This document shows, piece after piece, positions 1-50,281 of a stretch of DNA of 50,281 bases. Below the pieces are notes generated by a model. That model ran no database searches and was not told the origin of the DNA. It was given only the letters and a program-made list of their open reading frames with translations. A program made the position numbers and the translations under genes. The DNA is from Candidatus Bathyarchaeota archaeon (GTDB taxonomy: Archaea; Thermoproteota; Bathyarchaeia; 40CM-2-53-6): positions 1 to 50,281 of the forward strand of contig VBBD01000012.1 in the NCBI GenBank assembly GCA_005882895.1, given 5' to 3'. Positions within the stretch are counted from its first letter, which is position 1; every line of letters begins with the position of its first letter.

Positions 1-2
1 TC

Positions 3-35
3 GGCTTTGTAATCGGAGGACTGGCCGGGCTTTAA
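3..35 (+). CDS. C-terminal tail of a truncated gene at the window edge
   Basis: Frame 3 reads ten residues (GFVIGGLAGL) to a TAA at 33-35. The glycine-rich hydrophobic tail resembles the end of a membrane protein. The rest of the gene lies outside the window, so no function can be given. Confidence 0.25.
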   Translation, partial: GFVIGGLAGL

Positions 36-103
36 CATCCCCGTCGCAGGTTCAGATCTTGTTATATTCACACTATCAGCAAATCGGTTCTTGATACCGG
101 GCG

Positions 104-268
104 ATGGCGCCGACAAGCATGGTGGACACGGTGCAGAAACAGAACGCTAGCCTTGAGGATCGCGTGTTCAAACTCAAGCTACAATGGATGATGGCGAAGG
201 ATGAGAATGAGCGGCGCAGGATAAGCGAAGAGATCAGGCGTCTCATCCAGACGACACCTTCAAAATAG
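104..268 (+). CDS. small 54-aa charged, probably helical protein
   Basis: ATG at 104 opens a 54-codon frame ending in TAG at 266-268, just ahead of the MFS gene. Residues 15-50 are rich in Glu, Arg, Lys and Leu with a heptad-like spacing, as in a short coiled coil (for example ENERRRISEEIRRLI). I recognise no family. It sits in a 260-bp stretch with no better candidate on this strand. The longer antisense frame over the same DNA looks like a shadow of the MFS gene. Confidence 0.35.
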   Translation: MAPTSMVDTVQKQNASLEDRVFKLKLQWMMAKDENERRRISEEIRRLIQTTPSK

Positions 269-295
269 CCCGTTAGTTCGCCTCTGCACCATCTC

Positions 296-1495
296 GTGGG
301 ACGGGTCGTTACGGACCAGCGAATCGCTGTTAAGCTATCAACCGCTCTGGCGTTCGGCCCGATCGGAATAATCTGGGCATTTCTTCCGATACAGCTGCGC
401 TCCCTTGGGGCCTCGTTCTCACTAATCTCTCTAGTTGCGTTCATTCCGGCGATCGAGACGATTGTCCTCTCCCCAGTCTGGGGAGGGATTCTGGACTCTA
501 CGGGAAAGGGGACTAGGATTCTCGTTCTCTCGTTCCTTGTGCAAGCTCTTGGATTCTCTCTCTTCCCGTTTCTGAAGGATCCTGCACAGTTCGTGTTCGT
601 GATTGCACTCATGGGACTATTCTCCTCAAGCTTCATTCCCATCTTTGCCGCACTGGCGACCGACAAATCCACCCAGTACGGCCGGGCTATCGGAGAATTC
701 TGGACAGCAGCCTCACTAGGCTATGCATCGGCAACCCTAATCGGCGGAGTACTATTCCAATTCCTTGACCCCATCTATCTTTACGTTCTCGGAGCTCTCT
801 ACGGCTACTCAGGAATCCTGGTCATTTCCCTCCTAGCCAAACAAGGGCTTACCATCGCGAAATCCGTGATTCGCGCCGAGGGATATTGGAGTCTTCTCAA
901 GCAGAGAAATATTGGAATTCTCTGCGGCGTATCAATTCTCGCACTCGTTTCATCCTCCTCATTCAACAGTTTCTTCACAATATACTTGGTGGATTCCCTG
1001 AGCGGGTCCCGGTTGATGGCGGGACTGGCCGCAACCGCGACAACGCTCCTCGGGGCGATCGCTTTTCGGGTCGTCGGTCCCTTGGACGATAGGATCGGTA
1101 GGAAACCTGTGTTCCTCTTGGGCGCTGTGGGATATGCGATCTATTTCGCGACGATCTACTTCGTCACCAACACTGTTGTGGTGACTATTTTGTGGACTCT
1201 TCCAATCTATCCATTGATCCAGGCCTCCGCCGCAGCACTGATGTCAGACTACACGACTATCGCTGATAGAGGAAAAGGCCTGGGAATCTTGGAGTCGGCA
1301 ATTAGTCTCGGGGGCGGCATAGGGCCGTTGATCGGTGGAGTGATTGCGGACGCGACACAACTCCAGTCTGTTATTCTCTTCGCGTTTGCCGCCGCTCTCG
1401 GGTCAGCAACACTATCACAACTCTTTCTGCGAGAGCAAACTCAACATCGACAATCCTCTGATTTCCGACAGGCCAACCCAACTCCGATTAAATAA
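296..1495 (+). CDS. MFS transporter
   Basis: This is a 399-aa polytopic membrane protein with the alternating hydrophobic segments of a 12-helix major facilitator. A motif-A-like loop (GGILDSTGKGTR, residues 63-74) follows helix 2. The equivalent loop of the second half is GPLDDRIGRKPV at 261-272. The frame opens with GTG at 296, without a convincing Shine-Dalgarno, and the first helix begins near residue 14, so little is missing. A second, different MFS gene starts 37 bp downstream on the same strand, so the two are probably co-transcribed. The substrate cannot be inferred; related archaeal proteins are drug or sugar exporters. Confidence 0.85.
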   Translation: MGRVVTDQRIAVKLSTALAFGPIGIIWAFLPIQLRSLGASFSLISLVAFIPAIETIVLSPVWGGILDSTGKGTRILVLSFLVQALGFSLFPFLKDPAQFVFVIALMGLFSSSFIPIFAALATDKSTQYGRAIGEFWTAASLGYASATLIGGVLFQFLDPIYLYVLGALYGYSGILVISLLAKQGLTIAKSVIRAEGYWSLLKQRNIGILCGVSILALVSSSSFNSFFTIYLVDSLSGSRLMAGLAATATTLLGAIAFRVVGPLDDRIGRKPVFLLGAVGYAIYFATIYFVTNTVVVTILWTLPIYPLIQASAAALMSDYTTIADRGKGLGILESAISLGGGIGPLIGGVIADATQLQSVILFAFAAALGSATLSQLFLREQTQHRQSSDFRQANPTPIK

Positions 1496-1531
1496 CCCGG
1501 AATCAATCCCGACCATCGCTGGAGAGCCGAG

Positions 1532-2740
1532 ATGAATCCCGAAGCCCAAGAGAAACGGGGATTCTTCTCCAAGATTCCTCGTAAACTAAAATGGCTAATT
1601 GTCGCCCTTGTCTTCAACAATGTCGCGATAGGCTACCTCCTTGTCTACCTCACAGCATTCTTTCCCGAACTAAACATCAGCGCAGGCATCGTAGGACTAC
1701 TCCTCGGGCTAGAGGGAGCAATGGTTCTCCTCTCAATACCCCTCGGAATACTCTCCGACAGGAAGGGGCGGAAGAAACTGCTCCTGACCGGGACCTCTCT
1801 AGTTCCCCTTCCTATCATAATGATAGCCCTAACCGTCAACATCAGCCTCCTTGTTGTAGCCGCAATAGTTCTTGGGATAGCCGAGTCGGCCGCGCTGTCA
1901 ACTTGGAACGCGATAATCGCTGATCAGACAGGCTTGGAAAACCGGGACGCCTCCTTCTCCCTCTCATTCATCCTTGGCAATGGAGGCGTAGCGTTCGGGT
2001 TCCTACTGCCAACATTCATCCCAGCCATCCAATCTTTGACTGGACTGAACTCGATCACCGTCCATCAGGACCTCCTAGTGCTCCTAGGACTAATCTCAGC
2101 TATCACGCCGGTCTGGCTGTTTCGCATCCTCAGAGGCTACAAGGAAACTCCAAACCCGTCAAAGCTGATCAGAGGCAAGAATTTCCCGACACTCCTAAAA
2201 TTCTCCGGGATAAACAGCCTTATCGGACTCGGAGCAGGATTCATAATTCCTCTAATACCAACCTGGCTCTTCCTCAAGTTCGGAACGCCCGACACTTTTA
2301 GTGGGCCTTTACTCTCGCTGTCAAATCTCACAATTGCTCTGGCTGCGATCACTAGTCCCCGGCTATCAAGCAGGTTCGGCCTGCTCAAAGCAATAGTCGC
2401 GACGCAAGGGTTCTCGACAGTGTTTATGCTAAGCCTCGCGTTCGTCCCGGACGTTAGACTGGCCGGAGGACTCTACATCATTCGCGCAGCTTTGATGAAT
2501 ATGTCAGTACCCTTGCAGGACTCCTATCTGATGGGCATCATGTCCCAGGAAGAGAGGGGTCTGGCGAGCTCCATCAACACAGTCGTCTGGAGAATTCCCA
2601 ACAGCATAACCACAGTGATAGGAGGCTTGATCCTGGCAACAGGAAGATTCGACATTCCCTTCTATTTAGCCGCGGTATTCTACGTGATCTCCATCTCATT
2701 GTTCTATACGCAGTTCAAGAATATTCGACCTCAGAGTTAG
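1532..2740 (+). CDS. MFS transporter
   Basis: This is a 402-aa protein starting at ATG 1532. The cytosolic N-terminus (about 20 residues, basic) is followed by about 12 hydrophobic helices. The classical MFS motif A is present between helices 2 and 3 as GILSDRKGRKKL (residues 72-83). It lies 37 bp behind another MFS gene on the same strand but differs in sequence, so this is a tandem pair and not a recent duplication. The pair could act independently or as a two-protein exporter. No ligand is apparent. Confidence 0.88.
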   Translation: MNPEAQEKRGFFSKIPRKLKWLIVALVFNNVAIGYLLVYLTAFFPELNISAGIVGLLLGLEGAMVLLSIPLGILSDRKGRKKLLLTGTSLVPLPIIMIALTVNISLLVVAAIVLGIAESAALSTWNAIIADQTGLENRDASFSLSFILGNGGVAFGFLLPTFIPAIQSLTGLNSITVHQDLLVLLGLISAITPVWLFRILRGYKETPNPSKLIRGKNFPTLLKFSGINSLIGLGAGFIIPLIPTWLFLKFGTPDTFSGPLLSLSNLTIALAAITSPRLSSRFGLLKAIVATQGFSTVFMLSLAFVPDVRLAGGLYIIRAALMNMSVPLQDSYLMGIMSQEERGLASSINTVVWRIPNSITTVIGGLILATGRFDIPFYLAAVFYVISISLFYTQFKNIRPQS

Positions 2741-2800
2741 GTGAAATTTCGCTCAGCATCTTTTTAGCCACCGCGACACTCATTCAGAGCAGAGGTCAGT

Positions 2801-3247
2801 ATTACGTCCCAAACCCACGCTCCAAGCGCCACGATATCACCGAGAGAGGTTCTGAAGAAATACGATGTAATTGCCGTGGTGGGCGCTTCGAAGAGCCCTG
2901 AGAAAGAAGCCTATACTGTACCCGCGTACATGAAAGAACACGGCTACACGATCATCCCGGTAAACCCGACTGCTGATCAGATTCTAGGCGAGACAGCCTA
3001 CAAGAGCCTCATGGACCTGCCTCCAGACCTGGCGAAAAAAGTGGATATCGTGGATGCATTCCGTCCCAGCGAAGAACTTCCGCAGGTTGCACAACAAGTC
3101 ATAGAAATGCGGAAAAAGTATGGCAGACCGTTCGCGTTCTGGGCCCAGCTCGGACTCGAAAACGAGGAAGCGAAGAAAATGCTGTCAGCGAACAAGATTC
3201 CCTACGTGATGAACGCCTGCCTCAGAGTCGTCCACAAGCTCCTGTAG
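2801..3247 (+). CDS. CoA-binding (YccU-like Rossmann) protein
   Basis: This is a single-domain CoA-binding protein with a Rossmann fold. Strand 1 and the glycine turn read YDVIAVVGAS, followed by HGYTIIPVNP and a conserved WAQLGLEN region. Such proteins bind CoA or a nucleotide, and their physiological role is unclear. The first ordinary start (GTG 2876) falls inside strand 1 and would cut the fold. The frame stays open back to 2768, and the only plausible initiator is ATT at 2801, preceded by GAGGT at 2793-2797. A T-rich TATA-like box (2758-2766) is about 27 bp upstream of the expected transcript start. The start is therefore inferred; the domain call is firm. Confidence 0.75.
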   Translation: MTSQTHAPSATISPREVLKKYDVIAVVGASKSPEKEAYTVPAYMKEHGYTIIPVNPTADQILGETAYKSLMDLPPDLAKKVDIVDAFRPSEELPQVAQQVIEMRKKYGRPFAFWAQLGLENEEAKKMLSANKIPYVMNACLRVVHKLL

Positions 3248-3386
3248 CTGTCCCCCCGCGACTTCGGGACCAGGATTCAGTCTTCGGTGAATCATATCGT
3301 CCCACTAGGCCTGGTCCATCCGAAGATTCTATTCACGTTATGTGATGCTATTGAGTATGAAAAACGGTGCTAGGGAGTGACAGAAG

Positions 3387-4001
3387 ATGGACGAGACGCT
3401 GATACTCAACCTTGTAGGAACTTTCGCATTCGGCTTGAGCGGTGGAATACTTGCAGTCAGGAAGAAAATGGACCTATTCGGAGTCCTAGTGATATCAGTG
3501 GCAACCGGGCTTGGCGGTGGAATAATGCGCGACCTAATCCTCGGGCACACTCCCCCGATGACGCTGGTTGACTGGCGCTATTTGGCCGCTGCCGGGGTCG
3601 CGGGACTCCTGGTCTTCTTGGATTTCCGCCAAATCGTCCGATGGAGCCGGTTCGTCACAGCTTTCGACGCGGCGGGACTAGCTATTTTCACCGTTACGGG
3701 TACCACAATAGCTCTCTCGGCTGGGCTTAGCCCAGTGCCAGCCTCATTGCTGGGAATGCTTACAGGTATCGGCGGGGGAGCTCTAAGGGACATTCTGGCA
3801 GCGGAAGTGCCGCTGGTGCTGAGGAGCGAGATATACGCAGTCGCTTCCTTACTCGGAGCAATCATAATCGCTGTGGCCAACCAAGCACAAACTCTGGGAC
3901 TTCCCGCTGAGATTCTCGCCGCTGCAGCCACTTTCGCTCTTCGAATGGTCAGCGTTTGGAGAGGCTGGAAGATTCCAATAGCCCACCCGGGAACACGATA
4001 G
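3387..4001 (+). CDS. TRIC/UPF0126 family membrane protein
   Basis: This 204-aa membrane protein is built of two homologous halves of three helices. Each half carries the family signature GxGGGxxRDxL: GLGGGIMRDL at 41-50 and GIGGGALRDI at 127-136. Prokaryotic TRIC/UPF0126 proteins are trimeric monovalent cation channels; the assignment here rests on the repeated signature and length. ATG at 3387 is preceded by GAAG and a clear intergenic space. It converges with the aIF1-like gene (14 bp between stop codons), so it is a single-gene unit. Confidence 0.88.
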   Translation: MDETLILNLVGTFAFGLSGGILAVRKKMDLFGVLVISVATGLGGGIMRDLILGHTPPMTLVDWRYLAAAGVAGLLVFLDFRQIVRWSRFVTAFDAAGLAIFTVTGTTIALSAGLSPVPASLLGMLTGIGGGALRDILAAEVPLVLRSEIYAVASLLGAIIIAVANQAQTLGLPAEILAAAATFALRMVSVWRGWKIPIAHPGTR

Positions 4002-4014
4002 GCTTTTTCTTGAT

Positions 4015-4320
4015 CTAGATCATTTCGATGTTATCGGGGGAGACGCCTAGCGTTGCGAGTTCGTTCTTGGCTTGGTCTCGGTGGTCTCCGTGGAGGATGA
4101 TGCGACCGTTTTCTAGGTCGCCGCTGGTTCCAAGACTCTGCTTCAATTTGTGGGCTAGTCCGGGCAAGTCGATGCTATCCCGGATAAGATCGTGGGGCTG
4201 GACAACGGTCACAAGCCTTCCGGAATGATGCGTCTCCAGCCGGACGATAAAATGGGCGGATTCCCGATCAAGATGCTTCAGTATGTCGCGGAACTCGAGA
4301 TCTTCACTTTCTGTTGACAA
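4015..4320 (-). CDS. SUI1/aIF1-like translation initiation factor, copy 1
   Basis: This 101-aa protein has the SUI1/eIF1 domain from about residue 20 to the end. The conserved core is VTVVQPHDL, a helix LAHKLKQSLGTSG, the basic turn LHGDHRDQ and the C-terminal strand DNIEMI. aIF1 binds the small ribosomal subunit near the P site and monitors start-codon selection. A second SUI1 protein is encoded at 25747-26037. This copy is more acidic at the N-terminus, and its usual basic Gly-Gly loop reads GTSGDLENGRI. It may be a specialised paralogue; which copy is the housekeeping factor cannot be told here. Confidence 0.85.
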   Translation of the reverse strand: MSTESEDLEFRDILKHLDRESAHFIVRLETHHSGRLVTVVQPHDLIRDSIDLPGLAHKLKQSLGTSGDLENGRIILHGDHRDQAKNELATLGVSPDNIEMI

Positions 4321-4529
4321 AGGACGACTTCGCTACCTAGGGAGGGACGACGAGTCTCTTCTACCTTATCTCCGGGCACTGGTCGGCAATGATAAGACCG
4401 CGAATGGCTAGTGTTCGGAGAGGTTGGAGATTCCCAACCAGCAACCAGAGAACATGATAGGGACGAGAATTGTCCCGGTTTCCTCGTGGACCAAGTCGTC
4501 GGTGTCCTGTGAGGCTCGGGTTTGTTTTG

Positions 4530-4853
4530 CTAACCTTCCTTGTGCTCTTCGACGCGCTTATCAGACCATTCATGTCCGCAATGGGTGCACTTGTAGTTGT
4601 ACTGAAATTCCTCCACGTCGACGACCACTGGAACTCCCGGGCCACGTACATAACCACCCCTACTACCAACCGGACCACCCGTCCCGCCCAGTTGTCTTCG
4701 GCGTTCCTGTCTTTCCATATGAACAAGTTGCTTGCCCTCAACCTTTACATGAAATCTGCGTCCACATCCCGGGCAGAATCTGAAAAACTCCGTTTCAAGT
4801 CCACCGTGAGTGTTGATCCCACGCGAATCCGGCCTGTTGGGGCAGGGAGTCAA
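4530..4853 (-). CDS. two-CxxC zinc-ribbon protein
   Basis: This 107-aa protein has one CxxC in the N-terminal half (FCPGCG, about 27-32) and one near the C-terminus (CTHCGH, about 89-94). A Gly/Arg/Pro-rich linker of about 50 residues separates them. The layout suggests either two knuckles of one zinc site or a ribbon with a long insertion. The frame opens with TTG at 4853 and has no better start. It lies alone on the minus strand, with open DNA upstream. No family name is certain; nucleic-acid binding is only a guess from the basic linker. Confidence 0.65.
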   Translation of the reverse strand: MTPCPNRPDSRGINTHGGLETEFFRFCPGCGRRFHVKVEGKQLVHMERQERRRQLGGTGGPVGSRGGYVRGPGVPVVVDVEEFQYNYKCTHCGHEWSDKRVEEHKEG

Positions 4854-5198
4854 GATGAGGAATGGGGCACGAGATGATGAGTCTACGACTTTTTCTCAGA
4901 TCGCATCCCAAGACGGACATTTGTTCAAAGTTGCAACAATCTATTCATTTCTTGTGTTTGGAATCTATTAAGACTATCTTGCGGGGGATCCGCCTAGTTG
5001 TCGGACGTGGTTGAGAATGCTAGGTTTGCTAGTCGTTTGAAAGTGTTCAATCTCGTAGCCCGAGGAGGGTTCGGACTCCGAAGCCGTACCAGAATTCAAT
5101 AGTTGTGATTCGGAACTCTTTCGGCCGAATCTAGCCGAGGCACAGGAGAACAAAGCTCAACTCTCCTCCTGATCTCCTCCATGGGATGGAACGGTTAA
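4854..5198. other. 345-bp intergenic region with a palindrome
   Basis: No credible gene lies here. It contains a perfect 10-bp palindrome (TTCGGCCGAA, 5120-5129) and a short hairpin with arms GGAG/CTCC near 5068-5083. An A/T-rich TATA-like stretch (CTATTAAGAC) sits near 4966. Both neighbouring genes read away from it, so it probably holds both promoters. Confidence 0.4.
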
Positions 5199-5804
5199 TT
5201 GCGAACAGTCTCAGCCTACCCTGACGATGTTGGGCGGCCTCGCGTCTTGAACCAAACTTCTGATGATGACCCCTGGTTGGGGACACTGGAACGCTTCCCG
5301 ACGGTCTACCATGCTCGCGCATCATGGCTTTACGATATCAACACTGAGAGTTTGCAGAAGGCGATCTTCGCAGGCCTCAGATCACTTGCTCAAGAGAAAA
5401 AACCTCTAGAAATCACGGTCGCGGATATTCCCGGGTACCAGCCGGGAGGAGTCGTGTTCAGGTTCGGAGTCGGTAACAAGGACGGGTTCGACATTCTCGA
5501 CGCCAAGGAAGTGGAGAGAGTGATTCGTCGGATAGAGGAGAAAGGAACGTTCAGAACCCTGGATCTAGTCTTTCATCTTCACTACTCTCTGGATGATGGT
5601 AAGAGACACAAGGTCCACCAAGACCAGTACCTGGCAAGACTGACCTTCCAACCTGGACGGGTAGAACTCCTGCTCCACCATCTGAAGGGAGTCAGAAGGC
5701 TCGCCCCTGACGAGCTAGTCCGCATCCTGCTCTCAGCGACCAACCGCGAATTGGGTCAAAACAAGTATCCGGAGTTGGAACTGGAAAGCCTAAGCAGCAC
5801 TTAG
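5199..5804 (+). CDS. hypothetical 201-aa soluble protein
   Basis: I do not recognise this protein. It is soluble and mixed alpha/beta, with the most conserved-looking part starting at SWLYDINTESLQKAI (about residue 42) and running to the end. The frame opens with TTG 5199, and the poorly structured first 40 residues suggest that the true start may be one of the later TTG codons (for example 5247). It converges with the radical SAM gene, and their 3' ends overlap by 4 bp. Confidence 0.6.
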   Translation: MRTVSAYPDDVGRPRVLNQTSDDDPWLGTLERFPTVYHARASWLYDINTESLQKAIFAGLRSLAQEKKPLEITVADIPGYQPGGVVFRFGVGNKDGFDILDAKEVERVIRRIEEKGTFRTLDLVFHLHYSLDDGKRHKVHQDQYLARLTFQPGRVELLLHHLKGVRRLAPDELVRILLSATNRELGQNKYPELELESLSST

Positions 5805-6874
5805 TTGACTACGGGTAGGAATCGGTCTTCGCTGACTGATGAGCTGAGGTTGCCGAATATCGGAAGTTGGTAGCTGCAGTTTGTGCATCTGTTCTTTTCA
5901 TCTAGGTTCCATCCAGTAATGTCGAATCCGTATCTTTTGATCGCGATGTTCTTGCATTCTGGACAGTAGGTATGTTCCCACGGATGCCCGGTAACATTCC
6001 CGACGTAGACGTATCGCAGTCCCTCTTCTCTCGCTACTCTGCAGTGCTCTTCTAGAGTTTTCACTGGAGTACTCGGTAGGTGCATGAGCTTGTAGTCGGG
6101 ATGGAATCTGAGGAAGTGGACTGGCACGTCGGGTCCAAGGTTGTCATAGAGCCAGCGGCTCAATTTGCGTGCCTCATCTAGATTATCCCCAATCTCGGGG
6201 ACGACAAGGTCCGTGATCTCGATGTGCGTCTTACCTCTGTCTCTGATCTCTTGTATCGTCTGAAAGATTGGTTGCGCATCCGGTATTCCGATATACTTTC
6301 TGACAAAGTTCGTTTCCCCACTGCCTTTGAAATCAACCGTTATGCAGTCGAGAAAATCATCCATCATCGCAACAGTATCCGGAGTATCGAACCCATTCGA
6401 GACGAATATGTTGATGAGTCCATTCCTACGCGCCTCGACTCCGATGTCGTGGGCGAACTCCATGAATATGGTCGGTTGGTTGTACGTGTACGCAATCCCC
6501 TGACAACCATGGCTCAGCGCCAGGCTTACCACGTCAGGAGGCATTAGATCGGTTCCTTCCACCTTCCTTCTCTGACTGATGTCAAAGTTCTGGCAATAAG
6601 AGCAAAGCCAGTTACAACCAGTCGTAGCGATGGAGAATATTTTCGACCCCGGCATATAGTGGACAACCGGCTTCTTCTCGATCGGGTCAATATGTCCAGT
6701 GATCACTTTTCCATAGACTAGGAGTTGGAGTTTTCCGCCGATGTTCTGTCGCACCCCGCATAGACCCACTTTTCCCTCGGGAATGTTGCAGTATCGAGCG
6801 CATGCTGTGCATCTGACCCTTGAATCGGCCAGTGTCTGGTAGAGGAGTGCTTCCTTGATCGTTGATTTCACCAT
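5801..6874 (-). CDS. AmmeMemoRadiSam-type radical SAM enzyme
   Basis: This 357-aa protein is related to pyruvate-formate-lyase activases (COG1180). An N-terminal four-Cys cluster (C22, C25, C29, C39) precedes the radical SAM motif CNWLCSYC (C87, C91, C94), which holds the [4Fe-4S] cluster. A C-terminal zinc ribbon contains YCPEC and CTNC. The N-terminal Cys cluster plus C-terminal ribbon is the pattern of the radical SAM member of the AmmeMemoRadiSam system, usually encoded near AMMECR1 and Memo proteins. Neither partner is present here. The reaction is not known. It starts at ATG 6874 and is divergent from nreA. Confidence 0.85.
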   Translation of the reverse strand: MVKSTIKEALLYQTLADSRVRCTACARYCNIPEGKVGLCGVRQNIGGKLQLLVYGKVITGHIDPIEKKPVVHYMPGSKIFSIATTGCNWLCSYCQNFDISQRRKVEGTDLMPPDVVSLALSHGCQGIAYTYNQPTIFMEFAHDIGVEARRNGLINIFVSNGFDTPDTVAMMDDFLDCITVDFKGSGETNFVRKYIGIPDAQPIFQTIQEIRDRGKTHIEITDLVVPEIGDNLDEARKLSRWLYDNLGPDVPVHFLRFHPDYKLMHLPSTPVKTLEEHCRVAREEGLRYVYVGNVTGHPWEHTYCPECKNIAIKRYGFDITGWNLDEKNRCTNCSYQLPIFGNLSSSVSEDRFLPVVN

Positions 6875-6878
6875 GATC

Positions 6879-6903
6879 GGCGGGAAACGGATTTGAACCC
6901 GCC
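6879..6903. promoter_or_regulatory. inverted repeat at the divergent promoter (tRNA-like sequence)
   Basis: Six-bp arms GGCGGG and CCCGCC flank 13 bp, lying 4 bp upstream of the radical SAM start codon. A TATA-like CTATAG (minus strand, about 6906-6911) places the transcript start near this element, so it could be an operator. Read on the minus strand the interior resembles a tRNA T-loop (GGGTTCAAATCC), but no T-stem, CCA end or 5' half goes with it. Confidence 0.35.
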
Positions 6904-6967
6904 TTTGCTATAGGTAGATTGACCGGTTCGGCTTGAAATTGCTTTCCTTACCCTGTAGGCGATAGGT

Positions 6968-8221
6968 TTGCAGGAGACGCTCTACAGGCCAGCACGGAGC
7001 GAACAGAGCCACGAGGTATCGTGTGAGATCTGCAAAGGAAACCGGCTAGTTTGCGTTCAGAACTCTTCCCGGTGTCCAGTCTTCCTCAGGGCGAAGAGTT
7101 TGGTTGACATCGAGAAGATGGTGGGGAAGACCGAGTTTTTCGGACCTTCTCCTCCAGGCGTCTTCCTGGGCAGCTATGGCTATCCGAACCTTCTCGCAGG
7201 TCCTCTCGTCCCTGTGTTGCAGGAGCCGGACCCGTCCTTGCTCGATTCGCCGGACCGGTGGCTTGACAAGTCGATAGACGAGCTGATACGATACAGGTTC
7301 GGCTTGGTTCGGGGAAAGTCCACGGTAAGGGTCCAGGACGCCCGTAACCCGGACAAGACATTGTCACTTGTCCAGGAGATTGTGATGTCAGAGACCCCAA
7401 CTGACACCGAGCTGGTCTTGAAGAAGAAACCGTACGTGAAAATCAACCTTCTAACGAGAAGCTCGCCTCACGGACCGTCAGGAGTTGTAGAACGGCTCAG
7501 CCTTGCCAGCAACCCAGATGTCCCGCGACAAATCGACAAGGTCGTATCCGACACCGACCTCTCCGCCAATGAGGGGGCTCAATCTCTCTACCAGAACGGA
7601 ATATCACAGCAACACATTGTCAGAATGTTCTCCATCGGACTTTTGGGAGCTAGCAGAACGCGAAGGCTGGTCCCGACGGAATGGAGCATCACAGCGATTG
7701 ATGATATTCTAGCGAGAGACCTTCGAGGAAAAGTACTGGATCATCCTCGCCTAGATGAGTTCCGCTTGTTCAGCGCCCACGCTGTCGGCAACAACGTACA
7801 CGTCCTTCTACTTCCGACAAGCTGGATGTTTGAAGCCCTGGAAGGCTGGTTGACAGGGCCAAGACCAGAGGTTTTCGGCGATTATGAACTCAACAAGGGA
7901 AGGAAAGACTATCCCACAAACATTGCAGGCGCTTATCACGCTTCACGCCTCCCTGTCTTGGAATATCTCGACCGAAATCGGAGACAAGCCGGGGCAATCG
8001 TCTTCCTTGAGGTGACGAAGGAATGGGTCCCACTCGGAGTTTGGAGATTCCGGGAACTCGCGAGGAGAGCGCTTACGGGAGACCCGTCCCTGTTCAGGAG
8101 TCTTGAGGAGGCTCTCTCGGAAGCATGGAAGCGATTGCTCATTCCCTCCAGAAATTGGTCGGAGGCGAGTCGTTTGCTAGGCTACTACAAAGCACAGAAA
8201 CAACTGTCCCACTGGACGTGA
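6968..8221 (+). CDS. nreA: NreA-family DNA repair protein
   Basis: This 417-aa archaeal protein matches the Nre family. A four-Cys zinc site lies at the N-terminus (C19, C22, C29, C36), followed by the hallmark GPSPPGVFLGSYGYP and a long conserved body. Nre proteins act in DNA-damage repair and interact with PCNA. The extreme C-terminus, QKQLSHWT, fits a PCNA-interacting peptide (QxxLxxW). The frame opens with TTG 6968; a stop lies in frame 12 bp earlier, so TTG is almost forced. It is transcribed divergently from the radical SAM gene. Confidence 0.87.
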   Translation: MQETLYRPARSEQSHEVSCEICKGNRLVCVQNSSRCPVFLRAKSLVDIEKMVGKTEFFGPSPPGVFLGSYGYPNLLAGPLVPVLQEPDPSLLDSPDRWLDKSIDELIRYRFGLVRGKSTVRVQDARNPDKTLSLVQEIVMSETPTDTELVLKKKPYVKINLLTRSSPHGPSGVVERLSLASNPDVPRQIDKVVSDTDLSANEGAQSLYQNGISQQHIVRMFSIGLLGASRTRRLVPTEWSITAIDDILARDLRGKVLDHPRLDEFRLFSAHAVGNNVHVLLLPTSWMFEALEGWLTGPRPEVFGDYELNKGRKDYPTNIAGAYHASRLPVLEYLDRNRRQAGAIVFLEVTKEWVPLGVWRFRELARRALTGDPSLFRSLEEALSEAWKRLLIPSRNWSEASRLLGYYKAQKQLSHWT

Positions 8222-8263
8222 CTTTTCGACCTCAATGAGTTTCTTCGGAACAACAGGGTCGCG

Positions 8264-8452
8264 CTAGTAATTTCGCAGAATTGACAGAGATGATCCTAAG
8301 ACCAGTAATGGACCAAGAGTCAGAACAAACGCTCCAACTACCGCTTGACCTAGGCCGAATAGAGTGTAAGCTCCGCTGGAGAAGAACGTCTCAACGCCCG
8401 GTATGTAGAGACCTGAGACACCAATCAAGAAGTAGAGAGCAGGCGATGCCAC
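8264..8452 (-). CDS. downstream piece of a possibly frameshifted membrane protein
   Basis: This 62-codon frame encodes two hydrophobic segments (LYFLIGVSGLYIP and LFGLGQAVVGAFVL). It overlaps the end of the 8425-8973 reading frame by 28 bp in a -1 register. The upstream frame stops just where another membrane helix would be expected, and this frame supplies it. The likeliest reading is one gene split by a one-base loss in 8425-8452. A separate small overlapping gene is possible. Confidence 0.45.
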   Translation of the reverse strand: MASPALYFLIGVSGLYIPGVETFFSSGAYTLFGLGQAVVGAFVLTLGPLLVLGSSLSILRNY

Positions 8453-8973
8453 TTCTTCTCAGTGACGCCCAGCGCAGCGACTAAGATCGTCAGCCCCGTG
8501 GAGTATCCCCCGATAGCAGTCGTGAGTCTCCAGGCTGCCGCCAACTGGTCAGCTTGGGTTTGGCATGGAGAGGGAACCAGGCAAGCATGCCTGGACGAGT
8601 ACCCGGTAGACGCCAAGGAAGAGAAAGTGATGATTGGGATCGCGAACATCAACAAGCCCCCGAGCAACGCAAGTTTGAACTGCGCAGTCAGCAGAGTTTT
8701 CTTGACAGGCCCCTGTTGAGGGAGTGTCGTGAACAGTCTTTGGCGAACTCCGTTCGCTACGACAAGCCAGTAGCTGAGGAGTGTGTAAAATGCCATATCT
8801 ATTTCGAAGTTGGCCCAGTCATAGCTCACAGGATAACAAGCCCCGAGACCAGCTGCATGGCAACCACCAAGTTTCCACGCGTAGGGAAAATTAGAGAACA
8901 GGGTAAGCTCAAACCCTACGAGAACAAGCAGCGGTAGCAACATGAGCATTCTTAGGAGAATAATTGATCTCAT
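8425..8973 (-). CDS. polytopic membrane protein, 3' end probably frameshifted
   Basis: ATG at 8973 (MRSIILLRMLMLLPLL) begins with a membrane anchor, preferred over the upstream in-frame codon at 9105 whose extra 44 residues look unstructured. Hydrophobic segments follow at about residues 3-22, 60-75, 95-115 and 155-175 of the shorter form. A loop between helices carries three Cys and several Gln/Ala. No family is recognised. The frame ends abruptly after GVTEKKWHRLLSTS, and two more helices continue in the -1 frame (8264-8452). Confidence 0.6.
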   Translation of the reverse strand: MRSIILLRMLMLLPLLVLVGFELTLFSNFPYAWKLGGCHAAGLGACYPVSYDWANFEIDMAFYTLLSYWLVVANGVRQRLFTTLPQQGPVKKTLLTAQFKLALLGGLLMFAIPIITFSSLASTGYSSRHACLVPSPCQTQADQLAAAWRLTTAIGGYSTGLTILVAALGVTEKKWHRLLSTS

Positions 8974-9144
8974 TGGGTCCCGACGACGTGTGAGCTCCGG
9001 TCCGGGACAATAGTTGGATTGAACCAATGTTTTCCAAACGAGGTTACGTGGAAGGAAGATCTCGATTAAGGCAGACGGGCTGATGTGGTAAGCTACTATA
9101 AGCAACAGTCGTTTCTGGATCGGTAAGTAGGCTCGAAGGGCTTG

Positions 9145-9684
9145 ATGAAAGGATACACGCGAACAGGCGATAGGGGTGAGACTGGTCTCTATGGCGGGAC
9201 CCGGGTAGGAAAAGAGAACCCCAGAGTAGAAGCGTACGGGGCGGTTGATGAACTCAACTCGCAGCTAGGATTGGCCCGGGCGATTGCGAAGGATGCGAAG
9301 ACTAAGAAGATTCTGAAAGGCGTTCAGGAGGATCTCTTCACATTGGGCGGGGATCTTGCTTCAGAGCTTGTCAGCGCCAACGTGCCGCGAATTGGCAAAT
9401 CCCATGTTGATAATTTGGAGAAGACGATTGATTCGATTCACAGCGGGCTGAAGCCTCTGCGAAGATTCATCCTTCCGACAGGAGGCGTTGCCGGGGCCCA
9501 GCTTCACGTCGCCAGAGCGGTCTGTCGGAGAGCTGAGAGACGCGTTGCAGCATTGGCCAAGATAGAGGCGATTAATCCGGAGGCGATTCCATACGTGAAC
9601 CGCTTGTCAAGCCTCCTTTTCGATCTTGCCAGGTTGGCGAACCAGCGAGAAGAGGTCAAGGAGGAGGAATGGACCCATGAATGA
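9145..9684 (+). CDS. PduO-type cob(I)alamin adenosyltransferase
   Basis: This protein transfers adenosyl from ATP to Co(I) corrinoid, making adenosylcobalamin. The ATP-binding N-terminus TRTGDRGETGLYGG is intact (residues 5-18). The helical bundle core has YGAVDELNSQLG, the Arg-rich helix CRRAERR and the C-terminal NRLSSLLFDLAR. Length (179 aa) is normal. I use ATG 9145; a TTG one codon earlier is also in frame. GAAGGG just upstream can serve as the Shine-Dalgarno. It overlaps the HIT gene by 8 bp, so the two are translationally coupled. Confidence 0.93.
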   Translation: MKGYTRTGDRGETGLYGGTRVGKENPRVEAYGAVDELNSQLGLARAIAKDAKTKKILKGVQEDLFTLGGDLASELVSANVPRIGKSHVDNLEKTIDSIHSGLKPLRRFILPTGGVAGAQLHVARAVCRRAERRVAALAKIEAINPEAIPYVNRLSSLLFDLARLANQREEVKEEEWTHE

Positions 9685-10096
9685 AGGCTGCATCTTCTGC
9701 GAAATAGTCTCGAAAGAAGCAGGAGCCGTAATCGTTTTCGAGGATGAGCACTCGCTCGCATTCCTTGACATCCATCCTCTGAACCCTGGACATACACTGG
9801 TGGTCCCGAAGAAACACTATCCAAGTATGGCTGAGATGTCGCCCCTAGAAGTGGGGAGGGTTTTCGTTTCCGTGGCCAAGGTCATGAAAGGGGTCATGAG
9901 GGCCTCGAAGGCTGACGGAATCAATATTGGTCAGTCGAACGGTCGAGCCGCGTCCCAAGAGGTCTTCCATATGCACGTCCACGTTATTCCACGCTACATT
10001 CACGAGCTGCCCGAAGGTTTCCCTGAACGAAAAACCGCGAGCACCGCTGATCTAGAACAGATAAGCAGGAAGATCAAAGCTGCAATCGAGCCCTAG
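9677..10096 (+). CDS. HIT-family nucleotide hydrolase
   Basis: This 139-aa histidine-triad protein carries the catalytic HMHVHV near residue 95, preceded by GRAASQEVFH. An N-terminal CxxC (C5, C8) is typical of the Hint/HIT subclass. Members hydrolyse phosphoramidate or dinucleotide bonds of AMP conjugates. ATG 9677 lies inside the end of the adenosyltransferase gene, and no earlier start is needed because the fold begins at GCIFCEI. Coupling with a B12 enzyme is noted, but no functional link is known. Confidence 0.92.
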   Translation: MNEGCIFCEIVSKEAGAVIVFEDEHSLAFLDIHPLNPGHTLVVPKKHYPSMAEMSPLEVGRVFVSVAKVMKGVMRASKADGINIGQSNGRAASQEVFHMHVHVIPRYIHELPEGFPERKTASTADLEQISRKIKAAIEP

Positions 10097-10210
10097 ACCG
10101 AAAGAACGGTCCGAACTTGGAGTTTGGAGCCTCAAGCCTAGGAACAAATCCATGTTAGAACCGGGCCTAGTTTCTCCTCTCAACGTCACTTTAGCCTGAG
10201 TCGAGGAAAT

Positions 10211-10642
10211 GTGGATACACGGTTCCTTCTTTTTGGCCTTCTCGCAAATCTCGTAGAAATAGGATTGGTGCTTTGGGGACTTGCAGCTCAGGACATATTA
10301 GTCCTTCTGACGACAGTGATTATCGCTAGCATTATTCTCACTGTGATTGGACTTCTAAGGAAAGGGTTCGTCAGCGCCGACGCCGCTGGCCTCATGATAT
10401 TTGGAAACTCTCCCATCTGGGTGTTTGGGTCCTTGTATTTGACCTGGTCCATTGTAGGCTACTACGAAGAACTTTCCCGTTGTCAAGAATACTCCGTTGG
10501 TATTACCAGCGCTTTATACGATTGTCAATCGGCACAGTATGATCTGTATTTGCTCTGGCTATTTGTTGCAAGCCTGACAATAGCCGCGGTGGTCACCTTT
10601 GTCTTACTTTTCCGCCTTAGAAAACTATCAATGCAGAACTAA
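10211..10642 (+). CDS. hypothetical four-helix membrane protein
   Basis: This 143-aa protein has four hydrophobic segments (about residues 4-24, 27-47, 63-83 and 113-135). A Cys-containing extracytosolic loop lies between the third and fourth (C90 and C104). GTG 10211 is preceded by GAGGA at a good distance; an ATG two bases earlier is out of frame. It is a single gene converging with the next one. No homologous family is recognised. Confidence 0.65.
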   Translation: MDTRFLLFGLLANLVEIGLVLWGLAAQDILVLLTTVIIASIILTVIGLLRKGFVSADAAGLMIFGNSPIWVFGSLYLTWSIVGYYEELSRCQEYSVGITSALYDCQSAQYDLYLLWLFVASLTIAAVVTFVLLFRLRKLSMQN

Positions 10643-10737
10643 ACTTGAAAAGGGCAGTCAATTCGGACTCAGATCGTTATGCGGTGTAGCCGAATAACAC
10701 CAACTTGTTTTGACAGCAAACGGAACGATTCGGGCAT

Positions 10738-11289
10738 CTAGCCATAAGGTGCCTTAACGTCGGGGTGCCGAACCGGGGTCTTGACTGATTTCAGTACTTG
10801 CTCGGAAATCTTGAACCTGACGAGTGGCTGACTTGTATTCACAAGATACACTGGGTCGCCATCGCCTTGATACTTGTCTATTCTAGACACGTTAGACAAT
10901 TCGAGCCTTGCCTTCAGGACAGTTCCGTCGGTAAGATGATACTCGTTCCACTTCTCCTCGCCCATCCGATCAAAGTCAAGGCTTGCGACGACCTTGTAGC
11001 TTGACGGGTCTCCCAGGTTGAGCTGAGTTGTCGAGGGCTGGCCTCTGAGGTTCGGAGCGCCATGAGTTGCAATGATGTTCTGGGCGTTCATGTTGTAGGC
11101 GGGTTGTCCTTGCTCATTCAGTCCCCTGACAACTTTGATGACAACAAGCTTCACGAAGAGCTTGGTCTGATCCTCCAGCTTGTACTTGACCCATGGCTCA
11201 GAAATTACCGTGAACTCCATCGGTGTCATACTCGTGAGGTCTACTGTTGACTGAGGCTGCTTCTGGCTGGAACCGGATTCAGACGACAT
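10738..11289 (-). CDS. hypothetical 183-aa protein
   Basis: This soluble protein has a disordered Ser/Gln-rich N-terminus (first 25 residues) followed by a beta-rich domain (FTVISEPWVKYKL through VRFKISEQVL). ATG 11289 is used; a TTG two codons upstream is also in frame. It may be a sensor or binding domain of beta-sandwich type. I do not recognise the family. It sits between convergent and tandem neighbours as its own unit. Confidence 0.62.
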   Translation of the reverse strand: MSSESGSSQKQPQSTVDLTSMTPMEFTVISEPWVKYKLEDQTKLFVKLVVIKVVRGLNEQGQPAYNMNAQNIIATHGAPNLRGQPSTTQLNLGDPSSYKVVASLDFDRMGEEKWNEYHLTDGTVLKARLELSNVSRIDKYQGDGDPVYLVNTSQPLVRFKISEQVLKSVKTPVRHPDVKAPYG

Positions 11290-11385
11290 TGTCAACCTAT
11301 ACTCAACGTAGCTTTCCTATGAACATTTACGAGAAGACAAGTGGAAAACCGACCTCATAGGGTGATAGTGACACGACTCATGAGA

Positions 11386-11425
11386 TTGGAAAAAGAAAAA
11401 GGTTGACCCTGGCTTTTTTGGCCAG
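11386..11425 (-). terminator. hairpin plus T-tract terminator of the HtrA gene
   Basis: On the minus strand, downstream of the protease stop, CTGGCC and GGCCAG-type arms (11408-11424) enclose an A/T loop. They are followed by a T-rich run (CCTTTTTCTTTTTCC). Archaeal RNA polymerase terminates at such T-tracts. Confidence 0.6.
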
Positions 11426-11443
11426 AGCCTAGTTTTTGTTTGT

Positions 11444-12367
11444 CTATTCTTCTGCTTCTGTTGGTGTTACCGTCAGCTGCGTGAGTTTCTCTCCGCGAAG
11501 AACCGATATGTTGACGTGCCTTCCGATGGCTTTGTCGTCTAATAGTCCGCGAAGGTCGATGAGGCTCTCAACCGGTTTCCCGTCCAGCTTCACGATGACA
11601 TCGCCTATTGCTAGGCCTGCTTTCTTCGCAGCGCTGTCCTGGTCTACGCCGTAGACGATCAGTCCAGCGTCCTGGCCGATACCGGCTTGCTCGGATAGAT
11701 TGTCGGGGAGGTTGATGCTGTCTGCGGTTATGCCCATGTATGCTCGCTTGATTTTTCCGTCGTGCATTAGCTTGTCGATGACGCCTTTGACGGTGTTGAC
11801 TGGTACTGAGATTCCGCGGTTATTGGCGTACGCAGCGTTGATCCCGATCACTCGACCCCTAGCGTCGACCAATGGTCCGCCGGAGTATCCTGGGTTGAGA
11901 CGGGCGTCTGTGACGACGACCTTGTCCATTGTGCTTCCCCACCATCCGCGTACGCTGTAGGCTGGGTTTGTCACGATTCCTGATGTAGCACTTGGTTGTC
12001 TGCCGAATGGATTGCTGACTGCGAGGACGAACTGTCCGACTTTGAGGTTGTCGGAGTTTCCTGGTTCGACTGGTGTGAGGTTGTTCGAGTCTATCTTCAA
12101 GAGTGCAATGTCAGAGTATGGGTCTCGTCCCACAACTTTTGCTGTGTGTTTTGTTCCGTCGCTGAAGCCTACTTCGACTTCGCGCATGTCGCCGATGACG
12201 TGGTTGCTTGTGACGATGTGTCCGTCTTTGCTCCAGACGGTTCCTGTTCCGCCTCTCCATCTTCCGGCTCCTACCCGGACAACGGATTGAGAGACTCTCT
12301 CTGTAACGTCGACTATTGCGTCGGAGATTGATTCAAGTATCGCTGACGAATTTGTTTGTTTACTCAT
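11444..12367 (-). CDS. HtrA/Deg-like serine protease with PDZ domain
   Basis: This 307-aa S1C protease has the catalytic triad His56 (SNHVIGD), Asp86 (YSDIALLK) and Ser162 (GYSGGPL), and a single PDZ domain from about 215 to 300 (GLIVYGVDQDSAAKKAGL). There is no signal peptide or membrane anchor, so it should act in the cytosol, unlike most bacterial HtrA. The family degrades or refolds damaged proteins. ATG 12367 is used. The gene is alone, with a T-rich terminator downstream, and upstream is the winged-helix gene on the same strand. Confidence 0.9.
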   Translation of the reverse strand: MSKQTNSSAILESISDAIVDVTERVSQSVVRVGAGRWRGGTGTVWSKDGHIVTSNHVIGDMREVEVGFSDGTKHTAKVVGRDPYSDIALLKIDSNNLTPVEPGNSDNLKVGQFVLAVSNPFGRQPSATSGIVTNPAYSVRGWWGSTMDKVVVTDARLNPGYSGGPLVDARGRVIGINAAYANNRGISVPVNTVKGVIDKLMHDGKIKRAYMGITADSINLPDNLSEQAGIGQDAGLIVYGVDQDSAAKKAGLAIGDVIVKLDGKPVESLIDLRGLLDDKAIGRHVNISVLRGEKLTQLTVTPTEAEE

Positions 12368-12437
12368 TTTTTCACCTTACCCATGTAGGGTGGGTGGAGC
12401 TATTTGTTGACCGAGGAGCCCGGAGCCGGGTCACAAG

Positions 12438-13073
12438 CTAGGCGAAAGACATGTCCGGAAAGAATGCGACCGGTGTCAAGAGGTTTCGGCCACGCCTGGG
12501 TCCGCCATAGAGTTGTGAAATGTGGCCCATGAGCTGGTGTGACGCTTTCACTGCTTGGCTGACGTCTTTTTCTTCTCCGACCTTGGCGTCGATACTGAGG
12601 TAGTTCTCGGTGAACTTTGCATCGATTTGGATGTTCTCCTCCGTTATCCATTTGAGAACCAAGCCCTCGTCAGTCTGCGAATAACCCAGCCAGCGAAGGC
12701 TTCCGAACCATCGACCCTTGAGACCGGCGATTATTCTCTGGACGTCGATATCACGTGGCAGGAGTGATTGGACGATTGGGATTCGTGGTTGGGTTGAACC
12801 TAGGGGACGAGCGACCTGTTGGCTGCCCCTGTTGGTCAGTCGATATCCTTCGGAGACTTTCTCCAGGAGGCCTTCATCTTCTAGTCTGTCGAGAACCCTA
12901 GACAACATTTCCTGGTGCACCCCGAGCAAACGCTTCAGTCCATCGAAGGCGAAGACCGTCAAGCCTTCATCCTGAATTGCATGGAGAATGTTGCTGTCCC
13001 TCGGTGTGAGGTCGATGTCTTCAGAATGCTCAAGCTCTGAGAATCGGCCGAGGTTCTCTTCCGTGGTGACCAT
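12438..13073 (-). CDS. winged-helix DNA-binding protein
   Basis: A winged-helix domain (about residues 25-85) includes FDGLKRLLGVHQEMLSRVLD and EGLLEKVSEGYRLT. It is followed by a beta-rich C-terminal domain (KWITEENIQIDAKF, YLSIDAKVGEE). The longer frame to 13205 would cover the shared promoter module, so I place the start at ATG 13073. A TTTATAAT box lies 28 bp upstream of it, giving a leaderless transcript. Probable transcription factor; the ligand or target is unknown. doxX has the same upstream module, which suggests common control or autoregulation. Confidence 0.75.
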   Translation of the reverse strand: MVTTEENLGRFSELEHSEDIDLTPRDSNILHAIQDEGLTVFAFDGLKRLLGVHQEMLSRVLDRLEDEGLLEKVSEGYRLTNRGSQQVARPLGSTQPRIPIVQSLLPRDIDVQRIIAGLKGRWFGSLRWLGYSQTDEGLVLKWITEENIQIDAKFTENYLSIDAKVGEEKDVSQAVKASHQLMGHISQLYGGPRRGRNLLTPVAFFPDMSFA

Positions 13074-13097
13074 CAATGGTTCTAGCTGCTTGGCTTG

Positions 13098-13166
13098 ATT
13101 ATAAACCTGGTAGTAGACGGCTACCAAGTAGGTTGCTCCAAGCGTATCAAGTAAGCCCGACTTGAC
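13098..13166 (-). promoter_or_regulatory. promoter module shared with doxX
   Basis: This module contains a TATA box TTTATAAT (minus strand, 13098-13105), an inverted repeat GGTAG-N7-CTACC (13109-13125), then CTACCAAGTAGGT (13121-13133), AAGCGTATCAAGT (13140-13152) and a degenerate CTTGAC dyad. The same elements stand upstream of doxX (27316-27386), with an identical 15-bp gap between the TATA box and CTACCAAGTAGG. A second TATA-like box facing the other way (ATAAATAT, 13185-13192) serves the glycosylase gene. Confidence 0.75.
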
Positions 13167-13217
13167 CGGTGAAAAGCGGGGCGCATAAATATCCGCGAAT
13201 CCCACGCTGTTCGTAAC

Positions 13218-13673
13218 ATGTCTCCGAGGAGTATGACACCGCCGAAAGACGATGCTGAGTATTTCGAACGATTAACCAAATCGGTCTTTACAGCAGGCCT
13301 CAACTGGAGTGTGGTCGAGAACAAGTGGCCTCATTTCCAGAAAGCTTTCGGCCAATTCTCCCTTCCAAAAGTCGCGAAGTTCAACGAGAAAGACATCAAG
13401 ACCTTGATGGGCAATACAGGAATCGTCCGTAACGAGAAGAAAATAAGAGCCACCATCCATAACGCGGGCGAGTTCCTGAAACTGCGGCAAGAGTTCGGTT
13501 CAGTCAAGAAGTACATCGACTCGTATGGCAAAGACGAGGAGCGATTGCAGATCAACGTTCAGGATAGATTCCAGCATGTCGGCCCTTCGACCGCTAGAAC
13601 ATTTCTCTGGTCGTCCGGATGCCAACTCACTCCAAATAAGGAAGAGAAGAAGTGGATGGCTGGCCACAAGTAG
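13218..13673 (+). CDS. DNA-3-methyladenine glycosylase I (Tag)-like protein
   Basis: This 151-aa protein matches the Tag glycosylase fold: FERLTKSVFTAGLNW, then a helix series ending GNTGIVRNEKKIRA. Tag removes 3-methyladenine from DNA. It is shorter than bacterial Tag (about 185 aa) and the zinc-binding Cys/His at both ends of the bacterial enzyme are not evident, so activity is uncertain. ATG 13218 lies 29 bp from an ATAAATAT box, which suggests leaderless transcription. It is divergent from the winged-helix gene, with the shared module between them. Confidence 0.75.
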   Translation: MSPRSMTPPKDDAEYFERLTKSVFTAGLNWSVVENKWPHFQKAFGQFSLPKVAKFNEKDIKTLMGNTGIVRNEKKIRATIHNAGEFLKLRQEFGSVKKYIDSYGKDEERLQINVQDRFQHVGPSTARTFLWSSGCQLTPNKEEKKWMAGHK

Positions 13674-13799
13674 GCTTCCACTGACAAAGGATTCTTGCGA
13701 GCTGGACCCTTGTTTCCATCCTCTACAGTATTGACTAGTACCCCTCATACTTCACGGTAAGCCCAGTCCCCCACAGGACCTCCCGAGAGGCGCAAGAGA

Positions 13800-14362
13800 A
13801 TGGACAACAAGAGTGGCTCCTTCACTAGTCGTGACCTCGCCCTTGTAGCAGGAATGTCCGCCTTGTACCTTGGGTACAGTTACGTCTCCGGCGTGACGCT
13901 CGGACACACGATCAGAGAGATAGACCTGTTCTTCTTGATATCCGCGGTTTCACGATACTGGTTTCTCTGACTCGCAAACATTGGACCGCAACCATTCTAG
14001 GAACTGTCACCGGTCTAATCCTTGTCACAACACCAGGAGCCCCGCTGGCGGTGACTCTCGCCCTGATTCCTAACGGGATAGTCTTCGACCTAACTTTGCG
14101 CCCAGGGGATCACATCTTCGACAACTTATCGAGGGAACGTTTCATCGTGGCCGGAGCCCTAGGCAATCTGGCAATGGCAGTGTTCGGTCTAGCAATGCTT
14201 CAGGCGTTTGGATTTTTCCATGGCTTCGGAGTTTCAACCCTCATAGTCATCTGGGTTACCGCTCTTGTCGGTGACACTCTCGTAGGAGCCTTGGGAGCCT
14301 TGTTTGGGACGGCGGTCGTGAGGCGTCTAGGGGAGCGTGTAAGGTCCCCACTAGTTCGCTGA
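13800..14362 (+). pseudogene. frameshifted ECF-transporter S-component-like membrane protein
   Basis: ATG 13800 starts a frame (MDNKSGSFTSRDLALVAG) that stops at 13968 after two hydrophobic segments. The -1 frame is open from before 13919 through the stop at 14360-14362 and continues the same membrane topology (FTILVSLTRKHWTATILG onwards). Joined near 13945-13970 the product is about 187 aa with five or six helices, like small S-components of ECF vitamin transporters. Either one base is missing or the gene is broken. No ECF ATPase genes are nearby. Confidence 0.55.
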
Positions 14363-14412
14363 GTCCCAACAATAAGATTTTGCGGAATACGACTCAATGG
14401 GCAGTAAACCAG

Positions 14413-17365
<2,953 letters not shown>

Positions 17366-17369
17366 CGTT

Positions 17370-17561
17370 TTAGCCTCCCGTAGCCTTGTCGTGGCCGATT
17401 GCGCAGTCACATCGTTCATTCTCGGCGCAGTAGGGACACGCACACTGACAGCTGTCCATTTCATAGTTGCAGTTTGGGCAAGCATACACGTCGCTTTCAG
17501 CGGTCAGAACAATCCCCCCGCTCACAATCGTTAAGAACGGTGGTTTGACATAAGGCTTCAC
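17370..17561 (-). CDS. small Cys-rich zinc-ribbon protein, first gene of the kor operon
   Basis: Up to 63 aa with eight Cys in the last 40 residues, starting YACPNCNYEMDSCQC and then CPYC and CDC. This suggests one or two zinc sites or an iron-sulfur cluster. It stops seven bases before the alpha-subunit start. The start is unclear: GTG 17561, or GTG 17522 for a compact 50-residue protein. A TATA-like box (minus strand, about 17576-17583) precedes it. Role unknown; an assembly or electron-transfer accessory of the oxidoreductase is inference from position. Confidence 0.6.
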   Translation of the reverse strand: MKPYVKPPFLTIVSGGIVLTAESDVYACPNCNYEMDSCQCACPYCAENERCDCAIGHDKATGG

Positions 17562-17655
17562 CCGGGCAATTCTTGATCTATAATCCTAGTCCAATGCATT
17601 CTTACTACTTGAATAAGATTAATGAACGCCGAAATCGACGAAGCTGAGGAAGAAT

Positions 17656-18237
17656 ATGAATCGGAAAAAACAATGGATAGGCGCATCAATTCTACTCGCA
17701 ACATTCCTCATCGCCATTCCGGTACTAACCCCTAGAGCCATCGCCGGCCCAGTTACCAAGACATGTCTTGGGTGTGGGATCACGATTCTTTCGCCAGGGT
17801 CAAACGGTGCACTCAACAACCAATCGACAGTCGGTCCAACGTTCCTCGTCTCCTTCGCTGTCAAGAACTTCACCCTCGTTCAACCGGGCACCCACAACGA
17901 TGTTAACATCACCAACTCCCAAGGCATACAAGAAGGCCACATTCACGTCTTCGTCGACGGCAACTACTACGAGATTTGGACAAGCTCGAACGGAATACCG
18001 CTTACTCTCAACAGCGGCTCTCACACGATCAAGCTTCAACTCGTCAGCGACTTCCACCTACCCTTCAGCCCCGACATCACTGGCTCTACAACTGTAACTG
18101 TGGGCAACGGAGCAGACACAATACAATCGACAGCAATGAACGCACAGAACTATAGCCTAGGCGCGCTAATAGTCTCAGTAATCGCACTGATCTTAGTGGC
18201 CTATGTTGCGTTCAAGCCCAAGCCAAAAACTGCATAG
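17656..18237 (+). CDS. exported, membrane-anchored surface protein
   Basis: This 193-aa protein has a signal peptide (residues 1-31, ending PRAIAGP) and a C-terminal anchor (about 165-186) followed by a basic tail. The outer domain is beta-rich and Asn/Ser/Thr-rich, and includes GHIHVFVDGNYYEIW and SGSHTIKLQLV, reminiscent of extracytosolic Ig-like or DUF4399-type domains with HxH. A CxxC lies near residue 37. It is followed by a cupredoxin gene whose frame overlaps its end. Probably a cell-envelope protein; function unknown. Confidence 0.72.
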   Translation: MNRKKQWIGASILLATFLIAIPVLTPRAIAGPVTKTCLGCGITILSPGSNGALNNQSTVGPTFLVSFAVKNFTLVQPGTHNDVNITNSQGIQEGHIHVFVDGNYYEIWTSSNGIPLTLNSGSHTIKLQLVSDFHLPFSPDITGSTTVTVGNGADTIQSTAMNAQNYSLGALIVSVIALILVAYVAFKPKPKTA

Positions 18238-18811
18238 ACGCAGCCCCAACAAAGGGGCACCTCCCCTTTTTCTCAAGACTTTCACATTATTGACACTCGT
18301 GATCGTAATTAGTCCACTAATTCAGACTGAATCTATCAAGGCCAGCGTTCCAGGGCAAGCAAATGTTAGCATAATCGACAATGCATTCCTCTCCAAACAT
18401 ATCAATGTCACAACGGGCACCACTGTGATCTGGACCTATGCAAGCAACTGGAGCAGCCTACACACAGTCACCTCGGTAGGGAATACCACCCAAGACGGAA
18501 GCCCTTTGTTAAACAGTGGGACACTCCACCCAGGCCAAAGTTACAGCTATACCTTCTACCGACCCGGCCTCTATACGTACCAGTGCTCCTACCATTTCAC
18601 AACTCCTGCAATGAGTAACGCTTGGGTCAACGTAACTGGAGCCCCAGTTACGCCTCCTCCTACGCAGAATCCTCCGCCCGACCACACCCTCATCACAATT
18701 ATTGCAATAACAGTAGCCGCAGTGATTGTAGCAATGCTTGCCCTGTTTGTCAGGAAGAAAAAACGATGGGCTTCGGTTGCTCCAACTTCACCGATAAACG
18801 CAAAGCCGTAG
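18203..18811 (+). CDS. membrane-anchored cupredoxin (plastocyanin-like)
   Basis: This blue-copper protein has ligands His (LHTVTS), Cys and His (CSYH) and a Met seven residues further (TTPAM). A hydrophobic export segment lies at about 23-42, a Pro-rich linker at 148-160, and a C-terminal helix (about 163-185) ends in a basic tail. The single copper domain therefore faces outside the cell. The ATG at 18203 overlaps the previous gene by 35 bp and leaves a long basic N-terminus; a shorter form may start further in. It probably carries one electron in the respiratory chain or to an exported dehydrogenase. Confidence 0.85.
   Translation: MLRSSPSQKLHRRSPNKGAPPLFLKTFTLLTLVIVISPLIQTESIKASVPGQANVSIIDNAFLSKHINVTTGTTVIWTYASNWSSLHTVTSVGNTTQDGSPLLNSGTLHPGQSYSYTFYRPGLYTYQCSYHFTTPAMSNAWVNVTGAPVTPPPTQNPPPDHTLITIIAITVAAVIVAMLALFVRKKKRWASVAPTSPINAKP
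18251..18271 (+). terminator. hairpin with T-run behind the surface-protein gene
   Basis: Seven-bp arms AAAGGGG and CCCCTTT enclose CACCT and are followed by T residues. It lies 14 bp after the stop of the 17656 gene but inside the 5' part of the cupredoxin frame. The two genes may therefore be separate units, or the cupredoxin may start downstream of it. Confidence 0.4.
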
Positions 18812-18845
18812 AAAATAGACCAATCAACCGCGTATCAGCGACGAA

Positions 18846-19367
18846 TTACGCAAGACTCTCCGGATAGGTAATCTGGGTACCCTCGACATGAGCCCATCTT
18901 GTCAGTGATTGTTTCGTCCGCTTTTTGATCGTCATGATATGCTCCACCTGAACCTCTCGAATAGTCAAAGCGTCACCGATTAGCCACCGATGGCATCGCC
19001 AGGGCAGAACCTCCGCACACATGATAGCAACATGACCATCTTTAGCTAGCTCAATCAGTTGGTCGATCCCGTTCGCGAACTCTTGCGTCTGCATATAATC
19101 AGCGAATCCTCTGAAGGAAGAGTTCCTCCAACCCATGTTCGGGGAATCTGCCTTGGGATGGCGCAAGCCGCCCAACTGCTTCATTAGAACGTAGTCTATG
19201 GCGGACTCTTTCAGTTTCCTGGAGAGTGTTTCTTGGTTGAATTGGGGGTTGTGCCTTGAGCGTGGGATAGTGCGGATATCAACAAGTCGTGCGACGCCAT
19301 GGGCTCGCAGGATGCCAATGAAATCCTCAAGCGTCCTTGTTGAGTGTCCGATTGTTAGAATTAGCAC
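18846..19367 (-). CDS. DUF488 family protein
   Basis: This 173-aa protein has the DUF488 signatures: TIGHSTRTLEDF at the N-terminus, DIRTIPRSRHNPQFN, and the C-terminal CAEVLPWRCHR with two Cys. The biochemical role is not established; the family has a conserved Arg/Cys/His pocket. ATG 19367. It lies downstream of the chaperonin gene on the same strand, 36 bp away, and converges with the cupredoxin gene. Confidence 0.88.
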   Translation of the reverse strand: MLILTIGHSTRTLEDFIGILRAHGVARLVDIRTIPRSRHNPQFNQETLSRKLKESAIDYVLMKQLGGLRHPKADSPNMGWRNSSFRGFADYMQTQEFANGIDQLIELAKDGHVAIMCAEVLPWRCHRWLIGDALTIREVQVEHIMTIKKRTKQSLTRWAHVEGTQITYPESLA

Positions 19368-19403
19368 CGAGAGATGCTCAAGATTTTGTCGGGAGGACCT
19401 AGG

Positions 19404-21002
19404 TTATTGTTTATGGAATTTTGGAATATCTTTCACGTAGAAACAGTCATCGATTCTCAACAACAACGAGACAAGCTCGAACGCCCGGTGAATGTTGGCC
19501 CTGTTTACTGAAGCAAGCTCGATCACATTCGCTTCGAACATGTCAATGCATCCGTTCTCTCCCACACCTATTGCCTGCCCTCCGCTTGAGTGATAATTGC
19601 GGAGCTGGATCATCATATCAATGGGATCGAGGCCGCAGTTGGCTGAGAGGCGCTCTGGGATTTTTTCTAGAGCGTCCGCGAACGAACTAATTACGAATTG
19701 GTCCCTTCCCTCGAACGTTAGGGCAAATCTTCTGAGCTGCGAGGCCAACTCTACGAGGATCGCTCCTCCGCCAGGAACCACTTTAGGGTTCGAGCGCGAA
19801 TGCTTCAAGATGAGAAGCGCTCTCTTCACGGTCTTTTCCTGCTCCAGAACAAGCTCGGGGCTACTGCCACGAAGCAAGAGCGTGGACCCTCCGTCGCAAT
19901 GAAGAATCACGATGTCGTCGGGTTTGATCTTGTCAACTTCGAGCTTCCTCGCAATCCCCAAGTCCTCTTTCCGAAGCTGGTCAGCATTCCCGACAATAGT
20001 GGCTCCAGTAGCTTTTGCAGCCGCCTCGAACTCATCGGCAGCTACGAAATGCATCGCGAAAATTCCTTGCCTGCTTAGTTGGTCGCAGATTCTATCCGCC
20101 ATCTTGGATCGACAGATCAAGACGTTGGCTCCAGAGGTTTTCACCATATCAACTAAGAGAGCTCGGAGGCGAGCCTCTTCCGATTTGAAAATCTGAATCT
20201 GTTCTTGGCTCGTAATGTTCAGTTTGGTTGAGAAGGGACCTTCATCCACCGATTTCAGTTCGAGCCGCTTGACCTCAAGTTTGGTTAGGAACGCTATTTT
20301 TGGCTGGTCGACCCAATCTGGCATGCTCGGATGCGCCTTGCCTTTCTTGATTATGACTCCGCGAACTAGGTCGGAGTCATCTATCTGGCCGCCGGGCTTC
20401 TTTACAATCTGGACTCTGTTGACGTCAATCAATCCATCTTCAATTACACGGCTGATTGCCTCGGATAGATGCCTCCGCAACTTTGGACCGAGAAGGTCTC
20501 TTCCGCAATCAATTACCTTCAAGAGCTGCTCGTCGAGGTCTTTAGCAGCATTCGTTGCGATCTCGTTGATGATTGTGGCTGATTTTTCAGTTGCTTTCAG
20601 ATATCCATCCAGAATCGTATTAGGATGGAAACCAATCTCGATCAATTTGTCAGCCTCCGCTAGGAGCGCGGAGACGAGAACGAGCAGGGTGGAGATTCCG
20701 TCGCCAATGTGCTGGCGCTGTATTTTCGCTGCTTCTGCGAGTGTCATTATCGCCGGGTACTCTATTCCTAGTTCGTCGACGACGTCGACGGGATCTTTGG
20801 TGACCTTCATCACCATTTCAGGACCTCTGCGATAAGTTACGAGTTTGTACGCGCCTTTGGGCCCGAGGGTGCTGCCGATCTTAAACGCGGCCAGTGATGC
20901 AAAGTTTAGGTTCTGTCGCCAGACTTCTTTGCCACTTATTCTTCCCCGGTTTTTCTGGAGGATCTGCGGGGTTGCAGGCAGAACCTGTTGAGCTACAGCC
21001 AT
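19404..21002 (-). CDS. divergent thermosome-like (group II chaperonin) subunit
   Basis: This 532-aa protein aligns along the whole length of archaeal thermosome subunits: LGPKG phosphate loop (46-50), apical domain (about 200-340), GGGA (411-414) and NCGLDPIDM. Key ATPase positions are changed. The usual NDGATI reads KDPVDV (69-74), GDGTT reads GDGIST (100-105), and the catalytic Asp of the HDAL motif is Arg394 (VKRAL). It probably binds but does not hydrolyse ATP, or forms part of a hetero-oligomer. It is followed by DUF488 and preceded, 6 bp away, by a nucleotidyltransferase-like gene. Confidence 0.88.
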   Translation of the reverse strand: MAVAQQVLPATPQILQKNRGRISGKEVWRQNLNFASLAAFKIGSTLGPKGAYKLVTYRRGPEMVMKVTKDPVDVVDELGIEYPAIMTLAEAAKIQRQHIGDGISTLLVLVSALLAEADKLIEIGFHPNTILDGYLKATEKSATIINEIATNAAKDLDEQLLKVIDCGRDLLGPKLRRHLSEAISRVIEDGLIDVNRVQIVKKPGGQIDDSDLVRGVIIKKGKAHPSMPDWVDQPKIAFLTKLEVKRLELKSVDEGPFSTKLNITSQEQIQIFKSEEARLRALLVDMVKTSGANVLICRSKMADRICDQLSRQGIFAMHFVAADEFEAAAKATGATIVGNADQLRKEDLGIARKLEVDKIKPDDIVILHCDGGSTLLLRGSSPELVLEQEKTVKRALLILKHSRSNPKVVPGGGAILVELASQLRRFALTFEGRDQFVISSFADALEKIPERLSANCGLDPIDMMIQLRNYHSSGGQAIGVGENGCIDMFEANVIELASVNRANIHRAFELVSLLLRIDDCFYVKDIPKFHKQ

Positions 21003-21008
21003 ATTCGT

Positions 21009-21617
21009 CTAACCGAACATATGTCGGCTTCTCATAACAGCCTCATGGATCTTTATCGCTCGGTCCGTCCACCCAAGACCCGAATAGAGTTCGCTCTTCA
21101 TCTTAAGCGGAACTATCGGCATCTTCACACCTAGCACATATACGTAGTCCGGGTCGAAGTCGAGAGGGTCTCCCCAATCCCACTCGCCCACCTTGATCTG
21201 TAGATTCCCGTGCACGTCGAGCAGAGAGCCTTCAACGTCGAATCGAGATGTATAGCTCTTGATCCGTACCTTGTGGAGCTTCAGGTCGACATTGGCGTCT
21301 CTATCCAACACTCTCTCAACCGTGCGAGGAGGCTCAACCTGATACTCGGCAAGCTTTCGCGCAATCTCGTCGCATCCATCCTTGGTGCTGAGTATTGCGA
21401 TATGTTTGGGTTGCACATTGACGCCTGATATTACCTCCGCGACATCGCCTCCGATGGCCCATTTGTTTTTGCAATCCATGAGAGCTCTTCCGATGATAAT
21501 TGTCGCATCAAGCAATGGCTTACTGAGAACCACGAGTTCTTCTGGCTTAGGGATTCTACTCTGGATTTGGGGTAGATCAATAGGCTTCGGTTTATCCGAG
21601 AGTCTTAGGGCTGGCAT
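21009..21617 (-). CDS. nucleotidyltransferase-fold protein
   Basis: This 202-aa protein resembles minimal nucleotidyltransferases of the polymerase-beta fold. A Gly-Gly-Asp motif (WAIGGDVAE, residues 53-61) is followed by acidic and basic strands (VDLKLHKVRIKS) and PLKMKSELYSGLG, which is often seen at the end of such domains. Whether the second metal-binding Asp pair is complete is unclear. It lies between the GMC dehydrogenase (33 bp) and the chaperonin (6 bp) on the same strand. Target unknown; protein AMPylation or nucleotide transfer are possibilities. Confidence 0.65.
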   Translation of the reverse strand: MPALRLSDKPKPIDLPQIQSRIPKPEELVVLSKPLLDATIIIGRALMDCKNKWAIGGDVAEVISGVNVQPKHIAILSTKDGCDEIARKLAEYQVEPPRTVERVLDRDANVDLKLHKVRIKSYTSRFDVEGSLLDVHGNLQIKVGEWDWGDPLDFDPDYVYVLGVKMPIVPLKMKSELYSGLGWTDRAIKIHEAVMRSRHMFG

Positions 21618-21650
21618 ATGCCCTCTTCTTGACGTACTAGTGAATCGCTG

Positions 21651-23531
21651 CTACGGGACTAGACCAGGAGTCATGAGCCCGAGATACTGCTTGATCCCCT
21701 CAGCGGCACGATAGGACTGTGGACCAGCAACATGTGTTCCGGACGGAACGGTATCCCCTGAGGTGTTCGTAATCTCGCCAGCACCGAATATATTGAAGGG
21801 TGTTTTCACTGTTGGCGACCAACATTGGTTCCATTTGTCCCACACCGACCAGGTCGGGTCGGTGCCAATTCGACATCCTCCCCTCAGATGGTGGCCCCAC
21901 CAGTCATTATGCACGGCTCCAGGCAATACCGTGTTGCTTACAGTGACGTTTGAGGCACCCATCGCCGTGAAGATATCCTTGACCTTGGTCGCGAGGTAGG
22001 TAGCCCCAACATACATGTTCGGTGTCCAGTCGTAGGTCAATCTGGCCAGCGGGTCGCCGTAGATGTCTGTGTAGTGCGGGTCTAGGTCGACATAATTATC
22101 TGTGGTCGGGAGGTCAGGAGCGAAGGGCGTCGAGCTTAAGACAGTCTTGGTCTGCAAATACTTGTCTTTCTGGGTAGCTTTGAAAGTGCCTCCCATACTT
22201 GCTGACGAGACTCCTCCCGCGAACGTAATATTTCCAGGTCCCCCTCCCGGGTACCCGCCCACGCCTATCTGGCTTCCTCCTATGAAGCCCAAATTCTTAT
22301 GGTCGAAGTTGTCATCCATCAGATCGTAAATGTCCACACTGCCGCCGCCGGCGTTCCCTGCAGGGTACGCGTTGCCGCCGATATTGGAGAGAGTTCCGGA
22401 CACGTTTGTTCCCCTGTATGGCGAATAGCCGTTAGTCATACCTCTGCCCACGGTACCCGAGACCATGGTCGGATCCGACTTCCATACGTAGGGTGCACCG
22501 ACTCCCGAGAGGAGCATTATTCTGATCATGTTGTATCCCCACATTCCGTTGAAGAAGACCTTCCCCTGTTGAATGTGCACGTTTCCTTGCGGATCGTAAT
22601 AACGAGCGGCGGTCACAAGGCCGCTTGTAGGATCGGTGTCTAGTCGGAAGATGAAGCTGTTCACGACTAGAGTGAAGTTTCCATTCTTCATTGCTGCAGG
22701 TATGGTTCTGTATGCAGCGTTTGCTTTGGCTCCTGTCTCGCAAGCATAGTCGCAGAGACCGCCACAATAACCGTCGTAGACGCACGGATTAACCGGTACA
22801 CCGTACTGGTTGACGTAAGGCTGTGAGGCCAGAGCGTTTACGTGAGGAAAGGGATGATAATTGAAAGGTGCTGACTGAACAGTCGATTGGAATAACTGCG
22901 CAGCCGGTGTGAGCGGGTGAGGAGGTAGCCTATAGTTCTGGCTCATCCATGGATAGCCGCTGGAGTCAGATCCCGGATTGTCAGTACTCCCATTATAGTT
23001 TCCGCAGAGTCCATGAGCATTCTCCCACTGTACATAGTAAGGCTCGTACTGGTAGTACTGGAGAGGCCAGTCCTGGAGGTCATTGTGCGGGTTAATGGTG
23101 TCAATAGTGCCCGGATACCTAGTATTGGTCTGTGATAGCATCTGGTACCCCCATGGGCCTTGACGTCCCATTGTTCCGCCGTAGTGCTGAGCTGCCCCAC
23201 CTACTCCGTGCCCGAGCGCATGATATTGAATCGGCATAGTGTATCGTCGGACGGGTAGTGCGAACTGGTAGGGTGTGTTCCGGATAGTTGTCGATTGGAG
23301 CGGAAGTGGGCTGTCGTATTTCCGTCCCAACCCGACTCCCCATTCATCATATTTGGTAGTCGAAAAGTCGTTGACGTAGTCCCAGTACGGACCTTTGGTA
23401 ATGGCGACAACACTGTACGCCTTGCCGTTGTTCAGCAACGGGTCTGAAAGTTCAGCAGCTATCACACCACTCATGTAACCAACCCCTAGGATCACTACAT
23501 CTGCGGGTGTCTCCGTGATTGTTGTTGGCAT
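21651..23531 (-). CDS. GMC-family FAD dehydrogenase (large subunit)
   Basis: This 626-aa glucose-methanol-choline oxidoreductase resembles the catalytic subunit of membrane gluconate or alcohol dehydrogenases. It has an N-terminal FAD loop (ILGVGYMSG), a Cys-rich insert with YCGGLCDYAC typical of the gluconate-dehydrogenase group, and a C-terminal GMC domain (NDWWGHHLRGG, ending FGAGEI). It has no signal of its own and starts two bases after the Tat-signal subunit 3 gene, so it should be exported as a passenger with that subunit. The substrate is probably a sugar or alcohol. No cytochrome c subunit is adjacent. Confidence 0.88.
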   Translation of the reverse strand: MPTTITETPADVVILGVGYMSGVIAAELSDPLLNNGKAYSVVAITKGPYWDYVNDFSTTKYDEWGVGLGRKYDSPLPLQSTTIRNTPYQFALPVRRYTMPIQYHALGHGVGGAAQHYGGTMGRQGPWGYQMLSQTNTRYPGTIDTINPHNDLQDWPLQYYQYEPYYVQWENAHGLCGNYNGSTDNPGSDSSGYPWMSQNYRLPPHPLTPAAQLFQSTVQSAPFNYHPFPHVNALASQPYVNQYGVPVNPCVYDGYCGGLCDYACETGAKANAAYRTIPAAMKNGNFTLVVNSFIFRLDTDPTSGLVTAARYYDPQGNVHIQQGKVFFNGMWGYNMIRIMLLSGVGAPYVWKSDPTMVSGTVGRGMTNGYSPYRGTNVSGTLSNIGGNAYPAGNAGGGSVDIYDLMDDNFDHKNLGFIGGSQIGVGGYPGGGPGNITFAGGVSSASMGGTFKATQKDKYLQTKTVLSSTPFAPDLPTTDNYVDLDPHYTDIYGDPLARLTYDWTPNMYVGATYLATKVKDIFTAMGASNVTVSNTVLPGAVHNDWWGHHLRGGCRIGTDPTWSVWDKWNQCWSPTVKTPFNIFGAGEITNTSGDTVPSGTHVAGPQSYRAAEGIKQYLGLMTPGLVP

Positions 23532-23533
23532 TT

Positions 23534-24496
23534 CTACGCGCTCCCAGACGCTTGCTGTTGATATTGCGCGAGGCTGGCTGGCTTGAGCCTTGTCGGAGTA
23601 GTCGCGACCATGAGAGCTTTCTGGTCTTTACCCTCGCCGTAGAAGTTGCCGAAGTTGACCCCGTTGAATCCTGTATACGTCCACCCTACCATGTTCTGGT
23701 TTCCTCCATAGATCGGGTCCATCAAGAATCCGGCCCATGTCATGAAAGTCAATTCATACGCGAAATCTGACGGACGTATGTTGTTGAAACTGGTGGGCTT
23801 GTCACCCCATAGATCCTGCAAGAGCGTCAACTGATTCGTTGAAGACAGGGACTCGAAAGGTCCCTTGTAGGCACCATTCGGATCCTTCGCGTATTTCTGC
23901 AATGCATCCAAGCCGATTCTCCAGAATTCTCTCATGTTAAGCGGGTACTGATAGTTGATACCAGAGCCGACTCTCGGAGTGGCTGTGATGCCCTGAGTAC
24001 CGGATCCCGGGGTAACTACGCTGCCTCCAATGTATGAAATTGGGCTAGTGGAGGCCCCAGGAATATACGGATTCGTCGCCCAACTTAGGGTTGGGTTGAT
24101 GCTCAGCGGAGCGGTCGTGCTCGCTGGGATCCTGGGAAGAATATGCGGGCCGTCCATGAACATGTTGGCGCTCTGCCCATAGTCACCTGCCAACGCTCTG
24201 TCGATGAAATAGATCACACCGGCCTCTTTTGCTCCAGGATCGGCATCAGTTGGTATGATTGTCTCTACTATCTTCTCTAGGAGAGACTGTTCGGTAATGT
24301 TCAGGCTGATGAAACCAACGATGGTGTTGACTCGATTTTTTAGGTTGGCGACCTGTGTATTCGCATTATTTAGTTGGGTTTGCATCGAGGAGTTTTGGCT
24401 CCCAAACATTGGGATCTCGATTGCGGATGCTGTGACAGCGCTTGCGGCTGCTGCTAATCCGAGTTTGAGAAATTCACGTCTGGTCTGGTCGACCAT
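23534..24496 (-). CDS. gluconate 2-dehydrogenase subunit 3-like protein with Tat signal
   Basis: This 320-aa protein has a twin-arginine signal (TRREFLKLGLAAAASA, residues 5-20). A coiled segment (about 36-60) is followed by the subunit-3 domain (IVETIIPTDADPGAKEAGV and a conserved WAGFLMDPIYGGNQ). In known enzymes this subunit carries the folded flavoprotein through the Tat pore. ATG 24496 is followed directly by the signal. It forms an operon with the GMC subunit. Cupredoxin genes are divergent upstream. Confidence 0.88.
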   Translation of the reverse strand: MVDQTRREFLKLGLAAAASAVTASAIEIPMFGSQNSSMQTQLNNANTQVANLKNRVNTIVGFISLNITEQSLLEKIVETIIPTDADPGAKEAGVIYFIDRALAGDYGQSANMFMDGPHILPRIPASTTAPLSINPTLSWATNPYIPGASTSPISYIGGSVVTPGSGTQGITATPRVGSGINYQYPLNMREFWRIGLDALQKYAKDPNGAYKGPFESLSSTNQLTLLQDLWGDKPTSFNNIRPSDFAYELTFMTWAGFLMDPIYGGNQNMVGWTYTGFNGVNFGNFYGEGKDQKALMVATTPTRLKPASLAQYQQQASGSA

Positions 24497-24622
24497 TCGG
24501 GCTCGGATTGGCCTTAGCCTACTTCTATTTTAGCTTGCATGGCGTCCAAAGAACCGGGCCGGCAATCACCCGCTGAAAGCTTATTTTCTCGACGATCGGG
24601 CAATTGATCTCTGTGCTGTAGG

Positions 24623-25075
24623 TTGGAAAGTACTCCGCCGAAGAAAATGAATTATGCCGGGCTTATTGTCCCAATACTAATCGTACTTGCTGTAGGCGCA
24701 GGTTGCGGCCTTGCCGGGCTTGGGGTTTACCAGCTCACCACGGGCTCGCCAATCTTTGCGTTTTCAAGCTCAAACGCTGGAGGCAGCACAGTGAGTGTCT
24801 CGATTCCGAAAGGTGTCGGTAGCACGCAGGGCCTCAATTATGATCCGGTCAGCGTAACAGTTGCGAAAGGCGGGAAAGTAACTTGGATCAACAACGATCC
24901 CGTTCCTCACACTGTAACCTCCACCTTTAACATTCCGTCTGGAGCAACCAGTTTTGATTCCGGGAACATGAATCAGAACGCCACCTACACAGTGACCTTC
25001 ACAGTCGCCGGAACTTACCAGTACATATGCACTTACCATCCCTGGATGCACGGAACAGTTGTCGTCACCGGATAA
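24623..25075 (+). CDS. membrane-anchored cupredoxin
   Basis: This 150-aa protein has an N-terminal membrane helix (about 12-38) and one plastocyanin domain with the full type-1 copper set: His (PHTVT), Cys, His and Met in CTYHPWM. A TTG at 24623 opens the frame; ATG 24647 leaves only two residues before the helix. An A/T box (CTTATTTTC, about 24580) lies upstream. The copper faces outside. Given the divergent Tat/GMC pair next door, it is a good candidate electron acceptor, but that is inference. Confidence 0.88.
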   Translation: MESTPPKKMNYAGLIVPILIVLAVGAGCGLAGLGVYQLTTGSPIFAFSSSNAGGSTVSVSIPKGVGSTQGLNYDPVSVTVAKGGKVTWINNDPVPHTVTSTFNIPSGATSFDSGNMNQNATYTVTFTVAGTYQYICTYHPWMHGTVVVTG

Positions 25076-25187
25076 GAAGAGACAGCATCCCATCACCCTC
25101 GTTAGACACTGCGAGCATTTGGAGCGATTTCGAGAAAGGGCCTTGCAATGGCCTGAGGGCTAGCTTCAATACGAGAAAGCGATCCTT

Positions 25188-25637
25188 ATGAAAGAAATGC
25201 AGCGGCGGGTTATGATCCTAGCGATTGTTGTCGTAGCGATTGTCGTGATGGCGACAGCTGGCTACATCTATATCGGCTCATTGTCTTCACCCAAGCCAAT
25301 GGTGACACTTATCAGAATACCGCTGGGCTCCTCAACGGAGCCCACGGGGTTTAGCGTGGGGAATTTCCAAGCGAACTTTGTAAACGGTACCTACCCTTTT
25401 CCCGTTAACGTCACCGCAACAATCGGAGTCAATAATTCGATAGAATGGGTGAACGACGATACCGTGGGTCACACGGCCACAGCTCTCGTTGCTCCTGCTG
25501 GAGCTTTGAAATTCAACTCTGGATTGATCTCCGAGGGAAAATCGTTCTCGGTAACCCTAAACGTACCGGGGGTTTACAAATACACTTGCGCTTGGCATAA
25601 TTGGCTCGCTGGAAAGATAACTGTCAATTCTCCATAG
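25188..25637 (+). CDS. membrane-anchored cupredoxin with Leu at the axial position
   Basis: This 149-aa protein has an N-terminal helix (about 8-31) and a copper domain with His (GHTAT), Cys and His (CAWH). Three residues later, where the neighbouring gene has Met, it has Leu (CAWHNWL). Loss of the axial Met usually raises the copper potential, as in some laccases. ATG 25188 is preceded by GAGAAAG. It is 112 bp behind the other cupredoxin on the same strand and probably arose by duplication. Confidence 0.85.
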   Translation: MKEMQRRVMILAIVVVAIVVMATAGYIYIGSLSSPKPMVTLIRIPLGSSTEPTGFSVGNFQANFVNGTYPFPVNVTATIGVNNSIEWVNDDTVGHTATALVAPAGALKFNSGLISEGKSFSVTLNVPGVYKYTCAWHNWLAGKITVNSP

Positions 25638-25746
25638 GTCCTAGGCAAGCGGAGAAAATAATCCTCTCGAGCGGCCTCATCAACGCGTGCGGTTTACGAT
25701 TTAGTCTAAAAGACCATGGACGCTACAGTCAACAGTTTCGGAAGTG

Positions 25747-26037
25747 CTAGAATATTTCTATATGGTCATCTGGAAAGCCGAGCTTGACTAGTTCAGCCTT
25801 GATTCTTGCGCGGTGGTCGCCCTGCAGCATTATCACGCCGTCTTTCGCTGTCCCACCAGTGGCCAAGCGCTCTTTCAGTTTGTGAGCGACTTCTGCTAGG
25901 GAGCGTCCGGTTTTTGGTAGTCCTTGTACGACTGTTACTGGTTTTCCCCATCTGCGGAACTCTACTCTCACGGTGAGGTGGGTTTCGCTCTTGTCGAGTT
26001 CTTTCAGTGCGCTGTTGAAGTCGAATCCTTCACTCAA
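25747..26037 (-). CDS. SUI1/aIF1 translation initiation factor, copy 2
   Basis: This 96-aa SUI1-domain protein contains VTVVQGLPKTGRSL, LAHKLKERLATGGTAKDGVIMLQGDHR and the C-terminal DDHIEIF. The Gly-Gly loop (TGGTAKDG) and the basic patch are closer to canonical aIF1/eIF1 than in the copy at 4015-4320, so this is the likelier housekeeping factor. ATG 26037. It lies 31 bp downstream of the zincin-like gene on the same strand. Confidence 0.88.
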   Translation of the reverse strand: MSEGFDFNSALKELDKSETHLTVRVEFRRWGKPVTVVQGLPKTGRSLAEVAHKLKERLATGGTAKDGVIMLQGDHRARIKAELVKLGFPDDHIEIF

Positions 26038-26068
26038 TCCTGTTACCCTGGACAGTTTCGACCATTCA

Positions 26069-26875
26069 TTAGTTCTTTTCGGCTACTTCCAAAAACCGGT
26101 TCAGATAGTCTGCGAGAAGCTTTCGATACTGATCTCTAGTCATGTTTTCTTTCAGATTAATCATTAGGTCCTGGAAGTAGTGGAACTGCCGTGCGGCTGC
26201 TGGTGGCATCTGTGAAAGAAATCTCTTGTTAGAATCCGCGGCCTTTCCACCGGTATCTTCAATGCCGTGTCTCGTCATTTGGCCAATCGCACGAGCGTTG
26301 TGGACCATAATCGACGCGTTCATCCAACGGTCTTTCTTTTGATCGCCGGATTCTACAGGCTCATCTTTTACCCAGTCTTGGAGGAAACTGCTCATCTGAC
26401 CTGGTTCGAGTATCGGATTTTTCTTGAGGACATTCATAGAAACATCGTCAGCGTACAAGTCTTGAATATCGTTCAGTAGATCATGAACGATCTTCTGCTG
26501 ATAGTCATCCGACAAGTATTGTCTGCCAATCTTGTCAATTGCCTCCTCGATTATCTCAGCGTCATGGGATGAGTGATTATTTTCCATCCTGTAGATATGT
26601 GACATCTCGTGAACCAGCAAGCCCTCAAGCATTCCTGACCCGACTGAGCCACCTGATACGACTATTCTGTAGCCCCTGCCCTGCGGCATGGTATATCCCA
26701 TAAAAGGCAGCTGAGGGTCGACGGCCACTTCGACGTTGCTCTTGAGGCCAAAACCGGACTCCTTCATTATACGAGATGCGTTCAGGTAAGCTTTCTTCAC
26801 GATTTCACTGTTCGCACTATTGCTCGTCGGAGCGACCGTCTTTGTTGTTGCTGTCGTGTTTCTTCCGACCGACAC
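26069..26875 (-). CDS. HExxH zincin-like protein (DUF5781-like)
   Basis: This 268-aa soluble protein has a gluzincin/zincin core: VHEMSH with His89, Glu90 and His93, followed by NNHSSHDAEIIEEAID (about 99-114), which may hold the third ligand. The rest is helical. It resembles an archaeal family of unknown function (DUF5781, from memory). No signal peptide is seen, so it is a cytosolic metallopeptidase if active. It lies between doxX (12 bp) and the aIF1 gene (31 bp) on one strand, probably one transcript from the doxX promoter. Confidence 0.72.
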   Translation of the reverse strand: MSVGRNTTATTKTVAPTSNSANSEIVKKAYLNASRIMKESGFGLKSNVEVAVDPQLPFMGYTMPQGRGYRIVVSGGSVGSGMLEGLLVHEMSHIYRMENNHSSHDAEIIEEAIDKIGRQYLSDDYQQKIVHDLLNDIQDLYADDVSMNVLKKNPILEPGQMSSFLQDWVKDEPVESGDQKKDRWMNASIMVHNARAIGQMTRHGIEDTGGKAADSNKRFLSQMPPAAARQFHYFQDLMINLKENMTRDQYRKLLADYLNRFLEVAEKN

Positions 26876-26887
26876 CTTGTGTTCTTC

Positions 26888-27292
26888 CTATAGTCCTAGA
26901 AGGTGGTCGATCGAATAGATTCCGCTACCAAGGAGAGCCAACGCAAGGGCAGCCAGAAACAATGTGATGTCTATTTCATATCCGCCGACGTATTTCTTCT
27001 TCGCCTTGGTAGTTACGAGCCACGTTGTTGAGAGCATCCATAACGCCGAGAGTGCCGCTACTATGGGTGTGAGTATTCCTAGAATCAATGCTAGTCCGCC
27101 GAAGAACTCGACAACGCCAGCGAATGGAACGATCGCGGCGGGCATTCCCATGCTCTTCATCCACGCGCCGCCTTGGGCTCTTTGAGCTGCCGTTAGCTTA
27201 GGATATCCGTGTATGATGAACAATGTGCCGATCGCTAGCCGTAGGATAAGTGAGGGCAGATCGACAGACGAGCCGAACAGAGTTTGAATCAT
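26888..27292 (-). CDS. DoxX family membrane protein
   Basis: This 134-aa protein has four helices and the DoxX signature FIIHGYPKL near residue 27, then GVVEFFGGLALILGIL. DoxX-type proteins take part in redox or thiol stress responses or as quinol oxidase partners; the role differs between organisms. ATG 27292 lies 27 bp from the centre of a TTTATAAT box (leaderless). It is the first gene of the doxX-zincin-aIF1 run. The promoter carries the same module as the winged-helix gene 14 kb away. Confidence 0.88.
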   Translation of the reverse strand: MIQTLFGSSVDLPSLILRLAIGTLFIIHGYPKLTAAQRAQGGAWMKSMGMPAAIVPFAGVVEFFGGLALILGILTPIVAALSALWMLSTTWLVTTKAKKKYVGGYEIDITLFLAALALALLGSGIYSIDHLLGL

Positions 27293-27315
27293 GTCTCAAG
27301 ATGACGATGGTCTTT

Positions 27316-27386
27316 ATTATAAAGTAGGTAGTTAGCCACTACCAAGTAGGTAATCGTAAGCGTATCAAGTCAAGCCGGCTTGACCG
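27316..27386 (-). promoter_or_regulatory. doxX promoter with shared regulatory module
   Basis: This promoter has a TATA box TTTATAAT (27316-27323), an inverted repeat GGTAG-N7-CTACC (27327-27343), CTACCAAGTAGGT (27339-27351), AAGCGTATCAAGT (27358-27370) and a perfect 16-bp palindrome GTCAAGCCGGCTTGAC (27369-27384). Order and spacing match the 13098-13166 promoter. The sequence is non-coding here, which shows that the similarity is regulatory. Confidence 0.8.
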
Positions 27387-27525
27387 TGACGGCAAACGTG
27401 CCGAATCGTAACTGAAAACAATCCCAACCAAAGAACAGCTTACCTATCTTCTCGTGACCACTATCTTCCGTCAAGTGAGCCGAAACGGACTCTCCCAATC
27501 ACAACGCTTCCGCGGAGATTCTTCT

Positions 27526-28920
27526 ATGAGGGCCGCTGTCGGCATAGACGACATAGCCGTCTACATTCCCCGATTGTACTTGGAGCTCGCTGACGAGAAT
27601 CGGCCGGAGAAACCAACGGAGTTCTCTATGGCCAGAAAGTCGGACCCGTCAAAGTATCTTCATGGTATTGGAATCGCCAAGATGTCCATCCCGGACACTT
27701 ACCAGGACAGCGCGGTCTTGGCAGCGAACGCAATCTTCGAGTTAATCGAGAGAAACAATGTTCACCCCTCAAGTCTAGCCAGAATCGACATAGCCACAGA
27801 AACCGGGGTAGACGAATCCAAACCTGTAGCAGCCTACGTTCACGGAATGCTGGAACAAAAATATGGTAAAGGATCTCTGAAGAGAACCTCAGGTGTCGAG
27901 TACAAGTTCGCATGCGTGAGCACCGCAGACGCTCTGGAAAGTTCACTCGACTGGGCGTGGGCAGGCAGAAGCAATGGAAAATACAGTGTAATCTGCGCAA
28001 CCGACATAGCCAGGTATCCGCTTACTAGCCCCGGAGAACCCACCCAGGGAGCTGGGGCGGTCGCCCTTCTTGTCAAGGAGGATCCTCGTTTGCTAGCGAT
28101 CGACCCGGTCATCGGCACCCACATGGAGGACGAGGATGATTTCTGGAGACCGCTATTCTCGACGACTGCGGTAGTCCATGGGAAACATTCTGAGAGATGT
28201 TATCTGAGAGCTATGGAGGGCGCGGTGGACGACTGGGCTGAACAGGCAATTGCTTCCGGTATCATTAGGGCTGGACCGGGCGAGTCGTTAGTAGATCACG
28301 TCGGTCCCATGTCTTTTCATGTCCCGTACCCGAAAATGGCTGAGAAAGCTTTCGCGTACCTGTTGAGACATTTCTGGCGAGGCCTCCCTCGATGGAAACA
28401 GATTCTGCGCGAAATCGGCGAGGAACCCAAAGCAGACCGCTACAAGAAGAGAGAAGAATTCGAGAAGGCGGAAGCTGATTACATGAAACTCTTCATGGAG
28501 ACACATCAATTCCAGACTGAGTATCTGGACAAGGTAGCGGACGGACTTGTGCACGCCAGGGAAAGCGGCAACAGCTATTCCGCCTCAGAGAAAAGCTGCC
28601 TCTCAATGCTGTTAGAGACTAAGGCGATGCGGGGAACTGATCTCGCAGGGAAGAGAGGAGGGTCGGGAAACTATGGTAGCGGGTGCAAGGCCAAAGCATC
28701 GAGCTGGACTGTTCGTGAAGAATGGGCGGCCACTGCAAAGAAATTCGGACACGCCGAGAAACTACATCATCGCCGACCAATATCTCTCGCGGAGTATGAA
28801 ATCCTGCACGAAGGAAAACCGTTCCCAGATGGAAGAAAATTTGTGGCAGAACCCGAGAACGAGTTCGTTCTAGTAGACGTGACCTCTCAGGGCTATCGAC
28901 ACTACAAGTTTGCCGACTGA
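27526..28920 (+). CDS. hydroxymethylglutaryl-CoA synthase
   Basis: This enzyme condenses acetyl-CoA with acetoacetyl-CoA in the mevalonate pathway to archaeal isoprenoid lipids. The catalytic residues are all present: Glu92 (ATETGVDE), Cys130 (KFACVST) and His265 (MSFHVPYPKM). At 464 aa it is the long eukaryote/bacteria-like type, with a charged helical insertion at about 295-340. The frame reaches back to GTG 27454, but the family N-terminus GIDDIAVYIP starts right after ATG 27526. The PLD gene begins directly after its stop codon. Confidence 0.92.
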   Translation: MRAAVGIDDIAVYIPRLYLELADENRPEKPTEFSMARKSDPSKYLHGIGIAKMSIPDTYQDSAVLAANAIFELIERNNVHPSSLARIDIATETGVDESKPVAAYVHGMLEQKYGKGSLKRTSGVEYKFACVSTADALESSLDWAWAGRSNGKYSVICATDIARYPLTSPGEPTQGAGAVALLVKEDPRLLAIDPVIGTHMEDEDDFWRPLFSTTAVVHGKHSERCYLRAMEGAVDDWAEQAIASGIIRAGPGESLVDHVGPMSFHVPYPKMAEKAFAYLLRHFWRGLPRWKQILREIGEEPKADRYKKREEFEKAEADYMKLFMETHQFQTEYLDKVADGLVHARESGNSYSASEKSCLSMLLETKAMRGTDLAGKRGGSGNYGSGCKAKASSWTVREEWAATAKKFGHAEKLHHRRPISLAEYEILHEGKPFPDGRKFVAEPENEFVLVDVTSQGYRHYKFAD

Positions 28921-29943
28921 TTGCAAGCTCAGAGTCAGCAGTCAGCTCCTCTCGAATTACTTCGGTCAAGTGTTCACGGTTTCAAACCGTTATTCAAGCA
29001 AGACCCGCAAACATGGCCGATTATGAGCGAGCTGGGGGAACAGGGGCCGAGTGAAGAAGACGAACTCGTCCTAGTTTTTAGGCCGCCCGAGAATCCTGCG
29101 GCCCAGGTAGCAGTAGAGACCCCTTTCAGGGGGCATAGAGTCAGGCTTGACGAGCTTCTAGATTGGTTCAAGGCCCTCAGAGTGGATTCGATTGAGCTCT
29201 GGATCGAGGGCGCAAAGACGTCTGGAAGGAACACCGAGCTTTTTCTATCGACAGAAGGCAAGACTGGAGCGAAGATCACCCTCAAACCACATTCTGACGT
29301 CGTATCAAAGGAACTCTCTCTTGACCAAATCGTAAGATCTTCTCCCTCGAATGCGCCTGGAGAACTGCCAGGGAATGCGGCGAATTTCTCTGCAAAACAA
29401 GTTCAAACTGTAGCAGTCACTTCCGAGTCGCTTGTAACGGCCTTCTTTTCGCCCAAAGGAGGAATTGAACAACAGATTCTCACGAGCATAGGTGGAGCGG
29501 TGGCAACTATTGAGATGGCGGCCTACGCGTTCACAAACGAGAATATCGCGAACGCCCTCGTCGACGCAATCAATCGAGGAGTCAAGGTGGCCTTGGTTAT
29601 GGACAGGTCCGAGACAAAGGGCCCCCAAGCTTCGTTGCATGACGAGTTGGAGAAGGCGGGAACGGCGATTCGGTTGATTTCCCCGCCGGGAGGGATAATG
29701 CACGACAAGTTCATAGTCGTGGACGGCAAGAGCGTTGAGTGGGGGAGCTACAATTATACCGGCCGGGCGGAAGAAGCGAATTTCGAGAACGCCACCTTCC
29801 TGTCCAGTGGCAACTTAGCCCAAAAATACCACTCAGACTTCGTGTCAATATACAACCAAGCAACTCCTGAGGCTCAGGGAGTTAGACGTCCAATACGACG
29901 ATTCTTGAGGAGACTAAGATCGCGGTTTAAGCCGAGAGGATGA
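28921..29943 (+). CDS. phospholipase D-like protein with one HKD motif
   Basis: This 340-aa protein has a single PLD domain in its C-terminal half. The motif is HDKFIVVD, followed by the GSYN loop (WGSYNYT) and a conserved Glu/Asn (EEANFEN). Single-motif PLDs (Nuc type) work as dimers and hydrolyse phosphodiesters. The N-terminal 150 residues are an unrecognised alpha/beta domain. A very basic tail (RRPIRRFLRRLRSRF) could bind nucleic acid or membrane. The TTG start is immediately after the HMG-CoA synthase TGA, so translation is coupled; a later start inside the N-terminal domain cannot be excluded. Confidence 0.8.
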   Translation: MQAQSQQSAPLELLRSSVHGFKPLFKQDPQTWPIMSELGEQGPSEEDELVLVFRPPENPAAQVAVETPFRGHRVRLDELLDWFKALRVDSIELWIEGAKTSGRNTELFLSTEGKTGAKITLKPHSDVVSKELSLDQIVRSSPSNAPGELPGNAANFSAKQVQTVAVTSESLVTAFFSPKGGIEQQILTSIGGAVATIEMAAYAFTNENIANALVDAINRGVKVALVMDRSETKGPQASLHDELEKAGTAIRLISPPGGIMHDKFIVVDGKSVEWGSYNYTGRAEEANFENATFLSSGNLAQKYHSDFVSIYNQATPEAQGVRRPIRRFLRRLRSRFKPRG

Positions 29944-30110
29944 AGCTCTCCGATAATTGGGAACTTGCCTAGAGTGAAGTTGAGAGAGCCCCAAAAAAAA
30001 TGTAATAATCTCAAGACAACGCTCGAAACCCGCCGAGTAGCTATGCGAGTATGGAGAAGCCACTTCTTCCAAGAACCTATCTAAACTGAGCTTTCTCCTA
30101 CTTCGGAATC

Positions 30111-30897
30111 ATGAGCGGAAAAATCGTTGTGATCACTGGAGCGAGTAGCGGAATCGGCGCTGCGCTATCCCGGCAACTTGCCTCCCAAGGTCATCAACTC
30201 GTTATTGCCGCAAGGCGGGAGAACGAGCTAAAGCAAGTTGCAGCCCAAACTGAATCAAGGGCAATCCCGGTAGTTACCGATGTTACCCGTAGAGCGGACC
30301 TTGAGAACCTACGCGACTTCGCTCTGAAAAAGCACAGCCACATAGATGTCTGGGTGAATAACGCAGGGCGAGGCATCACTAAGACTGTAATGGAACTGAC
30401 TGACCAAGAATTCGATAGCATCATAGACGTGGTTTTGAAATCTGTTTTCTACGGAACCCAGACGATAGTTCCGCACTTCCAAGGGCGGGGAAGGGCATAT
30501 GATCAACATTTCGTCCTTCCTGGGCAGAGTTCCGCTGGTTTCGAACCGATCCGTTTACAGCGCGGCAAAGAGCGCGGTCAACGTTCTGACGGCGAATCTA
30601 CGCATGGATCCCAAGGCAAAGTACCCCAAGATCAAAGTCTCACTTGTAATGCCAGGCATTGTGGACACCGACTTCCACCGCGTCGCGGGAACAATAATGG
30701 CGGTGAAGGCTGGGAGCCAGGTGGGTCCTCAGAGGGTGCAATCCGCCGACGAGGTCGCAACACAAATCGCGTCACTCATAGCCCATCCAGTCGCGGAACT
30801 CTACACTAATCCCGCTTCATCAGAATTGGCCAGACAATACTATGCGGACGTAGGAGCTTTCGAAGAGAATATGGCCACACGGTCGTCTGGCACCTAA
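30111..30897 (+). pseudogene. short-chain dehydrogenase/reductase interrupted by a frameshift
   Basis: The first frame (ATG 30111) has the NAD(P) site TGASSGIG and NNAG (about residue 84). It derails near 30485-30497, in a G-rich stretch. The +1 frame continues the same family from MINISSFLGR through the active-site YSAAK to the stop at 30897. Read through, the product is a normal SDR of about 261 aa. Either one base is extra in the sequence or the gene is inactive. It converges with the antiporter gene (6 bp apart). Confidence 0.85.
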
Positions 30898-30903
30898 TCA
30901 CCT

Positions 30904-32052
30904 TCAGGGTCTGTCTGCAGGGCGCGTTAGTCTGTCGATTAGTGGGGATGCAAGGGCAGTTACGAGAACTGCTAAACCTGCTACAGGGTAGAGTTGCGGG
31001 CCAACCAGTCCGGCATCAACCCCTGTCTTGGCGAGCACTAGTGAGAACTCTCCGCGGGGAATCAGAATCGAACCGACCAGAATGGGACGTCCGATTCTGG
31101 CGAGACGTGCTCCGATGAAGCCTCCAGCAAATTTTCCAAAGACAGCACCCGCCAAGATAACCACAAGCGGGAGGCCAACGGATAGTGCAGTCGACGTGTC
31201 GATGAGGGTCCCCATCGAGAGAAAGAAAAACACGATGAAGGCGTCCTTGAGGGGCAGGATCTTCTCCCTGACATACCTCGACTGCTTGACGGGCATAAAG
31301 AATCCAACCAACAGAGCCCCAATCGCGGGCGAAAAACCGAGATAGTCTGAAAGTACCCCGAACAGGAAACCGAAAGACAAAGCCAGGAGAAATGCGACCT
31401 CTCCGATCTCCAGCTCGTACTGGCTCACCTTGTTGATCAGCCGCGGACCGAGATATCTGCCAAACCCGAAGCTTGCGATGAACAAGAAAAATCCCTTTGC
31501 CGCGATGAATAATAGCCCTGACGCCTGAACCTGGCCTCCCCCAGCAAGCTCAGGAGTAAGGAAGAGCAAGAAAACCGCAATTACATCTTCCACAACCATC
31601 ACCATCATTAGTGCGGTGAAATTTTCATCATTCTCAGGGGAGCGATCGAGAATCAATTTTGCAACTATAGCCGTGCTGCTGAGACCAAGGACAGACCCAA
31701 GAAAGAGGGCCGTCCCGAGATCCCAGCCGGCAGAAAGAGCTGACAGGACACTGGCGGAGAAGGCGACAAGAAACTCCACCGTACTCAGAACGAGGACTCT
31801 TGACCCGACCTCCCCAAACTTGCGTGGGTCGAGTTCGAGCCCCACAACGAACAAGAGGAGTATTATTCCGAGGGTCGCTAGAAAGTCAATGGCTGTTGTG
31901 TCCCGGATCAATCCGAGACCAAAGGGTCCAACGAGCATTCCTGCGACTAGTTGGCCGACGATCATAGGGAGGCCAAGCCGGTAGAAGAGGAGACTGACGA
32001 GAAGAGCGGCAGCCACAGCAATTCCCACATCCAGTAGGAAAGTTGTCTGCAA
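30904..32052 (-). CDS. Kef/CPA2-type cation:proton antiporter
   Basis: This 382-aa membrane protein has about 12 helices and the features of monovalent cation:proton antiporter-2. A discontinuous-helix region is seen in GLSSTAIVAKLI and a second half contains ILIPRGEFSLVLAK. There is no C-terminal RCK/TrkA-N domain, so gating by nucleotide is not expected. It exchanges Na+ or K+ for H+. ATG 32052. It is divergent from the DUF998-like gene. Confidence 0.9.
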   Translation of the reverse strand: MQTTFLLDVGIAVAAALLVSLLFYRLGLPMIVGQLVAGMLVGPFGLGLIRDTTAIDFLATLGIILLLFVVGLELDPRKFGEVGSRVLVLSTVEFLVAFSASVLSALSAGWDLGTALFLGSVLGLSSTAIVAKLILDRSPENDENFTALMMVMVVEDVIAVFLLFLTPELAGGGQVQASGLLFIAAKGFFLFIASFGFGRYLGPRLINKVSQYELEIGEVAFLLALSFGFLFGVLSDYLGFSPAIGALLVGFFMPVKQSRYVREKILPLKDAFIVFFFLSMGTLIDTSTALSVGLPLVVILAGAVFGKFAGGFIGARLARIGRPILVGSILIPRGEFSLVLAKTGVDAGLVGPQLYPVAGLAVLVTALASPLIDRLTRPADRP

Positions 32053-32224
32053 GAACGAGCCAAGGTAACCCGCGCGTTAGTGCTAAAGCACTTTCTCAAT
32101 GGAAACTTGGCTGTCAGAACCAATCAGAATCCGGCTCTGCTGTGAATGGTTAACTAGTTGTTTCATTCCGTTTCGTTCCTAGGGAACGTAGTCGAGCCAC
32201 GCAAGAGCCTTCTTGGCTTGAGGA

Positions 32225-32923
32225 TTGTGGGTTTTATCACGACTAAGCGTGCAGGGCGTACCTCTGGCGTGGGTTGACGAATTGAGTGAACCTTCTGGGC
32301 GAAGAGTCGAGGGCCAAGGCACCGTCACTCTCGTGCTCGTTTTACTGTTCTCAATCACTCTGGTAGTCGTTCACATTATCGAGCCAGGATTGAACTTCGG
32401 CCCTCTGAGTCTGTACTCTCTCGGACCCTACGGTATAGTGATGAGAACTGGTTTCGTACTTCTCGGTCTCGCGTTTTTCTCCCTAGTAGCTGGGTTACGG
32501 GGCAGTGCGAGACCAACCACTCCCTACAGCGTTGATATGGTCATGCTTTCAATCGCCGGTGCAGGGCTTGTCACCATAGGCGCGTTCAACACAAATGATC
32601 CAGGAGCGGCTCCGACTCTCTCGGGTCTCATTCATAGTTCAGCTGCAAACATTTGGTCAATCTGCGCCTTAGTCGGAATATTACTGTTCGCTGTAGCTTT
32701 TCGGCGAGACGGCGGGAGCCTAGCCATAGGACGATTATCGAGGAATCTCGGGATCACTATAATGATAACTTATCTCGGAGGTTTCTTCGTCTTCGGAACG
32801 TATCTTGCACCGGTTCAGCCTAGACTTTTCTTCTTGCTAGTCGTGCTATGGATTTGCTTCATCGCTAACCAACTTCGATCCGGAAAACTCACAAGCGCTG
32901 CGACCGTCTCAAGCAATGATTAA
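32225..32923 (+). CDS. DUF998-like membrane protein
   Basis: This protein has six hydrophobic segments with GPYGIVMRTGFVLLGLAF and a loop with FNTNDPG-type residues, resembling DUF998 membrane proteins of unknown function. The frame opens at TTG 32225; TTG 32282 (LSEPSGRRVEG) gives a shorter, more typical N-terminus. It is followed 28 bp later by tRNA-Arg on the same strand. Confidence 0.72.
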   Translation: MWVLSRLSVQGVPLAWVDELSEPSGRRVEGQGTVTLVLVLLFSITLVVVHIIEPGLNFGPLSLYSLGPYGIVMRTGFVLLGLAFFSLVAGLRGSARPTTPYSVDMVMLSIAGAGLVTIGAFNTNDPGAAPTLSGLIHSSAANIWSICALVGILLFAVAFRRDGGSLAIGRLSRNLGITIMITYLGGFFVFGTYLAPVQPRLFFLLVVLWICFIANQLRSGKLTSAATVSSND

Positions 32924-32951
32924 CTAGTCTACCATTCTCATACTTTTTGAT

Positions 32952-33027
32952 GGGCCCGTAGTCGAGCCAGGACCAAGACGTGGGCCTTCGGAGCCCAAAA
33001 TCGTGGGTTCGAATCCCACCGGGCCCG
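32952..33027 (+). tRNA. tRNA-Arg(UCG), intronless
   Basis: The cloverleaf is complete in 76 nt: acceptor GGGCCCG/CGGGCCC, D-arm GTC/GAC, anticodon stem TGGGC/GCCCA with loop CTTCGGA (anticodon TCG), variable AAATC, and T-arm GTGGG TTCGAAT CCCAC. The discriminator is G and CCA is encoded at 33028-33030. It reads CGA codons. It is the only tRNA in the window without an intron. Confidence 0.95.
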
Positions 33028-33332
33028 CCATCATCTGTATCAGATCCCTCGGTCCATTGAAAATTGCATGTGAAGACTGAAAATTCTACCTATGTCAGAC
33101 TCGTGAAATCGAGAAGATGATACGCAAGTAGTCTCGTCAGATTGCTGTTGACTCACGAGGAAAAATCGTTAACAGGTCCAATTGCATAGAGCAGATTGGG
33201 AAGCCTAGCAAGTGGATTACGCTCAACTGCAATAGAGTCTTGACGCAGACCGGAGACATAGACATTCCTCGGAACCTCTAGCAACCGGATGAGTGAAAAC
33301 AGAGGACGGAGAGTCGGGGTCGAGTTGATCTT
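33028..33332. other. intergenic region, no gene seen
   Basis: The first three bases are the tRNA CCA. Otherwise there is one stem-loop (arms CTCGTCA and TGAC..ACGAG, about 33133-33159). I see no reading frame or RNA family I can name. Confidence 0.4.
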
Positions 33333-33842
33333 CTAGTATGGCGATGTTGGTGTCCAGGCGACGAGGGTTTCCATTGCGGTTACTCCGTTGATGCTACCTA
33401 ATTTCTCAACGGAGGTTTCTAGGAGCTCTTCTGGACTGTAGCCGTGGAATGCAGCGAATATGTCGAACTCTCCAGGAATCACGTGAGCTTCGACAAAGCT
33501 CGGGAAGGTCTTGATCTTTTGTAGAACGTTTTTGAAAGCGCCCTTCACCTTCACCAGTGCGAAGGCGATAGGATCTTCCGATTCGTCCTTTTTCGCGTTC
33601 GAGATTTTCTGCAGGGAAATTCCCGTCTGCGTAGACGCGATCCCCTTGATCTTTCTGATCTTCTCGACGATATTGAACGTCTTGTTAGGTTCGTTGGTTC
33701 TTAGCTTGATGACAAGATCGAATCTGCCTGTTACCGGTGTAACTGATTCAACATTGTTGATCTTTCGTAGTTGGCTGATGGTGCGTGTTATTCCTCCCTT
33801 GACGTTGGCAAAGACCCAGCTGGTCTGATCTGATTTCGGCAT
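33333..33842 (-). CDS. tandem Lrp/AsnC ligand-binding (RAM) domain protein without HTH
   Basis: This 169-aa protein consists of two RAM domains (about 5-80 and 88-165). Each has the beta-alpha-beta-beta-alpha pattern, for example SWVFANVKGG..VTGRFDLVIKL and AFALVKVKGA..IPGEFDIFAAF. The helix-turn-helix of ordinary Lrp is absent. Such stand-alone proteins sense amino acids and may join full Lrp proteins in mixed octamers. ATG 33842. It is a single gene. Confidence 0.85.
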   Translation of the reverse strand: MPKSDQTSWVFANVKGGITRTISQLRKINNVESVTPVTGRFDLVIKLRTNEPNKTFNIVEKIRKIKGIASTQTGISLQKISNAKKDESEDPIAFALVKVKGAFKNVLQKIKTFPSFVEAHVIPGEFDIFAAFHGYSPEELLETSVEKLGSINGVTAMETLVAWTPTSPY

Positions 33843-34033
33843 TTTTTCCCACTATTGTGGCTGGCGAACGAGGCGCCTATTTCCAATGGCGCGTACCTAG
33901 AACGTTAGCTAAGGGTAACGTCGCGTGTTCTCGTCAAGGGACTGGCTTCGTCGCGGAAGCGCATTGCAAAGTTGGGGTCGGCTGAGTTAAGGGATAGACT
34001 AAAAAAGATAGGCAGTGTTATTCGGGTACCATC

Positions 34034-34573
34034 ATGAATGAGACAACCCTCTCCCTGAAGACGAACATGCGCAAGCTCTGGGCAGATCACGCCATCTGGA
34101 CACGCCAGTACGCCGTCTCGGCACTAGACGAGGCACCCGATATGGTCGCGGCAAAAGAGAGACTTTTGAAGACTCCTGATAACATCGGCAATTCCATCGT
34201 CCCGTACTACGGCGAAGGAACAGGCAGAAAACTCGCGGAACTCTTGAGGAAACACGTCCTCTTGGGCGTCGACCTCATCGAGTTCGCCAAAGCGGGAGAT
34301 CAAAAGAGTTTCGAGACACAAGATAGCAAGTGGACCGTGAACGCTGAAGAGATAGCCGGATTCCTAAGCCAGACGAATCCTCATTGGACCAAGGACGACA
34401 TGTTTGACCTGCTCCACCAGCACTTGACCCTGACAAAGAAACAGGTCGAAGCACGGCTTGACAAGAGATGGAACGATGATGTTGCGGCTTTCGACGATGT
34501 CTTTACCGAGATCAACACGGTCGCGGACACTATCTCGCAAGGCATAATGAAACATTTCCCCGACAAGTTCTAG
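34034..34573 (+). CDS. hypothetical helical protein with conserved His/Trp motifs
   Basis: This 179-aa all-helical protein belongs to an unnamed family also found in Bacillus and relatives (recalled, not searched). Motifs are WADHAIWTRQY (about 15-25), IVPYYGEGTGRKLAELL, KWTVNAEEIAGFL and a final LLHQHLTL. The His residues at helix starts suggest a metal- or ligand-binding bundle. ATG 34034. It lies 56 bp before the thioredoxin-like gene on the same strand. Confidence 0.7.
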   Translation: MNETTLSLKTNMRKLWADHAIWTRQYAVSALDEAPDMVAAKERLLKTPDNIGNSIVPYYGEGTGRKLAELLRKHVLLGVDLIEFAKAGDQKSFETQDSKWTVNAEEIAGFLSQTNPHWTKDDMFDLLHQHLTLTKKQVEARLDKRWNDDVAAFDDVFTEINTVADTISQGIMKHFPDKF

Positions 34574-34629
34574 CAGAGACCAGAATTAGCGCTCATCAAC
34601 CCGTTAACGACGGCCGATGAGTACGATAG

Positions 34630-35190
34630 GTGCTGGAACTGGAACTTCCCCAAGCTAGAACAGAAACTTTCACAATAGGAACAGGCGCTCCAGATTTCGG
34701 GAATCTACTCGGCGTGGATGGGGAACGCTACTCTCTTTCATCCTTCCAGGATAAGAAACTGCTCGTTCTGTTGTTCATCTCAAATGGTTGCCCGACCGTG
34801 AAAGCTTGCCAAGACCGTATGATTAGGATCCAAAAGGACTACGCGCCGGAAAATGTCAAGTTACTGGCTCTCAACTCGAACAACTCGTATCTCTCTCCGG
34901 CTGACACCTACGCTGAAATGGTCCTGAGAGTTAAGGAGAAGGGTTTCAACTTTCCATACGTCAAGGATGAGGATAGGACGGTTGCGAGAGCCTATGGGGC
35001 TGTTTGCACGCCCCATGTGTTTCTGCTGGATGAGGGGAGGATGCTTCGCTACAAGGGTCGTATAGACGACTCTAGAAATCCCGAAAGAGTGACAGTGAGC
35101 GATTTGAGAAACGCAATCGACGATCTTCTCGCAAATAGGCCTGTTCGAGTTTCCGAGACAACGCCCTTTGGCTGCAACATCGTCTGGTAA
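34630..35190 (+). CDS. thioredoxin-fold (redoxin/AhpC-TSA-like) protein
   Basis: This 186-aa protein shows FGNLLGVDGERYSLSSFQDK, the active-site region NGCPTVKAC (two Cys six apart, not CxxC) and the cis-Pro loop GAVCTPHVFLLD with a third Cys. This pattern belongs to the thioredoxin-like redoxins with RIDDSRNP, often called peroxiredoxin-family proteins of unknown substrate. GTG 34630 is the start. It overlaps the GNAT frame by 23 bp. Confidence 0.85.
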   Translation: MLELELPQARTETFTIGTGAPDFGNLLGVDGERYSLSSFQDKKLLVLLFISNGCPTVKACQDRMIRIQKDYAPENVKLLALNSNNSYLSPADTYAEMVLRVKEKGFNFPYVKDEDRTVARAYGAVCTPHVFLLDEGRMLRYKGRIDDSRNPERVTVSDLRNAIDDLLANRPVRVSETTPFGCNIVW

Positions 35191-35788
35191 TTCGGCAAGA
35201 AGCTTGTCTCGTCCCTTATTGAAGGCAGGTCATGTCTACAAGCGGTTCACTCTTGCCAGCGGAAAGATGGTAACTCTGCGTGTAATTCGATGGGAAGACC
35301 TTGATGGACTTCTCTCGTTCATCAACAGCCTTGTGAAAGAGAAACAGGGAGACTCAAAGTCAGGCCTATACGCGGGATTTGACAAGAGGGTCACCCGTGA
35401 GGAAGAAGCTGAATGGCTAGCACAGTCCCTGGTGGAAATAGAAGGAGGAGTGGTTATCAACATAATCGCTGAAATCGGTGGAAAAATAATCGCAAATGGT
35501 GAGGTAACACGGGGCAGGTACAAAGACACACGCCGCCACGGACACATGGGGCTAACTATGATCAGCGGATACAGGGGACATGGCATAGGGCGCGTGATCA
35601 TCGAGACTCTCGTTCGAGAAAGCCGCAGAGCAGGACTGAGGACCCTCGACGTTGAGTTTCTTGCCGAAAACGAGACAGCTCGACGAGCCTACCAGAAGGG
35701 AGGATTCAAACAGATAGGAATAATCCCCCACAAAGTCTTCAGAGATGGAAAATACTTCGACGGCCTAATTATGGCTAGAGAACTATGA
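35168..35788 (+). CDS. GNAT acetyltransferase
   Basis: The GCN5-related fold runs from KMVTLRVIRWEDLDGLL (about 33-49) to the end. The acetyl-CoA loop is GYRGHGIGRVIIETL, and strand 6/7 contains ENETARRAYQKGGF. It acetylates an amine, either ribosomal-protein-like or small-molecule. TTG 35168 overlaps the redoxin gene; TTG 35219 is an equally plausible start because the fold begins later. Confidence 0.88.
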   Translation: MAATSSGNSARSLSRPLLKAGHVYKRFTLASGKMVTLRVIRWEDLDGLLSFINSLVKEKQGDSKSGLYAGFDKRVTREEEAEWLAQSLVEIEGGVVINIIAEIGGKIIANGEVTRGRYKDTRRHGHMGLTMISGYRGHGIGRVIIETLVRESRRAGLRTLDVEFLAENETARRAYQKGGFKQIGIIPHKVFRDGKYFDGLIMAREL

Positions 35789-35828
35789 TCCGATTCTGTT
35801 CTCAGAAGAAAAGAGGCTCATTCTTGAG

Positions 35829-36488
35829 TTACCATTTTACTGGGTCTTGCGGTTTCTCCTGGCTCCTCCAGAGGTAGAGTGTGGCAATGGAACAATAGGG
35901 ATGCCAATTTTTCGACAATTGTTCGAATTTTTCTTTTGTCGGCAGTTTTCGTAATCGGTAGATTTTCTGGGCAGCTTTCTGAAGCCCAAGATCGTCGACT
36001 GGTAGAACGTCTGTGCGTCCTAGGACGAAGATGAGAAACATTTCGGCGGTCCATCTTCCGATCCCCTTTACCTCGTCAAGTTCTTTCACGACCTCCTCGC
36101 TTGGAAGATCGGAAAATCGTTTGAGATCCAGCGTGCCGTTCTCGATTCTCTCGGATAGATCTCGTATGTATCTGATCTTCTGCGGGGATAATCCGCTTGC
36201 GCGCAGATGTTTCTCCTCAGTATCGAGGTATTGGCGGGGCCGAGGAATCTTGCCATCGTAGATCTGTTTGAACCGGTTGAGTATCGCACGCGCTGCGGCT
36301 CCGGCCAATTGCTGGAAAATTATCGAGCCGACCAGCGCCTCGTAGTGATCGTCGTCCAATCGAAACTCGTAGGCTCCCAAGCGGTTGATGATCTTTGCTA
36401 GTGCGGAGTCGTTTTTCTTGAGGTGTTTCATTCCCTTGGTCCAAACGCGTTTCTCAGCCAGGTTTGCTTCTGTCAATTTTTGAGTCAA
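35829..36488 (-). CDS. AlkA-like DNA-3-methyladenine glycosylase (HhH-GPD)
   Basis: This 219-aa HhH-GPD base-excision enzyme has the hairpin LDEVKGIGRWTAEMFLIF followed by the catalytic Asp in LPVDDLGL. The substrate-side helix is LVGSIIFQQLAGAAAR. It lacks the N-terminal TBP-like domain of E. coli AlkA and is the compact archaeal type. It removes alkylated purines. With the Tag-like gene at 13218 the window holds two glycosylases for alkylation damage. ATG 36488; divergent from dcd. Confidence 0.9.
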   Translation of the reverse strand: MTQKLTEANLAEKRVWTKGMKHLKKNDSALAKIINRLGAYEFRLDDDHYEALVGSIIFQQLAGAAARAILNRFKQIYDGKIPRPRQYLDTEEKHLRASGLSPQKIRYIRDLSERIENGTLDLKRFSDLPSEEVVKELDEVKGIGRWTAEMFLIFVLGRTDVLPVDDLGLQKAAQKIYRLRKLPTKEKFEQLSKNWHPYCSIATLYLWRSQEKPQDPVKW

Positions 36489-36542
36489 TCCAGTGTCCCT
36501 TCAAGCTTTGAATAGTGAGCGCTGGTTGAAGGAGACTTGTCA

Positions 36543-37025
36543 ATGGTACTCTCGGACAAAGAGATCTCTTCTGCAATCAAGAACGGAGAGCTGAGAATCC
36601 TCCCTCCGGAATTCAAGCTGAATCCTGCAGGAGTGGACCTGCGCGTTGATCGGAATATCCAACTTAAACCGAAACAACATTTGCTAGTCGCTAGCATCGA
36701 ACGAGTCGAACTCTCTCATCGTATTGTCGGATTTTTACATCTTCGCTCGTCTCTGGCCCGTGAAGGATTGTTTGCGAGTCTTGCTCTGGTGGATCCGGGC
36801 TTTCGCGGGCAGCTCACTGTCAGTCTCTATAATTCTGGAGACAGCGCTGTCAATCTCGCGAAGGGTGAGAGGTTCATCCAGCTCTCTCTGTTAAGACTTG
36901 GAAAGCCCGCGATCAAAGAATACGTCGGACGCTACCAGAATAGTAGCGGAGTAGTTGCGAGTCGTCGCCGAAAAAAATCACACATGCCAAAAATGGAAAG
37001 CGTTATACATGGTAGCAGTGGCTAA
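36543..37025 (+). CDS. dcd: dCTP deaminase/dUTPase-family protein
   Basis: This 160-aa protein has MVLSDKEISSAI, then the nucleotide-binding LRSSLAREGL and LVDPGFRGQLTVSLYN, typical of the trimeric dCTP deaminase/dUTPase fold. It is shorter than many Dcd proteins (about 180-200 aa), with a reduced C-terminus. ATG 36543 is used; a TTG two codons earlier is in frame. It overlaps gfcR by 17 bp, suggesting that pyrimidine supply and the PRTase regulator are expressed together. Confidence 0.88.
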   Translation: MVLSDKEISSAIKNGELRILPPEFKLNPAGVDLRVDRNIQLKPKQHLLVASIERVELSHRIVGFLHLRSSLAREGLFASLALVDPGFRGQLTVSLYNSGDSAVNLAKGERFIQLSLLRLGKPAIKEYVGRYQNSSGVVASRRRKKSHMPKMESVIHGSSG

Positions 37026-37836
37026 GGTGCCGATACAAGAAATGAAGGACACTTCACGCATTCTAGATCTCAAGTACAAACTCATGACGATAGAACTGCT
37101 CAACCTAGCCAAACAACGGTTCACCTATCGAGAACTCTCGGCCATGGTTCACCTACCTGAAACAGTTCTGAGCCGGTACGTGAAAGGACACGTCTTACCG
37201 ACAGCACAGCGAGCCGAAGAGATCAACAAGACACTCCAAAGATACATGAGCCTAGACAAAGAACTTCTAGAGAGAATTCATTTCGACGATGGCGGATATT
37301 TTGACAACACAGCGATCATCGGCGACACGTTGTTGATGGAGCGAGCGGTCCAACATGCGGTGGGCAAGTTCGCGGGAAAAAGAGTTACAAAAATCATGAC
37401 TGCGGCGGTTGACGGAATACCGCTCGCAACTCTCCTGGCGCACCGGCTTGGCGTTGGACTGCTTGTCGCCAAGAAAGCCAGAGAAGTTGGGGTGAGAGAG
37501 TTTATTGAGGAAATTTTCGTGCCTCCCAAAACCGCTGTTGTGTTGAGCTTGTTCGTTCCGAGGGACGCGATCAAGAAGACGGACTGCGTGCTAATCGTGG
37601 ACGATATCATTGATAGTGGGGAGACACAGCGGGCGATGATGAAGATCATTCAGAAGGCGAAGGCGGAGGTCATAGGAATCTACGCTCTCGTGTCCATTGG
37701 GAGCGATTGGAAGGCGCGTATCGAGTCAGCTGGAAACGTCCCTGTGGAGGTGGTAACGCCGGTTATCAAGAAGGAGCCGAAGGAGAAGGAGAGAGAGTCA
37801 AGAGAGACGAGAGAAGTTCGGGAAATATCCGCCTAA
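37009..37836 (+). CDS. gfcR: GfcR-like transcription regulator (HTH plus PRTase domain)
   Basis: This 275-aa protein has an N-terminal helix-turn-helix (FTYRELSAMVHLPETVLSRY, about 33-52) and a C-terminal type I phosphoribosyltransferase domain with the PRPP loop VLIVDDIIDSGETQ. The architecture matches haloarchaeal GfcR, which controls sugar-degradation genes. The role here may differ. The tail is a run of Glu/Lys/Arg. ATG 37009 is used; the frame extends upstream within dcd. Confidence 0.85.
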   Translation: MVAVAKVPIQEMKDTSRILDLKYKLMTIELLNLAKQRFTYRELSAMVHLPETVLSRYVKGHVLPTAQRAEEINKTLQRYMSLDKELLERIHFDDGGYFDNTAIIGDTLLMERAVQHAVGKFAGKRVTKIMTAAVDGIPLATLLAHRLGVGLLVAKKAREVGVREFIEEIFVPPKTAVVLSLFVPRDAIKKTDCVLIVDDIIDSGETQRAMMKIIQKAKAEVIGIYALVSIGSDWKARIESAGNVPVEVVTPVIKKEPKEKERESRETREVREISA

Positions 37837-38154
37837 AACCTACTCTTTCTCAGTAGAAAAGGTATACGGTTATCCGTCCGGCCGAGACCGAAAAGCTCTC
37901 TCCAAATATTCCTGCGGGAACAAACATCCCCTTCCGAGATAATCTCCTCTTCTTCAACTAACCTTCTGCTGGTGGAGACCTTTCTTTTCTGTAACGTTTT
38001 TTTCTCGTAACTTTTTCTTTTCCCGTAACTATTTCTTCTTCGTTAACTATTATGTGACCCCCCGGGATGGTCGATTTTCCCGCGCCCCGCCCTTCGTGAA
38101 ACGTTGAGAATTCCACGTTCACCACTCCCTGCCACGGCAGTCTTCCTTCGTGAA
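37837..38154. repeat. intergenic region with short T-rich tandem repeats
   Basis: At 37990-38060 a unit of 16-18 bases, GTAAC followed by a T/C run, recurs four times in a degenerate form (GTAACGTTTTTTTCTC, GTAACTTTTTCTTTTCCC, GTAACTATTTCTTCTTC, GTTAACTATT). T-runs make it a good terminator for gfcR. No gene is seen in the rest of the 318 bp. Confidence 0.55.
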
Positions 38155-39201
38155 TCAGCCAAACATGGCCCGGATATTCTCGGCCAAGGGCTGACGAACT
38201 ACCCCGCGATCCGTCACAATCCCGGAAACCAGCTCCGGGGGAGTAATATCAAAAGCCGGGTTCAAAGCCCCGACATTCCGAGGAGCAAAACGCCTACCGC
38301 CAACCGACAAGACCTCTCGCTGGTCCCGCTCCTCAATAACCACCCGGGACACGTCCGTCACCAGATCTAGGGTTGACACGGGCGCCGCCACATAGAAAGG
38401 AACACCATAGAACTTCGCCCCAAGCGCGATCGGCAAGGTCCCGATCTTGTTCGTGACATGCCCCGTCCCCAAGACCCTGTCCGCACCCACGACAACCTTG
38501 TCCACCACGCCCTGAGCCATCAGTTGGGCGGCCGCACTATCACAGATCACCCGGACCGGAATCCCGTCCCTCGCCAACTCAAACGCTGTCAACCTCGACC
38601 CCTGCAACAGCGGCCGCGTTTCCGTCGCGATCACGGACACTCTCTTTCCCTCTTCAACAGCGGACCGGACCACCGCCAACGCCGTGCCATATCCCGCTGT
38701 CGCGAGAGACCCAGCATTACAATGAGTCAGCACAGTATCCTCATCTTCAATCAACGCCGCACCGAAGCGTCCGATCTTGTGAGCAGCCTCAAGCTCCTCC
38801 CGAAGAATCATATCCGCCTCCCGCCTCAGCTCGTCACCAAGTGACTCAACCGACCTAGCTCTGGAAGACGCTTTGAAAACCCGCTCAACAGCCCAGCGAA
38901 GATTCACACCCGTCGGCCTCGTCAAGATCAAAGCATCCGCGGACTTGCGAAGCCTTGACCTAACCTGCTCTAGATCACCCCGCCTGACATTCATTGCGGC
39001 CAGAACCAGACCATAGGCGCCAACAACACCGATCAACGGCGCCCCCCTAACCTTCATAGAACGGATCGCCGAACAAACCTGGTCCACCGTCCGCATCCGA
39101 ACATACACCAGCCTACCCGGCAACCTCGTCGTGTCAATCGCCTCTAATACTCCATTCTTCCATCTCACCGACTCAAGAGAATCTAGTTTTTTCCCGGGCA
39201 T
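38155..39201 (-). CDS. mtnA: S-methyl-5-thioribose-1-phosphate isomerase (aIF2B-like)
   Basis: This 348-aa enzyme of methionine salvage converts 5-methylthioribose-1-phosphate to the ribulose form. Family motifs are VRGAPLIGVVGAYG, the catalytic Cys in LTHCNAGSLATAGYG, ETRPLLQGSRLTAFEL, and the catalytic Asp in VVGADRVLGTGHVTNKIGT. These residues separate MtnA from ribose-1,5-bisphosphate isomerase. ATG 39201. It is divergent from the EndA gene; no other salvage genes are adjacent. Confidence 0.9.
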   Translation of the reverse strand: MPGKKLDSLESVRWKNGVLEAIDTTRLPGRLVYVRMRTVDQVCSAIRSMKVRGAPLIGVVGAYGLVLAAMNVRRGDLEQVRSRLRKSADALILTRPTGVNLRWAVERVFKASSRARSVESLGDELRREADMILREELEAAHKIGRFGAALIEDEDTVLTHCNAGSLATAGYGTALAVVRSAVEEGKRVSVIATETRPLLQGSRLTAFELARDGIPVRVICDSAAAQLMAQGVVDKVVVGADRVLGTGHVTNKIGTLPIALGAKFYGVPFYVAAPVSTLDLVTDVSRVVIEERDQREVLSVGGRRFAPRNVGALNPAFDITPPELVSGIVTDRGVVRQPLAENIRAMFG

Positions 39202-39300
39202 TTCCCAAAACTCCGCTGTCGCTCTTCAATTGTTCGCATGCCTTTATAGACGCCTGCCCGGGCTTGGCCTCTTTCAAATCATAACTGGGTGCGTTGCTTG

Positions 39301-39819
39301 ATGGCGCTAGAAGTTCTCGAAGCCTTTCTTTCCAAGAACAGAGTCTACCTGAAAGAGCCCGAAAAACTCATGGAGCTCCGGGAGAAAGCCTTCGGAACCC
39401 TAGTAGGCGAGAAACTCTTCCTGAGCCCCTACGAAACATTCTATCTCGTCGAAAAACGACGAGCCCGCGTAGCCGACGAAAAGACAGGCAAGGAAAAAAC
39501 ACTCCAGGATCTCGTCACAAAACTGTCGGTTGGCAAACCAACCATATGGACCAAGTACTTAGTATACCGGGACCTACGAGATAGAGGCTACCTAGTCCGA
39601 GAATCCGAGGGAGGCTTCGACTTCGAAACCTTCGGAAAAGGAGCGACCCGTCGACAAGTATCGATAGTCTTCGAAGGAGGAGAATCAACTCTAGAACGGC
39701 TTGCCAAGCTCTCCGCAAAAGCGAACAAGGAAGGTAAAGACCTAGTCCTCGCCGTAATCGACAGACGCACAGACATCGTATACTATACCCTGAACACTGA
39801 ACGCTTCGAAGGAAAATAG
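39301..39819 (+). CDS. tRNA-splicing endonuclease fold, non-catalytic-type subunit
   Basis: This 172-aa protein has the two EndA domains: the N-terminal FYLVEKRRARV and the nuclease-fold KYLVYRDLRDRGYLV, ending LVLAVIDRRTDIVYYTL. EndA cuts tRNA introns at bulge-helix-bulge sites with a Tyr-His-Lys triad. Here the Tyr position (FxVYxRG in active EndA) reads ETFGKG, and the His (HSxYLV) reads RRQVSIVF. Only a Lys (GKDLVLAV) is plausible. It is therefore probably the structural partner of a heteromeric enzyme whose catalytic subunit is elsewhere. It is followed 25 bp later by hisS. Confidence 0.85.
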   Translation: MALEVLEAFLSKNRVYLKEPEKLMELREKAFGTLVGEKLFLSPYETFYLVEKRRARVADEKTGKEKTLQDLVTKLSVGKPTIWTKYLVYRDLRDRGYLVRESEGGFDFETFGKGATRRQVSIVFEGGESTLERLAKLSAKANKEGKDLVLAVIDRRTDIVYYTLNTERFEGK

Positions 39820-39844
39820 CCGCGAGACGGAGAAGCAGCATCAA

Positions 39845-41161
39845 TTGTCAGAGGCGCAATTCACCCTTCCACGGGGAATGAAAGACATTGACCCAGAAGA
39901 AATGTCACGCAGAATCTGGCTCACCGACAAGATACGACAAGTACTCTGGAACTACGGCTTCCAGATGCTAGAGCCAAGCCCTGTAGAAAACCTGGAAACC
40001 CTCGAGGCAAAATCAGGCCCGACAGTCCGAGACGAAATCTACTGGTTCAAAGACAAAGCAGAGCGAAACCTCGGACTACGATTCGACCTCACAGTAGGCA
40101 TGACCCGGATGGTTGCAAACCGATTCGACCTGCCAGAACCGATCAAGATCTCATGCATCGGAGGAGTATGGCGCTACGACGAACCTCAGTTTGCCCGTTA
40201 CAGATACTTCACACAATGGGATGCAGAGATCTACGGAGTCGCAGATCCGTCCGCCGATGCAGAGATCATCGCATTAAGCTCTGACATCCTAGACTCAGTC
40301 GGCCTCAAAGAACACCTAGTCAAAATTAGTAACCGAAAACTCGTCGAAGGCTTCCTACGAGGCCTGGGAACCCAGTCCCAAAATGAACTTGACCACCTGA
40401 TCAGAATAATCGACAAGGTCGGAAAAATAGGCTCCGAACAGGCAGAGCGAGAATTCACCCGAGCCGGTTTATCCAAGGACAAGGTCAAAAGAATCCTAGG
40501 ATTCGCCGATATCAGTGGAGACCCGGACCAGGTCCTCGGAGAGCTGGAGAGGAAACTGCCGAAGGGAGATATGATCCATCAAGGCTTCAAAGAACTCTCT
40601 GGAACAGTCGACAGGGTAGAATCCCTCGGAAAGAAGCCCAAGATCAAAGTTGACCTTGCAATCGTCCGGGGAATAAGCTACTACGACGGAACCGTATTCG
40701 AAGCCTACGACCAAGACGGAGAAGACGTGGGCGCAATCCTCGGCGGTGGGCGCTTCGACAAACTATGCAAAATATACGGAAAACGAGACATGCCAGCAAC
40801 CGGAGTAGCAGGCGGCTACGAACGACTCATGTTGTCCCTAGAGCGAAAAGACCTGTTCCCTGACATCCAACAAAGCCCACAAGTCTTCGTGGTCACAGTC
40901 AACGAAAGCGTCTGGAGCGAAGCCGTGAAAATCGTCCAACGACTCCGAAACCAAAACATCAGGGCTGACTACGACCTCAAACAACGCCCGCTCAGCAAAC
41001 AGCTAGAGTACGCCGACTCGTTGAAGGCAGGAATATGTCTCGTCTTGGGTCCTAGAGAGATCAAGGAGGGAAGCGTCCGTCTGAAAGATATGAAAACAGG
41101 CGAAGAGAAGAGCGTCAAGTTATCATCTGCAGTTGATGAGATCCGAAAAACCCTCGGATGA
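39845..41161 (+). CDS. hisS: histidyl-tRNA synthetase
   Basis: This class II synthetase of 438 aa charges tRNA-His. Motif 2 lies in VWRYDEPQFARYRYFTQWD, the histidine-specific LAIVRGISYYDGTVFEAY is present, and motif 3 is GGGRFDKL. The anticodon-binding domain occupies the last 95 residues (PQVFVVTVNES onward). TTG 39845 is the start. It forms a unit with the endonuclease subunit upstream. Confidence 0.94.
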   Translation: MSEAQFTLPRGMKDIDPEEMSRRIWLTDKIRQVLWNYGFQMLEPSPVENLETLEAKSGPTVRDEIYWFKDKAERNLGLRFDLTVGMTRMVANRFDLPEPIKISCIGGVWRYDEPQFARYRYFTQWDAEIYGVADPSADAEIIALSSDILDSVGLKEHLVKISNRKLVEGFLRGLGTQSQNELDHLIRIIDKVGKIGSEQAEREFTRAGLSKDKVKRILGFADISGDPDQVLGELERKLPKGDMIHQGFKELSGTVDRVESLGKKPKIKVDLAIVRGISYYDGTVFEAYDQDGEDVGAILGGGRFDKLCKIYGKRDMPATGVAGGYERLMLSLERKDLFPDIQQSPQVFVVTVNESVWSEAVKIVQRLRNQNIRADYDLKQRPLSKQLEYADSLKAGICLVLGPREIKEGSVRLKDMKTGEEKSVKLSSAVDEIRKTLG

Positions 41162-41488
41162 ACCAGAAATTCAACACAAAAACATCTACGCATCAGCTTG
41201 GTATATTAGGGCCTACTGATCATGTCAGGTCCTTGTAGACTGATGAGTTTTCGTTCGAAAACGCGGAACTTGAGACGGAGACGTATCAGAAGAGAAACAA
41301 GGACCAGGCTTATTCATGTCGCTGTTGCGGCTGGCTAGGCAATCCGCCTGAAATGCAAGATTAGCTAGATTAGAGGCCTAGAATCCGCCTCGGTTTCTTG
41401 TTCCGTGCCCGTTGTCTGTTCAAGGGTACACGTCACGCCTCTGAGCGAATGATTCGACAGGATCCTTTGTTCCGGCTGATGCGACTGG
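41162..41488. other. 327-bp intergenic region with TATA-like box and hairpin
   Basis: GGTATATTAGG (about 41199-41209) is a good TATA box with no gene start downstream on this strand. About 43 bp later a perfect hairpin GTTTTCG-TT-CGAAAAC (41247-41262) follows TGATGA. A short non-coding RNA is possible; no family is recognised. Confidence 0.35.
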
Positions 41489-41929
41489 TTAATCCTTGGG
41501 AGTTAGGTCGTACATCTCGGGCGGATTCTTCGGTAGAACGAAATGGATGAAGCCGTATCCGTATTTTTCGTGGAATTGATCGCTGCCCTGAATGCCTTTC
41601 TTGAAGGCTTCTTCGAATCTCCTCCAGTCCTGTGCACGAATGGCTTCACTCATGGGATGAAAATGCGTTTTGATGAAGCCGTTCAGGTCTTCAGTGAATT
41701 TTGGCCTGAGAGTAGCACCTATTCTGAAGAGGGCGATGACTTGGTTGAGCTGGTAATGTGCCAACTTCCAGTTGAGCGCTCTCGCGGCGTAGTAGAGGAC
41801 ATGATACCTTTCTCCGACTTCCTTCATCAAGTGGGCCATTCCGTGTTGAGCTTCCGCCAGCTGTTCGAGGCTTAGTTCGCCGTGCTTTGTCTTGATCACG
41901 ATCTTGTCGTTAGACATTATGAGACTCAA
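41489..41929 (-). CDS. hypothetical helical protein
   Basis: This 146-aa protein (142 from the second ATG, 41917) is mostly helical, with KHGELSLEQLAEAQHGMAHL, AARALNWKLAHYQLNQ and many His and Tyr residues that could bind a metal or cofactor. I do not recognise the family. It is divergent from the small zinc-finger gene at 41996. Confidence 0.65.
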   Translation of the reverse strand: MSLIMSNDKIVIKTKHGELSLEQLAEAQHGMAHLMKEVGERYHVLYYAARALNWKLAHYQLNQVIALFRIGATLRPKFTEDLNGFIKTHFHPMSEAIRAQDWRRFEEAFKKGIQGSDQFHEKYGYGFIHFVLPKNPPEMYDLTPKD

Positions 41930-41995
41930 GGACTTCCCGTCGGGATTTTCCTTTATAGGCGTACGGGTCGGCCACAGCTAACAGAAGAAAAAGAC

Positions 41996-42220
41996 ATGTG
42001 GGTTGAGTTCAAGTGTCCGATCTGTGGAAAGGATCTAGATGATGATAAGTCAATGGCGAATTTCATGGTCTGTAATGAATCGTCTCACGGAACCTTGAAG
42101 TTCTTCACCGGAGATGGTTGTTTCTTCACGAGCGACCAGAAAGTGGCTGAGGAACTCGTGAAGAGGGGAAAGCGAGTTCATGTCGTAGACCCGCATGAGT
42201 TTTTCGCCGGTCATGAATGA
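41996..42220 (+). CDS. small CxxC zinc-finger protein
   Basis: This 74-aa protein starts at ATG 41996 (MWVEFKCPICGKDL) with a CPIC knuckle and a later Cys/His (MVCNESSH) completing one zinc site. CTTTATAGG at 41951-41959 is a fitting TATA box. The long upstream extension of the frame is antisense to the neighbour and not coding. Function unknown. It is followed by a tRNA on the same strand. Confidence 0.7.
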   Translation: MWVEFKCPICGKDLDDDKSMANFMVCNESSHGTLKFFTGDGCFFTSDQKVAEELVKRGKRVHVVDPHEFFAGHE

Positions 42221-42284
42221 AGCTACTGAGGTTCGACTGTTCCTTCGGAACAATTAACTAGGATTCGTCCTAGCCAGCTCTTTC

Positions 42285-42391
42285 GGGCCCGTAGCTCAGT
42301 CTGGATAGAGCGGCAGCCTATTCCGGGCCGAGCCCCCTATGCCGTGAGCGAGTTGAGCTGTAGGTCCGGGGTTCGAATCCCCGCGGGCCCG
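42285..42391 (+). tRNA. intron-containing tRNA, anticodon probably GUU (Asn)
   Basis: Acceptor GGGCCCG/CGGGCCC, D-arm GCTC/GAGC and T-arm CGGGG TTCGAAT CCCCG are perfect. The discriminator is G and CCA is encoded (42392-42394). The anticodon arm GCAGC/GCTGT encloses 39 nt, 32 more than needed. Cutting 42320-42351 gives the loop CTGTTGA (GUU). The best helix-bulge geometry (GCGG:CCGT) would instead cut 42316-42347 and leave A at position 33. Both give anticodon GUU, but the junction is unresolved. Confidence 0.75.
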
Positions 42392-42685
42392 CCACAAGCA
42401 CTCATGAATACTACGTTTCCTGTGATTGCCTCTGGCAACTTGACTGGGCGGACACAGGATTGAGTCGCTAAGAATCAGATGAAGGCTGAATCAGTGAAAC
42501 AGATATGGCCGGACTAACCCGATATGCCCCGCGGAGAAGGTGTAACGCGGAGCGATATTGCTCGGCTACTTTGTTATCACTGCAGCACTTGGCCTTCTTC
42601 TCTTTGAGAGAAAAGAATTCACATAAGAAAGCTCCCGAACGCATACCTTGAAATCCAACGTTGACTCGAACAAACTCGTCCGAGA

Positions 42686-43108
42686 TTGAAAGAAACCGCT
42701 TCGAAAGTCAAGTTCTCGGAGAAGGAGATTCAGTTCCTAGAACAAAACGAACTATGCAGGTTCGCAACAGCTTCGAAAAAGGGCGAGCCGCATGTTGTAC
42801 CAGTCTCCTATGTGTGGCACGACGATTCCCCACACATCGTAACTGACTACGGAACAAGGAAGCTCCAGAATCTGAGAGAGAACCCTCACGCTGCCATCTT
42901 AGTAGACACAGCAGGGACTCAGAAACTGCTCTTGATAAGCGGGTCCGTCTCGATAATCGAGAAGGGAGAAGAATACCGGAAACTCTACAAGCTATTCTAT
43001 TCCAAACTAGACTGGGTAAAGCGCGATCCATGGAAGGAAGGAGAAGCACCCTTCGTTAGGATCAACCCCACGTTCAAAGCGGGATGGGGACTCCGGGGCG
43101 GGAAGTAG
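42686..43108 (+). CDS. pyridoxamine-5'-phosphate-oxidase-like flavin/F420-binding protein
   Basis: This 140-aa split-barrel protein has LCRFATASKKGEPHVVPVSYVWHDD near the start, LQNLRENPHAAILVD and a C-terminal strand region. It belongs to the PNPOx-like superfamily that binds FMN, F420 or haem. F420-dependent reductase is one possibility, but the sequence does not settle the cofactor. The start is TTG 42686. It is a stand-alone gene. Confidence 0.82.
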   Translation: MKETASKVKFSEKEIQFLEQNELCRFATASKKGEPHVVPVSYVWHDDSPHIVTDYGTRKLQNLRENPHAAILVDTAGTQKLLLISGSVSIIEKGEEYRKLYKLFYSKLDWVKRDPWKEGEAPFVRINPTFKAGWGLRGGK

Positions 43109-43317
43109 AGACAGCTTTCCTCGTCCCAATCCCCGATCCATCCTAGACAATTATCGCGGGTATTCGCGAATCTCAGACCTTGTTGCGAATAGACTTATGG
43201 CGACCGTGAGACGTCCAAGCCGCCAAGCGCGAAAATCAAGACACTGGCGCGGACTGGTTACAAGACTCTTTAATACCGCTGGAACGGCCAAATGCAAATC
43301 AGAGCTGACTCGAAAAA

Positions 43318-43701
43318 ATGGCAGATTTCTGCGCTCGATGCGGTAAGACGCTGAGCCTCATCGACCCTCTCCTAGAACTCAAAGGGTTGAGGTTCTGTGA
43401 AGATTGCTACCCAGACGTCAAGCGAGAGCACGCGGCAGCCAGCATATCCGATAAGATGGATCGCAAGAATCGTGCGGCGTTCGCTGACGATGAGAGTGAC
43501 GAGAATCTTCGTGGGTCAATTATCAAGGGTAAGCAGGCCTTAGCCGCTAAGGAGAACGAGTTCAAATGGGACAACCCCTCTCTCTCCCTGATCGCTAGCG
43601 CTCTACGGATTCTCACTGACCAGAACAGGATCATAATGAAGCAGAATGAGCTCATACTTCGGGAGCTTGAGAGCCGTACGCCGGCTGTAAAGTCAAAGTA
43701 G
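43318..43701 (+). CDS. LIM-like zinc-finger protein with coiled tail
   Basis: This 127-aa protein has a zinc finger in the first 35 residues with CARCG and CEDCYP (spacing as in a half LIM domain). A charged linker and a C-terminal helix (NRIIMKQNELILRELESR) follow. ATG 43318 is preceded by TTTAATACC at about 43269. Role unknown; it may be an adaptor. Its stop is 33 bp before the 3' end of the tRNA-Tyr gene on the opposite strand. Confidence 0.7.
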   Translation: MADFCARCGKTLSLIDPLLELKGLRFCEDCYPDVKREHAAASISDKMDRKNRAAFADDESDENLRGSIIKGKQALAAKENEFKWDNPSLSLIASALRILTDQNRIIMKQNELILRELESRTPAVKSK

Positions 43702-43734
43702 ATCGCATCTTTCTTTTCTTCCGGGTAAGAGTGG

Positions 43735-43940
43735 TCCCGGGGACCGGAGTCTCACAGAGGCTTTGTCCTCTTTTTGAATTCGCCGAACCGGTTTTCCAGG
43801 TTCTCCGGCGACACTCCGGTGTCTACTGTTAGCCTGGTAAGGCTGACGTGGCTGCGCACTGGGCGCACACCTACAGCGTCTTCGTCGCCCGCTGTTCTAG
43901 GGGGCGGCTCGGAAGCTCTTCCAGGCTGAGCTACCCCGGG
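43735..43940 (-). tRNA. tRNA-Tyr(GUA) with four introns
   Basis: On the minus strand the exons join to a 74-nt cloverleaf: acceptor CCCGGGG/CCCCGGG, TA, D-arm GCTC/GAGC, anticodon stem TCCGG/CCGGA, loop CTGTAGA, variable GTGTC, T-stem GCCGG/CCGGT and loop TTCAAAT. Discriminator A, C1:G72 (archaeal Tyr identity) and encoded CCA (43734-43732) fit. Introns are 43909-43878 (32 nt, position 30/31), 43870-43821 (50 nt, 37/38), 43804-43779 (26 nt, 53/54) and 43772-43749 (24 nt, 59/60). Central helices are CTTC:GAAG, CTGT:GTAG, CGCC:GGCG and TTCA:TGAG, each between 3-nt bulges. Intron lengths total 132, exactly 206 minus 74. Confidence 0.88.
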
Positions 43941-43971
43941 ACACGACCAAGACGCGACCCTAGGCGTCTAG

Positions 43972-44343
43972 TTAAGATTTCTCGGAATCAGGCTGGTGAT
44001 TTTCTCTTATCCAGCGGGCTAGGTCGCGTAGGCCTATGTTGGAGGTTACGTCGATTACTGGGACTTCGATGTTTCCCACGCGGACGAAGTTGTTGTATTT
44101 TGGCATTGGGGCGTGGGATATGTTGGAGGCGTAGATCCGGCCTTTGACGTATTCTTCGGGGAGGGCTTCTGGTTCGACGAAGTCTGCGAGGAAGACGACT
44201 CCTTCGGCCCAGTAGAGGGCCAGTGGCTGGCCGGACATGTTCATGACGAAGGCGACCATGGAGGCGAGGTTGACTTGGTTGGTGAAGCTGGTGAGGCCGG
44301 TGACGACGATTTCCTGGGGTGGTGAATGGATTATGGATACCAA
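43972..44343 (-). CDS. hypothetical 123-aa protein
   Basis: This protein has a hydrophobic, beta-rich core (EIVVTGLTSFTNQVNL, LYWAEGVVFLADFVEPE) and a C-terminal helix. ATG 44343. No family is recognised. It lies between the repeat array and tRNA-Tyr on the minus strand, with its stop 31 bp from the tRNA 5' end, so the two could be one transcript. Confidence 0.55.
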   Translation of the reverse strand: MVSIIHSPPQEIVVTGLTSFTNQVNLASMVAFVMNMSGQPLALYWAEGVVFLADFVEPEALPEEYVKGRIYASNISHAPMPKYNNFVRVGNIEVPVIDVTSNIGLRDLARWIRENHQPDSEKS

Positions 44344-44469
44344 GGCGGTGTTCCATTGGGTTGGGATGGATCGCCTGTGTTAAGGCTTGGCCGCCTGGGC
44401 TGGACTGGACGCGTTTCCATGTAGAGCGCGGCGCGAGACTTGAGTAGGCCCTGGGGGGCCTAGAATTTA

Positions 44470-44640
44470 CTGGTTCCCGTTTTCAATACCCGTTTCAGTA
44501 GCTGGTTTCAGTAACCGATTTCAAGGACTGGATCCAGTAACCGTTTCAAGAACCATTTCAGAACAGTTCAGGAAGTTATTTTCAAAAACGGTTTCAATAG
44601 CTTGTTTCAAGACCGATTTTCAGAACCGATTTGAAAAGTG
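44470..44640. repeat. degenerate tandem array, unit about 12-13 bp (GTTTCAGTAACC-like)
   Basis: The core TTTCA (or a one-base variant) recurs at 44481, 44493, 44506, 44519, 44532, 44544, 44556, 44566, 44580, 44592, 44605, 44618 and 44630. Most spacings are 12 or 13 bp. Between the cores AGTAACC, AAGAACC or AATAGC recurs. No reading frame fits, and there are no spacers as in CRISPR. It fills the gap between the 43972-44343 gene and the tRNA-Asp 3' end. Confidence 0.8.
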
Positions 44641-44681
44641 GTGATTCGAAGGCTGATTTGGCCGTGGTTTAGGCCGTTTGG

Positions 44682-44828
44682 CGCCCAGGGCGGGATTCGA
44701 ACCCGCAACGCGCTCGAGAACTTCTCGAGTGTCGCACGGGTGACAGCCGTGCATACTCTCGGCCGGCTCCCGCGAGCCGCGGACCGGGCTATACTACCTC
44801 TACGCACTCCATATTCCAGGAATAGGGC
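44682..44828 (-). tRNA. tRNA-Asp(GUC) with three introns, none at 37/38
   Basis: The spliced RNA is 75 nt: acceptor GCCCAGG/CCTGGGC, TA, D-arm GTAT..GTAT with loop AGCCCGGTCCA, anticodon arm CACGG CTGTCAC CCGTG, variable CGAC, T-arm GCGGG TTCGAAT CCCGC, discriminator G, and CCA encoded (44681-44679). Introns are 44824-44800 (25 nt, position 4/5), 44780-44758 (23 nt, D-loop before A21) and 44730-44707 (24 nt, 48/49). Central helices are GCGC:GCGT, CGGT:GCCG and TGCG:CGCG with 3-nt bulges, and inner stems are 5-6 bp. The lengths sum exactly (147 minus 72). Confidence 0.9.
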
Positions 44829-44942
44829 GCGAGCCCGGCATACTTGTCCTGGGCAAAGCTATCCCGGAAAAGCTGGCAAGCTTAAACCTTCCCAAAGAAA
44901 CGGAGAAGGACGGTCGATGATTACTATCAGACAACGAACGCG

Positions 44943-44966
44943 GTTTCAACAAGGATAACTTGAAAC
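44943..44966. promoter_or_regulatory. inverted repeat GTTTCAA-N10-TTGAAAC
   Basis: A perfect 7-bp dyad lies 30 bp upstream of the 44996 membrane-protein start. The half-site matches the core of the tandem array on the other side of tRNA-Asp. It may be an operator for the same DNA-binding protein. Confidence 0.45.
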
Positions 44967-44995
44967 AACAACCCATCGCCGAAAGGTAACAGACA

Positions 44996-45385
44996 ATGGC
45001 AAATCCTATGATCCCAAGCATCGGAATCGGCACCACTCTAGTCTCGTTCATAATACTCTTCATAATCTATCTCTTAGTAATGGGCTTCGTACTCTGGCTA
45101 GCAGGAGAAATTGTGGTTGGCCGAAAGGTCACCTTCGGCGAAGCCATAGCCGTCGCCGGCACGGGAACTTTCCTAGTGGGGGCCGTCATTGTCTTTGTTC
45201 AGGGACTACTTGGTCTGCTCATCGGACTGCTAATCTTCCTCCTGCTTGTTAAGCACTACTTCAAGACTGGCTGGCTCGGAGCCGTCGGCGTGGCCATAAT
45301 GGCAATAGTCGTGCTCGTGGTTCTCACATTCATTCTAGGCGCCTTGCTGGTCGGTGCGCTCTTCGGGTTCCCGAAGATCTTCTAG
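44996..45385 (+). CDS. hypothetical four-helix membrane protein
   Basis: This 129-aa, very hydrophobic protein has helices at about 13-38, 46-82, 90-110 and 105-125, with few polar residues (GEIVVGRKVTFGEA loop). ATG 44996 lies a short distance after an inverted repeat. No family is recognised. The 228 bp after it hold a 77-codon frame that I do not consider a gene. Confidence 0.68.
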   Translation: MANPMIPSIGIGTTLVSFIILFIIYLLVMGFVLWLAGEIVVGRKVTFGEAIAVAGTGTFLVGAVIVFVQGLLGLLIGLLIFLLLVKHYFKTGWLGAVGVAIMAIVVLVVLTFILGALLVGALFGFPKIF

Positions 45386-45613
45386 ATTAGACCTGGCTCA
45401 GAGACGCGTCTGGGATATGTTGAAAAATGGAAAAGGCTGGTTCGGAGCCCCTTCTGTGGATATTTGGGAAACTTACGCCCCGGCAGGCTTAGGGCTACGC
45501 TTCCTCTTCTTTCTTATCTTCCTGCTCGGAAGAACAGCCACAAGTGTCGCACATGGCTATAGGAATCCCTGCTCTTGGCCGATTTAAACACTACATTGAA
45601 CCGATTCGAGAAC

Positions 45614-46312
45614 TTAGGCGCTGTTGGTTCTCAACCAATTATCAAGAGTCTCTAGCGCTTCATCGTAGGTCTTGACCAGGGCATCCTTGCCTTGGTGGGT
45701 GTTGAAGCTGTGGTCACCTCCCTCTATCCAGTGAATCTCAGCCTTGTCACCTAATTTCGACACAACTCCTTCGAGAAGTTCCCTTTTCGCGAATTGGTCT
45801 TTGGTCCCGGAAAGAAAGAGCATCGGCCTCTCGATGCGATAGAGGTGCTCATCCCTAAGTATTTCCGGCTGACCCGGTCTGTGCAAAGGATAGCCTAGAA
45901 AGAACAAACCCTCGACATTCACTCCGGATGCGACGACCTGGGAGGCAATACGGCCTCCCATTGACTTTCCTCCTATGAATATCCGCTTTGGCTGGTATCT
46001 ACTCGCCTTGACCTCTTCGATAACCTGTCTATAGCTGGCTTCCAGGACCTCTCTCTTGTCCGGAATCTTTCGTCGAGCTTCCATGTACGGAAAGTTGAAC
46101 TTCACGGTGAGGTATCCCTTCTCGGCCAGGCCTTTGTGAAAATACGTGATAAACGGCGAGTACATTGGTCCGCCCGCACCGTGCGCGATGATCAGGCAAG
46201 TCTGACCTTTTGCGGGGTTGGAATTTGTAGCATAGACGATTCCGAAATGACCGCCCTTGGACGAAGCAATTTTTGATTGCTCGATTTCGAGCCGATTTTC
46301 TAGTTCTGTCAA
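45614..46312 (-). CDS. alpha/beta hydrolase of the KANL3/Tex30 type
   Basis: This 232-aa hydrolase has oxyanion loop IIAHGAGGPM, nucleophile elbow GGKSMGGR (Ser near 118), acid in GTKDQFA and catalytic His in GGDHSF. The short lid and motif order match the KANL3/Tex30/dienelactone-hydrolase group. Substrate unknown. ATG 46312 overlaps or abuts the upstream cupin region (23 bp gap), so the pair is probably co-transcribed. Confidence 0.87.
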   Translation of the reverse strand: MTELENRLEIEQSKIASSKGGHFGIVYATNSNPAKGQTCLIIAHGAGGPMYSPFITYFHKGLAEKGYLTVKFNFPYMEARRKIPDKREVLEASYRQVIEEVKASRYQPKRIFIGGKSMGGRIASQVVASGVNVEGLFFLGYPLHRPGQPEILRDEHLYRIERPMLFLSGTKDQFAKRELLEGVVSKLGDKAEIHWIEGGDHSFNTHQGKDALVKTYDEALETLDNWLRTNSA

Positions 46313-46334
46313 GGATATGGCGGGCTCGCGTGGA

Positions 46335-46658
46335 CTAGAGATCTGGGTTCCCTACGAAGATGGCTAGATATCGTAGTGGCTCGAATCCTTCTCGAATGGA
46401 GCTGTGCACACTTCCCGGTGGTATCACAAGCATTGTTCCCGGTTTGACTTTGATCTCCTTCTCGCCGACGCGTGCCGATCCTCTGCCCTCGATGTAGAAG
46501 ATTGTCTCTTCGACGTCGTGCGTGTGAGGGGTAACGATTCCGGTGAGTTCTACATATCTCATTGCGAGCTGGTGACCCGGTTCGGCCTTTGACAGATACC
46601 AACGTCTGAAGTCGCCCACCCTTTCGGGAACAACTTCGGAAAGATGCTTGACTATCAT
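46335..46658 (-). CDS. single-domain cupin
   Basis: This 107-aa cupin has motif 1 TPHTHDVEETIFYIEGRG and motif 2 PGTMLVIPPGSVHSS, giving a three-His/one-Glu metal site. Such cupins are isomerases, dioxygenases or sugar-binding proteins, and no specific reaction can be assigned. ATG 46658. It lies upstream of the hydrolase gene and is divergent from the M3 peptidase gene. Confidence 0.88.
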   Translation of the reverse strand: MIVKHLSEVVPERVGDFRRWYLSKAEPGHQLAMRYVELTGIVTPHTHDVEETIFYIEGRGSARVGEKEIKVKPGTMLVIPPGSVHSSIREGFEPLRYLAIFVGNPDL

Positions 46659-46813
46659 CGAGAATGCACCAGTTACCGTACAATTTCTCAGGGTTTAAAA
46701 TTGCCTGCTGTCACGAAGAATTCGACCCAGCATCATCTTAGGCCGTTCATCCGTAACGGGAAAAACTATGTTAACCCAGGCGCGAAACCCACGACCAAGG
46801 ATAAAAGAGAACA

Positions 46814-48544
46814 TTGTCCTTCGACTATTCCCGTCTTCCCCGTGAGTATCCTCGCCAGTTTCTTCCCTCCAAGATAGACCTCACAGACCTGACCAGACTG
46901 AAGGAGTTATTTCGTAGTCTGCAGAATCGTACGGTTCATTCAGCGGCTGACCTTGAAAAATGGCTCAAGGACGAGTCCGAACTTGCATCGGCTTTGGCAG
47001 AAGAACAATCCATTCGATACGCGAGAATGACATGTCAAACAGATGACCCTGCCCGAGAGAAAGACTACCTGTTCTATATCGAAAACATTGAGCCTGAAGC
47101 AAAAATCGGATTCTCCCAGCTGGACCGCAAATATCTTGGCACCCCCGCGCGGAAGGGCCTTCCACTTGAGAGGTATTTTGTGCTCGACAGGAAGAGGGAG
47201 AACAACGTCGCTCTCTTTCGAGAGGCAAATGTTGAGCTCGAAAAAGAAGAGACGAAGCTCGCGCAATCGTTTCAGAAGACCACCGGAGCGATGACAGTCC
47301 TCTACGACGGCCAGGAGAGAACAATGCAACAGATGGGACGGTTCCTAGAGGAGCCCGACCGCAACATTCGAGAGAAAACATGGCTGCTCTCCGAATCGCG
47401 CAGGCAAAGGGACAGAGACACGTTGAACCAGGTCTACGACCAGTTAATTGCTCTGCGCCAGAGAATCGCGGAAAACGCCGGCTTTGATAATTACAGAGAC
47501 TACATCTTCCGGAAGAAAGAACGGTTCGACTACACAACGGAAGACTGCTTCAGTTACCACGAGGCCATCGAAAAGTATATCGTCCCGCTGATGCATGAAC
47601 TCGACCGGGAACGAAGCCGCGGATTGAAAGTTGAACCCCTGCGTCCATGGGACCTAGCCGTGGACCCCAAGGGCCGTCCCGCGCTTCGCCCGTTCAAAAC
47701 CTCATCCGAGCTGATACAGGGATGCGTCAAGGTGTTTGACAAGGTCAACCCTGAGTTCGCAGCAGAACTCAGAAGGATGACAAGCCTAGACCTCCTAGAC
47801 CTTGACAGCAGGAAAGGAAAGGCTCCCGGAGGATACAACATGGAACTTTCAGAGATCCGGCTACCTTTTGTATTCATGAACGCGGTCGGGCGCGACGGCG
47901 ACGTGTGGACACTACTACATGAGTCAGGACACGCATTTCACGTCTTTGCAATGAGAGACAAAGGATTCCCCTACCAATACAGAAGCGAGAACGTACCATT
48001 AGAAATTGCAGAAGTAGCCTCTCAAGCCATGGAGATAATTGGAGGAGAGCATCTCGAAGGAACATTCTACAGCAAGGAAGATGCTGTCCGCTCCAAACGA
48101 GAACACTTAGCATCGATCGTCAAGCTGCTTGCATGGATCGCAACGATCGACGCCTTCCAACATTGGATCTACACCAACCCGAATCACACTCGGGAAGATC
48201 GACAAGACCAATGGGTCAAGCTCAGGAAAAGATTTGGCGGAGCAGAAAGCTGGAGCGGATACGAGGAATTCCTCCAATCCCAATGGCAACGACAACTACA
48301 CCTCTTCGAAGTACCCTTCTACTACATTGAGTACGGAATCGCGTTCATGGGGGCGTTAGGTCTTTGGACACTATATCGTAAAGACCCAAGAGCAGCAATT
48401 TCCGCGTACCAGCGGGCCCTAGCCCTAGGCGGGTCGAAGCCCTTACCTGAATTATTCAAGACCGCCGAGTTGCCGTTTGATTTCGGACCCAGGACAATTG
48501 AACCATATGCCAAAGAACTGCGCGACGCCCTGGTGCAACGCTGA
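46814..48544 (+). CDS. M3-family oligoendopeptidase (PepF-like)
   Basis: This 576-aa zinc peptidase has the motif LLHESGHAFH near residue 370 (two His and Glu) and the third ligand Glu in the following helix (EIAEVASQAMEII). The large helical N-terminal domain and length match PepF/oligoendopeptidase F, which degrades oligopeptides in the cytosol. TTG 46814 opens the frame; a TATA-like ATAAAAG lies only about 10 bp upstream, so the start may be slightly later or the promoter further back. Confidence 0.92.
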   Translation: MSFDYSRLPREYPRQFLPSKIDLTDLTRLKELFRSLQNRTVHSAADLEKWLKDESELASALAEEQSIRYARMTCQTDDPAREKDYLFYIENIEPEAKIGFSQLDRKYLGTPARKGLPLERYFVLDRKRENNVALFREANVELEKEETKLAQSFQKTTGAMTVLYDGQERTMQQMGRFLEEPDRNIREKTWLLSESRRQRDRDTLNQVYDQLIALRQRIAENAGFDNYRDYIFRKKERFDYTTEDCFSYHEAIEKYIVPLMHELDRERSRGLKVEPLRPWDLAVDPKGRPALRPFKTSSELIQGCVKVFDKVNPEFAAELRRMTSLDLLDLDSRKGKAPGGYNMELSEIRLPFVFMNAVGRDGDVWTLLHESGHAFHVFAMRDKGFPYQYRSENVPLEIAEVASQAMEIIGGEHLEGTFYSKEDAVRSKREHLASIVKLLAWIATIDAFQHWIYTNPNHTREDRQDQWVKLRKRFGGAESWSGYEEFLQSQWQRQLHLFEVPFYYIEYGIAFMGALGLWTLYRKDPRAAISAYQRALALGGSKPLPELFKTAELPFDFGPRTIEPYAKELRDALVQR

Positions 48545-48626
48545 CACGATTCATCAGTCAATAGCTAGGTGGCCACTTGGATACTTCAAACAGAACGGGG
48601 ACGCTATAGGAAAGCCTCTGTAGGCA

Positions 48627-49289
48627 ATGCTTCCACCCATCGTTCAACCCCTGGCGATAACCCTCGACGACATCGATCTGAGTCTGATCTCAGCACTAAT
48701 CGGACTCGCAGTTACGCTTCCGGTAACGTATCTGATAGTCGACCGAGTGGTGGCGAGGCGTGACAGGAAGAAGCTCGAACCTGTTGAGAAGCTAGCAAAG
48801 GAGAGATTGCGATCCAAGCTCGGCGTGGGTTTCCTCACCACCTTCCTCATCACGTTGGTAATCGACGTGACATCCGCTGTGGGGGAAAAGAGGGAGTTGT
48901 CGAAGGATGTCATCTCTCTTCACATAGAGAAGTTGAAGGGAGCCCAGTCAGACCTAGAAATGCTACTGGGTGTCTACAACAATGTTCTAGATGTTAGAAC
49001 CACCCATCTTACAAGCAGCATAATCTTGTTCATCGAACACTTGCAGGAGGACTTTGAGTACCTCTCACAAATCTTTCCCAAACCACCCACTAGGGTCCAC
49101 GCGTCTCACATAGAGGATATCATACTCAAAACTGTGAAACTGACGAAAGAAGAACTTGAGGTCCTAGGCACGGATAGCGTCCAGATTCGGGCTCTTGAAG
49201 AATGGTTGACTGATTATACAAGAAACCGAGTTGCACCGTCGGAACCTCGAGAGATGGTAGAAGTCAGTGGGAAACACCAAATCGGATGA
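48627..49289 (+). CDS. hypothetical membrane-anchored coiled-coil protein
   Basis: This 220-aa protein has one or two hydrophobic segments near the N-terminus (about 18-42 and 68-84). A long helical, charged part follows (KLKGAQSDLEMLLG, EHLQEDFEYLSQI). ATG 48627. Its stop overlaps the Rieske gene start (ATGA, 4 bp), so the two are coupled. Function unknown; it may anchor or partner the Rieske protein. Confidence 0.65.
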   Translation: MLPPIVQPLAITLDDIDLSLISALIGLAVTLPVTYLIVDRVVARRDRKKLEPVEKLAKERLRSKLGVGFLTTFLITLVIDVTSAVGEKRELSKDVISLHIEKLKGAQSDLEMLLGVYNNVLDVRTTHLTSSIILFIEHLQEDFEYLSQIFPKPPTRVHASHIEDIILKTVKLTKEELEVLGTDSVQIRALEEWLTDYTRNRVAPSEPREMVEVSGKHQIG

Positions 49290-49618
49290 AACGGAGAACG
49301 GGTCACAGGTTGACTAGGTTCGTAAAAGTCGCAGAAAAGAGCGACCTCAGAGAGGGATTTAGCAAAGTTGTAAGTGTCGAAGGAAGAAGCATAGCTCTAT
49401 TTCGAGTCAAAGATGAATATTTCGCTTTGGCGAACGTCTGTCTACATCGTGGCGGGCCCCTAGGGGAAGGGAATCTTAGCGGCTCAGTCGTCACTTGCCC
49501 ATGGCATGGGTGGAAGTTTGACGTTCGTACAGGCTCTTTCACAGTTATTCCAACAATGAAAGTCACAGCATACAAAGTCAGAGAACAGGACGGTTCCGTA
49601 ATGGTTGAAATTCCCTAG
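49286..49618 (+). CDS. Rieske-type [2Fe-2S] ferredoxin
   Basis: This 110-aa Rieske domain has both ligand boxes: CLHRGG (about residue 52) and CPWHGW (about 71). It has no membrane helix or catalytic domain, so it is a soluble electron carrier of the dioxygenase-ferredoxin or NirD type. ATG 49286 overlaps the upstream gene by 4 bp. The partner oxidase is not in the window. Confidence 0.92.
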   Translation: MKRRTGHRLTRFVKVAEKSDLREGFSKVVSVEGRSIALFRVKDEYFALANVCLHRGGPLGEGNLSGSVVTCPWHGWKFDVRTGSFTVIPTMKVTAYKVREQDGSVMVEIP

Positions 49619-49721
49619 GCAGAGAGAATCGCATCTAGTTCCCGGGCAAGCTCCGAGGCTTCCAATCCCTTCTGCTCGCCCTAGCTAGGCTAGTGAACCC
49701 TATTTCGGCTTCGACCAATCG

Positions 49722-49749
49722 TCTCTATATAAGGAACCTCCTTTTAAAG
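49722..49749 (+). promoter_or_regulatory. promoter of the TBP gene
   Basis: Two archaeal TATA-like boxes, CTATATAAGG (about 49723-49732) and CTTTTAAAGG (49741-49750), precede the TBP start by about 60 and 45 bp. The second includes a near-palindromic TTTTAAA. TBP binding to its own promoter is a possibility. Confidence 0.5.
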
Positions 49750-49790
49750 GGGGACAACTTTGGGCTCCAAAATAAGAGTGTTGACGTGGT

Positions 49791-50281
49791 TTGTCGGATA
49801 AGAACAGGGCTTTCATCAACATTGAGAATGTAGTTGCTTCGGCAACGCTGAAGCAGAGGATAGACCTCAACGCAATAGTCAGGGTCTTCCCTGGAGTCGA
49901 ATACCGCCCGGAACAATTTCCAGGTTTAGTTTATCGACTTAAGAAACCGAAGACCGCGACCTTGATCTTCAGCTCTGGAAAAATGGTTTGCACCGGCGCC
50001 AAGTCTGAGCGGCAGGCTCGCCAGGCAGTTTTGAAAGTGGTTGACGAACTGAAGAGAGATGGAATCGTGATCCTTGGCAGGCCCGAAATAATGATACAAA
50101 ACATTGTCGCATCATGTGGACTAGGAGGCCATATTGACCTCGAGAAGGCGGTTTACGGTTTGAAGAAGACCATGTATGAACCCGAACAATTTCCAGGCCT
50201 CATCTACAGAATGGACGAGCCCAAGGTAGTCATCCTCGTCTTCGCGAGCGGCAAGCTAGTTTGCACTGGAGCGAAGAAAGA
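49791..50281 (+). CDS. tbp: TATA-box-binding protein, 3' end cut by the window
   Basis: This general transcription factor has two imperfect repeats. The first covers INIENVVASATLKQRIDL to VCTGAKSE, the second IQNIVASCGLGGHIDLEK to VCTGAKK. Both contain the DNA-contacting Val/Phe strands and the EQFPGL stirrup. 163 codons are present, and the family length is about 180-190, so only the end is missing. A stop lies in frame at 49782, leaving TTG 49791 as the start. Confidence 0.95.
   Translation, partial: MSDKNRAFINIENVVASATLKQRIDLNAIVRVFPGVEYRPEQFPGLVYRLKKPKTATLIFSSGKMVCTGAKSERQARQAVLKVVDELKRDGIVILGRPEIMIQNIVASCGLGGHIDLEKAVYGLKKTMYEPEQFPGLIYRMDEPKVVILVFASGKLVCTGAKK

Follow-up and report, generated by a model that had tools for sequence, protein, structure and literature searches.

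Can a tRNA gene that is cut into five pieces be the working source of a tRNA, and why would its introns be kept? Both questions are raised by a tRNA-Tyr gene in a stretch of 50,281 nt that was analysed as a whole and is called the window below. In the consulted parts of the literature, archaeal tRNA genes are stated to contain up to three introns (PMC8450103, PMC4033280, PMC3293823, PMC3218864), which agrees with the ceiling named in the preliminary description; the gene discussed here has four. The source contig (C18) belongs to the Bathyarchaeia MAG G000, which comprises 1.97 Mb and is 86.6% complete. The histidyl-tRNA synthetase encoded in the window has its best named relatives in MAGs of Candidatus Bathyarchaeota and Crenarchaeota, with 94% identity to Bathyarchaeota isolate BA_25 in the best segment; the names of their scaffolds include depths in cm, which may point to soil as the habitat. 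The tRNA-Tyr(GUA) gene is read from the minus strand (window positions 43940-43735) and is followed by an encoded CCA (43734-43732). Its parts are as follows.

43910..43940, minus strand: exon 1, positions 1-30 (acceptor 5' strand, D-arm and 27-30); the identical 31-mer is found in 17 other genomes of the family
43918..43926, minus strand: D-loop positions 15-22 (GCCTGGAAG), putative partner of the intron 2 9-mer
43878..43909, minus strand: intron 1, at 30/31, 32 nt, with a bulge-helix-bulge (BHB) motif; lacking in 21 parsed genes, G016 and G008 included
43871..43877, minus strand: exon 2, positions 31-37, GCTGTAG with anticodon GUA
43821..43870, minus strand: intron 2, at 37/38, 50 nt, containing the putative D-loop-pairing element; present in 117 of 117 parsed genes
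43842..43845, minus strand: CAGC in intron 2, complement of exon positions 31-34
43832..43840, minus strand: 9-mer in intron 2, predicted to pair with D-loop positions 15-22
43827..43829, minus strand: ACA of intron 2, lying 16 nt away from the CAG start and outside the BHB helix in G000
43805..43820, minus strand: exon 3, positions 38-53
43779..43804, minus strand: intron 3, at 53/54, 26 nt; absent in 77 of 117 parsed genes, including G021, G040, G024 and G029
43773..43778, minus strand: exon 4, positions 54-59, the six-nucleotide mini-exon TTCAAA
43749..43772, minus strand: intron 4, at 59/60, 24 nt, splitting the T-loop; absent in 63 of 117 parsed genes, including G021
43735..43748, minus strand: exon 5, positions 60-73
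43732..43734, minus strand: encoded CCA

The precursor consists of five exons of 31, 7, 16, 6 and 14 nt and four introns of 32, 50, 26 and 24 nt. Removal of the introns restores a canonical tRNA with 21 of 21 stem pairs and the conserved loop bases. The preliminary description had placed inserts at 30/31, 37/38, 53/54 and 59/60, amounting to 132 nt and leaving a 74-nt tRNA with C1:G72, A73, GUA and CCA. The re-read coordinates and the complete set of stem pairs bear out these sums, and the same four introns form the top parse of a beam-search parser that scores tRNA consensus bases, the 21 stem pairs, and BHB pairing once upstream introns have been removed. A reading with five introns, two of them abutting at 36/37 and 37/38, scored 141.7 against 142.7 for the best parse; it was rejected because these introns would lie one base apart and because it vanishes when every exon is required to have at least 4 nt. 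With this minimum the best parse scores 142.7 and the next, in which intron 2 is moved to 38/39, 134.6. An earlier dynamic-programming parse that ignored stem pairing misplaced the T-arm introns (e.g., at 48/49 and 56/57) and was replaced by the beam parser. ARAGORN does not detect the tRNA-Tyr gene of G000, and the Rfam tRNA model misses it at the gathering score. A further tRNA gene, found on the plus strand of the window (42285-42391; 107 nt; 55 bits with Rfam), is also missed by ARAGORN and probably contains an intron, since it is about 30 nt too long.

The locus is very probably a working, apparently single-copy tRNA-Tyr(GUA) gene, whose precursor with four BHB-type introns would be spliced to the 74-nt tRNA; expression, cleavage and ligation of the precursor, and any order in which its introns are removed, are inferred from the sequence. 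A second intact tRNA-Tyr, which the preliminary description had named, in combination with a lack of expression from this locus, as evidence that would count against the gene, was not seen when the 86.6% complete G000 was searched with the spliced sequence: the full first exon occurs at this locus only, and the other matches are shorter or weaker. The Rfam tRNA model has hits at 16 places in G000 with E <= 0.001 and at 42 with E <= 10. An alternative explanation is that the gene is decaying or unused and that another tRNA-Tyr supplies the function. A MAG that is just 86.6% complete leaves room for such a gene; however, the mature exons are identical in nine related species, CCA is encoded, and no other tRNA-Tyr first exon was found in G000, so that we consider this explanation highly improbable.

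In splicing of the precursor, a two-subunit-type endonuclease would make the cuts at the BHB of each intron, and the exons would be joined into the 74-nt tRNA by RtcB. RtcB was found in G000, and the PF01974 endonuclease is present there in two copies, one of which lies in the window; 18 of 21 genomes have at least two copies.

39289..39819, plus strand: tRNA splicing endonuclease paralog (PF01974 and PF02778), adjoining the histidyl-tRNA synthetase gene

The other copy, on contig C14 of G000, scores higher. Inspected by eye for what we take to be the catalytic Tyr/His/Lys, the active-site region is retained in the C14 copy but not in the window copy, a difference that would fit an enzyme of two subunits, with the window copy presumably the non-catalytic one. 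The two PF01974 paralogs and RtcB together suggest that the predicted machinery for relaxed BHB motifs is present. As to location, the paralog and the histidyl-tRNA synthetase gene (window 39289-41161, plus strand) lie about 4 kb from the tRNA-Tyr gene, and in G004, G005, G006, G009 and G012 an endonuclease paralog likewise shares a contig with the tRNA-Tyr gene, at a distance of about 3.7-5.7 kb.

The distribution of the introns was followed across Bathyarchaeia. An 801-base query found matches in 35 of 41 genomes (query genome included; the match in G039 is a different tRNA), and a D-arm pattern found candidates in 130 of the 256 members of the class. We parsed 117 tRNA-Tyr genes, one per genome, at about one or more per genus, not all; the 126 class genomes without a match to the D-arm pattern were left out, except for nine found by the 801-base query. 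Four candidates (L094, the first of the genes at L147, L229 and L240) were dropped, their best early parse having no GUA anticodon; L241, which gave no parse, was dropped as well, together with a duplicate locus of G008 and one of two identical copies in G208. In G041 the parse was made on the Tyr gene instead, and G002 has unknown bases in intron 1.

Among the 117 genes, 17 have one intron, 46 two, 10 three, 37 four and seven five. The four-intron genes belong to seven families (19 in f1, the family of the window, two in f4, one each in f7 and f9, four in f12, three in f13 and seven in f14). The preliminary description had regarded four introns as unusual; this holds with respect to the maximum of three given in the consulted parts of the literature, but not within Bathyarchaeia, where four are common and a sister family has five. 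Three combinations account for the four-intron genes of f1: 30/31, 37/38, 53/54 and 59/60 (13 genes), 30/31, 37/38, 44/45 and 59/60 (four genes), and 37/38, 44/45, 53/54 and 59/60 (two genes). In the sister family f3, for which nine genomes are listed, all seven parsed genes have introns at 9/10, 30/31, 37/38, 53/54 and 59/60.

L080-L083 and L090-L092: five-intron tRNA-Tyr genes of family f3

The 9/10 intron of f3 has a clear BHB (e.g., GCGG/CCGT with inner GATG/CATC). Inspection by eye of the leader upstream of the tRNA-Tyr genes at L080-L083, L087 and L090-L093 revealed, in most of the nine, a tandem repeat of the acceptor 5' strand (GGTCCCGCGGATCCCGCGG or similar), which could pair with the 3' end of the tRNA.

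Relatives that lack individual introns confirm three of the four insertion sites. G021 has neither the 53/54 nor the 59/60 intron, and its GCCTG-TTCAAAT-CAGGC is contiguous; G016 and G008 lack the 30/31 intron, and TTCCG-GCTGTAG is contiguous in both. In each case the exons are joined as parsed. None of the 117 parsed genes lacks the 37/38 intron. Within these genes, 53/54 introns (40 genes) always occur together with 59/60 introns (54 genes); two loci found later (G172 and G177) have 53/54 without 59/60, and the later loci also add two four-intron genes (G166 and G199). Nine relatives of G000 (G004, G005, G006, G009, G012-G015 and G017) keep all four introns and an identical 74-mer, and their introns differ.

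The 59/60 intron also occurs in a form that does not follow its surroundings. A 23-nt version is identical in seven genomes from three families (G059, G063, G071, G112, G127, G144 and G169; loci L168, L170, L175, L178, L243, L194 and L202), in which introns 1 and 2 and the flanks differ. This points either to horizontal spread of the 3' part of the gene or to an unusual constraint. It could also be cited, as could the interruption of the T-arm by the 53/54 and 59/60 introns, for the proposal of Randau and Soell, described in the consulted part of PMC4090602, that introns persist by breaking up the integration target of mobile elements. However, the region downstream of L264, the one region inspected by eye, showed only metabolic-looking frames and no integrase, and protection of a target would account for the maintenance of introns, not for their origin; we regard this explanation for their persistence as quite unlikely. 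Exchange at an attachment site as the source of the identical 59/60 intron was likewise set aside, as no integrase was seen in the L264 region.

A BHB can be drawn at each of the four junctions, as the preliminary description had claimed; its further claim that every intron is bounded by a 4-bp helix with 3-nt bulges is idealised, since the motif is relaxed at 37/38 and, on one side, at 59/60. The central helix is CUUC/GAAG at 30/31 and CGCC/GGCG at 53/54, where GAACC/GGTTC is found in addition. In the 37/38 helix, CUGU/GUAG, two pairs are Watson-Crick and two are wobbles. The 59/60 helix, UUCA/UGAG, contains a single wobble, and a step next to its bulge is unpaired that is paired in some close relatives. 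When the interiors of the introns were shuffled 20,000 times with the junctions kept fixed, the observed BHB score was reached or exceeded once for 30/31, never for 53/54, 14 times for 59/60, and 205 times for 37/38, which makes the last the weakest of the four.

The folding calculations set the 37/38 junction apart more strongly. In the full G000 precursor the ensemble probability of the forced BHB pairs is 0.05 for 30/31, 0.08 for 53/54, 0.085 for 59/60 and 5e-12 for 37/38; the probability of the 37/38 core ranges from 5e-12 to 2e-14 over every state computed, values that depend on which inner pairs the script forced. It is likewise low in the seven other genomes computed (2e-7 at best). If the folding model holds, cutting at 37/38 would call for help from a chaperone or from the enzyme, or for a different geometry of the motif. 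Across the precursor states of G000, the ensemble calculation revealed no obligate or clear order of splicing. The idea that 53/54 is removed before 59/60 was dropped, as it is not supported by the folding: the 59/60 motif turns less probable after removal of 53/54.

What distinguishes the 37/38 intron is a conserved stretch, roughly CAGCC-TNCC-RRGC-NN-ACA, that follows a variable hairpin and contains, before the ACA, a 9-mer complementary to D-loop positions 15-22. Nine of nine pairs are formed in 95 of the 117 genes, eight in 19 and seven in three. Shuffled introns reach eight pairs in 198 of 11,700 cases, compared to 114 of the 117 real introns, and with four other tRNA segments as partner none of the 117 introns reaches eight. 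Permuting the D-loops among genomes gave at most 874 of 1053 Watson-Crick cells in 2000 trials, compared to 929 observed, and permutation with re-selection gave at most 60 genes with at least eight Watson-Crick pairs in 500 trials, compared to 91 of 117; these controls ignore relatedness. At position 17 the pairs are C-G (49 genes), T-A (63) and T-G (5), with zero mismatches, and C-G and T-A are exchanged for one another inside families f3, f13, f14, f15 and f18. At position 20 the pairs are A-T (11), T-A (68), T-G (16) and C-G (9), with A-T, T-A and C-G found in different families; pairing fails with C-C in one gene and with A-A in 12, all of them from f1 and G000 among them in the ungapped count. 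The G000 9-mer forms eight of nine pairs ungapped; in the minimum-energy fold of the precursor (z -4.80), D-loop bases 14-22 all pair with intron 2, with one intron base bulged.

The element extends beyond the class. Sixteen of 20 later loci were parsed, all with nine of nine pairs, and ten of them come from five families outside the class; the search pattern selects for part of the motif, so that these loci reveal its presence and not its frequency. The loci left unparsed are G283, which is truncated, and G282, G303 and G316, which have D-loop inserts. In these last three (L310, L312 and L316), which belong to another class, the insert appears by eye to sit at the start of the D-loop, immediately beside the predicted pairing partner of the 37/38 intron.

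The covariation supports a putative additional pairing of the 37/38 intron with the D-loop in the precursor, and we propose that this pairing represents a conserved alternative fold of the pre-tRNA. Most likely, its role would be to keep the precursor in another fold, in which the anticodon loop is presented for an early step that precedes formation of the cloverleaf, either a modification or a delay in the splicing of 37/38.

One way in which the alternative fold might act is as a checkpoint, with the D-loop:intron pairing, perhaps together with pairing between positions 31-34 and CAGC, delaying splicing until the T-arm introns have been removed or modifications completed. The pairing would compete with the cloverleaf and with the 37/38 BHB, which uses positions 32-35. 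In agreement with this, CAGC and the BHB strand are potential rivals for the same bases of the exon, the predicted probability of the 37/38 BHB is tiny, and the D-loop helix is part of the minimum-energy fold. However, no order among the other introns follows from thermodynamics alone, and the single-intron genes keep the element equally well (eight or nine pairs in 17 of 17), so that the element does not depend on T-arm introns. A checkpoint in folding or splicing is a possibility that we hold tentatively, with the odds somewhat against it, and we consider it more likely than the second way in which the fold might act, as a guide for modification.

This second, speculative explanation is that the 37/38 element is a cis-acting H/ACA-like guide, with which Cbf5 would make pseudouridine 35 in the precursor. 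The D-loop:intron helix would form the lower stem, CAGC would be the 3' guide to positions 31-34, and the ACA would follow 14-16 nt on. U35 of tRNA-Tyr is a known target of aPus7/TruD or of H/ACA guides in the consulted parts of PMC4652768, PMC6313347 and PMC7991803, and the parts consulted of PMC4652768 and PMC7991803 describe a trans-acting H/ACA guide for this position in Sulfolobales. CAGC is the complement of 31-34 and ends right before U35; it stands immediately before the 9-mer in 87 of 117 introns, and one base further upstream in G000. The part of PMC4652768 consulted gives an archaeal H/ACA rule of 14-16 nt spacing and a lower stem of 7-9 bp. The spacing from CAG to the box (ACA or AAA) is 14-16 nt in 104 of 105 introns and 34 nt in one, the remaining 12 introns being without CAG, and the helix of seven to nine pairs falls within the rule in 117 of 117. 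In the 74 introns whose box is not at the position usual for the BHB, it is still ACA (72) or AAA (two), and the next triplet varies. The element is found in other classes of the phylum, too. The stand-alone U35 enzyme TruD/aPus7 (PF01142) is absent from 21 of 21 genomes of f1, six of which are at least 92% complete, and the Cbf5 domain PF08068 was found in 13 of 13 genomes searched. In several f3 genomes, TruD is in two pieces with the middle missing.

Nevertheless, several observations argue against a guide. Of 256 Bathyarchaeia, 190 have TruD, among them many of the parsed genomes that keep the element, and in 43 of 117 introns the ACA occupies a place required by the BHB strand. The guide would not be bipartite: no 5' guide is seen, the target runs directly into the upper hairpin, and there is a 3' candidate only. 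By eye, neither a K-turn nor a K-loop was seen above the pocket in G000, the one genome inspected for it. In many introns, about four bases appear by eye to separate CAGC from the upper hairpin, which goes beyond the rule, so that the spacing from the pocket to the ACA is 14-16 nt in 104 of 105 when counted from CAG and seems longer in many when counted from the pair that closes the upper hairpin. The minimum-energy fold of G000 contains the D-loop helix without the pairing of CAGC to 31-34, and G31 pairs elsewhere in the intron. The intron was not classified as an H/ACA RNA because there is no 5' guide, no K-turn was seen, the minimum-energy fold lacks the CAGC pairing, and extra bases lie beside the upper hairpin. 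That the 37/38 intron of tRNA-Tyr, in Bathyarchaeia and in no fewer than five other families of the phylum, uses the D-loop as one strand of an H/ACA-like lower stem to guide pseudouridine 35 in cis seems unlikely to us. If it were true, it would be an archaeal counterpart to the intron-dependent pseudouridine 35 of eukaryotes, and would explain why the 37/38 intron is found in every parsed gene while other introns come and go.

Whichever role applies to the proposed alternative fold, an intron that is always present and whose pairing covaries with the D-loop makes the reason for its retention directly testable, and the series of intron presence and absence over more than 100 species is a ready system to test gain and loss of tRNA introns. 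With four introns common and five in a sister family, gene finders that do not remove introns successively can miss essential tRNAs; the tRNA-Tyr gene of G000, overlooked by both ARAGORN and Rfam, is an instance.

A search of mainly open-access literature found neither a published archaeal tRNA gene with four introns nor a published H/ACA-like intron in tRNA-Tyr. Measured against the consulted parts of the literature, which state three, four introns per gene are new, short of proven so. Thermoproteales (Pyrobaculum and others) also have BHB introns at canonical and non-canonical sites and a two-subunit endonuclease; however, their maximum, as given in the consulted parts of the literature, is three introns per gene, compared to four here and five in the sister family. 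The Asgard archaea are similarly rich in introns: the part of PMC11291895 consulted gives 228 tRNA introns in three genomes and describes more than half of the tRNA genes of Atabeyarchaeia and Freyarchaeia as having several, often at non-canonical positions. These are another lineage, and four or more per gene may occur there, as the same part of PMC11291895 gives no maximum. The permuted tRNA-Tyr of Thermofilum pendens resembles the present gene in having a break at 59/60 and a canonical intron (PMC3218864, part consulted), but its gene order is permuted, whereas here the order is linear and the introns are ordinary. In the tRNA-Trp of Haloferax and relatives, an intron likewise contains an element aimed at its own tRNA (PMC11408192 and PMC4090602, parts consulted). 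That element is a box C/D guide, whereas the one described here looks H/ACA-like, pairs with the D-loop, and is a putative guide at best. The Sulfolobus guide Sso1 shares with it the target position U35 of tRNA-Tyr and the spacing rule, but in the part of PMC4652768 consulted Sso1 is a separate guide RNA acting in trans with a canonical 10/5/9 fold, whereas the element here lies in cis and has at most one guide. BHB introns in tRNA genes were thus known already; what the Bathyarchaeia add is the number of introns, the relatives with five, and an intron that appears to pair with the D-loop.
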